DNA from: Rugalucina vietnamica
Lineage: Eukaryota > Mollusca > Bivalvia > Lucinida > Lucinidae
DNA length: 64,000 nt
Direction of reading: 5' to 3'
Assembly: GCA_964017185.1 (NCBI GenBank)
Contig: OZ024874.1
Span: 49,628,856-49,692,855, forward strand
Shown: in pieces, positions 1-64,000 of the stretch
Layout: each line of letters opens with the position of its first letter
Position numbering within the stretch: the stretch's first letter is position 1
The notes under the pieces: model-generated
Told to the model about the DNA's origin: nothing
Seen by the model: only the letters and a program-made list of their open reading frames with translations
Databases searched by the model: none
Made by a program: the position numbers and the translations under genes

Positions 1-133
1 GTAGAAGAGATATTGCACTATTCCAGTAGCAAAAACAAAGGCGCAGATCAGCTGTGCAGTAGTAACTGCACAGCTGATCAGCGCCTTTGTTTTCGCATAG
101 GCAAAAATCCGTTTTTCTCATGATGCGGTCCAT
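1..133. repeat. Partial copy of GAGCCGC-ended palindromic MITE
   Basis: The middle and right end of a palindromic repeat that recurs about 16 times in the window. The diagnostic core is an inverted repeat around CTGATCAGC flanked by AACAAAGGCGC and GCGCCTTTGTT, followed by a right end reading TTTCTCATGATGCGG. The left end lies outside the window or is lost. It is non-coding and lies in the 3' part of the PATL1-like locus. Confidence 0.75.
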
Positions 134-613
134 ATCAAAACCATACCAAAGTCTAGGGTACATGTACATGAATCTCTAGGACCTGAAAGTCAACATAATA
201 CTAGGCAATTTTAAACATACTGGTTTCAGTGGTGCTGATAAGTTTACATTCTCTGAAAGTGACTCTGTAACATCTTTGTTTGCACAGAGCCAACATTACT
301 GGGAAGTTAAACAGAACTATGGGTATGGGGAGTAGACAATGCCTTGATCTGAACTCGACATACATAGAATTTAGACCTACTAGGTCACCTTGGTTTAGAG
401 TCATACACTTTCACCTCTGGGCCACCAAATTCCAAATGAAGTTAAAGATAAATAGCAAATGCCAAGGAAAATAAGTGAGGATTCTTCCTGCTGTATGTCC
501 TCAGCAAACATGACTATGGTTGCTAGGTTACAGGTGTCCATCACATCACTGACATTGGTTGCTAAGTAGCAGGATCATGGTTGCTAGGTTACTGTAGACT
601 ATCACCATCTTAC

Positions 614-724
614 CTTGTTTTGTATTGCTTTGGCAACAGGTTTTGACTGAGAATGAGGTTCCTCCTGCTGCATGTCTTCAGCAAACATGACAACAGTTGA
701 TAGGTTACATGTATCTATCACTAT
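614..724 (-). CDS. Candidate duplicated exon 17 copy (third)
   Basis: A 111-nt segment with an AG acceptor on its right and GT donor on its left (minus strand), phase 0 at both ends, encoding 37 residues that begin IVIDTCNLSTVV and end in AIQNK. It is a diverged partial duplicate of the exon at 932-1072 and lacks that exon's first residues. It could be an alternative exon, an added internal repeat or an unspliced relic. Sequence alone cannot decide. Confidence 0.35.
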
Positions 725-772
725 CTCACATCACAACAGTTACTAGGTTACTGTTGCCATGTTACAACTTAC

Positions 773-883
773 CTTGTTTTGTATGACTATGATAACAGGT
801 TTTGACTTGGACTGAGATTCCTCCTGCTGTATGTCTTCAGCAAACATGACAACAGTTGCTATATTACAGTTATCTATCACTAG
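773..883 (-). CDS. Candidate duplicated exon 17 copy (second)
   Basis: A 111-nt, phase 0-0 open segment with a GTCAG acceptor and a GTAAG donor on the minus strand, encoding 37 residues from LVIDNCNIATVV to VIQNK. It is very similar to the 3' two thirds of the complete exon at 932-1072. Because both splice sites and the frame survive, inclusion would add a repeated block to the protein without a frameshift. Whether it is used is unknown. Confidence 0.4.
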
Positions 884-931
884 CTGACATCACAACAGTT
901 GCTAGGTTACTGTCGCCATGTTACAACATAC

Positions 932-1072
932 CTTGTTTTGTATTGCTATGGCAACAGGTTTTGACTTTGACTGAGATTCCTCCTGCTGTATGTCTTCAGC
1001 AAACATGACAACAGTTGCTAGGTTACAGGTATCTATCACTCTTGCACAGGGATCATAAACATTCATTAAATC
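932..1072 (-). CDS. PATL1: PATL1 exon 17 (47 codons)
   Basis: Phase 0-0, 141 nt, acceptor TTTCCAG, donor GTATGT. It encodes DLMNVYDPCARVID through IAIQNK. The final QNK lines up with the LQNKFG segment of vertebrate PATL1, placing it in the C-terminal helical domain. It is the last complete exon in the window and the parent of the duplicated copies to its left. Confidence 0.8.
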
Positions 1073-4000
1073 CTGGAAATAATGAAAATTGCTTCGCAGG
1101 TGTACAAAAATGAGCCAGTTTTATGTTAAATATTTGTTAAAATTTAAAGATTGTAACTAGGGACTAGGGTAGCATTTTTTTAGAAATACTACAAAATAAA
1201 ATCAAAAATTTATATTCTGTAAGAAGTAACCCAATGACAACACAAATCTCCTAAATATAGCATCAAATAGCTTCTTAATTGATTATATCGTCAAAAAGGT
1301 CAAAAGGTATACTGAAAGTGAATTTTCATGCTTGCTTTTTCATCTTATTTCACATAAATATAGACATGAATAGTAAGAGAAAGCTACCTACATCATTGTC
1401 TGTTTCTTTCTTCATTAGCTGTTGTAAATTCTTACAAATCATGGACACAATACCAACTGCCTGCACCTGTAACAAATGAGCCAACTCGTGGGAAAACCAA
1501 CGATGTGGTTTCCGAAACAGGTCCGACACAAACCGACCTGTACAAGCACAGAAAAGAGCTAGAAGCTTTAGATTTCGGATTTAGGTAGAAGAGGAATTGT
1601 ACTATCCGAGTAGTGAAAACAAAGGCGCTGATCAGCTTCGCGGTTACCGCGAAGCTGATCTGCGTCTTTGTTTTCGCCTATGCAGATTGTTGGTTTTCCC
1701 ATGAGGCGGCTCAAATATGACCCTGGTGAGCTGGGAATCAGTGGTAAAACTGTTTGTGTGCCTAGATGTTTCTGACCAGTTATGGTAAGCTGGTGAATTG
1801 CAGTGCTTGATATAATTTTTTGATAACACATTTATGCTGTAGTTACCAAAGGTTGTTCAAGGTCTGCTATATGGTATTTCCTAATGTCAAGAAATATCGC
1901 CATTACATAACAGAAAACATTGATCAAAGTCGCTATCACAAATATACAAATGTATGGACAGTAATGACTGAACAGTGAAAGATGAACTTTCAGAGCAAAG
2001 TGTTTCGTACGGATTGCTAAGTTTTAAGAGACAAACTGTTTTTAATATTATAACCATTATACATTTGGTACATGCATTTTAAATAATATTTTTTTAAATG
2101 AAACATAAGTCATTTTTTAACATTTTAACTTCTCATTTATAGATTTTGTTTGTATTATTGTTTTATGCATAATGTGTGAAGCACTTTTGAACACATGTAC
2201 ATATGATAAAGGTGCTATATAAATTTGGTATAATAATAATAATAATCACAAATGAAGAGCAGCAATATGAGAAGACATGTTAGAAAAAAAACTTTGGATG
2301 AATATTCTCCATGAATAGATATATAAAATGGTTTAACCCTCAAACAATTTAAATAGTGTCAATACTTTGAATCATTGGAGGCGAAATACAGAGACTCTTC
2401 AAATGTCATTTATTGTCTACGCGCCAGCGCGTAGACTACTCTAAGGTTTGAGATTGACCTACTTACAAGACAACTCATACACCTCTCTACAACTGCAACT
2501 GCACGTTTGAGTCTAGTGGCTTGACCATCGTGTTAGTATGATTCCGGGTCGTTTCGCCAAGGACCGTGTAAACACCCCCAAACACCCATGCAAACCTCCC
2601 TTTGGTTGGTAACATTTGTACCAATGGTGCAGTAGGTACCAAAAAATGGGGCAAATTGTTAAACTCGTGGAACTGGTGGATGATTGCATTCTATCTAAGC
2701 AACAACGGAATGAAATGAACCGACGGTATTGTGACGCTATATGGTCAGGTATGAAAGCTTTGACCGCGCCCCACCTGCCGTGTAGCCAATTACATTCTAT
2801 CCAAGCCACAACGGAATGAAATGAACCGACAGTATCGTGACGGTCGATTGTCAGGTATGAATGCTATTATTTCTGTTCAGTCAAATGCACCACGATGAAA
2901 TGGGAGTACGGTCAGATTCTTTGACATTCTAGTTTATATATGCGAAGCGTAGACCAAGCTTTTTGTTAAAGCTTATTCTTGTATGTTTATCCATTGTTTG
3001 TTCTAATAGATTTGAATACTAACCTTATCCAGCAAGGGCAGTGCTCTAGCTGTTAATTGTCTCCCTTTCCTGATGTCCATATTCTGCATGAAAATCTTGG
3101 AGTTGCCATCACAGAGTAGATAATGAAATAACAGGTCGACAGTCAGTGAGCGATGCTCAAAGAATGGTTGCCTAGAAAAGTAGAAGCATACATAAGGAAA
3201 ACATGTCCCTGCAATGTATACCCCCTTAAACCCCACTTTTATATAGTAAAACTGGGGTACACAGGGGTATACCTATTTTTCTTATTTTTGCTCCAAAACA
3301 TAGATTGTGGGTACTCGTTAGAACCGCCTCAGCGAGGCGGTTCTAACGTGTACCCACAATCTATGTTTTGAGCAAAAATAAGAAAAATATCTATACCCCT
3401 GTTTTAGGCGGTTCTAACGTGTACCCACAATCTATGTTTTGAGCAAAAATAAGAAAAATATCAAAAAATTTCTAGTGAAAATTTTCAATTTTTACAACTT
3501 AGAAAAATTCAGTACATTGCATGGGCATGTTTTCATAATGTAAAATTAGGAAAATAGATGTAATAGCTGATTAACTCACTGTAATTTTTTCAAGTTCTAT
3601 AGTGTAAATTTGTGAAAGATAGTATACACTATTCAAAGCAGACAATAAACTCCCACTTTGCCTGATCTTACCCAGACTTAGCAGACAAATATTGCCCATT
3701 TATTTGAAAATCTTAAAGAGTTCCATCATAAATTACTGGCATCAGCAGGTCTAGTTATTCCTGATTATTTCTCAAAGATACATGTAGTTAGGAACAACAA
3801 CGTAGCAACAGGATTCAAACACTAGACCCTTCAATCCACTGTCTGACACTCTACCACTGGACCGTGGAGCACCAAGAAGGGCAAGATACAGTACTATGAA
3901 CAATTACCTGGATTCCTCAGGAAGAGCTAGTATGTTCTTTTCAATATCATCAACCATCAACAACAGATTATAGCCCTGAAGAGAAAATGGTCAACCCTTT

Positions 4001-7000
4001 AATCAAGCATTTTTATGATATTTTCTGTACCTGGAATTTTTTAGCTATAGACATGCAAAAATTATTTTATTGAAATATCATTAAGAGGTTTTGGTACTAT
4101 TTTTAGTCATATTGGACAGAAGGAATTGCTTTTTGTGTATTAACTATTATTATGGGGAGTTACCGGCCTTCCTCAAAGACACAACGCTGTGCTGGTGGGG
4201 AACAAACCTCTGACCTCTCATCTAGAGTTCCATGTGCTAACCTCCTGTTTGACTGACTTTATACTATATTCAGAAATGCTGTCAAACAGTTTTTACTGCA
4301 AATCATTTTGTTATCATTTTAGCAATTTAAGTTAAAACACACCTTCTCTATGTCCAGCAGTAGCTGTCTTGATTTTCTCAGTGTTTTCCCAACATTAGTT
4401 TTAGTCTTAGCACTGGCTGCTGTCTCAGAGACACTCTTGGCAAGAAGATCTATGATCTGCCGAGGGTTGTGAACACTTGACGTCGTCAGTCGACCAAGGG
4501 AACCTTCAAAATGGGCTGAAACGGAAGATAAAAGTGATTTTAAAAACTAATTCACACGTTTAAAGATTCTATTTTATACTACATGCTTTATACCTGCTCT
4601 TAGCATCTTACTATCTTTCACAAGATATAAAATAAGTATTCTTCTTAGGTGTTGTCTACAGCAGAAAACTTTATGTTTGTTTGTTTGGGAAATACCCTGT
4701 GAAACCACAGAGCCAAGAAGGTGACAGTCAAAACATTGATACATAATGATGCAGGAATAATTTGATTGGTATTTTAATATCATTTTACTAGCATTGTTAG
4801 TGGGATTCCAACATGGAGCCACTTGTTCAAAACTTTGTTGCCTTAACATCATCCTTAAAACCTCTACATGCTAAGTAAATACAGATTACATAAGCAAAGG
4901 ATTCTCACATAATTTCAACAAATAATAGTGTATTTGTAATATTGCCATTTTAACGAATTGTTAACTAACGACATCATTAATTTTGAACAACTCGGCCCTA
5001 GGCAACAAAATTATACAGCCAGTCAGAAGTCAAATCCATTGATATGTCTGAGCTATCCAGTGGTATTGATGGTAAGATTCCAACAAGGCAATGTTGGCTG
5101 ATTTCATGTTAATGTCCAACTCTAACTGGTTCCGAGGTTATAAAACTTTTTTCATGCTCAGCTCAGCTGAGACTAAAATTTATCCTGCTCATAAATTTTA
5201 AAATGCCAACAATTGTTGGCATTTTAACAACTAGTAAATTTTACCCGTCTCGACGTAGCAGTAAGATGATTGCAAAAAATGAACCCCTCGAGCTAATATC
5301 CGAGGCCGCCCTCCACCTTCCCACCAAGTTTGGTGAAGATTGGCCCAAGGACCTGGGAGAAGTAGGGGAACAAACAGAAAAAAAAACAAATTTGACCTTT
5401 GACCTCGATGACCTTGACCTTTAAAAAAATGAACCCCTCAAGCTAATATCCGGGGCCGCCATCCACCTTCCCTCCAATTTTGGTGAAGATCGGCCCAAGG
5501 ACCTGGGAGGAACAGAAAAAACCCCATAAATTTGACCTTTGACCTTTGACCTCGATGACCTTTGACTCAATTGGACCCATAAATCTTAATCAGGGATCAA
5601 CCTGTATACACTCACCAAGTTTCATGCCAATTCGACCAAGGACTGCCGAGATACAGAAATTTGACCTTTGACCTCAATGACCTTGACCTTTAAAAATGAA
5701 CCCCTTGAGCCAATATCCGGGGCGGCCCTCAACCTTCCCACCAAGTTTGGTGAAGATCGGCCCAATGACCTGGGAGGAACAAACAGAAAAAAACAACATA
5801 AGTTTGACCTTTGACCTTGATGACCTTTGACCCTATTGGACCCATAAATCTTAATCAGGGATTAACCTGTAAACACTCACCAAGTTTCATGCAAATCGGA
5901 CCAAGGACTGCCGAGATACAGAAACTTGACCTTTGACCCCGATAACAGAAAAAAACATAAATTTGACCTTTGACCTCGATGACCATTGACCCAATTGGAC
6001 CCATAAATCTTAATCAGGGATCAACCTGTATACACTCACCAAGTTTCATGCAAATCGGACCAAGGATTGCCGAGATACAGAAATTTGACCTTTGACCTCG
6101 ATGACCTTGACCTTTAAAAAATGAACCCCTCGAGGTAATATCCGGGGCCGCCCTCCACCTTCCCACCAAGTTTGGTGAAGATCGGCCCAAGGACCTTGGA
6201 GAAGTAGAGGAACAAACAGAAAAAAAAACCCATAAATTTGACCTTTGACCTCGATGACCTTGACCTTTCAAAAAATGAACCCCTCAAGCTAATATCCGGG
6301 GTCGCCCTCCACCTTCCCTCCAAGTTTGGTGAAGATCGGCCCAAGGACCTGGGAGGAGTAGGGGAACAAACAAACAAACAAACAGACAAACGTTGCTCAA
6401 ATTATAGTATGATTATTATCAGGATAAATTGCAGGATAAGTTGATCTACACCTGAAATTAAAATCTATTTAGTCTAGTTCAGTAATTATAAGCACTCAAA
6501 ATTTTAAGCTCAGCTGAGACAGAGGCTTGGTACAGAGGCTTGTTGAGTTTTCTTGTGATGAGTTACATGAGAAACAGCAGTAAGTACCTGGTTTATATGA
6601 CTTATTCTCCACTTTGGCCAGGGCTGGTATCACAAGTTGCTGTTCGGTCTCTTCCTCTCCATCCTTCTTCTTCTCTTTGGCCTTCTTCTTCATACAGTAG
6701 GTCTGCCAAAACAATTACCAGGTATCTATTACCCTATTTATTCTAATTAGGGCACAGTGCACTTAAATTTTCAAAATAACAAAGTTGAGGTAACAACACA
6801 CTACAAACCAAAACTAGAGGACCATTGGTCCTGTAGCTCACCTGAGAGATTATCACATTGTAAGCTCATGAGATTTAAATTAATTGAGAATCGACCAATG
6901 AAAGTCTATGCATGGACACTACTGACCCCCGGGGCATGGCCAAATTTGACCCAGGGGCATGACTGGCACAATTTATAATGGGGACTACCAAACATTGCTA

Positions 7001-10000
7001 CATACAAAATATAGAAGCTCTGGGCCTTTTGGTTTCAGAGAAGAAGATTTTTTTAGTTTTTCCCATTGTAAGTCTATGGAGACTATCTACCCCCGGGGTG
7101 TGGCCAAATTTGACCCCAGGGGCATGGCTGGCACAATTTATGTAGAGGACCATTAGCCATTGCCACATACAAAATATCAAAGCTGTGTGCCCTGTGGTTT
7201 CAGAGAAGAAGAGTTTTGAATTTTTTTCCCATAGCAAGTCTATTGAGACTATCAACCTCTGGGGCCTGGCCAAATTTGACCCCAGGGGCATGAATGGCAC
7301 AATTTATGTGGAGGACCATTAGCCATTGCTACATACCAAATAACAAAGCTGTGGGCCAAGTGGTTTCAGAGAAGAAGATTTCTTTAGTTTTTCCTATTGT
7401 AGGTCTATGGAGACTATCGACCCCCGAGGCGTGGCCAATTTTGACCCCGGGGACATGATTGGCACAATTTATGTAGAGGACCATTAGCCATTGCCACATA
7501 CAAAATATCAAAGCTGTGGGCCCTGTGGTTTCAGAGAAGAAGATTTTTAAATTTTTTTCCCATAGTAAGTCTATGGAGACTATCAACCCCTGGGGCGTGG
7601 CCAAATTTAACCCCAGGGGCATGAATGGCACAATTTATGTAGAGGACCATTAGCCATTGCTACATACCAAATATCAACGCTGTGGGCCTAGTGGTTTCAG
7701 AGAAGAAGATTTTTTTAGTTTTTCCAATTGTAAGTCTATGGAAACTATCCACCCCCGGGGCGTGGCCAAATTTGACCCCAGGGGCATAGCTGGCACAATT
7801 TATGTAGAGGACCATTAGCCATTGCCACATACCAAATATATCAAAGCTGTGGGCCCTGTGGTTTCAGAGAAGAAGATTTTTAAATTTTTTTCCCATAGTA
7901 AGTCTATGGAGACTATCGACCCCCCGGTGCCTGGCCAAATTTGACCCCAGGGGCACGAATGGCACAATTTATGTAGAGGACCATTAGCCATTGCTACATA
8001 CCAAATATCAAAGCTGTGGGCCTAGTGGTTTCAGAGAAGAAGATTTTTTTACTTTTTCCCATTGTAAGTCTATGGGACCTATCTGTTGCCATGGAAACCA
8101 CAATTTAGATACAATCTGCTCCAAAACCTAATGCCATCAATCCCCCAACCCAATTATGGTTCACATTAAATTTGATCAAGATCGGCCTACTAGCTTCAGA
8201 AATATTCTTCTTTGAAATTGTGGACGGACGACGGACGAAGGACGACAGACGACGGACGGACGACGACGGATGCCTGCCTATCCTATAAGCTCACCTGTGA
8301 GCCTTCGGCTCAGGTGAGCTAACAACACATAAACTGCTGAAATAATCAGGTCAAACATATCAATGATAATGTCAATTAAGTGTTCCAATGTTGAACATAG
8401 TGTTTGATCATTAAAGGTAGTTTTTATGTGCTTAATACAGTATAATGTGTAAAACTGCTGTAATACACCAATATGCAAGTTGAGCAACATGCCCTTATGC
8501 ATGTTTTTTCGAAAACGACAAGGATGTGTGCTTATTGGAGCACGTGCACTAATTAGAATAAATACAATACTTTGATTCGTTCTTAAAGATTCTGGTCAAC
8601 AATATTTCAGTCATGTCAGAGCCAACACTTCTTGGTAAGCACTACATAAACTGGCCTGTATTTTGACAGAAGAATGACAGAGGCTTGAAATATCGGATTT
8701 AGGAAAAAGAAGAGTTGTACTGTGTAGCGAAAACAAAGGCGCTGATCAGCTGTGCAGTAGCTGCACAGCTGATCTGCACCTTTGTTATCGCATATGCGAA
8801 AATCGGATTTTCTCATGACATGGCTAGTATCATGACAGTAAAGGTGTCTTGCTTGAGGACAAAACATGGCAGAGGGAGGTACTCTGCTCTATAAAGTATT
8901 CACAGGACCAATGTGCTTATGATTATCAGGTGCTTATTTTATTTTTGAAAATACACATAGTGTAAGAGAGTTGCTTTATATTTTTTCCAAGTCCACTCAC
9001 TCCTGTTTAGAAGTGAATCATGACTATTAATACATTGCCATCCATTTAGATTAAAATGTATAAATGAAAATAAAGTGTGAATAATTTATTTATTTTTTTA
9101 ATTTTAGCTTCCACATGAGAAAACCAACAATTCGGTTTCTGACCAGGTCTGACACACACAGGCCTGTACAATCAAAGAAGCAGGCTAGAAGCTTGGAAAT
9201 TTGCATTAAAGAAGATAAGAGATTATTCCATCCTTGTAGCGAAAACAAAGGTGCTGATCAGCTTTGCAGTAACTGCATCTTTGTTTTCGCCTATACATTT
9301 TGTTGGTTTTCTTATTTTTCTCTTTGGAAACAAATGACCTCTCAATTTGAATTCTAACACACTAGGTCACCACGCTGACTCCCCTCGAGTTTACTAATGT
9401 TACACGTACAGTATAATAATAATCATGGAGGTATGGGTTGTCCGTTTGTAGCTGCATAAGTTGTATTTTCACAATCCAGTCCTTCTCTTTCTGCGTCATA
9501 ATGCCTTTAAAGTCATCCTCAGATTTACTGGGTCGTCTTTGGGAGGGGGTCAGCCCTTCACGCTCCTCACGCCGTATGTTGTAGGGGTAACGATGATACC
9601 TGGAAACAGTATTTTCAAGATCCTCTAATCAAGGTGTTTTTTAAGAATCATAAGAACATTGTGTTTGTTTCAGGTTACCTGACCATATCTAAGTTTTAGC
9701 CCTCGCACCCAAACTTTTTAGGGAGTTTAAGAGGATTTCCAAGAGATTTTCCCTGTCAGCGATTTGGTTTTCCTATCTCCTCCATGTAAAAAAGTTCATC
9801 AAAATAAAAGTGTTCCTACATACCGAACCTTTTTCAAATTTCATGTAACCGGAAACACACACATTACTTTTAGGCCATATTTCTACATGCATATTTCAGC
9901 TTTAATGAGAGTTCTTATTTTGCATATGCCTTATCTACAATCACTTTACTATTTAAATTCAAAATTTCAATGGTCATTGTGTGATATGACAATATTTGTC

Positions 10001-13000
10001 AATATTGCCTATTTTGTTTGCTTGATCTAATTCTTAACATCCCACACAATAATGTTTCAGTCATGCTGGGATGGAGCCAATGCTTCCTGGGTATTTAACC
10101 AGTAAATGGTTATCCAAGGAAACAGCCAGCCAGCTAAGAATCTCTCGATTCCAAGTGTGCACACTACTACTAGGTCAATGTTCTCCAGTCTGTGAGAATT
10201 ACCTGTGTTCTCTGTTATATTCATTCCTCTCTCTATTGTTGTTGTTGTTGTTGTTGGTGTTGTTCTCATTTCTAGCCATATTCCTGTCTCTGTTGTTATG
10301 GAAATTGGTGTGTTGCTGGGGAGACCTTCAATAATATTCATGTTTGAGTATAACAATTCAGGAAAGCCAACAATTTTTTAACTTCTCTAATACAACTAAA
10401 AGCGAATGTATTTATGTTTTGAATATAGGTTCTGTATTACTAGTCTGAAAATTGATTAGTGACTCTCAAGAACTGAATGCTACCCATATGACCAGAAACT
10501 CACTCGATTCTTTGTGTGTGCTGCAGGTAGCAGGGTGTACCTTTTCTAGACTATTGGACATTTGAAGGGAAATAAACTAGAAACCTTATGGTAATCTTTA
10601 TCTTTAAACTGTCTGATGATAATCATGGCCTTCCAAGAAGCCAGTCTACACAAACTTTTTTTTTTCTTTTTCATAAATGAATTCTCTAGTTTAACCTTGT
10701 ATATTTAATTCACACTTCACTGGAAGTGGTGTCCCTGAGCCAATTATAATCAAAGATGTGTCAAAATTATTTTGACACATTATTGACAACAAAGAAAGGA
10801 TTAAGGAAGTCCACCACGCAGTTATCACACTGTAACTAGAGCTGCACTTTTATTTACTCCAGCCTCAAACTTAAAAACTCTGTAACTTTCTTATTTTTTG
10901 TCCAATTTTTATGATCTTTTTACCAAAATAAAGGGCAGGGTGCAAACTTTAGGAAAAAGGGCATAACAGGGCGCTGAAGAAGGGCAACAGGGCGATGCGC
11001 CCTGCTAAATTGTTCTAGCTGAAGCACTGATCTGAGTAGCAAAAACAAAGGCGCTGATGTGCTGTGCAGTAACTGCACAGCTGATCTGCGGCTTTGTTTT
11101 TTTTTGCATGGGCAAAAATCCGGTTTTCTCATGATGCTGCTCATATAATACAGATCATGATCAGACCACTCAAGAAGTGTGTTCTCCATGCACACTTTAC
11201 TTGCAAGTCCTTCCAAAGATTTGCATTAACCCTTCTATGACGAGTGGATTCACCCAGTGTTATCACTTTGACTTTTAGAGGTTTCAGGTGCCATTTTATA
11301 ATTTTACTCCATTTTTTGAAGAAATTCCTCCCAGCAAACAGAATAGCCCCAGATGAGACACCGCATTCTGCGGCATCGCATCTGGGTCTATTCTGGTTGC
11401 CCCACAAAAAGGACGCTAGGCTTAAACGAGTTAAATTGTAATCACTACTCACTGAAATCTGTTATTTCTTTCATGGTGAGCATTTCTAGCATAGCTGGGG
11501 TCACTGAAAGCACCAGGTGGAGGCATTCTGAAACATAGAACAGTACCATAAAATCAGGAAAATATATCCTTGAAATGTGTACCCCATTTAATCCAACTTT
11601 TATACAGCAGAACTGGGGTATGCAGAGGTATACCTATTTTTCTTACTTTGTTTCAAAATATAGATTGTGGGTAGTCTTTAGAACCGCTTTGGCGAGGCAG
11701 TAGTAACATGTACCCAAAATCTATGTTATGAGCAAAAATATTAATAAGAGCTGTCGCAGGACAGCGTGCTCGACTGCTTCTGACCTTTGTCAAACATAAG
11801 GCCAAACCCGACCAGTAACCCAAAGCATTATGCTCATACATCTTTTTGCCTTGATGCAATAAGGCAAAATCACTGAACCATGAAAGTTAACTATAACTAT
11901 CTAAGATTTTAAGGTCTCACTCATATTGTGAAAGAAGTGTGTTCATATACCAACTGAGTGCCAAGACACAAGGCAAAATCACTGAACCGTGAAAAAAAGG
12001 TCTCACTGACCTATAAGTATTGCAGGGTCAAAGGTCTAGTGATACTTACTCATAATGTAAAAGAAAAATGATCATATACCCATTCAGTGTTGAGATATAA
12101 AGCAAAATCACTGAACCATGAAATTAGGTCATAGTGACCTATAAGTATGTTTGGGTTAAAGGTGTGGTCATACTCATTCATAATCAGAAAGAAGTATGAA
12201 AAAATACCAACTGAGTGTCGAGATATAAGGCAAAATCACTGAACCATGAAATTAGGTCACCGTGACCAAGGAATACTTTACGGTCAAAGGTCTTGTCATA
12301 CTCATACATATCGTGAAAGAAGTATGTTCATATACCAATTGAGTGCTGAGATATAAAGGAAAATCACTGAACCTTGAAATTAGGTCATACTGACCTAGGA
12401 CTACTTTAGGGTAAAAGGTCTTTGTCATACGCAAACATAGTATGAAAGAAGTTTGTTCATAAACCACTTGAGTGCCGAGATATAAGGCAAAGTCACTGAA
12501 CAGTGAAATTAGGTCACAAGACCTATAAGTATATTGGGGTCAAAGGTCTGGTCATACTCACTCATAATCTGAAAAAAGTATGAAAATATACTAATTGATT
12601 GTCAAGATATAAGGCAAAATCACTGAACCGTGAAATTAGGTCACAGTGACCTAGGACTACTTCAGGGTCAAAGGTCTTGTCATACGCAAACATACTTTGA
12701 AAGAAGTTTGTTCATAAACCATTTGAGTACCGAGATATAAGGCAAAAATCACTGAACCGTGAAATTAGGTCACAGTGGCCTATAAGTATATTGGGGTCAA
12801 AGGTCTGGTCATACTCACTCATAATCTGAAAAAAGTCTGAAAATATACTAATCGAGTGTCAAGATATAAGGCAAAATCACTGAACCGTGAAATTAGGTCA
12901 CAGTGACCTAGGACTACTTCAGGGTCAAAGGTCTTGTCATATGCAAACATACTTTGAAAGAAGTTTGTTCATAAACCATTTGAGTACCGAGATATAAGGC

Positions 13001-16000
13001 AAAATCAATGAACTGTGAAATTAGGTCACAGTGACCTATAAGTATATTGGGGTCAAAGGTCTGGTCATACTCACTCATAATCTGAAAAAAGTATGAAAAT
13101 ATACTAATTGAGAGTCAAGATATAGGCAAAATCACTGAACCGTGAAATTAGGTCACAGTGACCTATAAGTATATTGGGGTCAAAGGCCTGGTCTTACTAA
13201 CTCATAATCTGAAAGAAGTAAGAAAATATACTAATTGAGTGTCAAGATATAAGGCAAAATCACTGGACCATGGAAAGTAGGTCAACCGACCCTTACCGTC
13301 ATGGCACACAAGTCAGTGTCACAAAGTCAAAGGATGAATGACCAACCATCCTCCTAAGTTGTTTCTATTAAGAAATAAAAAGAAAAAAAATTTGGGGAGT
13401 TCTAGATTTTGACCTCTAGCCCCGCCCCCCTGACTCCGACCCAGAGGTTCGATGTCATGGAACCTAAAGTGTATGAAGTATGAATGCTTTATGATAAGTT
13501 GTTGTCAAGATATGCCTCCTTGTAAAAGTTACACAGCAGTACATCTATTTTTTAGTGTTCTAGTTTTTAACCTCCAGCCCCACCCCCCAGGCAAGGACCC
13601 AGGGGCCCGATGCCATGGAATGAAACTCAACCCTACAGGGTACCTATGGTCCGAGTATGAAAGCCCTCTGATAAAAAGTTTTCAAGATATAGACTTCTAG
13701 AATACTATATCACGGAAAAGCCATTATCATTAATGGTGTTCTAGATTTTAACCTCTAGCCCCACCCCCTGGCATGGACCCAGGGATCTGATGCCATGGAA
13801 TGAAAGCCGACCCTACAGGGTGTCAATGGCCCAAGTATCAATCATGCTTTCTGATGAGTGGTTGTCAAGATATGGACTTCTAGAAAACTTTAACACAAGA
13901 ATTGCCATTTTTGAAGTTGTTCTAGATTTTAACCTCCAGCCCCACCCCCTCCAGCCCCAGACCCAGGGGCCCGATGCCATGGAATGAAAGCTAACCCTAC
14001 AGGGTATCTATGGTCCAAGTATGAATGCTTTCTGATGAGTGGTTGTCAAGATATGGACTTCTAGAAAACTTTAAAGCAAGTGTGAAGCGCACGCACACGG
14101 GAACGCGCACGGGAACGGGAACGGGAACGTGGACGACCGGGGTGACTGCAATAGCTCTATGCACTTCGTGCAGTCGAGCTAAAAAAAGAAAATTTGATGA
14201 AATTTTCAATTTTTTACAGCTGAAACATTCACTGTATAATGCACAGGCATGGTTTCATAATGTTAAATTCTAATATCCCAGTCCATAAGGCTTCAGTCAT
14301 GTCAGGACAAAGGCAGAATTTCCAAGCACCAGTACGGTTGTACCAGTAATGATGGGGATATGTGATGTGTTCTAGGATACAATCTATCAAAAGTATCATT
14401 CGAACCAAGGACTTCTAAAGTTAGTCCTTCACTTTACCACTGGGTTATCATGATCCACAAAAACAAACTGGCTCACCTGTTATGCGGACTGTTGTAAGAG
14501 CCCTGCGGACTGCCATACACAGCGTGTGGACTGTCGAATGGACTTCCAGGGGTGCCAGGCACAACTCCTCTCATAGCACCTTGTGGTATCCCTATGGGCT
14601 GGGACAGACCACGCCCTGGGGTAGCTGCAAAGACAAACATTATTAATGCTTACATTATTCTTACACTAGGTTCAGACAATGGCTGTAATTTTCAACATAA
14701 AAGGTTCATACTGTACTGAATGTAATATTCAACCTTCACTAAAAATTCAAAATAAGAAATGTCCCCTAAATTTAAGCACAAATAACCATGGCTTATGATA
14801 TTAAACCTCAACCTATCTCCGACTGACGATTGAGCCGCCTCGTGGGAAAACCAACAATGTGGTTTCCGAACACGTCCGACGCAAACCGACCTGTACCGTC
14901 ACAGAAGTGAGCTAGAAGCTTGAAATTTCGGATTTAAGTAGAAAAGGAAATGTACTATCCGAGTAGCGAAAACAAAGGCACTGATCAGCTTCGCAGTTAC
15001 TGCGAAGCTGATCTGCGTCTTTGTTTTCGCCTATGCAGATTGTTGGTTTTCCCATGTGGCGGCTCGATTATTTGTGACAATTCCTTCCAGCATGCTGAGG
15101 AAGTCAAAAATGCACAGTACAAAATGGTCTACAAAGTTATAGTTGAACTTTGTTGTCTATTTGACATAACACTTACTTATTTTCTAACACCTTTGGAAGT
15201 GTTTCTCTTGTTAGAAACCTCAATGTCAGACAAAGATGTTTGCAGTTAAAGCTTTTACCCTCCTTCACACAATATAAATGCTTCTGTCAAACACATAAAC
15301 TGATCAGTTATTGTTTCTCTATCTTCATATGAGCCTACGTCATAAAAAAAAACCCGGAATTTCGCTACACGGATAGTACAATCCATCTTCTTCTTAAATC
15401 CGAAATTCCAAGCTTCTAGTAATCTTCTGAGGCTGCACAGGCCTGTTTGTGTAAGACCTGGTCGGAAACCCAAAGAGCGGTTTTCTGGCTCAAATTTAAG
15501 CTACTTTATTTACAGGGATCCAAAGTAACAATCAGAAAATAACAAATGAGCCGCTGCATGAGAAAACAAACAATTTGGGATTCTGACCAGGTCTGACACA
15601 AACCTGCCTGTACAGTCACAGAAGCAGGCTAGAAGCTTGAAATTTCAGATTGAAGAAAAAGGATTGTACTATCCGTGCAGGGAAAACAAAGGCGCTGATC
15701 TGCAGCTTTGTTTTTGCCTATGTAAATTTTTAGGTTTTCTCATGCAGTGGCTCAAAATAAAACGGTGAAAAGAACAAAATTCAAATGCTTCGACAAAAGC
15801 AACACAACCGCGAAAACACAATAAACAATTAATCATGCAATTATTATTCAAGCATGCAGAAACAAATTATTTAAAGCCATGCATCCTCAGTGTTTGAAAT
15901 AAAGACTAGATATAGAGTTCCTTTATAATAACAGAAATGATACATGCTTTGTAGTGGAAGTTGCAAATTTTTGAATATGAATGGCACAGCTTGGGCCTGG

Positions 16001-19000
16001 TGAGAGTTCCTGGATAGTGCAGTGTTTATCTATCACACTCCCTTGAGGTTAAACCCTGTTTGAATCTAGGCCCAAGCATGTGGCATGGTAATTGTTGCCA
16101 ATCCAAGGCTGGTGTTTATTCTCCTGTGTCCTCCACCGCATACACCCAGACCAAATAACGCCAAAATCCTCCTCTTCAAGAACATATTGATTAGTTCCAT
16201 GAGCCCTCTGTGTATGGAACTCAGTAGTATAATAAACAATGTTTAATCAAAATATGAATTGTTGTTCCTCAACATACCCGTCTACTAATGCAGGACCAAC
16301 ACTTACCAAGGGAATTGGTAATATTTTTTCACAATTTAAATTAGAACAGCATTATCGATGTACGTGATTGTGTAACGTGCACAGCAGACATGTCCATAAA
16401 AGACTGTGAATGAACTCCATGCTCATTTCAAACACTGGTTTTAGTTTAAACATTTTACCTATGTATTGAGGCTGATTGCCCTGAGCATAAGGGGACACAA
16501 ATCTAGCTGGTATAAAGCTTAAAGGGGGTGGGGTGGGAGATCTCCTATCCAGCATGGGAGATCTACGATCTAGCATGTCAGACATCATACCTAGCACTGG
16601 GAATAAACAAATAAGCCATCTCAAATTCATTACTTGATAATAATGTTGGGAAAATCTCTTGTTTGCAGCCTTTTCATTATTATCATTTGCAGGGTAGGTA
16701 AGTATCAAACATATGAGCCGCCTCGTGGGAAAACCAACAATGTGGTTTCCGAACAGGTCCGACACAAACCGGCCTGTACAAGCACAGCTAGAGGCTTGAA
16801 ATTTTTTATTTAAGTAGAAGAGGAATTGTACTATCCCAGTAGCGAAAACAAAGGCGCTGATCAGCTTCGCGGTAACCCCGAAGCTGATCTGCATCTTTGC
16901 ATTTGCCTATGCAAATTGTTTTCCCATGAGGTGGCTCAATTATGAGCCGCATCTTGGAGATAAAACGGATTTTCACTTATGCGAAAACAAAGGCACAGAT
17001 CAGCAGTACAGTAACAGTACAGCTGATCAGCACCTTTGTTTTCACTACACAGCTAGTACAATTCATCCACTACTTGTACATAAAATTTCAAGCTGAGACT
17101 GCACAGGCCTATTTGTTTCAGGACTGATGTTCTTGTGTTGCAGTTCATGTAAGTCACATACTATAATCAGAATTCAATTCTATTTAAGTTTGAATTTTCT
17201 GAAATTTAATATTTTTAGTGTTAAGACTGGTAGGCCTGTATACACATAGTTTCATAAAAATTAATTTCACATCTTTAGTGATAAGACTGGTATGTAGCCT
17301 GTATAGTTTCTTTCAAAATAACACATACACACTAAAACCATACAAGAAAATCATCAAAACCAAATCACTACTATAAAACTTAAACCACCTTAAAACATGC
17401 ATCACAGAATAATTATTTGAGCCTGTCATGAGAAAACCAACAATATGCATATGAGAAAACAAAGCCGCAGATCAGCTTCACAGTAACTGAGAAACTGATT
17501 CGCACCTTTGTTTTAGCTACACGAATAGTACAATCCTAGACTTACTAAATCCAAAATTTCAAGCTTCTAGCCATCTTCTGTGATGGTACAGACCAGTTTT
17601 TTGTCGGACCTGTTCCAAAACCACATTGTTGGTTTTCTCATGATGCGGCTTATTAAACCATCTTCAACATTTACATTCATGACATCAACTCACAATATCG
17701 CTTCAATGTGCATGCACGGTAGCTATCCATAGGTTCCTGGCCTCAAGGTTATAAAACATTTTCCATGTTCAACTCAACTCAGCATGAAAATTCAACTGCT
17801 CTTAAATACAGTAATAGCCCAAATAATAAGGTTCAGACCATCAAAGCTAGTATGTTAAAATGCCAACAATTGTTTGCATTTTAACATTTATGAGCAAGAT
17901 AAATTTTAGTCTCAGATGAGCATGAAAATGTTTTATGACCTCGGGACTAGATTAGTGGAAGTTTTTTGCATGAGTAGAAGGAAGAGAAAGGACCAGAGGA
18001 CCAATGGTCCTGTAAACGCTCACCTGAGACCTGAGATATATACATGTACCAATAAACTTGTTAGACTAGAATGGTACAATGCATGTATATAACCCTAGGG
18101 CAGGGTAAGAATAACTCCTGGAGTCAATGTCTTTTTCAAATCATAAAAATTCAGTCCATTTGCCAATAGAGTCCTCCGTCAAACCACCCATCATTAATAT
18201 TCATTTTATATTGACCATTCAAATCTGCACATTAGCTAACGGCCAATGACGGTTAGACAACACGTGGTGTAGACAAACAAACCAACACGTGCTTTTTACA
18301 GGTAAATATAGGTGCAAAAACACAATGTTTGTCTAAGGAAATAGGGGTGGGCGTGGCTATACCTTGCTGGCGGAGGAGTCAATTAACTGCAAGTTTTGTC
18401 CTTCAAATGACATTTTAACAATTTTCTCCAGTCAAATGCATGGGCGATCTAAGTTGACCTTGCCGTGAAATAGGTCAAGGTCATCCCAGTGTCATGATTT
18501 ATACAAATTTTGTAGACCTCCGTTCCTTAATGCTTCATGCCAAGTTTCAAAATCATAGGCCTTCTGGTTCTGAAGAAGAAGATTTTTAAAAATATTTGCT
18601 ATTTATAGCCATGGCTGCCATGTTGGTCATGTGACCTTGATCATTTATATAAACTTTCATTTCCTCTTCCTAAGGATGCTCCACATAAAGTTTGGCTTTG
18701 ATTGGCAAAGCAGTTTCTGAGAAAAAGCTGTTTGAATATATTATGGTCATCTACATGTATATAGCTCAGGGGCAGGGGCAGACAACCCCTGGGCCTAAAA
18801 TATTTTCATAAGCATAAATCTTCTGTCCATTTGCTCATTCCTAGCAAGTTTTCTGCCATTACCTGACATTTTCCTATTTTTTTCCCATTCAAATGCATGG
18901 GTGACGTAAGTTGACCTTGCCGTAAAATAGGTCAAGGTCATCCCAGAGTCATGATTTATATAAACTTTGTAGAGCTCCATTCCCAGATGCTTCATACCAA

Positions 19001-22000
19001 GTTTCAAAATCATAGGCCTACTGGTTCTGAAGAAGATTTTTAAACGTTTTTGCTATTTATAGCCATGGCGGCCATCTTGGTCATGTGACCTTGACCATTT
19101 GTATAAACTTTCATTCCCTCTTCCTAAGGATGCTCCACAAAAAGTTTCGCTTTGATTGGCCCAGCGGTTTCAGAGAAGAAGATGATTCAATATTATGGTC
19201 AAATACATTTATATAGCCCCGGGGCAGTGGCAGACAACCCCCTGGGCCCAAAATATTTTCTTAAACATAAATCTTCTGTCCATTTGCTTATTTCTAGCAA
19301 GTTTTCTGCCATTTAATTACATTTTCCTATTTTTTCCCATTCCAATGCATGGGAAACCTAAGTTGACCGTGCCGTAAAATAGGTCAAGGTCATCCAAGGG
19401 TCATGATTTATATAAACTTTGTAGAGCTCCATTCCCAGATGCTTCACACCAAGTTTCAAAATCATAGGCCTTCTGGTTCTGAAGAAGAAGTTTTTTAAAC
19501 GTTTTTGCTATTTATAGCCATGGTGGCCATCTAGGTCATGTGACCTTGACCATTTATATAAATTTTCATTCCCCCTTCCCAAGGATGCTCCACATGAAGT
19601 TTGGCTTTGATTGGCCTAGCGGTTTCAGAGAAGAAGATGTTTGAATATTATGGTCATATACATGTATATAGCCCCGGGGCAGGGGCAGACAACCCCCCAG
19701 GGGCTAAAATTTTCCATTAACATTAATCTTCTGTCCAATTTGCCTATTCCCAGTACGTTTTACCCATTAAATAGCATTTTACCATTTTTTCTCATTCAAA
19801 TCCATTGGCGACCTAAGATGACCTTGCCGTAAAACAGGTCAAGGTCATCCTAGGGACATGATTTATATACCAGAGGACCAATGGTCCTGTAAACGCTCAC
19901 CTGAGACCTGAGATATATACATGTACCAATAAACTTGTTAGACTAGAATGGTACAATGCATGCATATAACCCTAGGGCAGGGTCAGAATAACTCCTGGAG
20001 TCAATGTCTTTTTCAAATCATAAAAATTCAGCCAATTTGCCAATTAACTGCAAGTTTTGTCCTTCAAATGACATTTTAACAATTTTCTCAATTCAAATGC
20101 ATGGGCGATTTAAGTTGACCTTGCCGTGAAATAGGTCAAGGTCATCCCAGGGTCATGATTTATATAAACTTTGTAGAGCTCCATTCCCAGATGCTTAACA
20201 CCAAGTTTAAAAAATCATAGGCCTTCTGGTTCTGAAGAAGAAGATTTTAAAAGGTTTTTGCAATTTATAGCCATGGCGGCCATCTTGGTCATGTGGCCTT
20301 AACCATTTATATAAACTTTCATTCCCTCTTCCTAAGGATGCTCCACAAAAAGTTTGGCTTTGATTGGCCTAGCGGTTTCAGAGAAGAAGATGTTTCAATA
20401 TTATGGTCATATATACAAGGATATAGCCCCGGGGCAGGGGCAGACAACCCCCAGGGCCCAAAATATTTTGTTAAACATAAATCTTCTGTCCATTTGCTCA
20501 TTTCTAGCAAGTTTTCTGCCATTTAATAACATTTTCCTATTTTTTCCCATTCCTATGCATGGGAGACCTAAGTTGACCTTGCCGTAAAATAGGTCAAGGT
20601 CATCCCAGGGTCATGATTTATATAAACTTTGTAGAGCTCCATTCCCAGATGCTTCACACCAAGTTTCAAAATCATAGGCCTTCTGGTTCTGAAGAAGAAG
20701 ATTTTTAAACGTTTTTGCTATTTATAGCCATGGCGGCCATCTTGGTCATGTGACCTTGACCATTTATATAAACTTTCATTCCCCCTTCCCAAGGATGCTC
20801 CACATAAAGTTTGGCTTTGATTGGCCTAGCGGTTTCAGAGAAGAAGATGTTTGAATATTATGGTCATATACATGTATATAGCCCCGGGGCAGGGGCAGAC
20901 AACCCCCCAGGGGCTAAAATTTTCCATTAACATTAATCTTCCGTCCATTTGCCTATTCCCAGTAAGTTTTACCCATTAAAGCATTTTACCAATTTTTCCC
21001 ATTCAAATGCATTGGCGACCTAAGTTGACCTTGCCATAAAATAGGTCAAGGTCATCCTAGGGTCATGATTTATATAAACTATGATGGGCCCGCGTCCCCG
21101 ATGCTACATACCAAGTTTCGTGGAAATCGGCCCACTGGTTCTGGAGAAGAAGATTTTTAAAGGTTTTTGCTATTTATAGCCATGGCGGCCATCTTGGTCA
21201 TGTGACCTGGACCATTTATATAAACTTTCATTCCCCTTTCCTAAGGATGCTCCACATGAAGTTTGGCTTTGATTGGCCAAGCGGTTTCAGAGGAGAAGAT
21301 CTTTGAAATTGTGAACGACGGACGGACGGACGACGGAAGGACGACGGACGGATGCCGGAGCAGGGGTATACTATAAGCTCACCTGCGAGCCTTCGGCTCA
21401 GGTGAGCTAAAAATATGATGGGCCCGCGTCCCCGATGCTACATCTTGTTCTATGAGAGTATTCTAAAGCATGCTTCACATTAATGATTACACATACCTGG
21501 TGATTGCCTACTGAGTGGTGTTCTGTATGGCGATGCATTGCCCGGAGCTACTGGGGTACCCATGTTGCCTTGCAGGGGTGATATTCGACCGTTGATCACA
21601 GGGGCTACCATGCCGGGGCTTACACCTGCTGGAGCTCTTACAAACTAGAAACAGAAGATTTTCAAAAGTTAATAAGACTACAGCAAACTGCATATTGGTG
21701 TGTTGCCTGGAGCTAATGGGGTCCCAAGATTGTCTTGCATGGGTGATATACAACTGTTGATCACAGGGGCTACCATGCCCGAGTTAACAGCAGCTGAGAA
21801 TCTTGCAAACTGTAAAGAAAATACTTTGTATTTCAAAATTGTTAAGCTAGACTTAAGAACGGTGGTGTGGTGCCCTAGCTGAGCTACTAGGGCACCTATG
21901 CTGCCCAGGTAAAGGTTGAAGGTAATAGATCCTGGGCTCAAACAAAGTGGAGCTTTTCAACAAAAACATTATTTAGTTACAATTTTTTTTTTTGTCACAG

Positions 22001-25000
22001 TCTTAACTGTATCAGTCATGTTTGGATAGATCCAGCACTTCCTGAAAATTAAGCATTATTTCAGAAGAGCAATACATGTATTATAGAGTAGATACTTAGT
22101 TGACAGCAAAGTTTTTGACAGTCAAAATACTTGTAGGTATATAGGTATTTAATACTACCATTGGTCTAGGTGGGGTGTTCCCCATGTTAGGAGGCATCAT
22201 GGCTAAATTCCCAGGAGAAGGATGCCCATTCTGTGCAAACTGCCCCATAGGCGGTGGGGTTCTGTTCCTTGGTTGGGTTGCCTCCCCTCTCAGTTGCCGT
22301 TCCAGCTCCTCTGCTGTAAGGACCTTGGGTTTGGAGGATTTCCTCGGCCGCTGTATCATGGAGTTTTCAATCTCGGCCAGGGTCTGAGCCTTCGGGAGGA
22401 CCATGGGTGGGGCCCGGGAGTGGGGGCCATGAATGGTTGGTACGGGCGAGTCCTGGAATAAAGAATACAAAAAGTTATAAATAGAAAGGTGGGTATTGGT
22501 AAACAACACAATAGGTATATTTTATATGGCCTAATTGCAATTGTCACCTTTTGAAACTTTACTAACTATCTTTCAGCAGAGTTACTTAACATACAGTATA
22601 ATAAATCAATTTTTAAAGAAATCATAAAGGGAAAAGTGGTACACTGAGGAAAATGTTAATCATCTGTCAGAATTTTTCAAATCAGTCGTTGTCAGCTTTC
22701 ATTGTCAACTGAACTTTTCAAGTCAAACCATCCATTCAAACAAGCCATATTGGCTAAGTTGGGTGGTTATATTTAAAGCACTTTTTAAATGTCATGACAT
22801 CCTAATTTTGGATTAAAGTGACAGTCCCATAAAATGGAGGGAACGTCCTGACATGACCACTGCTGATGACTGGGACGTAAAGCATCAAATCAAACAAAGT
22901 GTACCATTAAGTTCTGGCAGTCTATACATTTTTGGCTACTTACTCTAGAGGCAGATTTAGCAAAGTCAAAGAGTGTCTGTATATCACAGCCTTGTTTTGA
23001 TATCTGTGGCGAGTCAACAATAGGAGATCCCCAGATGTTTTTGCTCGTGGGGGATACCTGTTTCAAAGATAAATGCAAATTTGAACTGCGACATGAGAAA
23101 ACCAACAATGTGGTTTCAGAGCAGGTCCGACACAAACCAGCCTGTACAGTCAAATAAGATGGCTAGAGGTTTGATATTTTGGATTTAAGTAGAAGAGGAA
23201 TTGTACTACCTTTGAAGTGAAAGCAAAGGTGCTGATCAGCTTCGCAGTTACTGTGAAGCTGATCTGCACCTTTGTTTTCACATATGCAGATTGTTGGTTT
23301 TCTCATAAAGCGGCTCATTTATTCTATCAAAGGATCACAGCCTTGATTTGATATCTCTGGGAAGTCTATTAACAATGACGATTCTTCAGATGTTTTGGCT
23401 GGTGGGAGATGCCTGTTTCAAAGAAAAGATTTATATGAATTTGTTGTATCACATTCTTGTTAAGTCAACGCTCGGGACTGAGCCTCAAATATGTTGTTTT
23501 TTTGTTTTTTTTTCTTGTTACTCCCATCAATCAATTTCTGATTATTCTTGGGAGGTGTACATTGTACACTCCAGTGTGTTTGCAGGATAAGCCTACATTC
23601 ATGAGGATAGACCCTGTGTAGGGATCTTTAACCTGCACAGGGGATGACTGTCCCTGCACAGGGGGCCTCCAGTTAACGTCCCAATCCGAAGGATGGCACA
23701 CTGTATCATGTCATTCCTGCAAAGGACACAAAGGGAAGCGTGTTCGGACCAACAAATTTTCCCCGCCGCGGGGATCGAACCCGGGACCTCTAGCACAAGA
23801 AGCCAGTGCACTAACCACTTGGCTACCTCGCTTCCTCAAATATATTTATTGCTGGAAGATAAGACAGTTGTTCAAAATTAACGAACTATATGAATTATAT
23901 GTGTGGTTCCTAATTCATGCCCCCAAAAATTTAGGGTAGGTAGATAGGGTGTATTATTTAATTAAGTCAAAACCTTCAACACAGAAAATGGCCTTAAAAT
24001 TGGAAAATATTGTTATTTTCAGTTGTTTTTCTCTCCAAAGACCATTTTAATGCTTAGGGTAGGGTGAAAAAAATTAGGGTAGGTACTAGGTAGGGAAACC
24101 AGAACCACACATATAAATCATTTAGGCCTTAGTTTACGATTCATTAAAATTGAAAACATGAATATTACAAGTACACTGTTATTTTTTGTTGATAAAATGT
24201 GAGAATCCTTTGCAATGCAAAAGTATTATGCAATAGTATTGTTGAAGCATGGATGCCAAACAACAAACATCCATTATATCAAAACCAATGCCAAATAGTT
24301 TCTTGACCTACCTGCCCAAAACTAAAATACTGAGTACAAGTACTGAGTAGTTGAATGACAACTGAACATTTTCATTTTTATATTTAACCCTTTGTATGTT
24401 TCACAGACAAAACAGAATATGAGCCGCAACGCAAGAAAGCCGGTCTTTGGGGGTTTCTGACCAGGTCTGACACAAACCAGACTGTGCAGCTACAGAAGAT
24501 GCCTAGAAACTTGAAATTTGGGATTTAAGAAGAAGAGGAATCATACTATCTGTGTAGTGGAAACAAAGGCGCTGATCAGCTGTGCAGCTACTGCACAGCT
24601 GATCTGCACCTTTGTTTTCGCCTAGGCAAAAATCTGGTTTTCTCACGACGCGGCTCAAATGAAACAGAACTAAATAAGAGCTGTCGCAGGACAGCGTGCT
24701 CGACTGCTTCTGACCTTTGTCAAACATAAGGCCAAACCCGACCAGTAACCCAAAGCATTATGCTCATACATCTTTTTGCCTTGATGCAATAAGGCAAAAT
24801 CACTGAACCATGAAAGTTAACTATAACTACCTAAGATTTAAAGGTCTCACTCATATTGTGAAAGAAGTGTGTTCATATACCAACTGAGTGCCAAGACACA
24901 AGGCAAAATCACTGAACCGTGAAAAAAGGTCACACTGACCTATAAGTATTGCAGGGTCAAAGGTCTAGTGACACTTACTCATAATGTGAAAGAAAAATGA

Positions 25001-28000
25001 TCATATACCCATTCAGTGTTAATATATAAAGCAAAATCACTGAAACATGAAATTAGGTCATAGTGACCTATAAGTATGTTTGGGTTAAAGGTGTGGTCAT
25101 ACTCATTCATTATCAGAAAGAAGTATGAAAAAATACCAACTGAGTGTCGAGATATAAGGCAAAATCACTGAACCATGAAATTAGGTCACAGTGACCCAGG
25201 AATACTTTACGGTCAAAGGTCTCGTCATACTCATACATATCATGAAAGAAGCATGTTCATATACCAATTGAGTGTTGAGATATAAAGAAAAATCACTGAA
25301 CCGTGAAATTAGGTCATATTGACCTAGGACTACTTTAAGTTCAAAGGTCTTGTCATATGCAAAGATAGTGTGAAAGAAGTTTGTTCATAAACCACTTGAG
25401 TGCCGAGATATAAGGCAAAGTCACTGAACCGTGAAATTAGGTCAAAGTGACCTATATGTATATTGGGGTCAAAGGTCTGGTCATACTCACTCATAATCTG
25501 AAAAAAGTATGAAAATATACTAATTGAGTGTCAAGATATAAGGCAAAATCACTGAACCGTGAAATTAGGTCACAGTGACCTAGGACTACTTCAGGGTCAA
25601 AGGTCTTGTCATACGCAAACATACTTTGAAAGAAGTTTTTTCATAAACCATTTGAGTACCGAGATATAAGACAAAAAACACTGAACCGTGAAATTAGGTC
25701 ACAGTGACCTATAAGTATATTGGGGTCAAAGGTCTGGTCATACTCACTCATAATCTGAAAAAAGTATGAAAATATACTAATCGAGTGTCAAGATATAAGG
25801 CAAAATCACTGAACCATGAAATTAGGTCACAGTGACCTAGGACTACTTCAGGGTCAAAGGTCTTGTCATACGCAAACATACTTTGAAAGAAGTTTGTTCA
25901 TAAACCATTTGAGTACCGAGATATAAGGCAAAATCACTGAACCGTGAAATTAGGTCACAGTGACCTATAAGTATATTGCGGTCAAAGTTCTGGTCATACT
26001 CACTCATAATCTGAAAAAAGTATGAAAATATACTAATTGAGTATCAAGATATAAGGCAAAATCGCTGAACTGTGAAATTAGGTCACAGTGACCTATATGT
26101 ATATTGGGGTCAAAGGCCTGGTCGTACTTACTCATAATCTGAAAGAAGTAAGAAAATATACTAATTGAGTGTCAAGATATAAGGCAAAATCACTGAACCA
26201 TGGAAAGTAGGTCAACTGACCCTTACCGTCATGACACACAAGTCAGTGTCACAAAGTCAAAAGATGAATGACCAACCATCCTCCTAAGTTGTTTCTATTA
26301 AGAAATAAAAAGAAAAAAAATTTGGGGAGTTCTAGATTTTGACCTCTAGCCCCGCCCCCCTGACTCCGACCCAGAGGTCCGATGTCATGGAACCTAAAGT
26401 GTATGAAGTATGAATGCTTTATGATAAGTTGTTGTCAAGATATGCCTCCTTGTAAAAGTTATACAGCAGTACATCTATTTTTTAGTGTTCTAGTTTTTAA
26501 CCTCCAGCCCCAACCCCCTCCCCCCAGGCATGGACCCAGGGGCCCGATGCCATGGAATGAAACTCAACCCTACAGAGTACCTATGGTCCGAGTATGAAAG
26601 CCCTCTGTTAAAAAGTTTTCAAGATATAGACTTCTAGAACACTATATCACAGAAAAGCCATTATTATTAATGGTGTTATAGATTTTAACCTCAAGCCCCA
26701 CCCCCTGGCATGGACCCAGGGATCTGATGCCATGGAATGAAAGCCGACCCTACAGGGTGTAAATGGCCTAAGTATCAATGCTTTCTGATGAGTGGTTGTC
26801 AAGATATGGACTTCTAGAAAACTTTAACACAAGAATTGCCATTTTTGAAGGTGTTCTAGATTTTAACCTCCAGCCCCACCCCCTGGCCTGGACCCAGGGG
26901 CCCAATGCCATGGAATGAAAGCTAACCCTACAGGGTATCTATGGTCCAAGTATGAATGCTTTCTGATGAGTGGTTGTCAAGATATGGACTTCTAGAAAAC
27001 TTTAACGCAAGTGTGACAAACACGTGCACGGGAACGGGAAGGTGGACGACCGGGGTGACTGCAATAGCTCTATGCACTTCGCGCAGTCGAGCTAAAAAAC
27101 AAACATTAAACGTTAACAAGAAATCACAGGAATAATTCAGTCTAAAATTTTCCATAATGTCTGAAAGCATGAACACCATGAATTTAACAGTAACTTCTTT
27201 ACCTTGTACACAAAGCAATCTAGCTAGAAACACAAATAAATGGAGGTTTATAATAAATGAGCCACCCCACGGGAAAACCAACAACCTGAATATGCGAAAA
27301 CAAAGGCGCAGATCAGCTTCGCAGTTACTTCGCAGTAACTGCGAAGCTGATCAGCGCCTTTGTTTTCGCAACGCGGATAGTACCTCTACTTTCTAAATCC
27401 AAAATTACAAGCCTCTAGCCATCTTCTGTGACTGTACAGGCCGGTTTGTGTCGGACCTGTTCGGAAACCACATTGTTGGCTTTCCCACTAGGTGGCTCAA
27501 ATGTTTAAGATCTTACACTGGATAAGGAATGCAATACCAAAAAAAAAAAAGATCAAACATGGCTATTTTTGATCGATCACTGGTCCCCTTAAGCTTTCAT
27601 GCAAAATCATCACTAGATATTAAATATACAGAGGCTTATCAAAGTTATCAGGATCATAAATTTATGCTGAACAAATTGGCCATTTTGGGGGGAAAAAAAA
27701 ACTTCCTTTCTTAAGATCTTGAATCACAACTCACCAAGTACTCTGTATCCAGAAGGCTAGGTGGTGAAGACGGACCAAACAAGGCATCTAGATTCTGCTT
27801 GTTCTATAAATACAAAAGTATTGTTTTTAATACATGTACCATGTTATGACAATCCACCTCCTTAATTACATTTTTTACTTTCACTTTCATAATTGTCTGA
27901 GTTAACTTGCAGTTAATGAAATACATATATACCATCTTACCACGGGTATAGACCTGGACTGGAATGCATTCAGTATAACATTAAATGACCCGAATACAAG

Positions 28001-31000
28001 GTTGATTTAATAACATTGCTTTGACATTAGCCTCGCATGTACATTCACTATTTTAAATGCTTAATATAATTGAAATTGTCATAGGCTATAGTTGTTTTTT
28101 TAATTCAGTTTTATATCCCTTTCAGATATGACAGGCCAATCAGTAGGTCGGGCAAAAACGGGAGAACCCCGAGAATAAACACCTGGCCAGGTATAATTCT
28201 GGCCAGCAAACATGATGGGCCTTTTTGACAAATTTTGTTGGCATTTTTTGGCCAAGACAACAACTCCCTATACAGTTACACTGTGAAAAGTGCACTTACC
28301 TTTCCATAGAAGGGGCCTTTTTGAAAAATTATGGGCCTTTTGGCACAGGGCCCCTTCCAGAATTATCCCTGCTGGCACACCCGCAAGCAGAATTTGGCTT
28401 GCCTCACATGTGGCCAGTGTGGGACTCGAACCCACTCCAGACACAGCGGTGAGATGTATAAGTGATTTTAAAAGAAACAGCGCTCTTAGCCGCTCAGCCA
28501 CAGGGGTTGCCCACTATAGGTATTGCCTTGCCCACATTCATTATGCCAGGATCATACTAAATATCTACGTCATCTATCACCAGCTGTCGGATTTTACACT
28601 CCACAAACTCCATAATTTCATGCCATACCAGCCCCATCCCTTCCCCCATCTATAGCCAACTACCCAATGCTACGTTCTACAAACCCTAGTTTTACGGCAA
28701 ATTCAAGCTGTACCACCCCCTCCCCCACTCTATTAAAATGTTTTAAAATCTGTATTACCCTAGGTACCGGTCTGGCCTTGCGTACAATCGCTACAGCCTT
28801 GTCATCATGCATTACGAAAAACTGGCCCATGCAATCAACAGAGATTTTTGAGCTTTAAAAATTGAAAAATTTCAGCCAGTGATTTATCTACCTCTGCGTC
28901 GCGCGTATATTACGCAAGAAAATACGTGATGACACAAGATTTTTCCTGTCGAGCGTACGTCCGACGCGTCGTTTTTTGATCCGGTACCTTTAAGAGTACC
29001 GGATTTTATAATGAGTACTGGGTTTTATAACGCCCGTCGAAATTCGGTCTTTTCCGCCGTATTCTTCCGTGCGGTACGTAAAATAGAATCTGATTGGTCG
29101 AAAGATCCGCAGCAATCCAATCGTGTGCATCCTAACAAATATTCTTTGGGTAACTCGCCAAGATGGCGTCGGCCGAAAAAAGACCAAAAACTGTCCAACA
29201 AAAACTGTTTTTTCGAGAAGGCATCATCTCTATCGGCAGATATAGATGGAGCTGAAAGGGATGCATTTGATTTTCCTGCAGCACTCCACAATTGGAAGAC
29301 TTGCAAGGATAGAAGGCTGTATGAAATCAGCTATTTCAAATAAGCAATAGCATATACCTGATCAGAGTGAAATGGGGAGTGGCTGCAATTCTTGTCAAGC
29401 TAAGTCCTTGCAATTCTTCCAATTAAATCAAATGCATCCTTTCAGCTCCATAAAGACTGGAGGTTGTCAGCAACTCACCTTTACTGAAGGTCAGCATGTC
29501 TTGATAGTGTTGAGTTTTAGTGTTTGTATTTTGTCTTGATTTGTTCATGGCACTGAGTATTATAAAACTTTTCACACTCAGCTGAGCATGGAATTCATCC
29601 AGCTCATAAATGTTAAAATACCAACAAATGATGTCATTTTAACATTTATAAGTAGGATAAATTGTTGCCATTCAATTTCATTGATTTTGGCTTTTTTATA
29701 TTTGTGAACAATCAATTTAATGCTCAACTGAGTTGTGAAAAGTTATACTACCTCTTGGCCAGGCATTTTGCTTATGAATTTGAACTCATTGCTTATACCC
29801 TGCCTGTTATATTTAAAGGTATATAGTCATGATAGTTAAGAATTTTTGTTCAAGAATAAATTATGAAAACAAATAGACTGTTTTTTTTTTTTTATTTCCA
29901 TTTATTGATCCTGAATACTAAAAAGTGAGTCAAACATAAGAATATCTAAAGTCGGCAAAATTGACTCACTCTTTTGGAATTTGACTCACCATTCCAAACT
30001 CAGTGAGTCAATTTGACTCAACCAGATCCAAAGGTAGATTAATCACTGTTCAGCCCTCAAAAATTGGCACAAATGTTGATATTTTTCTTGTCTTTGCTCA
30101 AAACATAGATTGTGGGCACACGCTAGAACCGCTTTGTCGAGGTGGTTCTAACGAGTACCCACAATCTATGATTTAGAGCAAAAATAAGAAAAATAGGTAA
30201 ACCCCTGCATACCAAAGTTCTGCTATATAAAAGTGGGGTTCAAAGGGGTGTACATTACATGGACATGTTTTTGTGATGTATATCCAGTTGTTTCTCTCTA
30301 TAAACTCCTACAACCAGGCCACCCCGCCCATCCCCCCCCCCCCCACCACAAAAAAAAATTTCAATTAGTCTTACCCTAGGTATAGGCCTGGCCTTGCGTA
30401 CATTCACTATAGCAGGGTCATCCTGAATATCCTCATCATCTATCACCAACTGACGGATGTTACGCTCTACAAATTCCTGAACATATATGAACAAAATGAA
30501 TTAGTCAAACTAGCCTCTTTTGTTAGCAGTAGACAAAAGTTCAAGCATGTATATGGCACAACATAGCATCCCTATTTTGCTGTTTTAAAAATGGACATAA
30601 AATACACGTCTACATCTTTATGACATTTGCATGTTAGCAATGAAATCTGTGCTACAGCTAGATCTAGCATAAAAATAAATGTATAGCTACAGTACAGTTG
30701 TCGTGATGCTTTGAGCGATCGCGCAACGCACAAAAAATTTTAATCCCTTCTTAAAACGTTTTGTGAGTGACTTTTTACGTAATACAGTTTGCGAGTGATG
30801 CGCAAAGTTCTTTTGGTTCGACGCGCATCGCGCATGGATCTTTGCGCGATGCTCGACGTGATTCATCGCACTATAACATTCAAGTATATGTTCTTATAGA
30901 AAGTATTTGTAAATTACTACTTTTTCGCCGAGTTTCAACGCTTTTTTGTAAATGACGCTCAATTTAACTACAATTACATGTACGTTTGGCTATTAATCAA

Positions 31001-34000
31001 TTGTTTTGTCCTTTATGTATGAGGCGAGGCGGTTCTAACGAATACCCACAATCTATGTTTTGGAGCAAAAATAAGAAAATCAGGTATACCCCTGTATACC
31101 CCAGTTTTGCTATTAGAAAAGTGGGGTTCAAGTGAGTATACATTACACTGAAATGTTTTTGTGATGTTTAGTTAAGTTCGGGTTACTGAGGGGCCGCATA
31201 TTGGGAAGTAGCTGCTCACTCGGCTTTCGATATGTTCTCTAAGTATAAGTACCTAATTGTCATTTTGTTTTTCCCACCTCGGTTTTTGGAGTAAGAATTT
31301 CTTTCTGATTGCGCCTTTTCTTGATCATTGCTTACTTGTATCTGTTTTATTACCAAGACTGATAAAAAGATTTCTTTGTTTAATAGAAAATTCATCTCCA
31401 TACGTGTATTTTGGATAGCTAAGGTATGTGACCGGGCTCACCGCAGACCTTCTGTTTACACTATTTTCTTCTCATTTTTTAGATAGAAAATATACAGTGT
31501 ATCAATTTTCCTTCGGGTCAGACGAATATTCTACATGTACATGTATCTCTAGCCTAGTCACTTTGTACTACCTTTGTACGAAGCATATCTATATGTATTA
31601 AGTATGAATACTTGGAGGGACCAGGCAGTAATCGATGCAATCAAATTTGACATACATGTTGACATCAGGCGGGCATGAAAATGAAAATTCAACATGAAAC
31701 TTTTTTTACAACACACCTTACGAGCAAGATTGTTTAAATTGTATAAATCGCGCATATCTGATTCACGTCGCGCGTTTGACAAATGGTTTTGGGCATTTGC
31801 GAGATGATCGCGCAAGATTGCGCGAAGTTTGCGAGTGACTCGCGAGTCACTCGCGAGTGACTCGATAATCCCCTACGCGCAACCACGAGCAAAATTTTAT
31901 TGTGCGTACGCTCAAAGCATCGCGACAACTGTACTGTAGCTAACAAAATTAGTCTTGAATAAATTGGCTTTTGAGGTCAAACAATATCTATACGAGCCGT
32001 CTAGTGGGAAAACCAACAATGTGGTTTCCGAACATTCCAAACAAACCAGCCTGTAGTCACAGAAGCAGGCTAGAAGGTTGAAATTTCGGATTTAAGTAGG
32101 AGAGGTATTGTACTATCAGAGTAGCGAAAACAAAGGCGCTGATCAGCTTCGCGGTTACCGCGAAGCTGATCTGCGTCTTTGTTTTCGCATATGCAGATTG
32201 TTGGTTTTCCCATGTGGCGGCTTATACAGTATACTCACCTCCTGTGAGCGGTAACTCTTCTCCGCAGTGTTGAAGCCCGAGTCGTTGGTTCTGTCACCGT
32301 TGGTGTCAAACACCTCAGCAAACTTCTCATGTTGCTCTTCCCAGTCAAACTCTACATCTCCTAAGAAAAATATAGCAAAAGTGAGCAAAGCTCACATACC
32401 CCCGGTGGTAGCCATCAGAGGTTATACCACTGAGACAAAAAGCAGATTACAGAAAAAGGCATACATCTAGTCATCAATAAATACCCAGGTGTACTGTACG
32501 CAAGAAAGGTTTTATCATGGCATAGCTCACATATGTTGCATCCAACAAAAAAAAAAAAAACTTTTGGAGATAAAATATATTCATAAATAATTATATTCAC
32601 AATGAAAGGCTTTGTGACAGATGGAAATACATAAGCATGAGATAGCTGATGATATTTCTTACACAATGCAACTTATCTTTCCCAATGTTTGTACTAAATT
32701 TCACCTTCCTAAGTCGAGCAGTTCCTGAGAAATTTTTGACAGAAATTTCCATATTCATTATACAGGAGTGACAGATGGAAAAACTACAAAGAGGAAAAAA
32801 TGGAAAAACAAACACTAGCCATCTGATTTTCTCTTACAAAATACACTTGGACACTGTCTAGATGTATACAAAATTTGAAGAAGCTGGCATAAATAGGAGC
32901 TGAGAAATCTGTGACAGAAATTTCAATCAGAGAGAAAGAAAAATGGAAAAATAAAGGGACTGATAAGCAGGAGATGGCTGATTCTTTCTTACACAATACA
33001 ACTTACCATACCCAATGTTTGTACCAAATTTCAACATCCTATGTCAAGCAGTTCCTGAGAAAATTTTGACCAAAATTCCCTATTCATTACACAGGAGTGA
33101 CAGATGGAAAAACTACAAAGTGGAAAAAATGGAAAAACAAACACTAGCCATCTGATTTTCTCTTACAAAATACATTTGGACACTGTCTAGATGTATACAA
33201 AATTTGAAGAAGCTGGCATAAATAGGAGCTGAGAAATCTGTGACAGAAATTTCAATCAGAGAGAAAGAAAAATGGAAAAATAAAGGGACTGATAAGCAGG
33301 AGATGGCTGATTCTTTCTTACACAATACAACTTACCATACCCAATGTTTGTACCAAATTTCATCATCCTATGTCAAGCAGTACCTGAGAAAATTTTGACC
33401 AAAAATTCCATATTCATTATACAGGAGTGACAGATGGAAAAACTACAATGTGTAAAAAGAATGGAAAAACAAATACTGGCCATCTGATTTTCTCTTACAC
33501 AATACACTTGGACACTGTCTACATATATACAAAATTTGAAGAAGCTGGCATAAATAGGAGCTGAGAAATCTGTGACAGAAATTTCAATCAGAGAGAAAGA
33601 AAAATGGAAAAATAAAGGGACTGATAAGCAGGAGATGGCTGATTCTTTCTTACACAATACAACTTACCATACCCAATGTTTGTACCAAATTTCAACATCC
33701 TATGTCAAGCAGTTCCTGAGAAAATTTTGACCAAAATTCCCTATTCATTACACAGGAGTGACAGATGGAAAAACTACAAAGTGGAAAAAATGGAAAAACA
33801 AACACTAGCCATCTGATTTTCTCTTACAAAATACATTTGGACACTGTCTAGATGTATACAAAATTTGAAGAAGCTGGCATAAATAGGAGCTGAGAAATCT
33901 GTGACAGAAATTTCAATCAGAGAGAAAGAAAAATGGAAAAATAAAGGGACTGATAAGCAGGAGATGGCTGATTCTTTCTTACACAATACAACTTACCATA

Positions 34001-35811
34001 CCCAATGTTTGTACCAAATTTCATCATCCTATGTCAAGCAGTACCTGAGAAAATTTTGACCAAAAATTCCATATTCATTATACAGGAGTGACAGATGGAA
34101 AAACTACAATGTGTAAAAAGAATGGAAAAACAAATACTGGCCATCTGATTTTCTCTTACACAATACACTTGGACACTGTCTACATATATACAAAATTTGA
34201 AGAAGCTGGCATAAATAGGAGCTGAGAAATCTGTGACAGAAATTTCAATCAGAGAGAAAGAAAAATGGAAAAATAAAGGGACTGATAAGCAGGAGATGGC
34301 TGATTCTTTCTTACACAATACAACTTACCATACCCAATGTTTGTACCAAATTTCAACATCCTATGTCAAGCAGTTCCTGAGAAATCTTTGACAGAAATTT
34401 CCATATTCATTATACAGGAATGACAGATGGAAAAACTACAAAGTGTAAAAAGAATGGAAAAATAAATACTGGCATTCTGATTTTCTCTTACACAATACAC
34501 TTGGACACTGTCTACATGTATACAAAATTTGAAGAAGCTGGCATAAATAGGAGCTGAGAAATCTGTGACAGAAATTTCAATCAGAGAGAAAGAAAAATGG
34601 ACAAATAAAGGGACTGATAAGCAGGAGATGACTGATTCTGGAAAAACTACAAAGTGGAAAAAGAATGGAAAAATAAATACTGGCATTCTGATTTTCTCTT
34701 ACACAATACACTTGGACACTGTCTACATGTATACAAAATTTGAAGAAGCTGGCATAAATAGGAGCTGAGAAATCTGTGACAGAAATTTCAATCAGAGAGA
34801 AAGAAAAATGGACAAATAAAGGGACTGATAAGCAGGAGATGACTGATTCTTTCTTACACAATACAACTTACCACACCCAATGTTTGTACCAAATTTCATC
34901 ATCCTATGTCAAGCAGTTCCAGAGAAATCTTTGACAGAAAAAAAGTTTACACACACACACGCACACAAACATCTTCACAGAAAAGACAAAAACTATATAC
35001 CCCCTATATACTTCGTATATGCCGGGGGTATAACAAAAATTGAGGAATGATTCTCATCATGTAAAATAAGGATAAACTAACATATGAGCCACTTCCCATT
35101 CCAACAATGAGGTTTCTGAACAGGTCCGACACAAACTGAGCTGTACACTGTACAAACACCGAGTACATGTCTAGAGGCTGGAAATTTTGGATCTAGAAAG
35201 CAGAGGAATTGTACTATCCATGTAGAGAAAACAAAGGCGCTGATCAGCTTCAGTTACTGCGGAGCTGATCTGCGACTTTGTTTTCGCAATGCAGAATGTT
35301 GCTTTTCTTATGACGCAGCTCATTTATTGTTAGTGGACTTTTGAGTTGATATGAAGTAACATCATTTCGGTCAACTTCTTGTACCTTAATGGTGGCGTAC
35401 ATAAAATCAAATAATGAAGACCATATACAAAATGACTGATACAATTCCTATGTGGGATTTTCTATTCTATTCCTATGTGGGATCATATTAATATGAGGAA
35501 AATGACTGAATATACAAGGTTACCCATACTTCTTCCCACGCAGAAGATCTGGTATACATTAACTCTTGAGTAAACAATTTTAGAATTTAGAGAGATACAC
35601 ACCAATCTGTAATGCTGTTCAAATTTGACAATAATATGAAGCCCACAAGCCATCAACTTAGAAATTTTTCACAATCATATGGCATCAGTATTGACTCACC
35701 ATCTCCAAAGTCGCCAAAGGTCTCGTCATTGAGGACGTCAAAGTCTCCCTCCTCCTCTGGTGCCTCTGTCAGCTGATTGTCATAATCTTCCAACAACCCT
35801 GCTCCCAGAGC
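932..35811 (-). CDS. PATL1: PATL1-like gene (PAT1 homolog 1), 16 exons seen, both ends missing
   Basis: Sixteen minus-strand exons from 35811 down to 932 join with perfect phase into about 2157 nt (719 codons), against about 770 residues in human PATL1. Pat1 proteins activate mRNA decapping: they bridge the DDX6 helicase, the LSM1-7 ring and the decapping machinery in cytoplasmic P-bodies. What shows it: an acidic N-terminus with NDETFGDFGDVEFDW (the DETFG-type helicase-binding motif), a Pro/Ser-rich low-complexity middle, then KEKDWIVKIQLMQLQ...NPYLHDYYY, FEGSLGRLTTSSVHNPR, IRKGRQLTARALPLLDK and the start of the C-terminal helical repeat domain. The initiator exon upstream of 35811 is not found. 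The C-terminal 150 or so residues lie left of the window. Introns are 0.2-7 kb and full of MITEs, SINEs and pearl-like elements. Confidence 0.9.
1392..1466 (-). CDS. PATL1: PATL1 exon 16 (25 codons)
   Basis: Phase 0-0, 75 nt, acceptor TTACAG, donor GTAGGT, encoding VQAVGIVSMICKNLQQLMKK plus ETDND. It continues the C-terminal helical domain, where human has an AADILMTTARNL-like stretch. A MITE begins only about 11 bp upstream of the acceptor, so the polypyrimidine and branch region is supplied by the MITE terminus. Confidence 0.85.
1478..1713. mobile_element. Complete GAGCCGC-ended palindromic MITE
   Basis: About 235 bp with terminal inverted repeats (GAGCCAACTCGTGGGAAAAC and the complement of its end ATGAGGCGGCTC). 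The internal hairpin is CTGATCAGCTTCGCGG / CCGCGAAGCTGATC. AAAT flanks both sides (…ACAAAT and AAATATG), a possible 4-bp target duplication also seen at other copies. There is no coding capacity. It sits immediately upstream of PATL1 exon 16. Confidence 0.8.
1714..2414. other. Intron sequence without recognised features
   Basis: AT-rich PATL1 intron DNA. A short (AAT)n run lies near 2231-2245. No exon, RNA gene or structured repeat was recognised. Confidence 0.5.
2415..2958 (-). mobile_element. Candidate short hairpin-ended repeat element
   Basis: The left border is a hairpin, GTCTACGCG / CGCGTAGAC (2415-2436). The right border carries the matching single-arm tag GCGTAGAC (2946-2953). Read on the minus strand this gives a 5' tag and a 3' hairpin repeating the tag, as in the larger elements of this window. 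The interior has two copies of a block of about 95 bp containing ACGGAATGAAATGAACCGAC (near 2705 and 2808). Confidence 0.45.
3024..3171 (-). CDS. PATL1: PATL1 exon 15 (49 codons)
   Basis: Enters in phase 2 (one nucleotide completes the Arg codon) and leaves in phase 0; 148 nt, acceptor TTTCTAG, donor GTTAGT. It encodes QPFFEHRSLTVDLLFHYLLC and then MDIRKGRQLTARALPLLDK. The IRKG(K/R)xxxARxLPxL segment is one of the best-conserved parts of the Pat1 C-terminal domain. Confidence 0.92.
3168..3541. mobile_element. Palindromic MITE with GATTGTGGGTAC hairpin (family W)
   Basis: Terminal inverted repeats resemble GAAAACATGTCCCTGCAATG and its complement near 3515-3541. A central perfect hairpin has arms GAACCGCCTC / GAGGCGGTTC within the larger arms AACATAGATTGTGGGTAC / GTACCCACAATCTATGTT. 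The same family recurs at 11553, 30052, 31019, 36866 and 53961. Its left end overlaps the last bases of the intron upstream of exon 15. Confidence 0.8.
3785..3890 (-). mobile_element. tRNA-derived SINE head (decayed)
   Basis: Minus-strand sequence contains CCAGTGGTAGAGTGTC (A-box-like) and GTGTTTGAATCCTG (B-box-like) at tRNA-like spacing. It is adjacent to PATL1 exon 14. It is degenerate and shows no aminoacyl-stem pairing, so a SINE relic is more likely than a tRNA gene. Confidence 0.5.
3908..3975 (-). CDS. PATL1: PATL1 exon 14 (22 codons plus 2 nt)
   Basis: Phase 0 in, phase 2 out, 68 nt, acceptor CTCTTCAG, donor GTAATT. It encodes GYNLLLMVDDIEKNILALPE and ES. This matches the YSLLLDVEDYE..LLSLEEE region of vertebrate PATL1. 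Confidence 0.9.
4140..4255 (-). mobile_element. Possible decayed SINE
   Basis: The minus strand has a weak tRNA-like pair of boxes (GGTTAGCACATGG and GAGGTTTGTTCCCC) within 100 bp. Too diverged to assign to a family. Confidence 0.3.
4343..4515 (-). CDS. PATL1: PATL1 exon 13 (58 codons)
   Basis: Phase 1 in, phase 0 out, 173 nt, acceptor CGTTTCAG, donor GTGTGT. It encodes AHFEGSLGRLTTSSVHNPRQ, IIDLLAKSVSETAAS and KTLRKSRQLLLDIEK. FEGSLGxLTxSSVxNPR is a hallmark of PATL1 proteins. Confidence 0.95.
4516..5130. other. Intron sequence without recognised features
   Basis: AT-rich intron between exons 12 and 13. No motif or repeat recognised before the palindromic TTATAAAACTT element that begins near 5135. 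Confidence 0.45.
5135..5245. repeat. Half of a palindromic TTATAAAAC MITE (family T)
   Basis: Contains GAGGTTATAAAACTTTT, CTCAGCTGAG and the perfect palindrome AATGCCAACAATTGTTGGCATT. The same arrangement is found at 17740-17945 and 29555-29757, where both arms can be traced. This copy is followed directly by the tandem array at 5245. Confidence 0.55.
5245..6400 (+). repeat. Tandem array rich in TGACCTTTGACC (DR1-like)
   Basis: Repeated blocks of CCACCTTCC(C/T)(A/T)CCAAGTTTGG, GAAGATCGGCCCAAGGACCT and TTTGACCTTTGACCTCGATG, with AACAAACAGAAAAA linkers and a final (AAAC)n tract. The complement of TGACCTTTGACC is a DR1 nuclear-receptor-like site and recurs many times. ORFs across the array are repeat artefacts. 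Confidence 0.8.
6588..6702 (-). CDS. PATL1: PATL1 exon 12 (38 codons plus 1 nt)
   Basis: Phase 0 in, phase 1 out, 115 nt, acceptor TTTTGGCAG, donor GTACTT. It encodes TYCMKKKAKEKKKDGEEETE and VIPALAKVENKSYKP. The PxxAKxExxxYKP pattern corresponds to the TPQVAKLEHAYKPV segment of human PATL1. The Lys-rich insertion is unusual but in frame. Confidence 0.9.
6826..8322 (+). mobile_element. Pearl-like tandem-repeat element (element B)
   Basis: The 5' tag is AGAGGACCATTGGTCC then TGTAGCTCACCTGAG. The body is about seven monomers of about 165 bp carrying GGTTTCAGAGAAGAAGATTT and GGACCATTAGCCATTGC. Then come a GGACGACGGACG simple-repeat tract (8222-8270) and a 3' hairpin, AGCTCACCTG…GAGCCTTCGGCTC…CAGGTGAGCT. 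The hairpin arm is the complement of the 5' tag. There is no protein. The layout fits bivalve pearl / Helentron-associated elements; the class is inferred. Confidence 0.7.
8604..8660 (-). repeat. Short SINE-tail-like repeat fragment
   Basis: The segment containing TTTCAGTCATGTCAGAGCCA and CACTTCTTGG is related to 10063-10110, 14283-14330 and 22004-22045. At 14283 the same sequence is the 3' tail of a tRNA-headed SINE, so this is probably a tail fragment. Confidence 0.4.
8666..8825. repeat. GAGCCGC-type MITE, partial
   Basis: Carries AAACAAAGGCGCTGATCAGC, TGCAGTAGCTGCA, and a right end TTTTCTCATGACATGGCT. The left terminal repeat is missing. Confidence 0.7.
9110..9325. repeat. GAGCCGC-type MITE, decayed
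   Basis: Begins TGAGAAAACCAACAATTCGG and contains GGTGCTGATCAGC and a TTTTGTTGGTTTTC right arm. The second hairpin arm has a deletion. Its right end lies near PATL1 exon 11. Confidence 0.65.
9410..9599 (-). CDS. PATL1: PATL1 exon 11 (63 codons plus 1 nt)
   Basis: Enters in phase 2, exits in phase 0; 190 nt, acceptor TTTCCAG, donor GTACGT. It encodes YHRYPYNIRREEREGLTPSQ, then TQKEKDWIVKIQLMQLQTD and NPYLHDYYYT. The KEKDW(I/V)xKIQxMQLQ..(D/N)PYLxDxYY signature is diagnostic for animal PATL1. Confidence 0.97.
9602..11013. other. Intron with minor repeats
   Basis: Mostly unstructured intron. A SINE-tail-like fragment lies near 10063-10180, a (TTG)n microsatellite near 10238-10256, and a short palindrome with TTTGACACAT near 10756-10778. 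No exon recognised. Confidence 0.5.
11014..11145. repeat. GAGCCGC-type MITE, partial
   Basis: Contains AAACAAAGGCGCTGATG, TGCAGTAACTGCA and a right end TTCTCATGATGCTGCTC. Left arm incomplete. Confidence 0.7.
11553..14263. mobile_element. Family W MITE split by a pearl-like insertion
   Basis: The left part (11553-11743) has the family W layout: GGGGTATGCAGAGGTATACC, AATATAGATTGTGGG and a decayed GAACCGC hairpin. It stops after GAGCAAAAATA. The right part resumes at AGAAAATTTGATGAAATTTT and ends ATGGTTTCATAATG near 14263. The 2.4 kb between is element G1. Confidence 0.7.
11744..14181 (+). mobile_element. Pearl-like element G, copy 1
   Basis: The 5' tag is GAGCTGTCGCAGGACAGCG then TGCTCGACTGC. 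The first array (about 11850-13290) has about 128-bp monomers with GGCAAAATCACTGAACC and AGGTCACAGTGACCT. The second array (about 13380-14080) has four monomers of about 165 bp with TTTTAACCTCCAGCCCCACC and GTTGTCAAGATATGGACTTC. Then come a GGGAAC simple repeat and a 3' hairpin TGCACTTCGTGCA followed by GTCGAGCTA, complementary to the 5' TCGAC tag. Non-coding. A near-identical copy lies at 24674. Confidence 0.75.
14283..14462 (-). mobile_element. tRNA-headed SINE
   Basis: On the minus strand, TAACCCAGTGGTAAAGTG (A box) and TCCTTGGTTCGAATG (B box) lie at tRNA-like spacing. They are followed by a non-tRNA body ending in CCTGACATGACTGAAGCC, a tail found at three other places in the window. It lies just downstream of the PATL1 exon 10 donor site. 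Confidence 0.6.
14477..14624 (-). CDS. PATL1: PATL1 exon 10 (48 codons plus 4 nt)
   Basis: Phase 1 in, phase 2 out, 148 nt, acceptor TTTGCAG, donor GTGAGC. It encodes ATPGRGLSQPIGIPQGAMRG, SPFDSPHAVYGSPQG and YNSPHN. Gly/Pro/Ser-rich linker with SP repeats, as in the disordered middle of Pat1 proteins. Assigned by splice and frame continuity rather than by conserved residues. Confidence 0.85.
14831..15065. mobile_element. Complete GAGCCGC-ended MITE
   Basis: Nearly perfect copy: GAGCCGCCTCGTGGGAAAAC at the left, CCATGTGGCGGCTC at the right, internal GCTGATCAGCTTCGCAG hairpin. Flanked by GATT on both sides (…ACGATT and GATTATT), a possible 4-bp target duplication. Confidence 0.85.
15340..15490. 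repeat. GAGCCGC-type MITE, inverted fragment
   Basis: Opposite orientation to most copies: TCCGAAATTCCAAGCTTCTAG, CACAGGCCTGTTTGTGT and CGGTTTTCTGGCTC are the complement of the usual left part. Confidence 0.6.
15548..15753. mobile_element. GAGCCGC-ended MITE with shortened hairpin
   Basis: Starts GAGCCGCTGCATGAGAAAAC, ends CTCATGCAGTGGCTC. One arm of the internal hairpin is deleted (GGCGCTGATCTGCAGC). Confidence 0.75.
15985..16215 (+). mobile_element. tRNA-derived SINE (decayed)
   Basis: Plus strand: CTGGATAGTGCAGTGTT (A-box-like), CCCTGTTTGAATCTAG (B-box-like), then a body with GGTGTTTATTCTCCTG that is shared with the SINEs at 28125 and 35880. Confidence 0.45.
16459..16596 (-). CDS. PATL1: PATL1 exon 9 (46 codons)
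   Basis: Phase 1 in, phase 1 out, 138 nt, acceptor ATTCCCAG, donor GTAAAA. It encodes LGMMSDMLDRRSPMLDRRSP, TPPPLSFIPARFVSPYAQG and NQPQYI. It contains an internal DRRSPMLDRRSP duplication. Placed by frame continuity in the low-complexity middle region. Confidence 0.85.
16714..16937. mobile_element. Complete GAGCCGC-ended MITE
   Basis: GAGCCGCCTCGTGGGAAAAC at the left and TCCCATGAGGTGGCTC at the right. Internal hairpin around CTGATCAGCTTCGCGG. Immediately followed by a second copy in opposite orientation. Confidence 0.8.
16943..17130. repeat. GAGCCGC-type MITE, inverted copy
   Basis: Starts GAGCCGCATCTTGG and has the short arm first (CACTTATGCGAAAACAAAGG), then GCTGATCAGCACC. Together with the preceding copy it forms a back-to-back pair. 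Confidence 0.65.
17419..17653. mobile_element. GAGCCGC-type MITE, inverted orientation
   Basis: GAGCCTGTCATGAGAAAACC at the left, TTCTCATGATGCGGCT at the right. The short arm is on the left and the CCACATTGTTGGTTTTC arm is on the right. Confidence 0.75.
17740..17945. mobile_element. Palindromic TTATAAAAC MITE (family T)
   Basis: The left arm CAAGGTTATAAAACATTTTC pairs with the right arm ATGTTTTATGACCTCG. An inner palindrome AAAATGCCAACAATTG / CATTTTAAC and CTCATAAAT-like segments match 5135 and 29555. Non-coding. Confidence 0.65.
17995..21410 (+). mobile_element. Pearl-like element C, with two 5' ends
   Basis: The 5' tag AGAGGACCAATGGTCCTG with ACGCTCACCTGAG appears twice, at 17995 and 19872, but there is a single 3' end (about 21300-21410). 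That end has a GGACGGACGGACGACGG tract and the hairpin GAGCCTTCGGCTC. The body has units of about 455 bp with AATAGGTCAAGGTCATCC, CAAGTTTCAAAATCATAGGC and GGTTTCAGAGAAGAAGATG. The first element lost its 3' end at the second 5' tag. Confidence 0.75.
21497..21644 (-). CDS. PATL1: PATL1 exon 8 (49 codons plus 1 nt)
   Basis: Phase 0 in, phase 1 out, 148 nt, acceptor TTTCTAG, donor GTATGT. It encodes FVRAPAGVSPGMVAPVINGR, ISPLQGNMGTPVAPGNA and SPYRTPLSRQSP. Proline-rich disordered region. Two decayed copies lie just to its right. Confidence 0.85.
21690..21812 (-). pseudogene. Decayed duplicate of PATL1 exon 8
   Basis: The minus-strand translation NSGMVAPVINSCISPMQDN then GTPLAPGNTP parallels exon 8 closely. 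It then runs into a stop and lacks the GT donor position. An acceptor-like TTTACAG survives. Probably a dead tandem exon duplicate. Confidence 0.7.
21865..21960 (-). pseudogene. Second, more decayed copy of exon 8
   Basis: Plus-strand sequence GAGCTACTAGGGCACCTATG then CTGCCCAGG matches exon 8's GAGCTACTGGGGTACCCATG and what follows. Later parts align only patchily. It makes a three-copy exon series with 21497 and 21690. Confidence 0.5.
22159..22452 (-). CDS. PATL1: PATL1 exon 7 (98 codons)
   Basis: Phase 0-0, 294 nt, acceptor TTATTCCAG, donor GTAGTA. It encodes DSPVPTIHGPHSRAPPMVLP, KAQTLAEIENSMIQRPRKSS, KVLTAEELERQLRGEATQP and a Met/Pro-rich tail. The TLAEIE..(M/L) and L(T)AEELER(Q/D)LRG motifs resemble the short linear segments of invertebrate PAT1 (and 4E-T-like) proteins. 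Confidence 0.93.
22944..23057 (-). CDS. PATL1: PATL1 exon 6 (38 codons)
   Basis: Phase 0-0, 114 nt, acceptor TGAAACAG, donor GTAAGT. It encodes VSPTSKNIWGSPIVDSPQIS and CDIQTLFDFAKSASR. IWGSP resembles the SIWDGS region following the acidic segment of vertebrate PATL1. Confidence 0.9.
23086..23316. mobile_element. GAGCCGC-type MITE beside exon 6
   Basis: Left end ACATGAGAAAACCAACAATG, right end TTTTCTCATAAAGCGGCTC, internal GCTGATCAGCTTCGCAG hairpin. It starts about 28 bp upstream of the exon 6 acceptor and separates exon 6 from its decayed copy. Confidence 0.75.
23330..23425 (-). pseudogene. Decayed duplicate of PATL1 exon 6
   Basis: Plus-strand words ATCACAGCCTTGATTTGATA, CAGATGTTTTGGCTGGTGGG and GATGCCTGTTTCAAAG align in order with exon 6 (ATCACAGCCTTGTTTTGATA and so on). 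The frame is broken by small indels. The acceptor-side CTGTTTCAAAG is preserved. Confidence 0.7.
23590..23838 (-). mobile_element. tRNA-derived SINE
   Basis: The minus strand reads GAGGTAGCCAAGTGGTTAG (A box) and CCCGGGTTCGATCCCCGCGG (B box) with tRNA spacing. A unique body follows. The aminoacyl stem does not pair as in a functional tRNA and the body continues well past the tRNA end. Confidence 0.7.
24421..24656. mobile_element. Complete GAGCCGC-ended MITE
   Basis: GAGCCGCAACGCAAGAAAGC at the left, TCTCACGACGCGGCTC at the right; the central hairpin includes GCTGATCAGCTGTGCAG. Followed within 20 bp by element G copy 2. Confidence 0.8.
24674..27095 (+). mobile_element. Pearl-like element G, copy 2
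   Basis: Same 5' tag (GAGCTGTCGCAGGACAGCG), 128-bp array, about 165-bp array, GGGAAC tract and 3' hairpin (TGCACTTCGCGCA then GTCGAGCTA) as the copy at 11744. Ten GGTCAnnnTGACC palindromes start at 24928, 25056, 25184, 25312, 25440, 25568, 25697, 25825, 25953 and 26081. The spacing is 128 bp with one 129. No coding capacity. Confidence 0.8.
27258..27498. mobile_element. GAGCCGC-type MITE, inverted orientation
   Basis: GAGCCACCCCACGGGAAAAC at the left, CCCACTAGGTGGCTC at the right. Short arm on the left. AAAT on both sides (…ATAAAT / AAATGTT) again suggests a 4-bp target duplication. Confidence 0.8.
27735..27803 (-). CDS. PATL1: PATL1 exon 5 (23 codons)
   Basis: Phase 0-0, 69 nt, acceptor ATTTATAG, donor GTGAGT. 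It encodes NKQNLDALFGPSSPPSLLDT and EYL. Short Ser/Pro exon recognised by borders and frame. Confidence 0.85.
28125..28515 (-). mobile_element. tRNA-headed SINE
   Basis: The minus strand begins CCTGTGGCTGAGCGGCTAAG (A box region, Leu/Ser tRNA-like) with GTGGGTTCGAGTCCCAC (B box). It continues through a body to GGTGTTTATTCTCGGGG and GTTTTTGCCCGACC, shared with the copy at 35880. Not a tRNA gene: the sequence between the two boxes is too long and the ends do not pair. Confidence 0.6.
28515..28617 (-). pseudogene. Decayed duplicate of PATL1 exon 4
   Basis: Plus-strand words CATTCATTATGCCAGGATCA, CATCTATCACCAGCTGTCGG and CTCCACAAACTCC align in order with exon 4 (CATTCACTATAGCAGGGTCA and so on). 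Substitutions and frame damage rule out an active exon. Confidence 0.65.
28750..28810 (-). pseudogene. Second partial copy of exon 4
   Basis: TATTACCCTAGGTACCGGTC followed by TGGCCTTGCGTACAATCGCT matches the 3' half of exon 4 plus its donor (TTACCCTAGG). The other half is missing. Confidence 0.65.
29159..29343 (+). other. Kozak-like ATG and short ORF overlapping an inverted repeat
   Basis: CCAAGATGGCGTCGGCC has a good initiation context and opens MASAEKRPKTVQQKLFF.., but the frame ends after 30 codons. A longer frame through the region merely reads an inverted repeat. Arms containing GGATGCATTTGATTT and AATTGGAAGA occur at 29255-29312 and, inverted, at 29396-29450. A promoter or a captured first exon inside a repeat is possible. 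No product recognised. Confidence 0.25.
29555..29757. mobile_element. Palindromic TTATAAAAC MITE (family T)
   Basis: The left arm GTATTATAAAACTTTTCACA pairs with the right arm GTGAAAAGTTATACTAC. Inner arms AATGTTAAAATACCAAC and CATTTTAACATTTATAAG. Confidence 0.65.
30052..30285. mobile_element. Family W MITE
   Basis: Contains CAAAACATAGATTGTGGG, the GAACCGCTTTG…CGAGGTGGTTC hairpin and ACCCACAATCTATGATTT, then the CCCCTGCATACC end, in the same order as at 3168. It abuts PATL1 exon 4 within about 90 bp. Confidence 0.75.
30375..30476 (-). CDS. PATL1: PATL1 exon 4 (34 codons)
   Basis: Phase 0-0, 102 nt, acceptor ATGTTCAG, donor GTAAGA. It encodes EFVERNIRQLVIDDEDIQDD and PAIVNVRKARPIPR. It matches the LAERLSKMVIENELEDPAIM conserved segment of PATL1 proteins. 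Confidence 0.95.
30686..31940. mobile_element. DNA element with 30-bp-class TIRs and TA flanks
   Basis: The left end GCTACAGTACAGTTGTCGTG is repeated inverted at the right end (complement GCTACAGTACAGTTGTCGCG). Both continue into ATGCTTTGAGCG. TA lies directly outside each end. The interior has CpG-rich GCGAGTGACTCGCGAG palindromes (31830-31865) and a partial family W MITE (31019-31170). No transposase ORF. Confidence 0.7.
31019..31170. repeat. Partial family W MITE nested in a larger element
   Basis: Only the right half is present: GGCGGTTCTAACGAATACCC, ACAATCTATGTTTTGG and CCCCTGTATACC. It lies inside the element at 30686-31940. Confidence 0.65.
31995..32222. mobile_element. Complete GAGCCGC-ended MITE beside exon 3
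   Basis: GAGCCGTCTAGTGGGAAAAC to CCCATGTGGCGGCTT, flanked by ATAC on both sides (CTATAC / ATACAG). It ends about 11 bp from the exon 3 donor site on the intron side. Confidence 0.8.
32239..32360 (-). CDS. PATL1: PATL1 exon 3 (40 codons plus 2 nt)
   Basis: Phase 1 in, phase 0 out, 122 nt, acceptor TTTCTTAG, donor GTGAGT. It encodes GDVEFDWEEQHEKFAEVFDT, NGDRTNDSGFNTAEK and SYRSQE. The DW(Q/E)E.HE(R/K)(L/F)AE pattern matches human PATL1 DDDWQEAHERLAELEE. Confidence 0.95.
32381..35032 (+). mobile_element. Pearl-like element E with 165-bp monomers
   Basis: The 5' tag includes CTCACATACCCCCGG. The body has about 165-bp monomers with CCAAATTTCA(A/T)CATCCTATG, CAAGCAGTTCCTGAGAAA and GAAGAAGCTGGCATAAATAG. 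An ACACACACAC tract follows near 34951. The 3' hairpin ATATACTTCGTATAT is followed by GCCGGGGGTATA, complementary to the tag. ORFs inside are repeat translations. Two 661-bp blocks (33001-33661, 33662-34322) look identical. The element begins about 20 bp from exon 3. Confidence 0.75.
35085..35322. mobile_element. GAGCCGC-type MITE
   Basis: GAGCCACTTCCCATTCC at the left and CTTATGACGCAGCTC at the right, with GGCGCTGATCAGCTTC inside. More diverged than most copies. Intron between exons 2 and 3. Confidence 0.7.
35700..35811 (-). CDS. PATL1: PATL1 exon 2 (37 codons plus 1 nt), first exon visible
   Basis: Phase 0 in, phase 1 out, 112 nt, acceptor CTGCTTCAG, donor GTGAGT. It encodes ALGAGLLEDYDNQLTEAPEE and VLNDETFGDFGD. 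The acidic stretch and DETFG are the conserved N-terminus of Pat1 proteins, known to contact the DDX6/Dhh1 helicase. It has no initiator Met, so a short upstream coding exon must exist. Confidence 0.93.
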
Positions 35812-35879
35812 CTGAAGCAGATCATATTTTTTGTTTATTTGTTTTTATTTTTCAGTTCAATTACATCTCTTCATCATTA

Positions 35880-36080
35880 TTTCAGCTCATATAAGATGGC
35901 TAATAATCGGCAAATACAGGAGAACCCCTAGAAAAAACATCTGGCACACCAAGAAGCAGAATTCAGTTTCACTTAAAATACAGCTCTATGCAAGCTTTAA
36001 GCAAGTGAGATGAGTGGATGATTAAGCGAGATAACAAAATCAGAGCTCTTCACCACTCTGTGGGCTATCTCACCACATAA
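35880..36080 (-). mobile_element. SINE with shared GTTTATTCTC-type 3' domain
   Basis: The minus strand has a tRNA-like start (GTGAGATAGCCCACAGAGTGG) and, at its far end, sequence like AGGGGTTCTCCTGTATTTGC. This parallels the 3' domain of the SINE at 28125. Confidence 0.4.
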
Positions 36081-36422
36081 AGTGTAAGGTCAACGATTTT
36101 TGATAATAACGGCTAAATATTTGTTTGTTTGCTTTTAACAGTCAATTCTGGACTTAAAGGCTAAATTTTGATGCAATCATTTTACATTTAAAGTCAGTAG
36201 CAAACCCTGTTTTTTGTGGCCAATAATTTGGCACTAAATTTTAGGATTTCAGCAAGCCAGTATTTCTGGAAAATTTTCTGGAAAAAAAACACAAAAACAA
36301 CAAACATAACAACTGAAGAACAATGAACATTTTTTAAACAGTTTTACCGGTATTTTTATTTTTGGGTTTATATGTGTTTAAATGTAAAAGGAAAAGAGAA
36401 AGTAAATGCAATCCAGTATCTC

Positions 36423-36680
36423 CAGGGCTTTTTCTGACCTTTTTGGGAAAGTTTTGGTACCGATGAAATTGGGAAAAAAATCTGTGATTTGGGGAAAAAA
36501 TATGATGATTTTGGGGAAAAAATAGTGCAATTTTTAGCAAAATTGGGAAAGTTTACCTTTTAAATTGGGATTTTTCTGCTAATTGGGAATGTTCCTGGTC
36601 TATTGGGAATATTTTCAGCCAATTGGGAAAAAAATTGGTACCGGAAACCGGACCCAGTTTTGTATAGAGAAAAAGCCCTG
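36423..36680. mobile_element. 258-bp MITE, TIR CAGGGCTTTTTCT, ATCTC target duplication
   Basis: The left end CAGGGCTTTTTCT and the right end AGAAAAAGCCCTG are perfect inverted repeats. ATCTC lies immediately outside both ends. The interior is composed of variants of TTGGGGAAAAAAT. The ends resemble hAT-type MITEs. Confidence 0.75.
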
Positions 36681-37760
36681 ATCTCTAGAATAGGAAATTC
36701 TAGAGATATTCATGTGAAAATCCTCACTCAAAGCTGGTAGGAGACAAATTTTCTTGCCAATTATCCAGAAGTTTTTCATTGCCCACACATTATAACCACA
36801 AATTGGCCAATTCTGGCAACTGTGAGACCAGCTCTAGCAAGCACTGTATGGGAAATTCTAAGAATCATCAGGAAAACAAGTCTGTGTAATGCATACCCCT
36901 TGGAACCCCTTTTATATAGCAAAACTGGGGTATGCAGGGGTATACCTATACCTTTTTATCTGATAGTTGCTCCAAAGCATAGATTGGGCCATCCTTAATA
37001 AATTATTGGTTTGCTGTGCTCCTACCCATCAATCTCAGAATGGCTAGGTAGGAAGGGCATTTTTTTTTTTTTTTTTGGTGAACCTAAAAAAAGTTCATTT
37101 GCTTTATCAGTATAGTAGTTGAATCCCCAGCATGGTAGGGGTGTAACGATAGTCCAAAAATGACTATTGCGATAGTATTGACATTGCAGGAATCACTATT
37201 GCGATATTAGTACTATTGCAGGGTACTATTGCAATACTATTGTGATACTATTGACTTTCAGAATATTTTCCTGTTTTAGGAGGAATTAAAAGGTATTAAA
37301 GCATTCAAACTGTGTTTCTGAATGTATTACATCCACAAAAGCATAAACAAGACATTTTATGCTTATCAGTTGTGTTTTAGTAGCCCATTAAATCATAAAA
37401 AAAAAATGTATTTTTTTTTGGGGGGGGGGGGGGGTGGGTAGGGAGCGGTTGGTGGGGAGAGAGTGGGTCCACATCTATGAGTTTAGTGTAAATACAGTGA
37501 TGGATGAGGCATTACGATCATACAAGTCTCTGTAAGTAAGTCACTAAGGAGAAGACTCCAGTTTGAGGTGTGCCACTATAGGAGGATAATATATATGCAA
37601 CAATAGATACGGTCTATTATGGCAGCCAAAAATTCAACGTAAAAATAGAGCGTTTCATTGGAAAATTTAGCCTGGAAAATGCATTTAAATCGGGATTTTT
37701 GCAAGGGAACACAATTACAAGCCTATTGAATGTTAACTAGAAGGAGTTTTCAGAGGAAAA

Positions 37761-38986
37761 CATATGTCCCCCCTCTCTGCGCCAACCCACTTTTAATTTT
37801 GTAAATTTTTACATATAATCCTAAAAAATATACCAACAGACATTTTAAATTAAAACCAATATATAGCAACAGCTCTAGACATTTTAAAATATCACGTTTC
37901 AGCTGTAAAAAGTAATGGACCACCTCGGCCCCAACCCTAAATTTTTACAAAAATGCAATTTTGAACATAAATCAAGGGCCATAACTGTAAGGTCGTTTCA
38001 CAAAATTTACCCATCTACAATCCCAAACCAATCCTTGCCGGTATCAACTAATATGCAAAGTTTGAAGAAAATCGGTAAAAAAACTACTCAAGTTAGAGAG
38101 CGGAAACGAAAAAAATGCAATTTTTAACCTCAATCAAGGGCCATAACTCCAAGGTCATTTGACGAAATTTACCCATCTACAATCCCAAACCACTCCTTGT
38201 CGGTATCAACTCATATGCAAAGTTTGAAGAAAATCGGTCAAAAAATACTCAAGTTAGAGAGCAGAAACAAAAAAAATGCAATTTTTAACCTCAATCAAGG
38301 GCCATAACTCTAAGGTCATTTGACGAAATTTACCCATCTACAATCTGAAACCACTCGATGCCGGTATCAACTCATATGCAAAGTTTGAAGAAAATCGGTC
38401 AAAAACTACTCAAGTTAGAGAGCGGAAACGAACAAAATGTAATTTTTAACATCAATCAAGGGCCATAACTCTGAGGTCGTTTGACGAAATTTACCCATCT
38501 ACAATCCCAAACCACTCCTTGTCGATATCAACTCATATGCAAAGTTTGAAGAAAATCGGTCAAAAACTACTCAAGTTAGAGAGCGGAAACGAACAAAATG
38601 CAATTTTTAACCTCAATCAAGGGCCATAACTCTAAGGTTGTTTGACGAAATTTACCCATCTACAATCCCAAACCACTCCTTGCTGGTATCAACTCATATG
38701 CAAAGTTTGAAGAAAATCGGTCAAAAACTACTCAAGTTAGAGAGCGGAAACGAATAGAGACACCTGGATTTTCAAACAGTTAATTGACCTTTGTGACCTT
38801 GAAAATTAGGTCAAGGTCACCAAAATCTAATCACTCCATTCGGCTGTCCCAATGAAGTTTCTGTGCCAGTTTGGTCTAAATCCATCCAGTGGTTCAGGAG
38901 ATATCGTGCAGACAAAAAGCTACGCCGCCGACGACGGGATCCACACCAAATACAATATGTCCCCCACCCCTTCGGAGGGGGGACAT
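37761..38986 (+). mobile_element. Pearl-like element F nested in the hAT-like element
   Basis: The 5' tag is ATATGTCCCCCCTC. Five monomers of about 163 bp follow (CAATCAAGGGCCATAACT, CATATGCAAAGTTTGAAGAA, AAGTTAGAGAGCGGAAACGA). Then a GCCGCCGACGACGGG tract and the 3' hairpin CCCCTTCGGAGGGG with GTCCCCC/GGGGGAC arms matching the tag. Confidence 0.75.
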
Positions 38987-39262
38987 AAAAATGCGGCTAA
39001 TGGATGGCTGTAACGTATTTTGCTCATAAAAACAAAACGGTTTCACAGCGATCGGTTCTTCCAAAGTCTAGTTCAAAGGCTAACAGTAGATAATTTGCAA
39101 TTATTACTTCACAGTAGCGTGTCTTCTTGTCAATAATTTATGACTCCGCCCTCTCAACCGCCCCTTGTCAAAGTTGCTTTCGACACGTGACGCTAATAAG
39201 CCAATCAGCATTTGTGACAAAGCGGCTGACATGTCGGCGTGAAATTATGACTAACGGTATAT

Positions 39263-39795
39263 TAGGGGTGTAACGATATACCGATATATCGGTATACTGC
39301 GGTACGGTGCTCGCGGTGCGGTATACCGGTACGCCCATACAAGGATTCCGTTATATCGTAACACAGTCCGGGTTTTATACTAACACCCAAAATAATCCAA
39401 ACGAGTACAACCACAGACTGTGTATTTACAATCGGTCCTGCTATCAAATTTTTACAGGTAATTAGCGTGAAACCAGTCCAATACATGTGCGTATTTGCCT
39501 CCCCTGTTGAGCTGTCAATCATGTGGTTATTTTTGGAACATACATCTATTTCGGCACTTTAAAACAACCTGACGTCGCATAAAAATTTTGCATGTTGTTT
39601 ACAATAATATCAGTCATAGATGTACTACAAATGTTGTAATATTGATTCCCATTCTAGCGCAATAAATTTTGACTTCGATAAGAAATTGAAAATTGACTTT
39701 CCTGTTTGTACGATATATTCAATACGCATTGCGATATGCATTTCCCGTACCGCGATATATCGCGATGCGGTTTTAGTGGGCGATACTCAGCCCTA
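39263..39795. mobile_element. 533-bp hAT-like MITE, 8-bp target duplication
   Basis: Starts TAGGGGTGTAACGATATACC, ends GATACTCAGCCCTA. Flanked by CGGTATAT at 39255-39262 and 39796-39803. Subterminal GCGGTATACCGGTACG-type palindromes at both sides. Inserted in the larger hAT-like element, which has related ends. Confidence 0.85.
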
Positions 39796-40341
39796 CGGTA
39801 TATATGTTGATTATTGAGGCAATTGTCCAATAATTGCATAAGGATTAACCAATAAAGGTAATCTGTTGTCACCACTTGACAATCAGCTGTGTCTCAGTGG
39901 GCACTTTCGCTTTGTGATAACGAAAATAAATATTCAAACTCGCCGAAAAACTCTGAAAATGTGGGAAGAAGAAAACTATCGAAACTATCGATAGTTCAAT
40001 ACACTATCGGCAATAGTAATCGAATAAATCGATGTATAATTTTACCATCGATGCAGTACAATTGGCACGATCACTATTGCAATACATCGATAGTCCGATG
40101 CATCGTTACACCACTACAGCATGGCTATAAAATTTTTTGGGTAGGGCCAATTTTTGTGGGTAGGTAGGAGCACAGCAAACCAACAATTTTTTAAGGACAG
40201 CCTTGTGGGTACTCATTAACGTGTACCCACAATTTATGTTTTGAGCAAAAATAAGATAAATATCAAAATTTTTCAGCTGAAAATTTTTCAATTTTTAAAG
40301 CTCAAAAAATCTCTGTTTATTGCATGGGCAAGTTTTCGTAA

Positions 40342-40644
40342 TGCACCAGTCATTTGTAACCACTGCTCCCCCACCTACGGGGAAGAGCGGGGATTATAAC
40401 TTTTCAGTTTCAGTGCCCTGCTATAAGCCCCACCCCAAGGGGGCAAACTGGAGGTCAAAACTTTGCTCTTTGCCCCGTCCTTCACAATAGAAAAACTCCC
40501 TTGGATAAGGATTCTATTGTCAAAACCCCATCATTTCCCCTGCACTGCGGAGACACTCGAAAAGTAATTGCCCAGCACTTTAGCCCGGCTATCCCCCACC
40601 CTTCCCCGTAGGTGGGGAGGCAGTGGCGACAAATGACTGGTGCA
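40342..40644. mobile_element. 303-bp MITE with TAA target duplication
   Basis: The left end TGCACCAGTCATTTGTAACC and the inverted right end (complement TGCACCAGTCATTTGTCGCC) extend about 40 bp through CCCCACCTACGGGGA. TAA flanks both ends, the triplet used by PIF/Harbinger elements. Confidence 0.8.
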
Positions 40645-41137
40645 TAATGCTTATACGAGTGTTCTGTGGGTCACTTTACAAACCATGACCCCAAAGATTC
40701 TTTTTCTTGCACATTGCAAGACAAATATAGCACAAACAAATTACGATGACTTTCATCTAAACAGTTGGCCATAACAGCACATAAAATATTTGCACACAAT
40801 ACCGGTACTAATGTAGCCAGTCATTGCAGCAATTAATATAAGTCAACAGATTTCCAACACTACATTCAGTTGGTTAAACTATTTACAGCACACTTGCACT
40901 TTCACTTTGAGAATAAGCAGCACCATTTCGAACAAACCCTTTTTTTTCTGAAAAATTCAGTTGGCGCGGAGGACCAGCTGCACCACATTTTAACTGGCCC
41001 AAGACCAAAATATACTGGCCAGGGCCAGTGGCCCCCCCTCTTAAAAAAAGCCCTGTTATCAAAAGCTTACACTTGTCAGATCAATTGGGCCGCATAAATT
41101 GGTAGATTTTAAGCTTAAAATCTGACAAGAAAGAAGA

Positions 41138-42160
41138 GTGGTTGTCATGCCCAAGATCGATGCTTGTTTGCAAGAATATAATCCATTATCGGAAAGCCTT
41201 TCCATGATTTATAGAAAGAAGTTCTCTTTCATCAAGGAAAAATGCATCTTTGCCTATATTGGCCTGCAAGCTGTCAATTCAACAGCTCAAGTCATTCAGA
41301 CCTGTCAACCTCCAGAAAATTCTAAGAGGGAGATTGCGCGAAACAGCGATGTTTCGACCAAATTAGCATGCAACTTACGCGCGCGCTTTAAGACCTATAA
41401 AATTTCAAGAAGGGAGATTTTTTCTTCAGGAGGGAGATTTTTTTGCAGCTTTTCAAAAAGACAATACTTGTTATTGGCAAAAAAAAAAGGAGTATACCCC
41501 TAGCATTTACCGATACTAAACCCATAAAACAAGGAAAAATTGAGACAGTGTCATACCTTAGGTATTGAAAATTCGCTTGTGCAATTTTCTATAAAGCCTA
41601 TGATGCAAAAACCGCGAAGAAACGATGAAATTTGATCGAAAAATCAGTTTCGACATTATTTCTACCAAGGGCGCGGCCATATTGGTAGTTTTCCCAACGT
41701 TCATTTGTTACATGCAATCTGATTGGTTCCGAAATCAGCCTAAAAATTTAATGGCCAATCACAAAGATTGTTTTATCTTTCACCGATTTCATGCTTAAAA
41801 TAGATCGGAGAACCTCGAATACACCCGAGACTTGCCGAATAGGCTAAAAATAGAAGTCGGAACGATCGAAAATTCCCGAACTCAACCGGAAATTTGCAAT
41901 GACCTTGACTTTGTTTGTGTAAACACGGAAAAACCGGGATATGTTTTCTTTTTTGTTTCGGATTTTAAAATTAACCGGTAGACAGCCCGAAATCCGTTAG
42001 TTTGGCGTTTTAAATTGAAATCGGACGGGAGGTCGTAAGTCCATGGCAAAACCGTTAGAATAACGGGATACCCGGGAGAGTTGACAGGTCTGAAGTCATT
42101 GATACTGTGCACGCATCTGTTTTGCACATTGGTCACTCGCATTTGGTTGGCTGTCTAAAT
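41138..42160 (+). pseudogene. Unidentified ORF split by a hAT-like insertion
   Basis: An open frame begins near MPKIDACLQEYNPLSES and runs to NSTAQVI at the insertion point. Beyond the element and its duplicated target, the same frame continues DTVHASVLHIGHSHLVGCLN to a stop near 42160. The two parts look like one former coding segment of about 78 residues or more. I do not recognise the protein; it could be a relic of a transposon or of a host exon. Confidence 0.35.
41297..42092. mobile_element. 796-bp hAT-like element, TIR CAGACCTGTCAA, 8-bp target duplication
   Basis: The left end CAGACCTGTCAACCTCC and the inverted right end GGAGAGTTGACAGGTCTG are flanked by AAGTCATT at 41289-41296 and 42093-42100. 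The interior contains CCAAT boxes and an ATATGGCCGCGCCC segment that looks promoter-like but belongs to the element. No transposase. Confidence 0.85.
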
Positions 42161-42379
42161 ATATTCGGCCCAAATCTAGACTGATTCACAATATTTTACA
42201 TTGATAGATAACTGATAAAACCAGTCAAAATAAAGCCGACTGAAAAAAAAAAATGAAATTAAACAGTCAGTTTTGGGGCGTTACGCTTCGAACAAATCTC
42301 AGGACATTTAAAAAAAAAAAATGGCATTGGTCTCCTGCGTTCAGAATTTATTCATCAGCCTAGCCGCCCAAGGCATTCT

Positions 42380-42622
42380 TTTAGGCCAAAAAAAAAATTG
42401 TCTCGTTTCCGGAAACCCTACCGACCCCACTTTTTTGGGGCCTACTCTTAATTTTTTTGAGACATCTGAGAATTTTTTTCTACTTTTACACTATTTTTTA
42501 ATTATTTTCATGGTTTTCCTCTACAAAAAATTATTTCTAAAAAAAAATTTTGCCTACCTACCGACCCATAGAAATATTTTGACGTTTCCGGAAACAAGAC
42601 ATTTATTTTTTTTTGGCCTTAT
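42380..42622. mobile_element. Short MITE with AGGCCAAAAAAAA ends
   Basis: The left AGGCCAAAAAAAAAATTGTC then GTTTCCGGAAAC is mirrored on the right by GTTTCCGGAAACAAGAC and TTTTTTTTGGCCT. The 122-residue ORF across it is not a protein gene. Confidence 0.65.
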
Positions 42623-42839
42623 CCATACATGTGATGAGTCTGAAAGAGGAATCAGGGAGATTTTTGTTCCATTTCAGGGAGATTTTTGAAAAATGTATAG
42701 AATATATAGGAAAAATCCTGATTCATTTCAGGGAGGTTTTGAATTTTTGTTAAAAAGGTGGTACATTTGAGAAGACTTTTTACCAAAAATTTTACGGCTC
42801 ATTTCCTGGAGTCTGATGATGAGGGAGGTATCACATGTA

Positions 42840-43480
42840 TGCTTATCTGTCACGTCCGGCGGTCAGGCGACATTTGGTAAACACTGCCTACACCACGGTG
42901 CTCGAAAAAATAGCACTTACAATGTTGCACCATTGGTAACAATGATACAAATTCTATCAACCTATGCACTACTGGGAGTACCCCGAAACACATAATACCG
43001 GCCAGAATGTTCAGTTTAACATTAGATTTGTGTGGGTGGGGTATAAAATAGCAAGAAATTACGTCGTATTTTCTCGTAAACAGATTGAATGTTCCTTTTG
43101 AAAGTTTGTATGGTTCTTAGTCAATAAACAAAGAATTAAAGAAAGGCCAATTTATCAACAAATCTTTAAAACGTACAGAGTAATCTGCAAAACATGCGTC
43201 TGCCATCTCAAGCCATTTCGCACTTTTTTCTCAGCACAGGTCTAATCTCAATGTAAAATCCTTTCTCGTAAGCTCGGCTATGCTGAACAGTTTGACATTC
43301 AAACAATAAAATAATATCAATTTTACTTTTTAAAATTCATTTTTAGTGATTACTTTTGAAATAAATAATTAATATAATTATTATTTTGCTCGTATTTTTG
43401 GTTTTGAGATTATATAAAGTATAACTAAAATGTGTAATGTACCGAATAGGAATTTTATGTCCCGATGATGCGCCGTTCTC
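42840..43480. other. Intergenic sequence without recognised features
   Basis: AT-rich and unstructured. No coding frame, RNA or repeat recognised. It is upstream of the last visible PATL1 exon, so the missing first exon could lie here or further right, but I see no convincing candidate. Confidence 0.4.
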
Positions 43481-43494
43481 ATGGGTCTAGCTAA

Positions 43495-43670
43495 AACACT
43501 GACTTTTACCTGCTGACTTGCTGACTGCTGACCAAACCAAAAGCTGACCAATGTGACTAAAATGCTGACCAGGTAAAGTGATGACCAGACATAACATCTG
43601 GTCTCTATTTGGGTTTAATTGGTGAAATTTAATGATAATTTGTGATAATTGTAATTAATATAAATGCCTT
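43495..43670. repeat. GACCAGATGTTATGTCTGGTC repeat, copy 1
   Basis: About 170 bp present again, inverted, at 56215-56385. Contains a GACCAGAC…GTCTGGTC-type hairpin and TGACTAAAATGCTGACC. It lies just outside the 3' end of the LINE at 43681. Confidence 0.65.
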
Positions 43671-43711
43671 AAAAGCCATGTTGTTGTTGTTGTCTTGTAG
43701 AGTTCCGCCGG

Positions 43712-46700
43712 TTACTTTGCGGCGAACCGTCGTTTCGACGTTGATTTTTTCTTAAGTTGCTTTCTGGTTTTCTGCTGTCTGCTGAAATTGGCTTGGGAGA
43801 TTTTAGAGACAGAAACCGCGAGACTCTGTTGTTTTTCTAGACCGGACAAAAGTTTATTACGTGTTCGATGTAAGGACGAGATCAGTTCTCTACTATAGAG
43901 TTCAATTAAGTCAATGTCTGTCTTGCTCGAGCAATACACACTTGGGTCAAGGATCAGCTGGGTGAGTTCACTGGATGTTAAGCTGTCTAGGTAGCTAGAA
44001 TTCACAAGACCCAAGACTCTGGACCGAAATTTCTGGTGTAAGTGCTTTAAGGCTTGGCATTCAGTCAGGAAGTGTTGTCTGGTTTCAGGACACTGTTCAC
44101 ATAGCTTACAGGTTGGATCTACAGCAAACTGGTTGAAAACGGCACGATTACTCTGTAGGGTATATGTACCAGTAAGAACTCGTGCTTTCAGCTGTGCTCT
44201 ACGGCTGTCATGTAGACTGTTGCGTACCGAAGACCATAGGTGATGGGCACTTCCCACTTTAACACTCTCTGGATTAAGGTATTTCAGAGATGGACTAGAT
44301 TTTATAGCCTCCCGCCACTGCTCCTCCACAACAGTGTTGATGGCATTGTTCACCATTCTCTTCCATTTGAATTTTGATGGAATTCTCTCCAGCAATTCAG
44401 AAGATGAAGGCAGGTCATATAATACCAACAGTTGTTTGACTTTATTGAACCAGCTGCTTTCGGAGTCTGATTTGGTAGCAAGCTGCCTGACAGCAATATC
44501 CTTCTCAATACCTTCACTTGAGATCCACCGCCAAAACAGATTGAGTATGTTCTTATGTATGACACGCTGAAGTGTGGCAGTATCCCCAACAAGGCCAGCA
44601 CGGCAGAACTGTGTGTTTTATCTGGAAAGGACTGTATCTGCTTAAGGGATTTCCTTTGGTACAACTCTAAATCTCTGAAGTCCTTTTCTGACAGGCTGAG
44701 TACTTCCAGACCATAAAGAAGGCGTGGCACGACATAGGTTGACCATAATTTCCCTCCGACACACTGCTTCAGACCATTTCCACAATGGAGCCCTGCCCCC
44801 ATGAGAGAATACGCGGTTCTTCTACCAAGAGATATCTTCTCTGTGATGTTTGCCTTATTGCTTGATTCCCTGTGTATACCCAAATGAGTGGACTGTTGGA
44901 CTTTACTCATTTCCACGCCATTCATGTAGTAGCTAGCTTCTTTATACTGCAAATATTTGTCCCCATAGGTCAAAATACAGCTTTTCTTTGGGTGAATCAC
45001 AAATCTTGATCTATTGGCGAACCCACCAGAAGTTGGTATCATGACCTGCATTTCACTTTGTGAGTGGCTCATCAACGTAAGATCATCGGCTACTGTAACA
45101 TGTGGAATCCAGATATACCCAATTTTGGCACCAGTAAATTTACTTTCTAGCTGGATAAGGAGAGGATTGTTATATCTCTTGTAATGGGAAGTAGACATCA
45201 CGCCGCCCTGGCGTACACCTTGGCGTATGACAAATGGATTTGACAATGTGCCCTCCCATTTAACAACTGAGGTGAGATCCGAGTATAGGTTCTGTAGAAG
45301 TATCCAGTCAGCGCCACAAATGCCGTCAAAATACAGTCTTCGGAGAAGAGTATCATGGTCGACCACGTCGAACGCCTTTTGGGCGTCCAACATGGCGACA
45401 ATCAGGGGTTTCTTGGAATTGTGTGCTTCTGCAATACTCTCAGATAGAATCAAAGCTGCATCAATAGAGGAACGTCCGGCAGAGAATCCCTTCTGCAAAG
45501 TTGACTGTGACCCTTCCAGAAATGTATTATGCCTCCGATTCAGGATATGTTCTATCACTTTTAGGATAACTGTTGTAACGGTGATTCCACGGTAATTAGC
45601 CGGGTCAGACTTTTCTCCTTTCTTGAAGATAGGCGTTACTAGTCCCTCCTTCAGTGCTTCCGGCACTTGCTTCCGCTGAAAGACATAGTTAATCAGGTTT
45701 CGAAGGAAGAGCACAGTAGCATCTCCACCAAAGATGAGATGCTCACCAGTTATATCCAGGGTATCCGCAGCCTTGTTTAACTTTAATTTATTTAGGGCCT
45801 GTTGAACCTCCTCAACCGATGCAGGATTGACGTCCTCAGCACTGTTTGAGCAGATATTGTATATACGATTGATGTCGTCGGTGTAGGTTGTCTTCACTTC
45901 GTCGTCGAAGTTTTCATCCTGAAGCGGGGTTGCAAGGGAACCAAAGTGAGTGGCCAATCCTTCGCATATCTCTTCGGCAGACTCTAGCATCTTACCATCC
46001 ACACACAGGAACTATAGGGTAGAGGACTTGGACTGGCGTTGCTCTCTGACAAGCCTATAGAACTCCTTGTCACTTCCATGAGAGGACATAATTGTCTCAA
46101 CCTTTTCGATGGTCTTTCTTGCAGCAGCCCGCCTCTGTGCTTTCCTAAGGTTCCTTTTGGCTTGCTTCTGTCTTATAACAGCTGGATGCTCACAATCGGT
46201 TGGCTCACCACTTTGCCTCCATTGCCACCAAGTCTCCTTGCACTGCCTCAGGGCTTCACTGATTTCGGGGTTCCATATCCGGTTAGGACCGGTTTTGATT
46301 TCTTTACTGGACTTATGGTTAGGAATACTGGCATGTACGGCACTCTTCAGAGTCGATGTAAGGTGTCCAAGAGACATAAGGAATTCAAAATCTGTCTGTG
46401 GCATGTCAAAGAGGTTCAGCTGTTTTGAGATGAATTCCTCATATACTATCTTATCACATTTATCCCATTTCGGCCTCAGTTTAACTGAAATAGGCTTCAA
46501 ACTTTTCTTGATAGTTCCTATTTTCAAAATGGTATAAACTGGTACATGGTCCGACACATTTGAGTGTGTGAAGCTCTCGACTCTGACTATATTTGTGATT
46601 AACCTTGCTTTTTTGTTCAATAGGATGTAGTCTATTTCTGCTGTATCCTTAGTATTCACATGAAAAAAAGTTGGAGTACCTCGCTGCAAAGAAGAGAGTC

Positions 46701-47277
46701 CATTCCTCATGCAAAAGTTTTCCAGCTCTCTGTCATGGAGGTTGTTATCCCTTTTCTGAAGGGAAGAGTTCATATCTCCGAGCAAAAAGATAGCATGAGT
46801 GGGTGAGAACTTGGCGACTATTTCCTGAACTTCCAAAAGTATGGACTGAAAATCGTCAGACGACCTTCCATTCCTACACGGCATGTAGACGTTGATCACA
46901 CAAACTTAGGGATCAGTGACAAGCTCAATAACAACAATGCGACATCCACCATCCAGGCATTTTCTGACTCTCAGGTCCATATTTATGCGGTACAGAGTAG
47001 CAACTCCTCCATATCCACGTGGCTTCTGAGAAGGAGGGAGGGGATTATTGTCATCCACCGCTTTGCCAAATCCCTCGAAGTTCTTATGTATCTCGCCAAG
47101 TTGTCTGAGTTGAAAATTGAATAGCCAAGTTTCTTGCAGGCAAAGAATATCAGTAGATTTCAGCAGACTGTAGACATATTGCATGTTGGACTCAATATTC
47201 TTTACGTTCAAGGTTGTTATCTTTAGAGGCTTAGTCTCTTTTTTCTCCATGTCAGGGGGGAGGCACGGCCCGTGCAT
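43712..47277 (-). pseudogene. LINE ORF2: endonuclease plus reverse transcriptase, broken
   Basis: The endonuclease has TLNVKNIES, LCLQETWLF, RGYGGVATLYR, FLLGDMNSS, AEIDYILLN and SNVSDHVPV, the expected APE-type order with catalytic E, D, N and H. The RT has YRGITVTTVILKVIEHI, LQKGFSAGRSSIDAALIL, VAMLDAQKAFDVVDHDTLL, IRQGVRQGGV and the catalytic VADDLTLMS. The C-terminus has a CKLCEQCPETRQHFLTEC zinc-binding knuckle. An in-frame TAA (46906-46908) and TAG (46012-46014) interrupt it. A 1-nt frameshift near 44580 moves the end into another frame (44428-43712). No RNase H domain seen. ORF2 overlaps the end of ORF1 by 55 nt. Confidence 0.9.
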
Positions 47278-48533
47278 AAAAAAGACACAGAATCTGAATG
47301 GGCGTTGACTTTCTCAGTTTGTAGGGCAACTTTTGGAACTGTAGCAGTAGCACAATTTCCATCAATCTGTCTATAATCAGCCAGCCTCTCAGGGCTCACA
47401 CCTTTCATCGAGGAATTTCTACTGTTCGTGTGGACCCCAGGTAAGGGGTTATGGTCTGTTCTTCTCTCCACAGTTCTGTGTAGTGTGGCAATATTTTCAT
47501 CTTTCCGGGTTGAGTCGCTTGGTGAATGACTACCATCCTCTGTCGTGACCGCACTCGTTGTGCGACTGCTTCTATGAGTAGTATCCATTGCAGAGTGAGT
47601 GAAATTTCCAGCCTCGGATTCACTTCTGTTGCCATCTGGCACTCTCGTATGGGGCTGCAGAGGACGTGTGGGGTTCATATTGAGTCGTCGCCCCAAGTAG
47701 GGGTTGACCGGCCTAGGCGGGACAGCATGAGTCATAACAGGTATTTGGTTATAATGTGACTGAGTCGGGTAAAACATGTTGCCAGGAAGTGTGTGAGGTT
47801 GCATCTGGCCAGTATATGGCAAACCAACTGGCATCTGTACATAGGTATGGTAGGGTACATGAGGAGGTGGCATCATACCATGGACGGGTGGTCCCACTGG
47901 AAACTGTAACCCAGGAATATGCACAGGAGGTATGTGTGCTGGTGGCATGTGTGCAATGCGTGAAACAAGCATCTCTAGCGAGTTAAGCCTGGATTTCATC
48001 AGTTCCATTTCAATTGAGTTTATTCTCTCCCGTAAACCACTTGTATCATTGTTACCAGAAATCCCACAGGTAAAGCTGGATCCAGCTTGCGACACTCCAT
48101 CAACCTGCCTACTATTAGTAACCGGGTCATTAGGAGCCTTCCCAGAGTACTTCAGTTCTTGCTTCAGGAGACTGTTTGAATCCTCTAGGTCATTAATCTT
48201 ACGTTCCAAAGTTACTATATATGACTGAGCGAGCTTCAACTGGTCCTCACTGGGGTTGGGTACCTCTGGCTTCTTCCCTTTCTTGGGTTTTGAAGGTTTC
48301 TTTTGCACAGGAGATGCCAAATTGTTTGGCCCTCTAGAAAAAGCTTGTATTCTCATATCGGCACCAGTTGGCGGCACTACAGTGTCACGTTTCTGTTCAT
48401 GAGATGTTACACAGGACTGTGGGGTTGAATCTCTAGTATGATTTACAACCTGTCGGGAACCAGCTACATCCTCGGGATCATCCTCAATAATGATAGGGTC
48501 AGCCTGGATTGGTAAAGGGCTGTTTCTACCCAT
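47223..48533 (-). CDS. LINE ORF1 (Gag-like, coiled coil, proline-rich)
   Basis: The start is chosen at MGRNSPLPIQADPIII (48533); the open frame extends upstream to 48737 but that part looks non-coding. About 436 residues. A Lys-rich segment (KKPSKPKKGKKPEVPN) is followed by a predicted coiled coil (LKLAQSYIVTLERKINDLED). Then come a Pro/His-rich repeat (PPAHIPPVHIPG) and a Ser/Thr-rich tail. No RRM or CCHC zinc knuckle is obvious. Its presumed role is RNA binding in the retrotransposon particle. Intact, unlike ORF2. Confidence 0.7.
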   Translation of the reverse strand: MGRNSPLPIQADPIIIEDDPEDVAGSRQVVNHTRDSTPQSCVTSHEQKRDTVVPPTGADMRIQAFSRGPNNLASPVQKKPSKPKKGKKPEVPNPSEDQLKLAQSYIVTLERKINDLEDSNSLLKQELKYSGKAPNDPVTNSRQVDGVSQAGSSFTCGISGNNDTSGLRERINSIEMELMKSRLNSLEMLVSRIAHMPPAHIPPVHIPGLQFPVGPPVHGMMPPPHVPYHTYVQMPVGLPYTGQMQPHTLPGNMFYPTQSHYNQIPVMTHAVPPRPVNPYLGRRLNMNPTRPLQPHTRVPDGNRSESEAGNFTHSAMDTTHRSSRTTSAVTTEDGSHSPSDSTRKDENIATLHRTVERRTDHNPLPGVHTNSRNSSMKGVSPERLADYRQIDGNCATATVPKVALQTEKVNAHSDSVSFLCTGRASPLTWRKKRLSL

Positions 48534-48921
48534 ACAGGCTTCCTCCAATATGTCCTCTTTTTGGTCTGTTAAAATTGAATTGAAGTTTGAATTGAATAAG
48601 ATTGTTGCTGCTTGTAGATGTAGAAATTCACAAAATAGCTTTCCAAATACATGTAGAATGCGTGTTTGGCAATAGTTTTCAGCTTTAAAATTTCCCATCC
48701 CCAACAAACTCAATTTCAATGTGTAGAGAAATAACATTTCTTTTATTCAAGTATACATATTACGTGTATATACAGTAGTTTTAAGACTGTAATCGGCTTT
48801 CCAATATCATGGAAGAATGTAACAGATTATTATGAGTCAGAGATATGAGAGAATGCATTTTTTTTATCTAAATATTATGATTATTATGGGAAAATGAACA
48901 TCCAATTTATATGTAATTTAT

Positions 48922-48950
48922 TGTTTTTTTTTTTTTTTTTTTTTTTTTTG

Positions 48951-48988
<38 letters not shown>
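48922..48988. repeat. Poly-T tract
   Basis: About 67 bp almost entirely T, interrupted by GC, then GTTCG. It could be an A-tail of a minus-strand insertion, but no element is recognised next to it. Confidence 0.8.
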
Positions 48989-49144
48989 TTCGTTTTTTAC
49001 ATTTAGTTGGGTTTTTTGATCCAATATTTATATAAAATTATATGGTCAATATTTTTGACTTGCAGTGATTTATCTTACAAATAGGATCAAAGGAGCATAA
49101 TTATGGTGGCAACTAATTTCCAGATTTCACACACAATCTGAACA

Positions 49145-52100
49145 AGAGGACCAAGGGTCCTGTAGCTCACCTGAGAGGGTTCTAGTTGTTTGCTCCATCA
49201 ATTTTGTATGTGTCTGACAGGTTTCATGAAATTCCGGCCAAGTATTTTTTCAAGATATTAAGGAAACAAAGTGTTATCGGCCAAGCAGTTTCAGAGGAGA
49301 AGATCTTTAAAAAGTGTGTATAGACCACAGACCGGCCAAGGTCAAGAGATGACCTTGACCTAAACTGATTACATACCTTCATCTAATCCATTAGTTCTCT
49401 GCATCTACCACTTTTCAGGTCTCAGGCTGCAATAGTTATCAAAAAATCCATGGTTTTCACTTTTTCCAGTGTAAAAGCCTATGGTTCCAAAATTGACCTT
49501 GCCGTAAAATAGGTCAAGGTCACCCCAAGGTCATCATTTTCGCAAACTACAATGGTCTGGAGTCCCGGATGCTACATACCAAGTTTGGTGGAAACCGGCC
49601 CGCCGGTTCTGGAGAAGAAGATTTTTGAGTGGTTTTTACCATATATGGGCGTGGCGGCCATCTTGGTCATGTGACCAAGATCCCGCGAACAAACTTTTGT
49701 TCCCCCTATCCAAGGATGCTCCACATAAAATTTGGCTTTCATCGGCCATGCAGTTTCAGAGAAGAAGATGTTTGAAATTTTCCCATGTAACCTATGTTTC
49801 CAAAATTTACCTTGACGTAAAATAGGTCAAGATCATCCCAGGGTCATCATTTTCGCAAACTATGATGGGCTGGGGTCCCTGATGATACATACCAAGTTTC
49901 GTGGAAATCGACCCGCCCGGTTCTGGAGAAGAAGATTTTTGAGTTGTTTTTACCATATATGAGCGTGGCGGCCATCTTGGTCATGTGACCCGGTTTTCAC
50001 CAACAAACTTTCGTTCCACATATCCATGGAGGCTCCACATAAAATTTGGCTTTCATCGGCCAAGCGGTTTCAGAGGAGAAGATCTTTGAAAAGTGTGTAT
50101 AGACCACAGACCGGCCAAGGTCAAGAGATGACCTTGACCTAAATTGATTACATACCTTCATCTAATCCATTAGTTCTCTGCATCTACCACTTTTCAGGTC
50201 TCAGGCTGCAATAGTTATCAAAAATCCATGGTTTTCACTTTTTCCAGTGTAAAAGCCTATGTTTCCAAAATTGACCTTGCCGTAAAATAGGTTAAGGTCA
50301 CCCCAAGGTCATCATTTTCGCAAACTACAATGGGCTGGTGTCCCTGATGCTACATACCAAGTTTGGTGGAAATCGGCCCACAAGTTCTGGAGAAGAAGAT
50401 TTTTGAGTGGTTTTTACCAAATATGGGCGTGGCGGCCAGCTTGGTCATGTGATCAAGATCCCGCGAACAAACTTTCGTTCCCCCTACCCAAGGATGCTCC
50501 ATATAAAATTTGGCTTTCATCGGCCATGCAGTTTCAGAGAAGAAGATGTTTGAAATTTTCCAATGTAACCTATGTTTCCAAAATTTACCTTGACGTAAAA
50601 TAGGTCAAGGTCATCCCAGGGTCATCATTTTCGCAAACTATGACGGGCTGGGGTCTCTGATGATACATACCAAGTTTCGTGGAAATCGACCTGCCGGTTC
50701 TGGAGAAGAAGATTTTTTAGTTGTTTTTACCATATATGAGCGTGGCGGACATTTTGGTCATGCGACCCGGTTTTCACTAACAAACTTTCGTTCCACATAT
50801 CCATGGAGGCTCCACATAAAATTTGGCTTTCATCGGCCAAGCAGTTTCAGAGGAGAAGATCTTTAAAAAGTGTGTATAGACCACAGACCGGCCAAGGTCA
50901 AGAGATGACCTTGACCTAAATTGATTACATACCTTCATCTAATCCATTAGTTCTCTGCATCTACCACTTTTCAGGTCTCAGGCTGCAATAGTTATCAAAA
51001 AATCCATGGTTTTCACTTTTTCCAGTGTAAAAGCCTATGTTTCCAAAATTGACCTTGCCGTAAAATAGGTCAAGGTCACCCCAAGGTCATCATTTTCGCA
51101 AACTACAATGGCCTGGAGTCCCGGATGCTACATACCAAGTTTGGTGGAAACCGGCCCACCGGTTCTGGAGAAGAAGATTTTTGAGTGGTTTTTACCATAT
51201 ATGGGCGTGGCGGCCATCTTGGTCATGTGACGAAGATCCCGCGAACAAACTTTCGTTCCCCCTACCCAAGGATGCTCCACATAAAATTTGGCTTTCATCG
51301 GCCATGCAGTTTCAGAGAAGAAGATGTTTGAAATTTTCCCATGTAACCTATGTTTCCAAAATTTACCTTGACGTAAAATAGGTCAAGGTCATCCCAGGGT
51401 CATCATTTTCGCAAACTATGACAGGCTGGGGTCCCTGATGATACATACCAAGTTTCGTGGAAATCAACCCGCCGGTTCTGGAGAAGAAGATTTTTAGTTG
51501 TTTTTACCATATATGAGCGTGGCGGCCATCTTGGTCATGTGACCCGGTTTTCACGAACAAACTTTCGTTCCACATATCCATGGAGGCTCCACATAAAATT
51601 TGGCTTTCATCAGCCAAGCGGTTTCAGAGGAGAAGATCTTTGAAAAGTGTGTATAGTCCACAGACCGGCCAAGGTCAAGAGATGACCTTGACCTAAATTG
51701 ATTACATACCTTCATCTAATCCATTAGTTCTCTGCATCTACCACTTTTCAGGTCTCAGGCTGCAATAGTTATCAAAAAATCCATGGTTTTCACTTTTTCC
51801 AGTGTAAAAGCCTATGTTTCCAAAATTGACCTTGCCGTAAAATAGGTCAAGGTCACCCCAAGGTCATCATTTTCGCAAACTACAATGGGCTGGTGTCCCT
51901 GATGCTACATACCAAGTTTGGTGGAAATCGGCCCACAAGTTCTGGAAAAGAAGATTTTTGAGTGGTTTTTACCAAATATGGGCGTGGCGGCCATCTTGGT
52001 CATGTGACCAAGATCCCGCGAACAAACTTTCGTTCCCCCTACCCAAGGATGCTCCATATAAAATTTGGCTTTCATCGGCCATGCAGTTTCAGAGAAGAAG

Positions 52101-53775
52101 ATGTTTGAAAATTTCCAATGTAACCTATGTTTCCAAAATTTACCTTGACGTAAAATAGGTCAAGGTCATCCCAGGGTCATCATTTTCGCAAACTATGACG
52201 GGCTGGGGTCTCTGATGATACATACCAAGTTTCGTGGAAATCGACCCGCCGGTTCTGGAGAAGAAGATTTTTTAGTTGTTTTTACCATATATGAGCGTGG
52301 CGGCCATTTTGGTCATGTGACCCGGTTTTCACTAATAAACTTTCGTTCCACATATCCATGGAGGCTCCACATAAAATTTGGCTTTCATCGGCCAAGCAGT
52401 TTCAGAGGAGAAGATCTTTAAAAAGTGTGTATAGACCACAGACCGGCCAAGGTCAAGAGATGACCTTGACCTAAATTGATTACATACCTTCATCTAATCC
52501 ATTAGTTCTCTGCATCTACCACTTTTTAGGTCTCAGGCTGCAATAGTTATCAAAAAATCCATGGTTTTCACTTTTTCCAGTGTAAAAGCCTATGTTTCCA
52601 AAATTGACCTTGCCGTAAAATAGGTCAAGGTCACCCCAAGGTCATCATTTTCGCAAACTACAATGGTCTGGAGTCCCGGATGCTACATACCAAGTTTGGT
52701 GGAAACCGGCCCGCCGGTTCTGGAGAAGAAGATTTTTGAGTGGTTTTTACCATATATGGACGTGGCGGCCATCTTGGTTATGTGACCAAGATCCCACGAA
52801 CAAACTTTCGTTCCCCCTACCCAAGGATGCTCCACATAAAATTTGGCTTTCATCGGCCATGCAGTTTCAGAGAAGAAGATGTTTGAAATTTTCCCATGTA
52901 ACCTATGTTTCCAAAATTTACCTTGACGTAAAATAGGTCAAGGTCATCCCAGGGTCATCATTTTCGCAAACTATGACGGGCTGGGGTCCCTGATGATACA
53001 TACCAAGTTTCGTGGAAATCGACCCGCCGGTTCTGGAGAAGAAGATTTTTTAGTTGTTTTTACCATATATGAGCGTGGCGGCCATCTTGGTCATGTGACC
53101 CGGTTTTCACGAACAAACTTTCGTTCCACATATCCATGGAGGCTCCACATAAAATTTGGCTTTCATCAGCCAAGCGGTTTCAGAGGAGAAGATCTTTGAA
53201 AAGTGTGTATAGTCCACAGACCGGCCAAGGTCAAGAGATGACCTTGACCTAAATTGATTACATACCTTCATCTAATCCATTAGTTCTCTGCATCTACCAC
53301 TTTTCAGATCTCAGGCTGCAATAGTTATAAAAAAATCCATGGTTTTCACTTTTTCCAGGGTAAAAGCCTATGTTTCCAAAATTGACCTTGCCGTAAAATA
53401 GGTCAAGGTCACCCAAAGGTCATCATTTTCGCAAACTACGATGGGCTGGAGTCCCCGATGCTACATACCAAGTTTGGTGGAATTCGGCTCGCCGGTTCTG
53501 GAGAAGAAGATTTTTGAGTGGTTTTTACCATATATGGGCGTGGCGGCCATCTTGGTCATGTGACCAAGATCCTGCGAACAAACTTTCGTTCCCCCTACCC
53601 AAGGATGCTCCACATAAAATTTGGCTTTCATCGGCCAAGCGGTTTCAGAGAAGAAGATGTTTGAAATTGTGGACGACGGACGGACGACGGACGCCGGACG
53701 ACGGACGACGGACGGACGCCGGAACATTTGTATACTATAAGCTCACCTTGTGAGCCTTCGGCTCAGGTTAGCTAA
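49145..53775 (+). mobile_element. Pearl-like element D with 778-bp higher-order repeats
   Basis: The 5' tag is AGAGGACCAAGGGTCC then TGTAGCTCACCTGAG. About five and a half units of 778 bp follow (matching frames begin at 49625, 50403, 51181, 51958, 52736, 53514). They contain AATAGGTCAAGGTCA, ACCAAGTTTGGTGGAAA and GGTTCTGGAGAAGAAGATTT. A GGACGACGGACGG tract (53671-53720) and the 3' hairpin AAGCTCACCTTGTGAGCC / GGCTCAGG complete it. Same class as elements B and C. The repeated short ORFs are not genes. Confidence 0.8.
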
Positions 53776-54108
53776 TGATGAAACAAGTCTTATCTACAGG
53801 TGGCAACATGCAGATATCAAACATAAATTATGCAAATGATATGCTGTTACTGATTAACAGATTTTACAGCTTTAATTAGCAGGTGCTCAGAACCTACAAC
53901 AGCAATTAAAATAAATGAATATATGCTGTTATGATTTTAATATCCTAAAAAGAGTTGAACATTACGAAAACATGCCCATGCAATATAGAGAGATTTTTTA
54001 ACTTGTAAAAAATGAAAATTTTCAGTAAAATGTTTTTTGCTATCTTTCTTATTTTTGCTCAAAACATAGATTGTGGGTACACGTTAGAACCGCCTAGCCA
54101 AGTACCCA

Positions 54109-55441
54109 GATAGCAATTATCATTGGGCCAACATTGCATATTGATTGGGTAATTGGCGTTTGGTTGCGGTCGCATGTACATGATTGGGCCAATGTTGGTG
54201 CAGTATTGCATTCACATGCAGTATTTGCCGACGTTGGCCCAATTTTGGCAAACGATCTGTTACTGCATTACTGCAACGGATCATGAAAGTGATTTTCTTT
54301 CACAGAAACAAGAATGGCCCAATATTTGTTAGCCATGGTAATAAACGACGCACTTATACCCACCAGGCACACGTTGATGTTGTGTGCATTCTGGGATAGA
54401 AACAGTTTTTTGTATAGTTTAGTATTTAAGATGACATTAATGCATAATAGTTTAAGTTCGAATTGACATATATTAAGGAAAGTGTTAACTATAGTGACCA
54501 TGTATGGCAAGGCTCTTACAAAGGAGCCTCAACTTGTCGTGTACACTTTTCGTTGGCCGATGGTTGGCATATCATTGGCCTATTCGTAAATGATTAAATA
54601 CTGACGGTGTTAATTTGTAATCGATTAATTGTCTTTAAATTTTATTCAATAAAGAGACTAAATAAACAGTCCGGTTTCCTCATAGTTTCAATTTATATAT
54701 CAATCATAAATAATTATTTTGATTTATATGTAAATCAACATCAATGCTTTTAAAACCATTATCTTAATTAGCAGAACTTTACTTCCTTGACCAGGCCATT
54801 TAAATTTACTGTATATCAATTTGTAAATATTTAGTAAGCAATGGGAGCAAAATTGAAGTTAACACCTTTTTCGATCACTATCTTATTAAAGGCAGTTGCG
54901 TAAACATAATTGATTTCATATAATATACTTCATTGTTTTATATACTTCGTTGCAACAAAGAGATTTTAGTTTTAACATGTATTTCTTTAACAGCTATTCC
55001 TTTGTGAGCTAAAATACATGCGTTAAAATGTTGCATAAATGAGGCTCGTTTATGTTTTTGTCATGGTGCTGTATTTATTCTTTTGTTTTCAGAAGACCAG
55101 TCGTCAAAGTAATCCAGCACAGAGAAAACGAAAAATGAAGAGTTTACATTCTCTAAAGACAAGAGACCAAGCTCGACTGTCACCATGGTGCTTCAGATCA
55201 AGAAACAGTTCCGAGTGGACATATGCAATAGAAATACATCGTCGATAGCTTGTAATGAGCACATTCAAACAGTGATGGGCCAACAAAAAATGCAAAACCT
55301 CAGTATTGGCCCAATGTCGAATCAATGTTATGGGCCAAAGATGGGACGATGAGCAAACGCTACGTTGGCCCATTCAAGATTTACAACCATGGGCCAATCT
55401 TCCGGCGTCCGAGGGCCAATGTATACGTGCTATCTGGGTAC
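54109..55441. mobile_element. 1.3-kb DNA element with TIR TACCCAGATAGCA
   Basis: The left end TACCCAGATAGCAATTAT and the inverted right end (complement TACCCAGATAGCACGTAT). Near both ends occur many copies of TTGGGCCAA-type words (GGGCCAATGTTGG, ATGGGCCAATCTTCC). Non-coding interior. Ends with TA, consistent with insertion at TA but not proven. Confidence 0.75.
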
Positions 55442-55469
55442 CCACAACCCAATGAGTACCCACAATCTA

Positions 55470-56053
55470 AAGGGTGTTAAGAAAGTTTGTTCCGCGCAAA
55501 AATTGTTTTCCTACTACATGTAGTTTAATTCTAATGCTTCAAAGCTGAAAGATCACATTATCAGACTTTAATTTGGATGTATGTGAAAAGACCAAAGAAA
55601 ATATGTTTTAAATCAGATACCTGATCATGAAAAAAGTGGCCCTCAAACACTGGCACCCATTTTCTGACCCTTGAACTTTTACACAAAAATGGGGGTATAC
55701 TAAGCTTGTAAATATCTTTGCCGTGCCAAGGCCGATGCGTAAAAATCATCTATGATTAAATGAATAAAGCCTAAATGAACTACTTATTCGCTATTAATAA
55801 TAGTTCTGTGATATCTTCAATTATAAACCTGTAAAGAAAACTCAAATGTCAAAGTTTTCACTTTTTTTTTTCAAGAAAGTCAAATTATTCCAAAATTTGT
55901 GAAATACAGTGTCCTTTGAAAAGATACATCTGAGAAGCAACTGGACGTAGACAGCATTTCATCTGCTATATTGTATCTGAGAATGGAACAGATTCATGGA
56001 AAATGCTTTCAAATCATGTGGTAAAGTGCGGAACGAACTTTCTTAACACCCTT
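55470..56053. mobile_element. 584-bp MITE, TIR AAGGGTGTTAAGAAAGTT, TA target duplication
   Basis: The left end AAGGGTGTTAAGAAAGTTTG is mirrored at the right end with one mismatch, extending through GTTCCGC. TA lies outside both ends, and the host MITE word AATCTATGTTTT is split exactly after its TA. That is what a Tc1/mariner-type insertion would give. Confidence 0.85.
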
Positions 56054-56214
56054 TATGTTTTGGAGCAAAAATAAGAAAAATAGGTATACCCCTGCATAAT
56101 GTTCATAAAGAATGTAGTAAATCCCAGAAAAATAAATCACAGAATAAGTTAATATTGAAAATCTGTAGGTTTATAACAAGGTGGATAATTTTCATAAAAT
56201 TGTTGTTATACTGT

Positions 56215-56385
56215 CACTTATCATTAATTTTCACCAATTAAACCCAAATAGAGACCAGATGTTATGTCTGGTCATCACTTTACCTGGTCAGCATTTTAGT
56301 CACTTTGGCCAGCTTTTGGTTTGGTCAGCAGTCAGCAAGTCAACAGGTAAAAGTCAGCGTTTTAGTCAGACCCCATTCTGGGTCT
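56215..56385. repeat. GACCAGATGTTATGTCTGGTC repeat, copy 2 (inverted)
   Basis: Reverse-complement relative of 43495-43670, including CCAATTAAACCCAAATAGAG and GGTCAGCATTTTAGTCAC. Confidence 0.65.
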
Positions 56386-56439
56386 CATATGTACATAGCA
56401 TATGGATTTGCCTCGAAATAACCCATATAAAACCCATAT

Positions 56440-56700
56440 GTTTTATCCAAGAGGATTACGGTGCCAAGATTAGTTGTGCTCTGGTCAATGGAGATTCTGT
56501 CATCCGCCATAATGATGGGCGTAGATTCGCTGTTCACTCTTCTTTCAAAAGAGTAACAAAGAGTACTGCTCTTGTCATGATTTACACAATACCTTTCTCT
56601 ACATAATGTTAATGTCCATATTTTTATTTGTTGTGCAAAATAGCTCCTGAATCTGAATCTGAATAGTTTACTGGTGACACGCCAAATGACATTATTTCAC
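56440..56700 (+). other. Unidentified sequence with (GAATCT)n-like tail
   Basis: An open stretch reading AKISCALVNGDSVIRHNDG, then CTGAATCTGAATCTGAATAG (56644 on). Such short tandem tails end many CR1/L2-type retrotransposons, so this may be the 3' end of a truncated LINE. No protein motif confirms it. Confidence 0.3.
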
Positions 56701-56809
56701 CAGGGGGTTCGGATGGGGGAGAAATTAGTCCCTTGAACGCACGAGTGAAGCGAACTTGGACACACAGAATAGAACACACACACTCCTACTCACCATGCAG
56801 GGCCATGTT

Positions 56810-57440
56810 GTTGTTGTTGTTGTTGTTGTATAGTTTCCTCTAAGAATGGAACACCTCTTCACAGAGTAGAATAAAGTTTATAACGTTTAAAAAGATGCAG
56901 ATGCCACCACACTTTTTGTGAAGTCTAATATTCCACAACTTATTTACAGTAAAACAGCTTAAAAGCCTTGTATATATACAACTCTGTAAAACTTCTCAAA
57001 TGTCTCTTTAGGACAAGCCAGCTGGGTCAGTCAGTGGACAGTCTTACAGCTGATGATTAGTTATCGGTGCCAGCTTTTTATAACGTTCACAATGAAGTGA
57101 AAAACATAGTCTTATACAGTGATACTCTAATGTGATGGCTTTGTCTGACTGGTTATCATACTTGATTATCGACTGAGAGTCCAATATCATTCACATCAAC
57201 ATATCATTGTCACTGACGGACAAAAACTATCACAAATGTCTCTGATCTCATTTAGGAGTACTGGTACCCGTATATGTGAGAGCGCCACACAATCAAGGAT
57301 AAGATATTCCATGGTTTCATCAACATTCCCACACATGAGGCAGGTCGGATCTATTTTATTCTGGATGAATGATGCTTGATTCACTTGGAGTATGTAGGTC
57401 CCAGTTACGGCTTTGAGTTTAAGCCGTATTCTTGGTACTT
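56810..57440 (-). mobile_element. 5'-truncated relative of the LINE at 43681
   Basis: The minus-strand translation LKAVTGTYILQVNQASFIQN and then PTCLMCGNVDETMEYLILDC parallels the LINE ORF2 C-terminus (LKARVLTGTYTLQSNRAVFN / CKLCEQCPETRQHFLTEC). The frame is open from about 57440 to 57196. The 3' UTR ends at a (CAA)n tail (56810-56828). Confidence 0.75.
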
Positions 57441-58620
57441 CCTGGTACTTCCTGGTTGCGAAATCTCACTACGCTTTATTACACATGTTCCATATCACTT
57501 CGTTGCGATCCCAGTTGGTTGATCACAGGTGAATCTAACCGCCAATAATTGCAACTTTTTCAAGATAAATCAAGAATAATATACTTAACCGGTTCGTTAC
57601 TGACATGTTTATAATGTGCTTTTAGAAAAATAAATCCATCCTATTTGTCCGTTTTTTGCGGTTTTATTCCCTTTTAAAAACTTCTGGCTGTCATTCTTTC
57701 AGTGCACTAAATCGTCCTTATATGTTCGTAGGTTTACGCCGATAATTGACTTCCGACCGTTTCCATATATGGAAAGTTAATTGATCAATTAATATTTAAT
57801 TGATCGATTAGTATAATACAGCGCGTGTTGCAACGTCACGATGACGTCAATCGCCGCGCGGCATAATCAAAATGGCTGACCTGATTGACGTCATTTGTAG
57901 AAATACGTACATATCATTGGACAAGGCCAAATCGTGACCTTTCAACTAGAATAAATTAATTTTTGACGCCAGTTTCCCTAACGTCGGCATATGTGTTCGG
58001 CTCGTTCAGGAAACGGCCCCACACGAGTGAACACGATTGACAATTAAACAGCTGAAAAATGAATCTGTTAAAAAAGAAGACGCAGAATTTTGAGAAGAAA
58101 ACTTGATTGTAAGAAAGTTAAATGTGTGTTTCATCAAATAGCCAAGTGTCGGTGAGCATTTCTTTGTATTAACGATGGGATTCTAGATCATTCTAGGTGG
58201 AACAATCGATGTATAAAACGGCTTATTCTCGCCATTTTGCTTTGCGGATTGGCACGATTCGGAATGGATGACGAGTCACTTCGGCCCATGGAGATTGTAC
58301 ACATCAGCTGAGTTGTACGAGTCTAGGAACATCCATGTTGTCGACTAAACTGTATTGTATTGCATAGAGTATGCCATTGTTGGCACACATCGTTTAACCC
58401 ACGAGTACGGGTAACCCTTCACCTAAACCATCACAACTTCACAGCGACAGGATGAAATATCCGACACGAATACACTGATAACCCTAACACATATTTGAAT
58501 CCTGCAATGCGGATTTCCCTCCAAGGACCGGGTCCAGACTTTGACTTGTACCTGCCCTAAACGTATCACTTTTGTGATACAACCCGGTAGACTAACATAC
58601 AGTTAGTCTAATTGAGGCTG
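57441..58620. other. Intergenic region with a CRE-containing GC-rich patch
   Basis: Mostly unassigned. At 57842-57849 and 57886-57893 there are two perfect TGACGTCA sites around AATCGCCGCGCGGCAT and AAAATGGCTGACCTG. This could be a promoter or a repeat palindrome. The ATG there opens only about 17 codons. TTAATTGATCAATTAA-type palindromes lie near 57777-57812. Confidence 0.35.
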
Positions 58621-59450
58621 TTGACGCGAGAAAAATGTTTATAAAAATAGTAATAAAATGTCATTTTTGAATTTCTCCTTGCTGTATATTCAATTAACTT
58701 TTTTTTCTTCAAATTTCAAGAGAATTTTTCAAGGTTAATTGAGAATTTATATTTAAAACAATCAATTCAAATAATCAGAGTATTGCCATTTCAATATGCT
58801 AAAAGGGGCAAAATATAAAAAATGCCCCCATTTTCCCCAGAATGGCAGGAGCGAAAAAATAATGTTATTTACACGATTATGGGACAGGATTGAAACATTA
58901 TATGAACCACTGGTGGCAATCTGAGACTAAGAGTAAATCACCCTCTGCATGATTCTAAGAAAGGCAGCTACTTAAAGGGTGCAGCGGTGCAGGAGATAGA
59001 AACTTTGATGTTATTGAGTACGAATTCCAGGTAAACAGTTCCCTGGTTTCATAAAGTCAATGGAAAGTGGAGTGAACGTCATACTTGTAAAAGCTATTAC
59101 CTATTTCCTATATACACTCCTACATCCATCGCCAGTTTTCAGAGTTTTTTCCTGTTTTTTCTAATCTTTAAGGCTGTCACAATAAATTCTTATAAAGAAG
59201 ATAACTGCTTTACTGCAGTGAGAAAACGAGATAAAGTGCTTGAATCTGGCCACCTGTTTGTTTCAAGAATTAGATGAAATATGCCATTAACTTCTAATTT
59301 GCTCTTTGTCTCAATATTAGACAATGGACACAGTGTCTGCTCAGACTAAATGAAACACTGATCTGAGTCTATAAAGATATTAAGGTGTCATTTTCCCATA
59401 TTGAGACTTTCAGTTTATATGCATGTGCATACTTTCTGCATTTTCACCAA
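58620..59450. other. Intergenic sequence without recognised features
   Basis: AT-rich. No coding frame, RNA or repeat family recognised. Confidence 0.4.
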
Positions 59451-59454
59451 ACTA

Positions 59455-60085
59455 TTTTAGGTACTCACATGTTGAGTACCCACTGGCAATTACTGAGCAC
59501 ACAGAGTGTGAAATTCTTTAATTTATAAATACACATTGTACATACAAATAACTTGAACACCCATTCCATGAGAACCCCAAGACCACAATAGTTTCATACG
59601 AACAGTTTCGGTCTTGAATCATATTTTAGGACCCAGCTTATTCTGAATACCCACAATTTTGTGTGATTGAATTTTGTGAACATTCTTACAGTGAAGACCA
59701 ACATAACTTGCCCATGCTTTTTGTAACAAGACAATATAGTTCTAACATTTTCAATACCCCAAAATATTTACATGCACTTTTGAATACCCACTTATTTTGA
59801 AGACTCATAAATATTTCGAGTGCAGCAACTTTATGTAATAACATCTTGCTAAAATATCTATATCTTCTAATTGCCACCAATTTTCAGGGCCTACAAAATT
59901 TGATCATCCACTCTTTTGAATACCCACAAATTTTGAGTACCAACAAAGTTGAAGACCACAAAATTTACCTTCCCAAAATTTGAGAAAATAAAGTATAAAA
60001 AAGCTTAAAGAAGTGCTCCCAAATTTTAAATACCCACAATTGTGAGTAACCATATACATTAGTACCCACAGACTTGAAATATGAA
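59455..60085. repeat. Degenerate repeat of GAGTACCCACAATTTTG words
   Basis: Loosely spaced variants include TGAGTACCCACTGGC, GAATACCCACAATTTTG, GAATACCCACTTATTTTG, GAATACCCACAAATTTTGAG and AAATACCCACAATTGTGAG. They recur about every 50-120 bp. The unit is too decayed to define a period. Confidence 0.55.
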
Positions 60086-60182
60086 ATTTGTAACACAAAA
60101 TGGTCAAAGGTAAAAGAAAAAAATCTGAAACCTCTAGAAATCTGATATCGTACACCTGGAGACTGTTGCTCTTGTTATTTTC

Positions 60183-61056
60183 TATGGTGTACTCGAAGGG
60201 TCAAAATGACCGAAGTGGTTAACCGATCGGTTAACCGATCGGTCCATGCCTATTTTGAAATAGGCATGCACCCGCAAATATAGGGGTGCACCCGCATATT
60301 TAGAGGTTCACCCCTATTTTCAGATACGGGTTAACCTGCATTTTAGGGGTTAACCCGCAATTTAGCGGTGCATGCCTATTTTAGAGGTGCATGCCTATTT
60401 TAGAGGTTAACCTCTAAAAATGCAGGTGCACCCCTATTTTAGGAGTGCATGCCTATTTTAGCGGTTCACCTCCATTTTAGAGGTTAACCCCTAAAAATAC
60501 GGGTGCAAGCCTAAAATAGGCATGCACCGCTATTTAGGGGTTAACCTCCATTTTACGGGTGCACCCGCATATTTGCAGGTGCATGTCTAAATATAGGGGT
60601 TAACCCGCAATTTAAAAATAGGGGTTCACCCCTATTTTTAAGGGTCCATGCCTAAATAGAGGTGAACCCCTAAATAGGGGTTAACCTGCAAAAATAGAGG
60701 TTAACCCCTATTTTAAAATTGCGGGTGAACCCCTATATTTAGGCTTTAACCTGCAAATATGCGGGTGCACCCCTAAATAGAGGTTAACCCCTAAATAGCG
60801 GTGCATGCCTATTTTAGGGGTGCACCCGTATTTTTAGAGGTGCACCCGTAAAGTAGAGGTTAACCCCTAAAATAGGCATGCACCCCTATAATAGGCATGT
60901 ACCTGCATTTTAGGGGTTAACCTCTATCTTAAAATAGGGGTGAACCTCTAAATATGCGGGTGCACCCCTATATTTGCGGGTGCATGTCTATTTTGAAATA
61001 AGCATGGACCGATCGGTTAACCACTTCGGTCATTTTGACCCTTCCAGTACACCATA
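60183..61056. mobile_element. 874-bp inverted-repeat element built of mixed short palindromes
   Basis: Terminal inverted repeats of about 45-60 bp begin TATGGTGTACTCGAAGGGTC / complement TATGGTGTACTGGAAGGGTC. They continue through AAAATGACCGAAGTGGTTAA and CCGATCGGT. The 6-bp ATTTTC flanks both ends (60177-60182 and 61057-61062). The interior (60240-61005) is about 39 units of about 19 bp. Each is a GG..CC palindrome with core GTTAAC, GTGCAC, GTTCAC, GTGAAC or GCATGC, joined by AT spacers such as CTATTTTAG. No open reading frame. Confidence 0.85.
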
Positions 61057-61202
61057 ATTTTCACAGTTTACTGATAATGATGATAAAAGCTGAAAGCTAC
61101 AAGATATTTTCTGAGATTTATTGCCCAATTGTGCCAGCTCCATTGGAGCTATATTTTGGCGATGGATACAGGAGTGTATACGTTTAACTGATTAAAACTT
61201 AA

Positions 61203-63644
61203 AACAGTTCAAAGTTGAAAGTTAAATTTTTTAATTCACAATGTTTGTATAATAAATACACAGATCTAATAGATACTGTTTTGAGTGAAGACTTGGATAT
61301 AGTGGCAATTTGTGAGACTTGGTTAGATAAGAATATAAGTAATTCAGAATTTGAAATAAAAGGATACAAGACTTTTCGAGTTGATCGCAGCTTAGATTTT
61401 TATCCTGAAGGGACATATACAGTAGAGGCAAGAGGAGGTGTACTCTTAATGATTAAAGACTTTTTGAAGCCTGAAGTTTGTGAAAATTTACAATGCAACG
61501 CAGAAATTTTATGGTGTAACATTTTCCCATCCGAACAGCACTGTGTCACTTTTGGGGTTGTTTATAGACCAGAGCGGGGTAAACAACACAACTTAGATAT
61601 CATTTGTGAGTCAATAAACAGATGTGAAAATAGTGACTGTGTATTAGTCGGAGATTTCAATTTTCGAGACATCGACTGGGTAAATGTATCATCACCTCAT
61701 GAGCTGGACTCTATTTTCATAAACACGCTAACAGAAAATGCTTTCACACAACTAGTAGAGGAACCTACAAGAGGCACAAACATTTTAGACCTTGTTGTGA
61801 CAACAAACTCAGACTTAGTAGAGAATTTAGTAGTCTCTGAACATTTCAGTAGTAGTGATCATAAAAGTATAAACTTTGAGATCTGTTTACCAAAGCCAAG
61901 AATAAATGAAGAAGCACGCAAAGTTTACCTGTACAGTAAAGGTGATTATGAGGCATTTAACTCAGAAATTTTAAACCAGGACTGGGAGACGCGGATTAAG
62001 CATAAATCAGTTGAAGGGAAATGGAAAGTCTTCAAAGACACATATTCTGAAATGCTAGAGAAACATGTTCCCCATAAACTCATTAAACCCGGTCAAAAAT
62101 TAGATCCACCATGGACTCGCTCTAAAAATGTCAAACGAGCTAGACGTAAACGTAGAAATGCGTGGAAAAATGTGAAATCTAGAAATTTAAACTCTGATAA
62201 ACTGCTTTATGAACAAGTGAAACAGGAATATAAATCAGAACTTAACAATGCTAAAGCTAAATATGAGAAGGAATTAGTTGACTCAATACCAGAAAATCCT
62301 AAGCGGTTTTACAATTACACACGCTCATTTTCGAGAAGCTCGTCGACAGTAGAACAATTCGAGGTAAACGGTGAAAAAGTTTACGACGACAGAGGAAAGG
62401 CAGATTGTCTAAATAGTTTCTTTTCATCTGTATTAACTGAGGAATCCCCATTACGTCAAACGTTGCCCATAAAAACAGACAGATGTGAAAAAAGTACACG
62501 TTTCAGTCCATTTACTGAGGAACAAGTGAGAAATAAACTACTTAAGTTGAAACCCAATAAGTCTTGTGGCTCTGATGGCATCCATGTTAATGTACTTCGT
62601 TCTGTACCGGCACTGGCTGTGCCATTATGTGACATTTTTAACCACTCTGTGTTTTCCGGTTACGTACCACAGGATTGGAGAGATGGTAACATTACACCGC
62701 TGCATAAGAAAGGCCCAAGGAAATTGTGTTCAAACTATAGGCCAGTGACACTAACCAGCCAAATAGTGAAACTATTAGAACGCTTAGTTCAAGATCAATT
62801 ACTAGCCCATGTACAAGAAAATAACATTATATCATGTGATCAACATGGATTTCAACAGAAATGCTCTTGTGTTAGTCAATTGTTGGAGTGTATGAATGAC
62901 TGGACTCAAACATATGACCTTGGCGAGTCAACGGATGTGATATATCTGGACTTTGCCAAGGCTTTTGATACTGTGGCGCATCAAAGACTCTTGGCAAAAC
63001 TGGATCACTGTGGCATACGAGGACATTTACTTACATGGATATCATCATTCTTATCTGGCCGACGTCAAAGAGTTGTGCTTAGAAATGGAATCTCGGACTG
63101 GATACCAGTAACTAGCGGGGTACCCCAAGGGTCCATCTTGGGCCCTTTGTTGTTTCTCGTCTTCGTGAGCGATCTGCCTAACATAGCATTATCTATGGCG
63201 AAATTATTCGCCGATGATACCAAACTATACAGACAAATTATGAACATTATGGACTGTGACATTCTCCAAGACGATCTAAATGAATTCTCGGCTTGGTCAA
63301 AAATTTGGTTAATCAAGTTCAATGCTATAAAATGTATAGTCCTGAGGATACGTGAAGCAATCAAATACATATATACATTAGATGGTGTTAACTTGGAAAG
63401 TGTAGACTGTCAAAAAGACCTTGGAGTCACTATATCAAAGTCTCTGAAACCGGCAACACACATTGACATTATAACAAAAAAGGCATATCAGAAAATAGGA
63501 ATGATTAAACGATGTTTCACAAACTTTACTGAAAGGAAAGTCACAACATTATATCAGGCAATTATAAGACCGGCGTTAGAATATGCGTCACCAGTATGGA
63601 ATCCGTGCCCGGGGGGGGGGGGGGGGGGGGGCACTCCCTGGTAA
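61203..63644 (+). CDS. LINE ORF2 (CR1/Jockey-like): endonuclease plus RT, truncated
   Basis: About 800 residues in one open frame. The endonuclease has FFNSQCLYNKYTDLIDTV, IVAICETWLD, ARGGVLLMI, CVLVGDFNFRDIDW, TNILDLVVTTNSDLV and SSDHKSINF. The RT has NKSCGSDGIHVNVLRSV, WRDGNITPLHKKG, NYRPVTLTSQIVKLLERL, QHGFQQKCSC, YLDFAKAFDTVAHQRLL, SGVPQGSILGPLLFLVF and the catalytic LFADDTKLY. It breaks in the thumb region after ALEYASPVWNPCP, where poly-G begins at 63611. No ATG precedes the endonuclease in this frame; the first in-frame start-like codon is TTG at 61215. The 5' end is therefore truncated or begins upstream. Confidence 0.92.
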   Translation, partial: NSSKLKVKFFNSQCLYNKYTDLIDTVLSEDLDIVAICETWLDKNISNSEFEIKGYKTFRVDRSLDFYPEGTYTVEARGGVLLMIKDFLKPEVCENLQCNAEILWCNIFPSEQHCVTFGVVYRPERGKQHNLDIICESINRCENSDCVLVGDFNFRDIDWVNVSSPHELDSIFINTLTENAFTQLVEEPTRGTNILDLVVTTNSDLVENLVVSEHFSSSDHKSINFEICLPKPRINEEARKVYLYSKGDYEAFNSEILNQDWETRIKHKSVEGKWKVFKDTYSEMLEKHVPHKLIKPGQKLDPPWTRSKNVKRARRKRRNAWKNVKSRNLNSDKLLYEQVKQEYKSELNNAKAKYEKELVDSIPENPKRFYNYTRSFSRSSSTVEQFEVNGEKVYDDRGKADCLNSFFSSVLTEESPLRQTLPIKTDRCEKSTRFSPFTEEQVRNKLLKLKPNKSCGSDGIHVNVLRSVPALAVPLCDIFNHSVFSGYVPQDWRDGNITPLHKKGPRKLCSNYRPVTLTSQIVKLLERLVQDQLLAHVQENNIISCDQHGFQQKCSCVSQLLECMNDWTQTYDLGESTDVIYLDFAKAFDTVAHQRLLAKLDHCGIRGHLLTWISSFLSGRRQRVVLRNGISDWIPVTSGVPQGSILGPLLFLVFVSDLPNIALSMAKLFADDTKLYRQIMNIMDCDILQDDLNEFSAWSKIWLIKFNAIKCIVLRIREAIKYIYTLDGVNLESVDCQKDLGVTISKSLKPATHIDIITKKAYQKIGMIKRCFTNFTERKVTTLYQAIIRPALEYASPVWNPCPGGGGGGGTPW

Positions 63645-63800
63645 GCAGTGTACCGATGCGTGATCAAAGGATTGTTGAACATACCCTAAACAGTGTGATC
63701 GACATTTAAAATTTGACCCCCCTTTTCACTGTGTTTGCTTTAAAATGTGACCCTTTCCACTGTGTCCCGTCAAAAAGTACCCCTTTCCACTGTAGTCAAC
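63611..63800. repeat. Poly-G-headed repeat insertion
   Basis: Twenty-one G residues (63611-63631) are followed by CACTCCCTGGTAAGCAGTG and CGATGCGTGATC. Then come three variants of GACCC…CCTTTCCACTGTG. It cuts the LINE reading frame. No terminal repeat is visible before the window ends. Confidence 0.55.
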
Positions 63801-63879
63801 TAAAACACTGGAATGCAATAATTCTTTTATAACCACGTGAAGATGCTATATGTGTAATGTGCAAACAATCTGCCTGATG

Positions 63880-63992
63880 GCTTCAGAGAAGTAATTTTAA
63901 AATATAGACAGACTACAGTAACGGAAGATGGATGCCTGGTACCTGCCTATCCTATAAGATCACCTTTGAGACTTTGGCTCTGTTGGGTTAAA
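63880..63992 (+). repeat. Decayed 3' end of a pearl-like element
   Basis: CTTCAGAGAAGTAATTTTAA, then GGATGCCTGG, CTGCCTATCCTATAAGATCA and TTTGAGACTTTGGCTCTG match in order the 3' end of element B (8190-8320). The simple repeat is mostly lost. Confidence 0.55.
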
Positions 63993-64000
63993 ATGCTTAA

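What the first reader, a model, noticed from the sequence alone, without database searches (positions are those of the whole stretch)
60183..61056. Mobile element whose interior is a combinatorial array of palindromic half-sites
Seen: long terminal inverted repeats, a 6-bp ATTTTC duplication at both borders, and an interior of about 39 units of about 19 bp. Each unit joins one left half-site (GGTT, GGTG or GGCA) to one right half-site (AACC, CACC or TGCC). Cores are therefore GTTAAC, GTGCAC, GTTCAC, GTGAAC or GCATGC, and order varies along the element with no simple higher-order period. AT spacers also switch among a few forms. Ordinary satellites or MITEs do not look like this; it resembles a modular alphabet. 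Inference: it may serve as a dense transposase or protein-binding array, or arise from repeated hairpin-templated copying that mixes arms.
Basis: partly seen in the sequence, partly recalled or inferred. Interest (0 to 1): 0.9.

Follow-up and report, generated by a model that had tools for sequence, protein, structure and literature searches.

The report
Foldback transposon built from half-site array
This is one copy of a repeated, protein-less jumping DNA that folds end to end into a hairpin and consists almost wholly of mirrored rows of short palindrome halves, probably docking sites for the enzyme that moves it; copies show its two halves swapping segments.

Summary
Window 60183-61056 is one copy of a dispersed mobile element with an exact 6-bp target duplication (ATTTTC), TATGG...CCATA ends, and about 40 dyad units on a 19-20 bp spacing. 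Of 40 scored genome places, 29 (this copy included) match over 800 bp or more at 90% identity or more. Unit order is conserved among young copies, so it is neither an artefact nor random decay.

It is a foldback-type non-autonomous DNA transposon. Its 6-bp duplications and TA..TA ends match published IS3EU/GingerRoot traits, but no transposase-bearing partner was found, so membership is unproven.

Some copies show how half-sites get mixed: inter-arm exchange tracts, a 95-bp right-arm block pasted into a left end at GGTTAACC, and deletions at unit homologies (11 of 28). Half-site changes between lineages mostly stay inside the GGTT/GGTG/GGCA alphabet (7 of 10); private changes do not (6 of 43). 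I favour a multimerised transposase-docking array, as in Galileo, shuffled by arm-to-arm copying. The docking role is inferred.

The parts
60177..60182 (.). left copy of target site duplication ATTTTC
61057..61062 (.). right copy of target site duplication ATTTTC
60183..61056 (.). whole element, 874 bp; no open frame of 60 aa lies within it
60183..60231 (+). left outer terminal inverted repeat, 49 bp; one mismatch to the right one
   Evidence: shorter patterns from it counted genome-wide
61008..61056 (-). right outer terminal inverted repeat, 49 bp
60199..60211 (.). inverted repeat GGTCA-AAA-TGACC inside the TIR (mirrored at the right end)
   Evidence: seen
60183..60664 (+). left arm of the imperfect whole-element hairpin
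60665..61056 (-). right arm; 330 of 368 paired positions complementary to the left arm in the majority of young copies
60242..61009 (.). array of dyad units made mostly of half-sites GGTT, GGTG, GGCA in alternating orientation
60325..60400 (+). about four units present in the left arm only (unmatched in the self-reverse-complement alignment)
60462..60490 (+). stretch of the left arm that carries right-arm states in copies L073 and L028 (inter-arm exchange)
60828..60922 (+). block of the right arm found pasted into the left TIR, joined at GGTTAACC, in copy L024; the same 70-letter insertion is aligned there in L023, L030, L031, L037, L044

Best explanation
It is a non-autonomous cut-and-paste DNA transposon of foldback architecture. 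Shown: 6-bp target duplications, TA..TA ends, many dispersed copies, two arms that mirror each other, arms made of about 76 half-sites, and, in some copies, exchange of segments between arms and between units. Inferred: a DDE transposase supplied in trans, most likely of the IS3EU/GingerRoot kind, cuts at the TATGG ends and inserts at a 6-bp stagger. The half-sites, of which the first (GGTTAACC) lies inside the TIR, would be multimerised docking sites for that transposase, or a partner protein, binding as dimers. This would make up for weak single-site recognition, as proposed for Galileo. Unit diversity arises because the arms and units are similar enough to copy into one another (inter-arm exchange, recombination at GGTTAACC-like cores), while lineages that keep transposing keep half-sites within the recognised alphabet.
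For: Copies: 40 of 384 candidate places were scored; 29 of these 40 span 800 bp or more at 90% identity or more, the window's own copy included. TIR pattern (33 places, up to 3 mismatches) at 328 sites, 0 for the reversed control. TSD: as coded 21 of 31 copies with both ends have an exact 6-bp duplication; L070 and L072 are exact once an end that I misplaced by one base is corrected, so 23 of 31; counting six copies with shared flanks as one insertion, 20 of 26. Mirror arms. Arm exchange: L073 and L028, nine consecutive diagnostic sites, five of which (60475, 60481, 60485, 60486, 60490) cannot be ancestral shared states; L068, four sites, three of them asymmetric in old and young copies; L071, five sites, two of them informative in that sense. 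Block transfer of 95 bp joined at GGTTAACC. Of 28 deletions of 8 bp or more, 11 (12, 19, 20, 55, 58 and 356 bp) have 9-22 bp of homology at the junction. Alphabet: half-site changes between old and young lineages 7 of 10 stay in the alphabet, against 6 of 43 distinct private events in young copies (Fisher one-sided p = 0.0009). Precedent: binding sites of the THAP domain repeated in the long TIRs of Galileo (PMC3688188, abstract and sections 12, 13); IS3EU with TA..TA ends and usually 6-bp TSDs, GingerRoot 6 bp and mostly TA..TA (PMC10045372, passages).
Against: No transposase-bearing partner was found. Four ends whose sequence leaves the array early were seen (L057, L074, L081, L087); of these L057, L081 (as L090) and L087 (as L091) were read for 6-9 kb and show no opposite TIR, and the longest + frame of each gave no Pfam family at E 0.01; L074 was read for 1.1 kb only. 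Of the 75 IS3-family profile hits scored (of 2590 candidates) none lies within 20 kb of a listed TIR site, compared by eye with lists that are capped; many sit in frames over 1000 aa, as in retroelement polyproteins. Half-site positions are not clearly more conserved than the rest: young copies 69/6328 against 125/8611 (two-sided p = 0.057), arm against arm 17/143 against 21/191. Seventeen of 28 deletions have only 0-5 bp of junction homology. The alphabet test rests on ten changes inferred from three old copies, and word swapping by conversion could produce the same pattern. No binding was measured.
Confidence: 0.55

Rival explanations
1. Mutational by-product: the same foldback transposon, but the array has no binding role. 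Short palindromes and inverted arms are self-templating, so slippage, template switching and arm-to-arm conversion grew and homogenised an array that merely rides between two functional 49-bp ends.
For: Arm exchange, block copying and unit deletions at homologies are seen directly. Half-site positions are not clearly more conserved than the rest. Chimeric elements with only about six units on one end are numerous, although they appear to ride in a larger repeat.
Against: Lineage changes of half-sites stay in the alphabet (7 of 10 against 6 of 43), though conversion between units could also do that. Outer modules are not driven to perfect palindromes within a unit, which local hairpin correction would predict.
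Confidence: 0.3
2. Host-factor array: half-sites bind a host dimeric protein (for example a nuclear-receptor-like or HNF1-like factor), giving the element a chromatin or enhancer role.
For: Dyad spacing near two helical turns; GGTCA-AAA-TGACC inside the TIR resembles a nuclear receptor inverted repeat (recalled, from no call).
Against: No test of expression or binding; the GGTTAACC motif also lies inside the TIR, where transposase recognition is the simpler reading.
Confidence: 0.1
3. Satellite DNA or an assembly artefact that looks like a mobile element.
For: Tandem unit structure.
Against: Copies with their own 6-bp duplications at unrelated flanks on many contigs, conserved order, 0.7-3.1% divergence of the 20 young copies from their majority.
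Confidence: 0.02

Closest known systems
Galileo (Drosophila, P superfamily, foldback-like)
   Same: Long terminal inverted repeats with internal repeats; a binding site of the transposase's THAP domain near the end recurs deeper in the arm (PMC3688188, abstract and sections 12, 13).
   Different: There the repeats are long direct repeats and three binding sites were tested; here the whole arm is dyads of about 19 bp. No transposase is known here.
Tetris and other foldback elements (Drosophila)
   Same: Non-autonomous, modular inverted arms holding tandem repeats; no autonomous partner found (PMC4079207, abstract and sections 17, 19).
   Different: Tetris repeats are about 220 bp and its TSD is 8-10 bp; here units are dyads of about 19 bp assembled from a few half-sites, TSD 6 bp.
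IS3EU / GingerRoot DNA transposons
   Same: TA..TA termini and 6-bp TSDs (PMC10045372, passages).
   Different: Those groups are placed by their transposase, which was not found for this family.
Tandem-repeat MITEs and Helentrons discussed for bivalves
   Same: Short elements carrying tandem repeats are discussed for oyster and, in a cited title, for the clam Donax (PMC8268682, passages only; the Donax paper is not held).
   Different: Compared by description only; the host of the window was not identified, and the passages seen describe no half-site array.

Membership tests
Non-autonomous TIR DNA transposon (MITE) | terminal inverted repeats, fixed-length TSD, many dispersed copies, no coding capacity | tested here: met
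   no stop-to-stop frame of 60 aa lies within the element, two only overlap its edges
Foldback elements | long inverted arms containing short tandem repeats, whole element able to fold back | tested here: met
   (folding predicted, not measured)
IS3EU / GingerRoot | TA..TA termini | tested here: met
   TATGG...CCATA ends; exceptions L015 (TGTGG), L039 (decayed), L044 (TATGA); criterion from PMC10045372
IS3EU / GingerRoot | TSD usually 6 bp | tested here: met
   exact in 21 of 31 as coded, 23 of 31 after two end corrections
IS3EU / GingerRoot | transposase of the IS3/IS481-like DDE group in an autonomous member with the same ends | tested here: inconclusive
   none found among elements read; IS3 profile hits not near listed TIR sites; most TIR sites were not read through
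Mutator-type foldback elements | TSD of 8-10 bp as used for Tetris (PMC4079207) | tested here: inconclusive
   6 bp here; but PMC10045372 gives 4-10 bp for IS256/MuDR, so length alone does not exclude it
Galileo / P superfamily | THAP-domain transposase | not tested
   no transposase found to test
Helitron/Helentron | no target duplication (recalled) | tested here: not met
   6-bp duplications

The most novel reading that the evidence does not exclude
A transposon family in which the cis-acting recognition region has taken over the whole element: some 76 half-sites written in a three-word alphabet, in which lineages change by swapping whole words and by copying segments between arms. The number and kind of half-sites per arm would set how well a copy competes for transposase, so the array evolves as a combinatorial recognition code.
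Probability: 0.25. Interest if true: 0.7.

Novelty: new variant of a known kind. Interest (0 to 1): 0.45.

Why it matters
Foldback transposons have long repetitive arms whose use is unsettled: PMC3688188 (section 13) calls the functionality of Galileo's long repeats uncertain and says that binding by the tandem repeats of Foldback and Phantom elements is untested. Here is a young, multi-copy family with very short units, many near-identical copies, some diverged older ones and visible exchange tracts. It should allow selection on binding half-sites to be told from self-templated copying, and it offers compact substrates for a binding assay.

Tried and rejected
Autonomous partner: the four array-type TIR pairs more than 1.2 kb apart that I saw in the capped listings and fetched proved to be array elements with an unrelated insertion: L066 a non-LTR retroelement by the look of its frames, L068 a 165-bp-repeat element also present at window 6820-8320, L072 and L073 other repeats. 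L027 (1.9 kb between its outer ends) holds a second piece of array and an insertion. Not read: longer chimeric (L048-type) pairs such as those near C2:53.59 Mb, C3:30.58 Mb, C4:59.23 Mb and C6:36.11 Mb, and a 19-kb pair near C12:22.04 Mb of which only 1.1 kb was read (L089). L057, L090 and L091 have one end only, no opposite TIR, and no Pfam match for the longest + frame of each (the 329-aa frame of L091 looked reverse-transcriptase-like to me, unsupported). L048-type elements (166 right ends at up to 3 mismatches) looked like deletion derivatives of an autonomous element, but their interior recurs elsewhere in the larger repeat that carries them, so I read them as chimeras. An IS3-family profile search gave no hit near a listed TIR.

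Within-unit palindrome correction: rejected as the main driver, because outer modules do not match within units. Stronger conservation of cores than of spacers: not shown. Old copies as evidence of arm exchange at every site where they show the other arm's state: rejected, because at 16 of 38 such sites the old majority is symmetric. Other old copies (for example L040, L039) also show runs of other-arm states; these mix with ancestral states and were not counted. Relatives outside this genome: an exact 27-place TIR pattern gave 0 in viral contigs and 0 in prokaryote contigs, collections where a relative was not expected. Literature: searches listed no paper that I recognised as describing this element. 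I saw titles and abstract starts, and only the listed part where a list was cut (25 of 35; 15 of 16; 10 of 25, with primer-like hits for one short term). Only open PMC papers are held; Repbase was not available.

Rows set aside: the majority sequence uses 20 of the 26 aligned copies; L016a, L035, L036, L039, L044 and L070 were left out as old, truncated or heavily deleted. Arm states were profiled for those 26 and for 40 segments (L036, L039 and L070 are in both, and L038 and L045 are parts of L066 and L073). Deletion junctions were read for 30 segments; copies that share a deletion (L030/L031; L073/L083; the 12-bp one of L027, L072, L036) were counted as separate rows.

Full report
What is there. 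Window 60183-61056 is bounded by ATTTTC on both sides, begins TATGGTGTACT and ends AGTACACCATA. Between 49-bp outer inverted repeats lie about 40 dyad units; with those inside the TIRs I count 42 cores. Their half-sites are GGTT, GGTG or GGCA in 69 of 76 cases in the majority sequence of 20 young copies. The first of these cores, GGTTAACC, is part of the TIR itself. No stop-to-stop frame of 60 aa lies within the element.

Chance. A dinucleotide shuffle is a weak null for a repetitive element, although the element beats it by 39 standard deviations (20 shuffles). The sharper null keeps the units and shuffles their order. The array aligned to its own reverse complement scores 405; 300 shuffles give 223 +/- 19 with a maximum of 296. 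The DNA fold is -378 kcal/mol against -302 +/- 9 and a best of -326 in 40 shuffles. So the second half is a mirror image of the first, with 330 of 368 paired positions complementary in the young majority, and with about four units (60325-60400) in the left arm only. Within units, the outer modules of the two half-sites are independent, while the inner halves are associated.

Copies. The search of the window's own genome (1.09 Gb, 47 contigs, unnamed) scored 40 of 384 candidate places; 29 span 800 bp or more of the query at 90% identity or more, the window's own copy included, and two more do so at 86-87%. A TIR pattern occurs at 328 sites with up to 3 mismatches and at none in the reversed control; an inner-TIR pattern at 107 with up to 1 mismatch. 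Of 26 copies aligned, the 20 young ones lie 0.7-3.1% from their majority, with unit order conserved apart from deletions and the block insertion described below. An exact 6-bp duplication flanks 21 of 31 copies as coded and 23 of 31 after two end positions that I had misplaced by one base are corrected. L023, L024, L030, L031, L037 and L044 share flanks and appear to be one insertion spread by a larger repeat, so the count by event is 20 of 26. Two copies in unrelated flanks share ATTTTC (L047, which is the window copy, and L066). Not exact: L014, L015, L016a, L019, L039 and L073, plus L031 and L044 inside the shared group.

How the units get mixed. Where the two arms differ in the young majority there are 38 diagnostic sites. 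At 15 of them the majority of three old copies (L036, L039, L070) is asymmetric in the same way, at 16 it is symmetric so that one young arm changed, and 7 are unclear. A tract in which a copy carries the other arm's state at sites that cannot be ancestral is read as an exchange. L073 and L028 share nine consecutive right-arm states in the left arm (60462-60490), five of them informative in this sense. L068 has four (60480-60486), three informative. L071 has five left-arm states in its right arm, two informative. They run in both directions; the L071 case is the weakest, and L073 and L028 may descend from one event. None of the 20 young full copies shows such a tract. A separate event pasted a 95-bp right-arm block (60828-60922) into the left TIR, the join falling at GGTTAACC; the six copies with shared flanks all carry it by alignment. 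Of 28 deletions of 8 bp or more in 30 segments, 11 have 9-22 bp of homology at the junction, for example 19 bp in L073 and L083, 58 bp in L037 and 356 bp in L016a; 17 have 0-5 bp. These data show copying between arms and units; they do not show whether it happens within one folded strand or between two copies.

Do the half-sites matter? In private changes of young copies, 6 of 43 distinct altered half-sites are still in the alphabet, not significantly above the one in twelve that I take as the random expectation (binomial p = 0.14). Between old and young lineages 7 of 10 are (Fisher one-sided p = 0.0009), and between arms 6 of 13 (p = 0.022). Each of the three old copies on its own shows 7 in-alphabet changes of 18, 27 and 19, which fits shared lineage changes plus later decay. 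This agrees with either selection for recognised half-sites in the transposing lineages or word swapping by conversion. Against selection, half-site positions do not differ clearly in rate from other positions (69/6328 against 125/8611, p = 0.057; arm against arm 17/143 against 21/191). The samples are small and the changes are not fully independent.

What moves it. TA..TA ends with 6-bp duplications are published traits of IS3EU and, mostly, of GingerRoot (PMC10045372, passages). I did not find a transposase. The longer array-type elements that I read were array copies with unrelated insertions; three ends that leave the array early led to no opposite end in 6-9 kb and to no Pfam match for their longest + frames. 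Membership is therefore open; the architecture is that of foldback elements.

Comparison. [quoted passage not shown] Tetris is a foldback element without a known partner whose arms hold 220-bp repeats (PMC4079207, abstract and sections 17, 19). The present family shares the plan. It differs in that the repeated unit is a dyad of about 19 bp made of two words from a short alphabet, and in that the array fills the element. I recognised no description of it in the search listings named under Tried and rejected.

Verdict. A real, multi-copy foldback transposon family, a new variant of a known kind. Shown: anatomy, marks of mobility, mirror arms, and arm and unit exchange in some copies. Inferred: transposase docking by the half-sites and the IS3EU/GingerRoot link.

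Noticed in passing
L048 498-952, and 166 similar right ends genome-wide: A chimeric 455-bp element with this family's end and about six units, an interior that recurs elsewhere in the larger repeat carrying it, and a short right TIR; it seems to have been multiplied inside that larger repeat.
   Followed up: partly
window 11743-14186 and 24673-27099: Two copies, 95.7% identical, of a 2.4-kb unit holding a 128-bp tandem array, about 13 kb apart.
   Followed up: no
window 6820-8320: A 165-bp-repeat element (Helitron-like by look, recalled) closely related (95.5% over 1.26 kb, 91.6% over 1.41 kb) to the insertion inside copy L068.
   Followed up: partly
window 49276-53668: A long tandem array with about 313-bp units and a higher-order period near 778 bp, 96-98% identical between blocks.
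   Followed up: no
window 60199-60211: GGTCA-AAA-TGACC in the TIR has the form of a nuclear receptor inverted repeat with 3-bp spacer (resemblance recalled, not tested).
   Followed up: no
L032: A mosaic copy: old-lineage states in the outer left arm, young states further in and in the right arm.
   Followed up: no
L073 from 397 to about 1887; L069 at 991: Another repeat, beginning AGATAGCACGTATAC, is inserted in the array in L073 and also occurs in L069 some 0.9 kb beyond its TIR.
   Followed up: no
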